A stretch of 11,553 nucleotides of DNA from Desulfobacterales bacterium (GTDB lineage: Bacteria > Desulfobacterota > Desulfobacteria > Desulfobacterales > JAUCGF01): assembly GCA_029940345.1 (NCBI GenBank), contig JAOZRC010000076.1, forward strand, positions 1,608 to 13,160, given 5' to 3'. The notes beneath the pieces were generated by a model. That model searched no databases and had not been told where the DNA came from. It saw only the letters and a list, made by a program, of their open reading frames with translations. Both the position numbers and the translations under genes were made by a program. Below, in pieces: positions 1 to 11,553 of this stretch (positions are counted from its first letter, which is position 1; every line of letters starts with the position of its first letter).

Positions 1-2
1 TC

Positions 3-620
3 TTAAAAATAATTCTTAAATCGGAAACGCCACAACATAAAGTGTCAGTCAAAGCATTTCAAATCAGTAAATATCCGGTCACCAATGAGCAATACACACG
101 GTTTGTCACTGCAACCGGACATGAACCGCCTGAACACTGGCGTGGGGCGGAAACGCCGCTGGAATTGCGCAGTCATCCGGTGGTCTATGTCAACTGGTAT
201 GACGCCTGCGCCTATTGCCAATGGCTGAGTAAGGAGCAAAACATGGTGGTGCGCCTGCCCTCTGAAGCTGAGTGGGAAAAGGCCGCCCGTGGCTCCGATG
301 CGCGCATCTACCCCTGGGGAGATGAATTTAACAGCGCCTATTGCAACAGCTATCAAACTGGTGTTGGCACAACCAGTCCGGTGGGTATGTTTAAACAGGG
401 TGCAAGCGTTTATGAATGCATGGATATGGCTGGCAACGTTTGGGAGTGGACCCAAACAGTATGGGGGAAATCAGAAAACCCTGAATTTGAATATCCCTAC
501 CTGTCGGATGACGGACGTGAAAATATGGATACCGCGGATAAGCGCGTGCGTGTATTGCGCGGCGGTTCGTTCTACGACTATCTGTACGACTTGCGCTGCG
601 CCTTCCGTTGCAGGGGCTAG
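3..620 (+). CDS. FGE/SUMF1-fold protein (EgtB/PvdO type), 5'-partial, ends at an in-frame TAG
   Basis: C-terminal part of a formylglycine-generating-enzyme (SUMF1/EgtB/PvdO) domain. The frame is open to the window's left edge, and the upstream codons read ...SETPQHKV, a normal start to this fold, so the GTG at 42 is an internal codon and the gene begins outside. Visible motifs in order are KYPVTNEQY, PVVYVNWYDACAYCQWL, VRLPSEAEWEKAARG, YPWGDEF, SPVGMF, DMAGNVWEWT and RVLRGGSF. The paired cysteines that bind copper in true sulfatase-activating FGE are not at the expected place after RGGS, so I infer a binding or scaffold role rather than formylglycine synthesis. The protein stops at TAG 618-620, yet the next 17 codons still encode PHNRFNLVSFRVVSPGL, the expected last strand of the fold. 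This could be a nonsense mutation, readthrough or a sequencing error. The N-terminal domain is unknown. Confidence 0.85.
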   Translation, partial: LKIILKSETPQHKVSVKAFQISKYPVTNEQYTRFVTATGHEPPEHWRGAETPLELRSHPVVYVNWYDACAYCQWLSKEQNMVVRLPSEAEWEKAARGSDARIYPWGDEFNSAYCNSYQTGVGTTSPVGMFKQGASVYECMDMAGNVWEWTQTVWGKSENPEFEYPYLSDDGRENMDTADKRVRVLRGGSFYDYLYDLRCAFRCRG

Positions 621-659
621 CCGCACAATCGGTTCAACCTCGTCAGTTTTCGAGTGGTC
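570..659 (+). other. Candidate DGR variable region at the 3' end of the FGE-like gene
   Basis: From the codon after RGGS to the FRVV codons the frame is rich in NNC codons: TTC, TAC, GAC, TAC, GAC, TTC, TGC, GGC, CAC, TTC, AAC, CTC, GTC. They fall where relatives of this fold often carry asparagine (R-N-R-N-N-P-N-N-R-N-N-N-x-G-F-R-V). Adenine-specific mutagenesis of AAC template codons by a diversity-generating retroelement leaves this pattern, and C-type-lectin/FGE folds ending in GFRV are known DGR targets. The conserved framework (RCA, R, P, R, FRVV) lies between the variable positions. The in-frame TAG at 618-620 sits at one such position. No reverse transcriptase or template repeat is in the window, so this rests on codon pattern and position only. 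Confidence 0.5.
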
Positions 660-719
660 TCCCCCGGCCTCTGATCTCTGGTTTAAGCTCTGAACTCTGG
701 AAACTCGGGCCTCTGAAAA

Positions 720-745
720 GCGCCGCAGGCGGCGCGCATTTTTTT
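720..745 (+). terminator. Intrinsic terminator after the FGE-like gene
   Basis: A GC-rich inverted repeat, GCGCCG (720-725) with CGGCGC (730-735) around a 4-nt loop, is followed after three bases by seven T's (739-745). It lies about 45 bases past the TGA (672-674) that would end the FGE frame if the TAG were read through. It therefore fits the original gene end and separates that gene from the downstream run. Confidence 0.75.
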
Positions 746-763
746 GAGGGATTCGCTCCATTT

Positions 764-885
764 CGTTACGAGGCTCCATCTCGTTACGAGGCTCCGCCTC
801 GTTACGGGCTGTTTCAGGCTCCGCCTGATGCGCCAAAAGCAGTTCCGGATGGATTATGTCGCATGAGGCAGAGCCTCGTTACGAG
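764..885. repeat. Cluster of short tandem and palindromic GAGGC-type repeats
   Basis: Two 18-bp units, at 764-781 (CGTTACGAGGCTCCATCT) and 782-799, are identical at 16 of 18 positions. A degenerate third start, CGTTACGGGCT, lies at 800-810. Small palindromes are embedded: CGAGGC-TCC-GCCTCG at 787-801, TCAGGC-TCC-GCCTGA at 814-828, and GAGGC-AGA-GCCTC at 865-877, the last followed by GTTACGAG. A related palindrome closes the window at 11515-11539. This is intergenic repeat DNA. An open frame runs through it (608-922), but its low-complexity product looks like translated repeat, not a gene. Confidence 0.7.
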
Positions 886-948
886 TTTTATTATTTGGCC
901 ATTGGCCCAATTTTTTCAATAACAATAAATCATTAAATGTGATATATT

Positions 949-976
949 TTGATAAGACTTACTTGGCAGTTATAAA
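949..976 (+). promoter_or_regulatory. Possible sigma70-type promoter for the ubiD run
   Basis: In the AT-rich stretch before the decarboxylase gene, TTGATA (949-954) and TATAAA (971-976) are separated by 16 bp, each one base away from or close to the consensus hexamer. The start codon lies about 48 bases beyond the -10. The region is AT-rich enough for such matches to arise by chance, and TATGAT at 999-1004 is an alternative -10. The rest of 846-1023 shows nothing else I can name. Confidence 0.3.
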
Positions 977-1023
977 TAATATATTAAAGTTAATGACGTA
1001 TGATATAAACGACCGGTTTTCTT

Positions 1024-2862
1024 ATGAAAAAAAAAACAGCGTATAACAATCTGAACGACTTTATTAATGAATTGGATAAGGCCGGCGAAGTGCGCTATAT
1101 TGATCAGTTGGTTTCTCCCATTTTGGAAATCAGCAAACGCACTGATTCAGAATCAAAAAGCGCCGGCGGCGGTAAAGCGCTCTATTTTCGCAATGTTATG
1201 GGGTCATCTTTTCCGGTGGCAACCAACCTTTTTGGCAGTCAGCGGCGCATCGGCATAGCGCTCGGTGTGAACAACCTTGATCAACTGAGCGCGCGAATTA
1301 AAACCTACTTTGATTTCAACCCGCCGAAAACGCTAAAGCAGGCATTTAAGATGCTGCCAATGGCTTTTGAAGCCTTCAAATTCTTTCCGCGTTCTTACCG
1401 TAAGGGAACACCGCCTTGCCAGCAAGTGGTTTTAAAAGATGATCAGGTCGATTTGAGCATATTGCCAGTCATTCAATGCTGGCCAAAAGATGCCGGACGG
1501 TTTATAACGCTTCCGCTGGTAATAACGAAAAGCCTGAAAACAGGCAAACACAATATGGGCATGTACCGGATGCAGATTTATGATAAAAACACCACCGGCA
1601 TGCATTGGCATATTCATAAGGACGGAGCGCACTACTTTAACGAATATGTTCAAGCCGGCAAGCGGATGCCGGTTGCAGTGGCAATAGGAGCCGATCCGGC
1701 GACTATATATGCGGCCACGGCCCCGATGCCCCAGGGCCTGGATGAAATCATTATGGCCGGTTTTATACGCAAAAAACCCGTGCGCATGACCAAATGTCTG
1801 ACCATCGAATTGGAAGTTCCCACGGAAGCCGAATTTGTGTTGGAAGGCTATGTAGATCCGCAGGAACACCGGCGCGAAGGCCCTTTCGGCGATCACACAG
1901 GCTATTATTCCCTGGCAGATGATTATCCCGTGTTTCATGTGACCGCTATTACACATCGACGTCATCCGGTTTATATAACCACCCTGGTCGGACGCCCTCC
2001 CATGGAGGATTGTTACCTGGCCAAAGCCACGGAACGCCTGTTTTTACCCATGCTGCAAACGGTTTTTCCAGAAATCGCAGATTACCACTTTCCTTGGGAG
2101 GGTGTGTTTCACAATATTGTTATTGTTGCAATTGATAAAGAATATCCCGGACATGCCCACAAAATCATGAATGGCTTATGGGGACAGGGGCAAATGAGTT
2201 TCTGTAAAACGATTGTAATTGTTGATAAACAGGTCAATCCTCATGATACTCATGCCGTGCTTGATACGCTGCTTACAAAACTCGATATATCTTCAGATAT
2301 AACGATTGCCAAAGGTATTTTGGACGTACTCGACCATGCCTCGCCGTTTCCCAATTTCGGAAGTAAACTTGGAATTGATTTAACTAAACGCTTTAGAAAT
2401 GAATCGCCGCGAATTGAAATAAAACGCGCCCTTACGCGTAAATATCTGTTAAGCCATGATACCGTAAAAAACCTGATTCTTTCAGATGTGCCCGGTGTGT
2501 CAGGCTGCCAACTGATGGCCGAAAAATCAATGGAACAGCAGCCCACCCAAAATGCAATCATGGCTGTTTCCATTGAAAAAAAGCTTAATCGAAGCGGGAA
2601 AGCCTTTGCAACTGATATCTTAAAACTGGACGATCTAAGCGTATACAATATTTTTATCCTCTTTGATAAAACTATTGATCTTGGCGATGCGCCTCTGATG
2701 CTGTGGAAACTGTTTAACAATGTCGATCCGGAGCGGGATATCACGATTCACAATGGACGGGTTGTGATTGATGCCTCAATCAAAGGACCGACAGATGATC
2801 ATTTTAGGGAGTGGCCTGAAGAACTTACATTTGACTTACATACGAATAGTCCGCTATGCTAA
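1024..2862 (+). CDS. ubiD: UbiD-family prFMN-dependent decarboxylase
   Basis: A 612-aa member of the UbiD family, which uses prenylated FMN to (de)carboxylate aromatic or alpha,beta-unsaturated acids. E. coli UbiD acts on 4-hydroxy-3-polyprenylbenzoate in ubiquinone synthesis. The segment NMGMYRMQIYDKNTTGMHWH (177-196) carries the metal and prFMN-phosphate binding signature and the catalytic Arg (R182). EGYVDPQEHRREGPFGDHTGYY follows from residue 274, with E281/E285 and D290, the last matching the E. coli proton-donor Asp. GRPPMED (323-329), GHAHKIMNGLW (376-386) and GSKLGIDLTK (446-455) are also family landmarks. The protein is about 110 residues longer than E. coli UbiD, as in the ~600-aa forms often labelled menaquinone-biosynthesis decarboxylases. 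The substrate cannot be told from sequence. No UbiX (prFMN synthase) gene is nearby. The start has no clear Shine-Dalgarno, but the N-terminus (NNLNDFINELDKAGEV) is typical. The stop overlaps the next gene by 7 nt. Confidence 0.93.
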   Translation: MKKKTAYNNLNDFINELDKAGEVRYIDQLVSPILEISKRTDSESKSAGGGKALYFRNVMGSSFPVATNLFGSQRRIGIALGVNNLDQLSARIKTYFDFNPPKTLKQAFKMLPMAFEAFKFFPRSYRKGTPPCQQVVLKDDQVDLSILPVIQCWPKDAGRFITLPLVITKSLKTGKHNMGMYRMQIYDKNTTGMHWHIHKDGAHYFNEYVQAGKRMPVAVAIGADPATIYAATAPMPQGLDEIIMAGFIRKKPVRMTKCLTIELEVPTEAEFVLEGYVDPQEHRREGPFGDHTGYYSLADDYPVFHVTAITHRRHPVYITTLVGRPPMEDCYLAKATERLFLPMLQTVFPEIADYHFPWEGVFHNIVIVAIDKEYPGHAHKIMNGLWGQGQMSFCKTIVIVDKQVNPHDTHAVLDTLLTKLDISSDITIAKGILDVLDHASPFPNFGSKLGIDLTKRFRNESPRIEIKRALTRKYLLSHDTVKNLILSDVPGVSGCQLMAEKSMEQQPTQNAIMAVSIEKKLNRSGKAFATDILKLDDLSVYNIFILFDKTIDLGDAPLMLWKLFNNVDPERDITIHNGRVVIDASIKGPTDDHFREWPEELTFDLHTNSPLC

Positions 2863-3749
2863 AACCATTATTATCTCCAAAAAACGATTTTGTTTTCAAA
2901 AAGTTGTTTGCATGGGACACTTCCGTCCTGCTGAACCTCATTAATGCCGTTTTACTATCATCAGGCCGCGGCAACATCTGTTCGGTTAAAGTTAAAAATC
3001 CGATTGTGTTGCCTGAAGAGTTAGCCCAGAAATTTATCATCATGGACATTCAGGCTGAAGATGAAAAAAACAATAACTATGATATCGAAATGCAGGTTCA
3101 GAAATTTTCATCATATCCCAGCCGTGCATTATATTACATCAGTAAGTTGTATGCCGGACAAATGGATGCTGGCGATAAATACAGCAGCTTAAAACCGGCT
3201 ATCGGCATTCATTTTCTGGATTACAAAATGTATCCTAAGCAAAACGAATTTCAATTTTGTTTTGAATTTAAGGATTGCCGCTTTCCCAAACTTGAATTAA
3301 CCCATGATTTGGCCTTGCATCTTTTTGAGCTTCCGAAAATTAAACGGATAAATGTGAATCGAAAAGGGCAAGCTGATGATATGATCCAATGGCTTCATTT
3401 TTTCAACAATGCTCACAAGGAGGACGAAACCATGCGAGAACATTATACAAATCCGGCTATTCATCAAGCATTTACATTTTTGGAAGAATTAAGCGCGGAT
3501 GAACTCGAACGCCAACGTGCTGAAATACGTGAAAAAGCCTTAAAAGACGAAGCGACCTTTTTGGATGATGCTAAAAAAGAAGGCTTTGCAGAGGGCATTG
3601 AACAAGGTATTGAACAAGGAGCCGATGCCAAAGCGAGGTCTATGGTGCAAATTCTTTTGGCAATGAAAGTGGCTTCATCAGAACAAATTGCCGAAATTAC
3701 CGGATTGAGTCTCGAAGTGATTGAAGCAATGCAGGCTTCCCAAGCATGA
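2856..3749 (+). CDS. Rpn-family PD-(D/E)XK nuclease / putative transposase
   Basis: A 297-aa protein of the recombination-promoting nuclease (Rpn, TIGR01784; PDDEXK_2) family. These are DNA endonucleases once called transposases; E. coli RpnA stimulates RecA-independent recombination. The start LLSPKNDFVFKKLF is the family N-terminus. The nuclease core shows IIMDIQAE (D64) and YDIEMQVQ (E78, Q80), then SRALYYISKLYAGQ (89-102). The C-terminal third is charged and helical, with the EGxxxGxxxG-type run near 242-255 common in this family, and ends in a small helical segment ITGLSLEVIEAMQ. Its ATG lies inside the last codons of ubiD (7-nt overlap) with no Shine-Dalgarno, so translation is probably coupled to ubiD. 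The gene looks more AT-rich than ubiD, which suggests later arrival. No terminal repeats mark it as an autonomous transposon. Confidence 0.9.
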   Translation: MLKPLLSPKNDFVFKKLFAWDTSVLLNLINAVLLSSGRGNICSVKVKNPIVLPEELAQKFIIMDIQAEDEKNNNYDIEMQVQKFSSYPSRALYYISKLYAGQMDAGDKYSSLKPAIGIHFLDYKMYPKQNEFQFCFEFKDCRFPKLELTHDLALHLFELPKIKRINVNRKGQADDMIQWLHFFNNAHKEDETMREHYTNPAIHQAFTFLEELSADELERQRAEIREKALKDEATFLDDAKKEGFAEGIEQGIEQGADAKARSMVQILLAMKVASSEQIAEITGLSLEVIEAMQASQA

Positions 3750-3777
3750 ATCGAATAACCCTATGAATGATTCTAAT

Positions 3778-3785
3778 GAAAAAAG
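3778..3785 (+). repeat. Target-site duplication, left copy (GAAAAAAG)
   Basis: The 8-bp GAAAAAAG lies directly outside the left end of the element at 3786-3925. An identical 8-mer (3926-3933) lies directly outside its right end. This is what transposition with an 8-bp staggered cut leaves. The word is A-rich, so chance is less negligible than for a mixed 8-mer, but the exact abutment on both sides is convincing. Confidence 0.7.
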
Positions 3786-3925
3786 GGCATCCTTCATTTT
3801 CCGCTTAACACTTTAAAGGAGTGCTGAACCGAAGGTTTAGCGTTTTACGCTGGTCTTTGCTAAACCTTCGGTTCAGCACTCCCCATGAAAGTGTAAACCA
3901 CTTTTGGGTTATTATGAAGGATGCC
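3786..3925 (-). mobile_element. MITE-like element E1, 140 bp, palindromic, with 8-bp TSD
   Basis: Begins with GGCATCCTTCAT (3786-3797) and ends with its exact inverse ATGAAGGATGCC (3914-3925). Further in, ACACTTT (3808-3814) pairs with AAAGTGT (3888-3894), and the centre is a perfect 24-bp hairpin (separate entry). The element codes for nothing and fills almost the whole gap between the Rpn gene and the FAD gene. Its left 29 bp match the inverse of the right end of E2 (5435-5463) at 27/29 positions. Its right 37 bp (3889-3925) match the inverse of the left end of E2 (5337-5373) at 31/37. E1 and E2 are therefore the same family in opposite orientations; the minus sign here means inverted relative to E2. 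A transposase in trans must have moved it; none with these ends is in the window. Confidence 0.8.
3818..3882. repeat. Perfect 24-bp inverted repeat (hairpin) in E1
   Basis: Positions 3818-3841 are exactly complementary to 3859-3882, leaving a 17-nt loop (3842-3858). The arms begin GGAGTGCTGAACC. No T-tract follows on the + strand, so it is not a standard terminator, although such a stem in mRNA could stall polymerase or protect the 3' end of the upstream message. The core has no counterpart in E2, so it may be a separate palindromic unit carried by, or inserted into, E1. Confidence 0.85.
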
Positions 3926-3933
3926 GAAAAAAG
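3926..3933 (+). repeat. Target-site duplication, right copy (GAAAAAAG)
   Basis: Identical to 3778-3785 and directly adjacent to the right terminus of E1. It sits one base before the ATG at 3935. Removing E1 plus one copy restores a gap of about 37 nt between the Rpn stop and the FAD-protein start. Confidence 0.7.
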
Positions 3934-3934
3934 T

Positions 3935-5335
3935 ATGCAAGAATATGATGTGATTATTGTCGGCGGAGGCCCCGCCGGATTATTCGCCGCTTATTACCTG
4001 TGTGAACATTCCGATCTCAAAGTGCTGCTGATTGAAAAAGGACGCAGCATCGCCCGGCGTAAATGCCCAATGAAAGAGACCCAGGAATGTTTGCAATGCA
4101 AACCGTGCAATATTTTATCCGGCATCGGCGGTGCCGGGCTATTTTCCGACGGCAAGCTGAATTATATCCATCGACTGGGAAAAACCGACCTTACACAATT
4201 TATGCCTATCCCGGATGCTAAAGCGCTGATTGATGAAACCGAGCAGATTTTTAACCGTTTCGGTATGGACGGTGCGGTGTACCCCACGGATATGCAAGCT
4301 GCTCGTGAAATGCGCAAAAAAGCCAAACTGCACGGTATGAATCTGCTTTTGATTAAACAAAAACATTTGGGTAGCGATTGCTTACCTGATCATATCGCAT
4401 CTTTAGGAGATTACATTAAAGCGGGCGGCGTAACGGTTCATACTTCCGAAACGGTTCAGGATATTACCGTTTCAAAGAAAAAAATCACCGGTGTAGCCAC
4501 CGATCAGCGCCAATATGATGCTAAAAATATCATTTTAGCGCCGGGACGGGTGGGCGCCAACTGGGTGGGCCAATTAGCGCGTCGCTATCAGCTCGGACTT
4601 AGCCAACGGGGTATCGAAGTCGGCGTGCGGGTGGAAGTGCATAATGAGATTATGGAGGATCTTTGCAACGTCATTTATGATCCCACATTTTTTATCCAAA
4701 CACCTAAATACGATGACCTGACGCGGACGTTTTGCACCAACCAGGGCGGGTTCGTCACACTCGAAAATTACAAACCGGACAATAACAATGGCTTTGTTTG
4801 TGTCAACGGACACGCCTACCGGCACAAAAAGTCTGAAAATACCAATTTTGCTTTTCTATCAAAAGTTGTTTTAACCGAACCGGTTACGGACAACCAGGCT
4901 TATGGCGAAGCCATCGGCCGGTTGGCCACGCTGATTGGCGGTGGCAAACCGATTTTACAGCGTTTCGGTGATCTCAAACGAGGAAGACGCAGCACCGAAA
5001 ACAGGATTAGCAAAGGCTATATTGAACCTTCTCTTGTTAATGTGGTGTGCGGTGATATTGCCATGGCGCTGCCTGAAAGAATTTTAACCAACATTGTGGA
5101 AGGCCTGGAAAAGTTAAACCTCGTCGTACCCGGGGTTTCCAATGACGAAACGCTTCTGTATGCGCCTGAAATTAAATTTTTCGCCACCCAGGTTGAAACT
5201 GATGGTGATCTTGAAACCGGCATACAAGGACTGTATGTCGCCGGAGACGGCCCCGGCGTTGCCGGAAACATTGTTGCGGCCTCTGCCACAGGATTGATTC
5301 CGGCCAAAGCGATTGTCAGAAAATGCAATCATTAA
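3935..5335 (+). CDS. COG2509-type FAD-dependent oxidoreductase
   Basis: A 466-aa flavoprotein resembling the 'uncharacterized FAD-dependent dehydrogenase' family COG2509. The N-terminal Rossmann motif is DVIIVGGGPAG (residues 5-15), with an acidic strand end at LLIEKG. A cysteine cluster, Cx7Cx2Cx2C (C44, C52, C55, C58), precedes GIGGAGLFSDGKL, a family hallmark. The C-terminus has GLYVAGDGPGVAGNIVAASATG, the second FAD contact. The substrate is unknown; the four cysteines could hold a metal or Fe-S cluster (inference). Start choice: a GTG at 3821 lies inside the E1 hairpin and would add residues encoded by the inverted repeat. ATG 3914 lies in E1's terminal repeat and would add MKDAEKS. ATG 3935 is the first outside the insertion and gives MQEYDVIIV, so it is probably ancestral. 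No start has a well-spaced Shine-Dalgarno. Confidence 0.85.
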   Translation: MQEYDVIIVGGGPAGLFAAYYLCEHSDLKVLLIEKGRSIARRKCPMKETQECLQCKPCNILSGIGGAGLFSDGKLNYIHRLGKTDLTQFMPIPDAKALIDETEQIFNRFGMDGAVYPTDMQAAREMRKKAKLHGMNLLLIKQKHLGSDCLPDHIASLGDYIKAGGVTVHTSETVQDITVSKKKITGVATDQRQYDAKNIILAPGRVGANWVGQLARRYQLGLSQRGIEVGVRVEVHNEIMEDLCNVIYDPTFFIQTPKYDDLTRTFCTNQGGFVTLENYKPDNNNGFVCVNGHAYRHKKSENTNFAFLSKVVLTEPVTDNQAYGEAIGRLATLIGGGKPILQRFGDLKRGRRSTENRISKGYIEPSLVNVVCGDIAMALPERILTNIVEGLEKLNLVVPGVSNDETLLYAPEIKFFATQVETDGDLETGIQGLYVAGDGPGVAGNIVAASATGLIPAKAIVRKCNH

Positions 5336-5336
5336 T

Positions 5337-5463
5337 GGCATCCTTCATATTGACCTAAAATTCGTTTACACGTTATTAACGTAGAACGATTTTGTAAATC
5401 AATCTACGGTTTTCACCTTAATTTATGAACACAAAAAATGTTAACCGGAAAATGAAGGATGCC
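5337..5463 (+). mobile_element. MITE-like element E2, 127 bp, inverted relative to E1
   Basis: Bounded by GGCATCCTTCAT (5337-5348) and ATGAAGGATGCC (5452-5463), starting one base after the FAD gene's stop codon. Its ends are homologous to those of E1 but swapped: 31/37 identities for its left end and 27/29 for its right end against the inverse of E1. The core differs and holds a modest hairpin (CGTAGA 5380-5385 with TCTACG 5403-5408, and GATTT 5388-5392 with AAATC 5396-5400). I see no target-site duplication (TCATTAAT left, GAAATTTG right), so the insertion may be old or have rearranged flanks. It occupies nearly all the space between the FAD gene and the ADH gene. Confidence 0.78.
5350..5379 (+). 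promoter_or_regulatory. Possible outward promoter inside E2
   Basis: TTGACC (5350-5355) and TATTAA (5374-5379) are spaced 18 bp apart and point toward the ADH/hrpA pair. The -35 matches consensus at 5 of 6 bases and the -10 at 4 of 6. If real, the element would supply a promoter to the genes it cuts off from the upstream run. Weak evidence in AT-rich DNA. Confidence 0.25.
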
Positions 5464-5478
5464 GAAATTTGGAATTAA
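5452..5478 (+). other. Possible leader mini-ORF, MKDAEIWN
   Basis: The right terminal repeat of E2 supplies an ATG that opens an eight-codon frame ending at TAA (5476-5478), just before the ADH Shine-Dalgarno (AAGGAG, 5479-5484). The same repeat end in E1 would encode MKDAE at the front of the FAD protein. This mini-ORF has no Shine-Dalgarno of its own and is most likely a by-product of the repeat. Confidence 0.2.
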
Positions 5479-5487
5479 AAGGAGAAA

Positions 5488-7329
5488 ATGATGCTTCCGG
5501 AATATTTTGAATTTTCCATGCCCACAAAAGTAATTTACGGTATCGGCGTGCTGGAGAACATTCAAGCCGCTGTTCAGCAATTTGGCAAGCGCCGGGCCAT
5601 ATTGGTAACCGATAAAATCTTGGTGAAAGTCGGACCGGTAGAACTGGTGAAAAATGGCTTTGCCCCAAGTCAGATTAAAATCGTTTGTACGTATACGGAT
5701 GTTCCGCCCAATTCGGATGTTGCGACCGTTTCCGAATGCGCCGCCTTGGCTAAAAAGCACCGATGCGATTTAATCATTGCGCTGGGTGGCGGAAGTGTTA
5801 TTGACACGGCCAAAGCCGCCAATTTGCTTATTGTCAAGGGCGGCAAACTGGCCGATCATTTAGGCGCCTATCTGCTCGGCCGGGATGAAACCCTGCTGCC
5901 GTTCATTGTTATTCCGACAACAGCCGGCACTGGTTCCGAGGTCACCAAAGTGGCTGTGATTGCCGATTTGGAGAATGACGTCAAGCTCCCTTTTGCAGAG
6001 GATCAATTTTTACCCCAAATAGCAATTTTGGACCCTCAAGTCACCCTGACCATGCCCGGCAAACTGACCGCAGCCACCGGTATGGACGCGCTGACCCATG
6101 CCATTGAAGCCTATGTCGATAAAGAGCAGTCGCCGGCCACGGATGCGCTGGCGCTCCATGCGATCCGTTTGATTAGCGCAAATATTATGATGGCCTGCGC
6201 TCATCCCAAAAATTTGCAAGCGCGCGGTGCAATGCTTTGCGGAAGCTTTCTGGCCGGTTTGGCTTTTTCCCATTCCATGGTGGGCATGACGCATGGCATT
6301 GCGCACGCCTTAGGAGGCGTGTATCATATTCCGCACGGATTGGCCAATGCGCTGGTGCTTCCTGAAGTCATGGAATACAATATGGATGCCTGCACTGAAC
6401 GCTATGCCGCTGTTGCCGATGCGTTGGGTGTTAATTTCCCGGAAGTGATCCATCAAAGCCGGAGCATGCTTCAATCGGACCGGCTGCCGGCGATTGCCGA
6501 TAATTTCGGGCCAGCAAAATTTATCAAAACATTGCTGCAAAAACCGACCCTTAAAGCTTACGGCGTTGCTTCCAAAGCGTTGGACAATCTGGTATTTGTC
6601 GATCAGTGGGTTCGTAAACAGGCAGCTCTGGCCGGAATTGACCATATTCGCAATTTGAACCGCAAACTGGCCTTTCTCACCGGCATGCCGCTGAATTTAA
6701 AAGACGCCGGCATTTCCGATAATCTTGACAAACTGGAACAGACGGCGGACACGGCGATGCAAGACGGCGCCATGCTGTACAATCCCCGGGAGCCGCAAAG
6801 AGACGCGGTGGTTCGTATTTTGTATAAACTCTACAACACACAAGTCAAACCGCTGCCGGTTAACGATGAAGACCTTCATCCGCCGGGTGAGCGTGGTAAG
6901 GGCGGAGAGAAGCGCAATATTTTTAAAGACACAGACATGCTCTACGCCGTTTTGTTTGAATTTTACAAACACCTGAAGGATGATCCGTCCATCGGGCCAG
7001 CACTGCATAAATCGAATATGTGCATTCAATTTGTGTATCAGAATCCATCGGCTGTTATCACCATCGACGCCCGCACGGATGAATTGAATATAATTAAAGG
7101 TGAATTTGACGGTACTCCCGATGTTACTATGACGATGGATGCCGATTTTGCCCACAAATTCTGGCACGGTAAGGCCAACCTGGTTTCCGCATTGACGCGG
7201 CGACAGGTGAAGGCTCGGGGCAATGTGCCCCAAACCATGAAACTGCTGCCTATCTTGAAACCCGCTTATGGCCTTTATCCTCGTTTCCTCAAGGAAAACG
7301 GTTTCGGGCACTTAGTGATTGCGGATTGA
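5488..7329 (+). CDS. Iron-containing alcohol dehydrogenase fused to an SCP2 lipid-binding domain
   Basis: A 613-aa two-domain protein. Residues 1 to about 400 are a group III Fe-dependent alcohol dehydrogenase (FucO/AdhB-like), with the NAD motif GGGSVIDTAK (100-109), PTTAGTGSE (143-151) and metal ligands D200 and H204 (GMDALTHAIEAY), H269 (THG) and H283 (PHG). H273 is the conserved nearby His. A linker with a charged, Gly-rich patch (about 460-480) leads to residues 484-607, which resemble an SCP2 sterol-carrier domain: IQFVYQNPSAVITIDA, PDVTMTMDADFAHKFWHGKAN, and a PQTMKLLPIL helix. Free Fe-ADHs are ~385 aa, so the extra 200 residues are a real fusion. I infer NAD(P)-linked oxidation or reduction of an alcohol/aldehyde that is long-chain, acyl or otherwise hydrophobic. 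The start has AAGGAG at 5479-5484; the second ATG (5491) has better spacing (6 nt) than the first (3 nt). It overlaps hrpA by 4 nt. Confidence 0.9.
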   Translation: MMLPEYFEFSMPTKVIYGIGVLENIQAAVQQFGKRRAILVTDKILVKVGPVELVKNGFAPSQIKIVCTYTDVPPNSDVATVSECAALAKKHRCDLIIALGGGSVIDTAKAANLLIVKGGKLADHLGAYLLGRDETLLPFIVIPTTAGTGSEVTKVAVIADLENDVKLPFAEDQFLPQIAILDPQVTLTMPGKLTAATGMDALTHAIEAYVDKEQSPATDALALHAIRLISANIMMACAHPKNLQARGAMLCGSFLAGLAFSHSMVGMTHGIAHALGGVYHIPHGLANALVLPEVMEYNMDACTERYAAVADALGVNFPEVIHQSRSMLQSDRLPAIADNFGPAKFIKTLLQKPTLKAYGVASKALDNLVFVDQWVRKQAALAGIDHIRNLNRKLAFLTGMPLNLKDAGISDNLDKLEQTADTAMQDGAMLYNPREPQRDAVVRILYKLYNTQVKPLPVNDEDLHPPGERGKGGEKRNIFKDTDMLYAVLFEFYKHLKDDPSIGPALHKSNMCIQFVYQNPSAVITIDARTDELNIIKGEFDGTPDVTMTMDADFAHKFWHGKANLVSALTRRQVKARGNVPQTMKLLPILKPAYGLYPRFLKENGFGHLVIAD

Positions 7330-10300
7330 AGCCGGGAGTAGAAAAACGATTGAAGTCGAAGAACCGCACCTTGCCGATACTGCATCAGATACTTGCTGAC
7401 ATTGAACGCCAATTGAAAAAAACGTTGCGCAATGACCGGCGCATCATGGGCTATGAAATCCGGCGCATCAAACAGCGGCTAAAAAATAACCGGCAAGCAT
7501 CTTGCGATAGCGACCGATTTAACAAACAGTTACAGCGCCTTGCAAAGCGTGTCCGCATCTCCGCCACGCAAAGGAACGAACGTATCCAACAGCACCGCGC
7601 CCTGTTAGATCAACACATCACCTTCCCGGAAAGTTTACCGATTACAGCCAAAAAAGATGACATCATCTCCGCAATTTCCGAAAACCGGGTGGTGATCATA
7701 TCCGGTGAAACCGGTTCAGGCAAAACCACCCAAATTCCGAAATTTTGTCTGGCCGCCGGACGGGGCGTCCACGGCCTTATCGGCTGCACACAGCCCCGAC
7801 GCATTGCCGCTATCACCGTTGCCAACCGTATCGCCGAAGAGTTAGGCCAAAAAGCGGGTCAATCCGTGGGGTATAAGATTCGCTTTCAGGATCGAACCCA
7901 AACTGACGCGTTTATCAAGATTATGACCGACGGCATTCTGCTGGCCGAAGCGCAGCATGATCCGTATCTGAACGCCTATGATGTTATCATCGTGGATGAA
8001 GCCCATGAACGCAGTTTGAACATCGATTTTATCCTGGGCATTTTGAAAACCCTGCTATCTAAACGCAAAGATCTTAAACTGATTATCACATCAGCAACGA
8101 TTGACACGCAAAAGTTTTCCCAGGCATTTGATAACGCACCGATCATCGAAGTTTCCGGTCGATTGTTTCCGGTAGCGATGCGGTATTGGCCTGGTGATGA
8201 AGAAGCGGATGCGGATAACGCAGAGACGCATGTGGAAATGGCGGTGCGCGCCGTGGAAAAATTGCAAACCGAAAGCCGGTTCGGTGATATTCTTATTTTT
8301 ATGCCCACGGAACAGGATATTCGCGAAACCCGGCATCTGCTTGAAAGTCGTTGTGATGATGGCGTCAGGGTGCTGCCGCTCTTTGCCCGCCTGACAGCCG
8401 CCGAACAAACCCGTGTGTTTGCATCGCTGAAAGGTCGAAAAATAATTATTGCCACCAACATTGCGGAAACATCCATCACCATACCGGGTATTAAGTATGT
8501 GATTGACACCGGGTTGGCGCGTATTTCGCAATATTCGCCGCGCTCGCGCATCACATCTTTGCCGATAGTTGCCATTTCGCAAAGCAGCGCCGATCAGCGC
8601 AAGGGCCGTTGCGGACGTGTTGCTGACGGGGTGTGTATCCGCCTTTACGATGAAGAGGACTATCAGAGCCGCCCGTTATATACGCCGCCCGAAATTTTGC
8701 GCGCCAACCTGGCCGAAGTCAGCCTGCGGATGATCGCTCTACGCCTTGGTGAACTCAGCCGGTTCCCATTTATTGACCCACCGGATTTCAAGAGCGTTCG
8801 CGACGGTTACAAGCTGCTTTCAGAACTTGGCGCTATTGTTGAACGTGATGTTTCCGTACGTCCCCAACGTGGTGAACAAACCCGCTACGAGTTGACTCCC
8901 AACGGCCGTTTAATGGCCCGAATTCCTATTGACCCGCGTTTATCCAGGATCCTGATCCAAGCGCGCCATGAAGGGTGTGTCGAAGATATGGCTGTTATCG
9001 CGGCGGCGTTGAGCATTCCAGACCCGCGTGAACGACCGTCCGATAAAACCAAAGCGGCCGACCAGGCTCATAAAGCGTTTGAAGACCCCCTATCCGATTT
9101 TGTAACGCTACTGAATATCTGGAACCGTTTTCATGCGGAACTGGGTAAGGGAACGAGCCAAAGCCGGATGCGCCGGTTCTGCCGAATCCATTTTCTTTCT
9201 TACAAACGGATGCGTGAATGGCGGGATGTTCATCGCCAAATCACCCTTGCTCTCAAAGACCATGCGTCCGAGCCCCAAGCGATCTGGCCTGCTAAAACCG
9301 TTAAAACAAAAAAGGCAAAATTGAAAAAAAAGAGCACCAATGACTACAGTGAACGCTATACGGCGATTCATAAGTCGCTTTTAAGCGGTTTTATATCTAA
9401 TATTGCCATGAAAAAAGAAAAAAACTTTTTCCAGGCCGCCCAGGGGCGCGAAGTCATGATTTTCCCCGGTTCGGGGCTGTTTAACGCTGCGCCGCAATGG
9501 ATTACGGCGGCGGAAATGGTGGCCACATCGCGCCTGTTCGCACGTCGCGTGGCTGCCATAGACCATCGCTGGCTGGAGCCTTTGGCCGGTAACCAATGCA
9601 AATACACCTATTCGGATCCGCATTGGGAGCGCAACCTGGAAGAGGTGGTGGCTTATGAACAGGTCACTCTTTACGGATTGATTATTATTCCCCGTCGTCC
9701 GGTCTCGTACGGCCCGATCAATCCGGAAAAGGCCACTGAGGTGTTTATCACATCCGCGCTGGTGGAAGGAGATGTTAAAAATCCGCTGGCATTTATGGAA
9801 TATAATCTGAAAAACATCGCCGCTGTAAAAGATATGGAAAATCGCCTGCGCCGAAGAGACCTGCTGATAGACGAATATTCAATTGTACGCTTTTTTGAAA
9901 AACGCCTGGGAACCGTTTACAGTATGCGCACCTTAAAAGCCGCGATCCGCAAACAGGGCAATGACCGATTTTTACGTTTGGAAATCTCCGATTTGATGAA
10001 TTATACGCCGAACGGGGGAGCCTTAAATGCTTTCCCGGATCGTATTGATCTGGGCGCCGAACATTTTGAATGCCGCTACAATTTTGATCCCGGACGACCG
10101 GATGACGGTGTAACGGTAAAAATTCCGGCCACGGTCGCGGCTACCGTGCCTTGTGAATCCCTGGATTGGATGGTGCCCGGTTTGCAAAAGGAAAAAATCA
10201 CGGCCCTGATTAAAGGACTTCCTAAAAAATACCGCAAAAAACTGGTTCCCGCCGCGGAAACGGCTGATACAATTTTAGGAGAGATCACCGCAAACACAGC

Positions 10301-11441
10301 TTCAGCGTACCGGGATGTCTCACTGGCCACGGTTTTAAGTAAATTTGTCCACCGCCGTTTGGGCGTCACGATTCCGGAGTCAGCCTGGACACAGGCGGAT
10401 TTACCGGATCATCTTAAAATGCGTGTCACCATCACCGATTCTAAAAATAAGGTGCTGCATTCCGGACGCGGCAGCACAATTCTGAAAAAGGATTACGCCC
10501 GGGAAATCGCTCCGGATGAAACCGGCCTGTTTGAATCCGCCAAACAACATCTGGAAAAAACCGGTCTGACACGTTGGGATTGCGGTGATCTCAAGGAGGC
10601 TGTCATTGTCAAAGGCCCGCGGGGACTTCGCTGGAGCGGCTATTACGGATTGGAACCGGACCACACTTGTGTTCATCTGCGCGTGTTCAGGCATAAAAGA
10701 AAAGCGCTACTCACCCATCGGCAGGGCGTACAGAAGCTTTACATGCTGCGCTTTGCCAAGGAGTTAAAATATTTAAAACGTAAACTGGTGCTGCCCCCGT
10801 CGGCCAAACCGCTGGCCGATTATTTCGAGGGCGCACCCAAATTTGAAAAGCGGTTGTATGAAGGTCTGACAGAGCAACTGTTTGCCCGCGATTTTCGTAA
10901 TGAACAGGCGTTTAATGGCTATGCCGGTACTGTGGCGCCTTTGATCTACACCAGCGGAGATTCGTTGTTGGCGCAAAGTATCGCCGTATTAGAATGTTTT
11001 CAGGCAACACGCACGGTGCTTCATCGCCTTGAAAAAGAGCATTGTAATCAGATACAGTTGATTGAGCAGTTGCGCACCGATCTGGATAAGCTGGTTCCGC
11101 AAAATTTCACAAGCCTGTACGACACGGCCAGGTTGGGTCATATCGTACGTTATATCAAGGCGGTTGCGATTCGCGCCCAGCGTGCGGCGGTCGATTTTGA
11201 AAAAGATCGTAAAAAAGCGCAGCCGCTCGAATATTTTACAACCGGACTGAATGATCTGTTAAAAGAACTCACCGATGCACCCGCAAACGTTTCGGAAGAT
11301 AAGAAAAAAGCGGTTGAGGACTATTTTTGGTGTATTGAAGAGTATAAAGTATCTCTTTTTGCCCAGGAGTTAAAAACAGCATTTCCGATTTCGAACAAAC
11401 GGTTGAAAACAATGTTGAATGGGATTCGACAGATGGTCTGA
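7326..11441 (+). CDS. hrpA: DEAH-box ATP-dependent RNA helicase HrpA
   Basis: A ~1370-aa HrpA, slightly longer than the 1300-aa E. coli protein and alignable to its last residues (FAQELKTAFPISNKRL). HrpA is a cytoplasmic 3'-5' RNA helicase linked to mRNA processing and to rescue of stalled or collided ribosomes. Motifs: I GETGSGKTT (127-135), Ia TQPRR (155-159), II DEAH (224-227), III SAT (256-258), V ATNIAETSITIPG (376-388), VI QRKGRCGR (424-431). Winged-helix and ratchet (HA2) segments follow, an OB-fold from about 680, and the long DUF3418 C-terminal region characteristic of HrpA. A lysine-rich insert (about 657-672) before the OB-fold is absent from E. coli HrpA. The start is uncertain: TTG 7326 overlaps the ADH stop by 4 nt, TTG 7350 has GGGAG 11 nt upstream, and the first ATG (7446, residue 41) has no Shine-Dalgarno. 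Probably co-transcribed with the ADH gene. Confidence 0.95.
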   Translation: MKPGVEKRLKSKNRTLPILHQILADIERQLKKTLRNDRRIMGYEIRRIKQRLKNNRQASCDSDRFNKQLQRLAKRVRISATQRNERIQQHRALLDQHITFPESLPITAKKDDIISAISENRVVIISGETGSGKTTQIPKFCLAAGRGVHGLIGCTQPRRIAAITVANRIAEELGQKAGQSVGYKIRFQDRTQTDAFIKIMTDGILLAEAQHDPYLNAYDVIIVDEAHERSLNIDFILGILKTLLSKRKDLKLIITSATIDTQKFSQAFDNAPIIEVSGRLFPVAMRYWPGDEEADADNAETHVEMAVRAVEKLQTESRFGDILIFMPTEQDIRETRHLLESRCDDGVRVLPLFARLTAAEQTRVFASLKGRKIIIATNIAETSITIPGIKYVIDTGLARISQYSPRSRITSLPIVAISQSSADQRKGRCGRVADGVCIRLYDEEDYQSRPLYTPPEILRANLAEVSLRMIALRLGELSRFPFIDPPDFKSVRDGYKLLSELGAIVERDVSVRPQRGEQTRYELTPNGRLMARIPIDPRLSRILIQARHEGCVEDMAVIAAALSIPDPRERPSDKTKAADQAHKAFEDPLSDFVTLLNIWNRFHAELGKGTSQSRMRRFCRIHFLSYKRMREWRDVHRQITLALKDHASEPQAIWPAKTVKTKKAKLKKKSTNDYSERYTAIHKSLLSGFISNIAMKKEKNFFQAAQGREVMIFPGSGLFNAAPQWITAAEMVATSRLFARRVAAIDHRWLEPLAGNQCKYTYSDPHWERNLEEVVAYEQVTLYGLIIIPRRPVSYGPINPEKATEVFITSALVEGDVKNPLAFMEYNLKNIAAVKDMENRLRRRDLLIDEYSIVRFFEKRLGTVYSMRTLKAAIRKQGNDRFLRLEISDLMNYTPNGGALNAFPDRIDLGAEHFECRYNFDPGRPDDGVTVKIPATVAATVPCESLDWMVPGLQKEKITALIKGLPKKYRKKLVPAAETADTILGEITANTASAYRDVSLATVLSKFVHRRLGVTIPESAWTQADLPDHLKMRVTITDSKNKVLHSGRGSTILKKDYAREIAPDETGLFESAKQHLEKTGLTRWDCGDLKEAVIVKGPRGLRWSGYYGLEPDHTCVHLRVFRHKRKALLTHRQGVQKLYMLRFAKELKYLKRKLVLPPSAKPLADYFEGAPKFEKRLYEGLTEQLFARDFRNEQAFNGYAGTVAPLIYTSGDSLLAQSIAVLECFQATRTVLHRLEKEHCNQIQLIEQLRTDLDKLVPQNFTSLYDTARLGHIVRYIKAVAIRAQRAAVDFEKDRKKAQPLEYFTTGLNDLLKELTDAPANVSEDKKKAVEDYFWCIEEYKVSLFAQELKTAFPISNKRLKTMLNGIRQMV

Positions 11442-11514
11442 CTGAATGCCATTGCTCACTGATGATTAAGAAAATTAAGGCTATCAACGGCGGGACATAT
11501 TCAATTCAGTTGCT

Positions 11515-11539
11515 CGTTACGAGGCTCTGCCTCGTAACG
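11515..11539. repeat. Perfect 11-bp palindrome, GAGGC-type repeat
   Basis: CGTTACGAGGC (11515-11525) is the exact inverse of GCCTCGTAACG (11529-11539) with a 3-nt TCT loop. The sequence CGTTACGAGGCTCTGCCTC matches the inverse of the copy near 865-883 at 18 of 19 positions, so it belongs to the same family as the cluster after the FGE-like gene, in opposite orientation. Between the hrpA stop (11441) and this repeat I see no gene and no convincing terminator. The palindrome has no T-tract inside the window. Confidence 0.75.
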
Positions 11540-11553
11540 CACAGTGGCAGGCT

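Follow-up and report, generated by a model that had tools for sequence, protein, structure and literature searches.

Two short elements in an 11,553-nucleotide stretch of Desulfobacterales DNA (hereafter the window) belong to a real, abundant MITE family in which fixed ends enclose interchangeable cores. We consider it highly probable that these elements, E1 and E2, are non-autonomous MITEs and that a transposase recognising their ends moves them in trans; the most likely candidate is a DDE protein of about 530 aa from Desulfobacterales bacterium HSG2. The elements and the genes beside them are placed in the window as follows.

3778..3785, + strand: 8-bp target site duplication of E1 (gaaaaaag), left copy; the empty site in genome G001 has this sequence once
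3786..3925, + strand (left to right): E1, a 140-bp MITE copy with a 12-bp tip and a subterminal box whose offset is 18 on the left and 27 on the right
3786..3814, + strand: left end of E1, the 12-bp tip plus subterminal CTTAACACTTT at offset 18; 27/29 against the left end of E2
3818..3882, + strand: core of E1, a 24-bp perfect hairpin with arms 3818-3841 and 3859-3882
3888..3925, - strand: right end of E1, the tip and then AAAAGTGGTTTACACTTT read inward; 32/38 against the right end of E2
3926..3933, + strand: right copy of the E1 target site duplication (gaaaaaag), from the sequence and the comparison with G001
3935..5335, + strand: FAD-dependent oxidoreductase gene, 466 aa from the ATG at 3935, assigned by Pfam and present in relatives without the elements
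5337..5463, - strand: E2, a 127-bp MITE copy opposite in orientation to E1 and without a target duplication
5337..5374, + strand (reads inward): right end of E2, by sequence comparison with E1
5435..5463, - strand: left end of E2, by sequence comparison with E1
5488..7329, + strand: gene downstream of E2, 613 aa, with its closest G001 relative on a contig other than that of the FAD gene

A first-pass annotation had described E1 and E2 as inverted copies of a single MITE family with distinguishable left and right ends, present in two orientations, and both the comparison of the ends and the genome counts given below agree with it. Its coordinates, the inverted orientation and the left-end match (3786-3814 against the inverse of 5435-5463) all hold on re-comparison, as does its right-end match of 31/37, which becomes 32/38 when extended by one base (3888-3925 against the inverse of 5337-5374). 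Both elements are short and gene-free and carry terminal inverted repeats, and the DNA of 3778-3925 folds with z-scores of -9.9 on the + strand and -12.4 on the - strand. The target duplications that the annotation had proposed to collect are present at E1, where it had missed a perfect 8-bp direct repeat, and absent from E2, whose flanks read tcattaat and gaaatttg. In G001, a genome of the same genus, the site is empty: the 137 bases upstream of E1 run directly into the 1,411 bases that follow it in the window, the two matches sharing 8 nt. Two other features of the window were noted: a PD-(D/E)XK nuclease family transposase gene at 2856-3749, just upstream of E1 (PF12784, E 9.1e-46), and another short repeat at about 755-890 and at 11512-11539, with words like CTCGTTACGAGGCTC, which by eye is a different dispersed repeat.

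The ends of E1 and E2 recur throughout the host genome (6,047,952 bases in 1,024 contigs). The 12-base tip GGCATCCTTCAT occurs 237 times forward and 234 times in reverse, 471 in all, against 1+0 occurrences of the same pattern read backwards. A query of E1 with its flanks gave 92 matches; in the 40 of 459 first-look candidates that were scored for identity, 28 places (E1 included) were 92-100% identical over at least 127 of the 156 query bases and 12 further places matched at 76-83%. Given the number of tips relative to the reversed control and the 28 close matches to E1, the shared ends are not due to chance, and the further copies that the first-pass annotation had asked for exist in the form of hundreds of tips. 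The tip was present in 45 of 58 genomes (host included), most of which hold 0-9, but the count was 272 in G036, which is of the same order as the host, 237 in G025, 82 in G001, 38 in G049, 36 in G007, 30 in G039 and 26 in G046, while the reversed control gave 0 in nearly all genomes and at most 4 (G002). Of 389 genomes sampled from the order, 45 carry the bipartite right end, and they represent 26 of 150 genera; no match of its reversed control was seen in the 389-genome table. A few of these matches, for example in G244, differ in appearance from the others and may be due to chance. When one genome per species was scanned, at least 106 stretches with the right end came up. Carriers among the matches listed were Desulfobacterales (including HSG2, HSG8, HSG9 and HSG16), Desulfamplus magnetovallimortis, Candidatus Achromatium palustre, Nitrosomonas, Methylococcaceae, Thiotrichaceae, a Campylobacteraceae assembly and strain NaphS2, and thus include some beta-, gamma- and epsilonproteobacterial assemblies, many listed carriers being metagenome bins in which a stray contig is possible.

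The two ends have a fixed and asymmetric layout. On the left, the tip is followed by the GTTTACACTTT box at offset 18, and on the right by 8-10 variable bases, AAAAGTA and the same box at offset 27, a difference of nine bases that is close to one helical turn. In 180 distinct elements, chosen because their duplication has no more than one mismatch and oriented so that the smaller offset is on the left, the left box lay at offset 18 in 150 and at 17 in 17 of 169 readable cases, and the right box at 27 in 157 and at 26 in 14 of 176; the letters of the duplications were 75% A+T (1086/1440). We also collected 241 left-right pairs within 420 bp regardless of their flanks, counting identical contexts once because the loci were pooled from several searches under two naming systems. 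An exact 8-bp duplication flanked 154 of these pairs, 29 had one mismatch and 58 had two or more, whereas a control with the left flank moved by 8 gave none of the 241 with 0 or 1 mismatch and 4 with two. Exact repeats of 5-7 or 9-11 bp in place of 8 were found in 2 cases in all.

Between these ends, the cores (elements minus 29 bases on the left and 38 on the right) differ widely: the 180 cores fell into 54 BLAST-linked clusters, a number that is an upper bound. Folding of 59 word-distinct representatives against dinucleotide shuffles gave z < -2 in 27, z < -5 in 18 and z > -1 in another 18; about a third show no hairpin. In the fetched DNA, 21 of the 180 cores also matched at places with no recognisable tip within 330 nt; several of these cores belong to one cluster and some of the matches lie in another genome. 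Nine such places were inspected. Among these, L061:675-728, L118:10648-10745 and L040:997-1087, for example, are clear stand-alone copies without ends, so that dispersed repeats with an existence of their own account for some of the cores; these may have inserted themselves into the element or have been captured by it. In the 100-106-bp elements, the short cores may all go back to one core that has decayed. If only the ends are needed for movement, the core would be free to change, by whatever route cores are exchanged.

E2 marks a break in synteny. Homology to G001 stops at 5336/5337, 5336 being the last base before E2, and the gene behind the FAD gene differs, being a helicase gene (presumably RecD2-like) in G001 and, beyond E2, the 613-aa gene in the window, whose product we take to be alcohol-dehydrogenase-like. 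With moderate confidence, E2 is a rearrangement point. E1 would have entered the gap between the FAD gene and the gene upstream of it in the host lineage, and E2 may be without a duplication because two copies exchanged DNA, an event that would have given the FAD gene a different neighbour. Point decay or a one-sided deletion would also leave E2 without a duplication, and to this we give a substantial chance, though one that stays below even. Point decay does occur, as 36 of the 241 pairs have 2-4 flank mismatches, and the reciprocal junction of a rearrangement was not found in the helicase stretch of the host genome, where the helicase gene is not preceded by a FAD gene and the stretch fetched around it contains no exact tip. 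Against decay or deletion, however, the homology ends exactly at the edge of E2 and the next gene is a different one.

A search of the fetched DNA for pairs of opposite ends no more than 9 kb apart revealed two long pairs with matching flanks. One is a 533-bp tandem array of MITEs in HSG2 (L205:1896-2428) with an outer 8-bp duplication, CAAATTTG, which suggests that one element inserted into or beside another. The other, also from HSG2 (L381:4396-6346), is 1,951 bp long, has both ends and TGATTTTT on both sides, and contains coding sequence for 375 aa in one frame and 163 aa in another. Since the two products resemble consecutive parts of a 533-aa relative, this copy of the transposase gene either has a broken frame or was misread; both halves fall short of every NCBIfam and Pfam cut-off. 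This element, with its likely transposase gene, answers to the insertion sequence with the same ends that the first-pass annotation had suggested seeking, and the MITE ends are thereby shared with a candidate autonomous element. A second locus, L199 in Desulfamplus sp. nS315bin3, lends support: a right end is followed inward by the C-terminal part of a transposase relative; the gene is truncated, with unrelated sequence beyond. The right ends at L381:4396-6346 and L199:3162-3200 both read GTTGACAC, which was seen at one other right end in the fetched loci (L216:7556); we take the TTGACA in these transposase-linked ends to be a -35-like word read inward.

The candidate transposase has many relatives. 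Two overlapping protein searches at E <= 0.001 returned 675 and at least 1,463 proteins, the second having scored the 7,996 best candidates. The best 120 of the 675 are mostly 515-545 aa long and bear the name 'hypothetical protein' or another uninformative one; for about 92 of them the longest contig is 1.5-3 kb, and 11 have a precomputed PF00872 or PF01610 domain. When 51 relatives were scanned at E <= 0.01, PF01610 matched 27 (best 1.1e-7), PF00872 matched 26 (best about 1e-7), NF033543 (IS256) matched 11 (best 2.7e-4) and NF033550 (ISL3) matched 2 (best 1.5e-3), and the curated IS256 model gave no match to P0003, P0004 or P0005. None of the searched curated models covers this likely IS256-like transposase as a whole. 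Distant relatives, about 23% identical and annotated as hypothetical protein, lie on Acaryochloris marina plasmids (L387 and L388), where no MITE-type ends were recognised.

The protein encoded in the 1,951-bp element is predicted to have an RNase H core with a large helical insertion, and its invariant columns follow a D...D...DxxH...E pattern whose residues would be the catalytic ones. Such a transposase would recognise the two short asymmetric ends in trans, move the element by copy-out or by cut-out, and insert it into AT-rich DNA with duplication of exactly 8 bp. It is unlikely that the MITEs are instead moved by another transposase (of the ISL3, IS1595 or NF041680 type, or other) and that the HSG2 element merely captured their ends, an arrangement conceivable since the cores can be almost anything and the transposase gene could be one more core. 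A right end does lie beside an NF041680-type fragment in one assembly (G155; L145/L191), but NF041680 matches occur in 15 of 45 genomes and paired ends surround the gene in none of the 30 loci fetched. Similarly, ISL3 (PF01610) was found in only three of eight MITE-bearing genomes and IS1595 (PF12762) in none of the eight, whereas the same new protein family is linked to the ends in two genera, and in each of them the right end follows the gene.

Returning to the window, the FAD gene is context, not cargo. The first-pass annotation had suggested that the flanking copies could allow its inversion or joint mobilisation, and E1 and E2 are indeed inverted relative to each other, match at their ends and lie 1,411 bp apart. 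This idea is not supported, and we rate a composite transposon or invertible segment carrying the FAD gene as very improbable, although a rare inverted form is conceivable. E1 has a duplication of its own, and the outer flanks of the pair (gaaaaaag and gaaatttg) differ at 3 of 8 positions, so that the duplication of a composite transposon is absent there. The gene is an ordinary one, found in 17 of 39 relatives (92% protein identity in G001 and 69-78% in 16 more); none of the 11 loci fetched from these relatives had an exact tip near it, and in G001, again with no exact tip nearby, it has the same orientation relative to the upstream flank. Pairing around the gene is also ordinary: about 235 elements placed at random in 6.05 Mb would give about 12.5 neighbour pairs this close, so that no special cause is needed. 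When the first 100 sites on the list were grouped into 81 elements on 59 contigs, 10 of the 22 within-contig gaps were 1,500 bp or shorter, a few of these gaps perhaps separating two tips of one element. An explanation of the shared ends as a conserved regulatory site or transcription terminator, which the strong hairpins and intergenic position of E1 and E2 might suggest, has a negligible probability and is refuted for the family by the exact duplications in 154 of 241 pairs against none in the control, by the empty site and by the same-ended element with a transposase gene. Secondary regulatory effects of the MITEs are possible.

Through these findings, many proteins that are mostly unnamed or labelled 'hypothetical' gain ends, a duplication length and a structural class, and with these comes a handle on the abundant repeats found in sulfate reducers such as Desulfamplus and in the giant bacterium Achromatium. 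The natural variation of cores on fixed ends makes it directly testable which bases a transposase needs, and the family may be a bacterial parallel to those eukaryotic elements that acquire new interiors. At close to an even chance, the ends could be a general mini-vehicle that repeatedly takes up resident palindromic repeats as cores and spreads them within genomes and, with the transposase, between distant bacterial classes; in the same proposal, the transposase would found a separate insertion-sequence family alongside IS256 and hAT, unannotated because its copies of about 2 kb end on short contigs. The short cores of the 100-106-bp elements, if they are a single decayed core, and the representatives that lack a hairpin speak against so broad a reading.

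Among known systems, ISL3 elements resemble this family in their 8-bp duplication and GGC-type tips. The 27 of 51 transposase relatives that match PF01610 are a further likeness, whereas a PF01610 match is absent from five of the eight MITE-bearing genomes and the ISL3 fragment in the host has ends other than those of the MITE. This fragment, a broken ISL3-type element with ends like GGCTCTCTGGTAATT at about 1416-2116 of L060, lies beside, and perhaps inside, a MITE copy with one recognisable tip only. The hAT transposases have a large helical insertion in the RNase H core, as the HSG2 protein is predicted to have. With IS256 (ISCth4, PDB 6xgx/6xg8), the predicted model has in common the RNase H DDE fold with a helical insertion and a C/DxxH motif, and in the portion of the ISCth4 report consulted (PMC7780238) D241 and C262 are 21 residues apart, the same spacing as between the second D and the DxxH of the HSG2 protein. 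A subterminal TGTAAA in both ends (within the box GTGTAAAC in the MITE) and an AT-rich 8-bp duplication are shared as well. In contrast to IS256, however, the insertion comprises about 200 residues rather than 65, the MITE tips differ, the box shifts by nine bases between the ends, and the protein passes no NCBIfam or Pfam cut-off. As far as the parts consulted of PMC10969869 describe them, Type II prokaryotic MITEs are likewise short, gene-free, numerous and conserved only at their ends, but differ from this family in its many cores on one rigid end pair and its spread over several bacterial classes. Finally, several MITE cores look like the REP/BIME palindromes associated with TnpAREP, and some occur alone; in contrast to those palindromes, as presented in the sections consulted of PMC8266576 and PMC3116915, the ones found here lie inside DDE-type ends.
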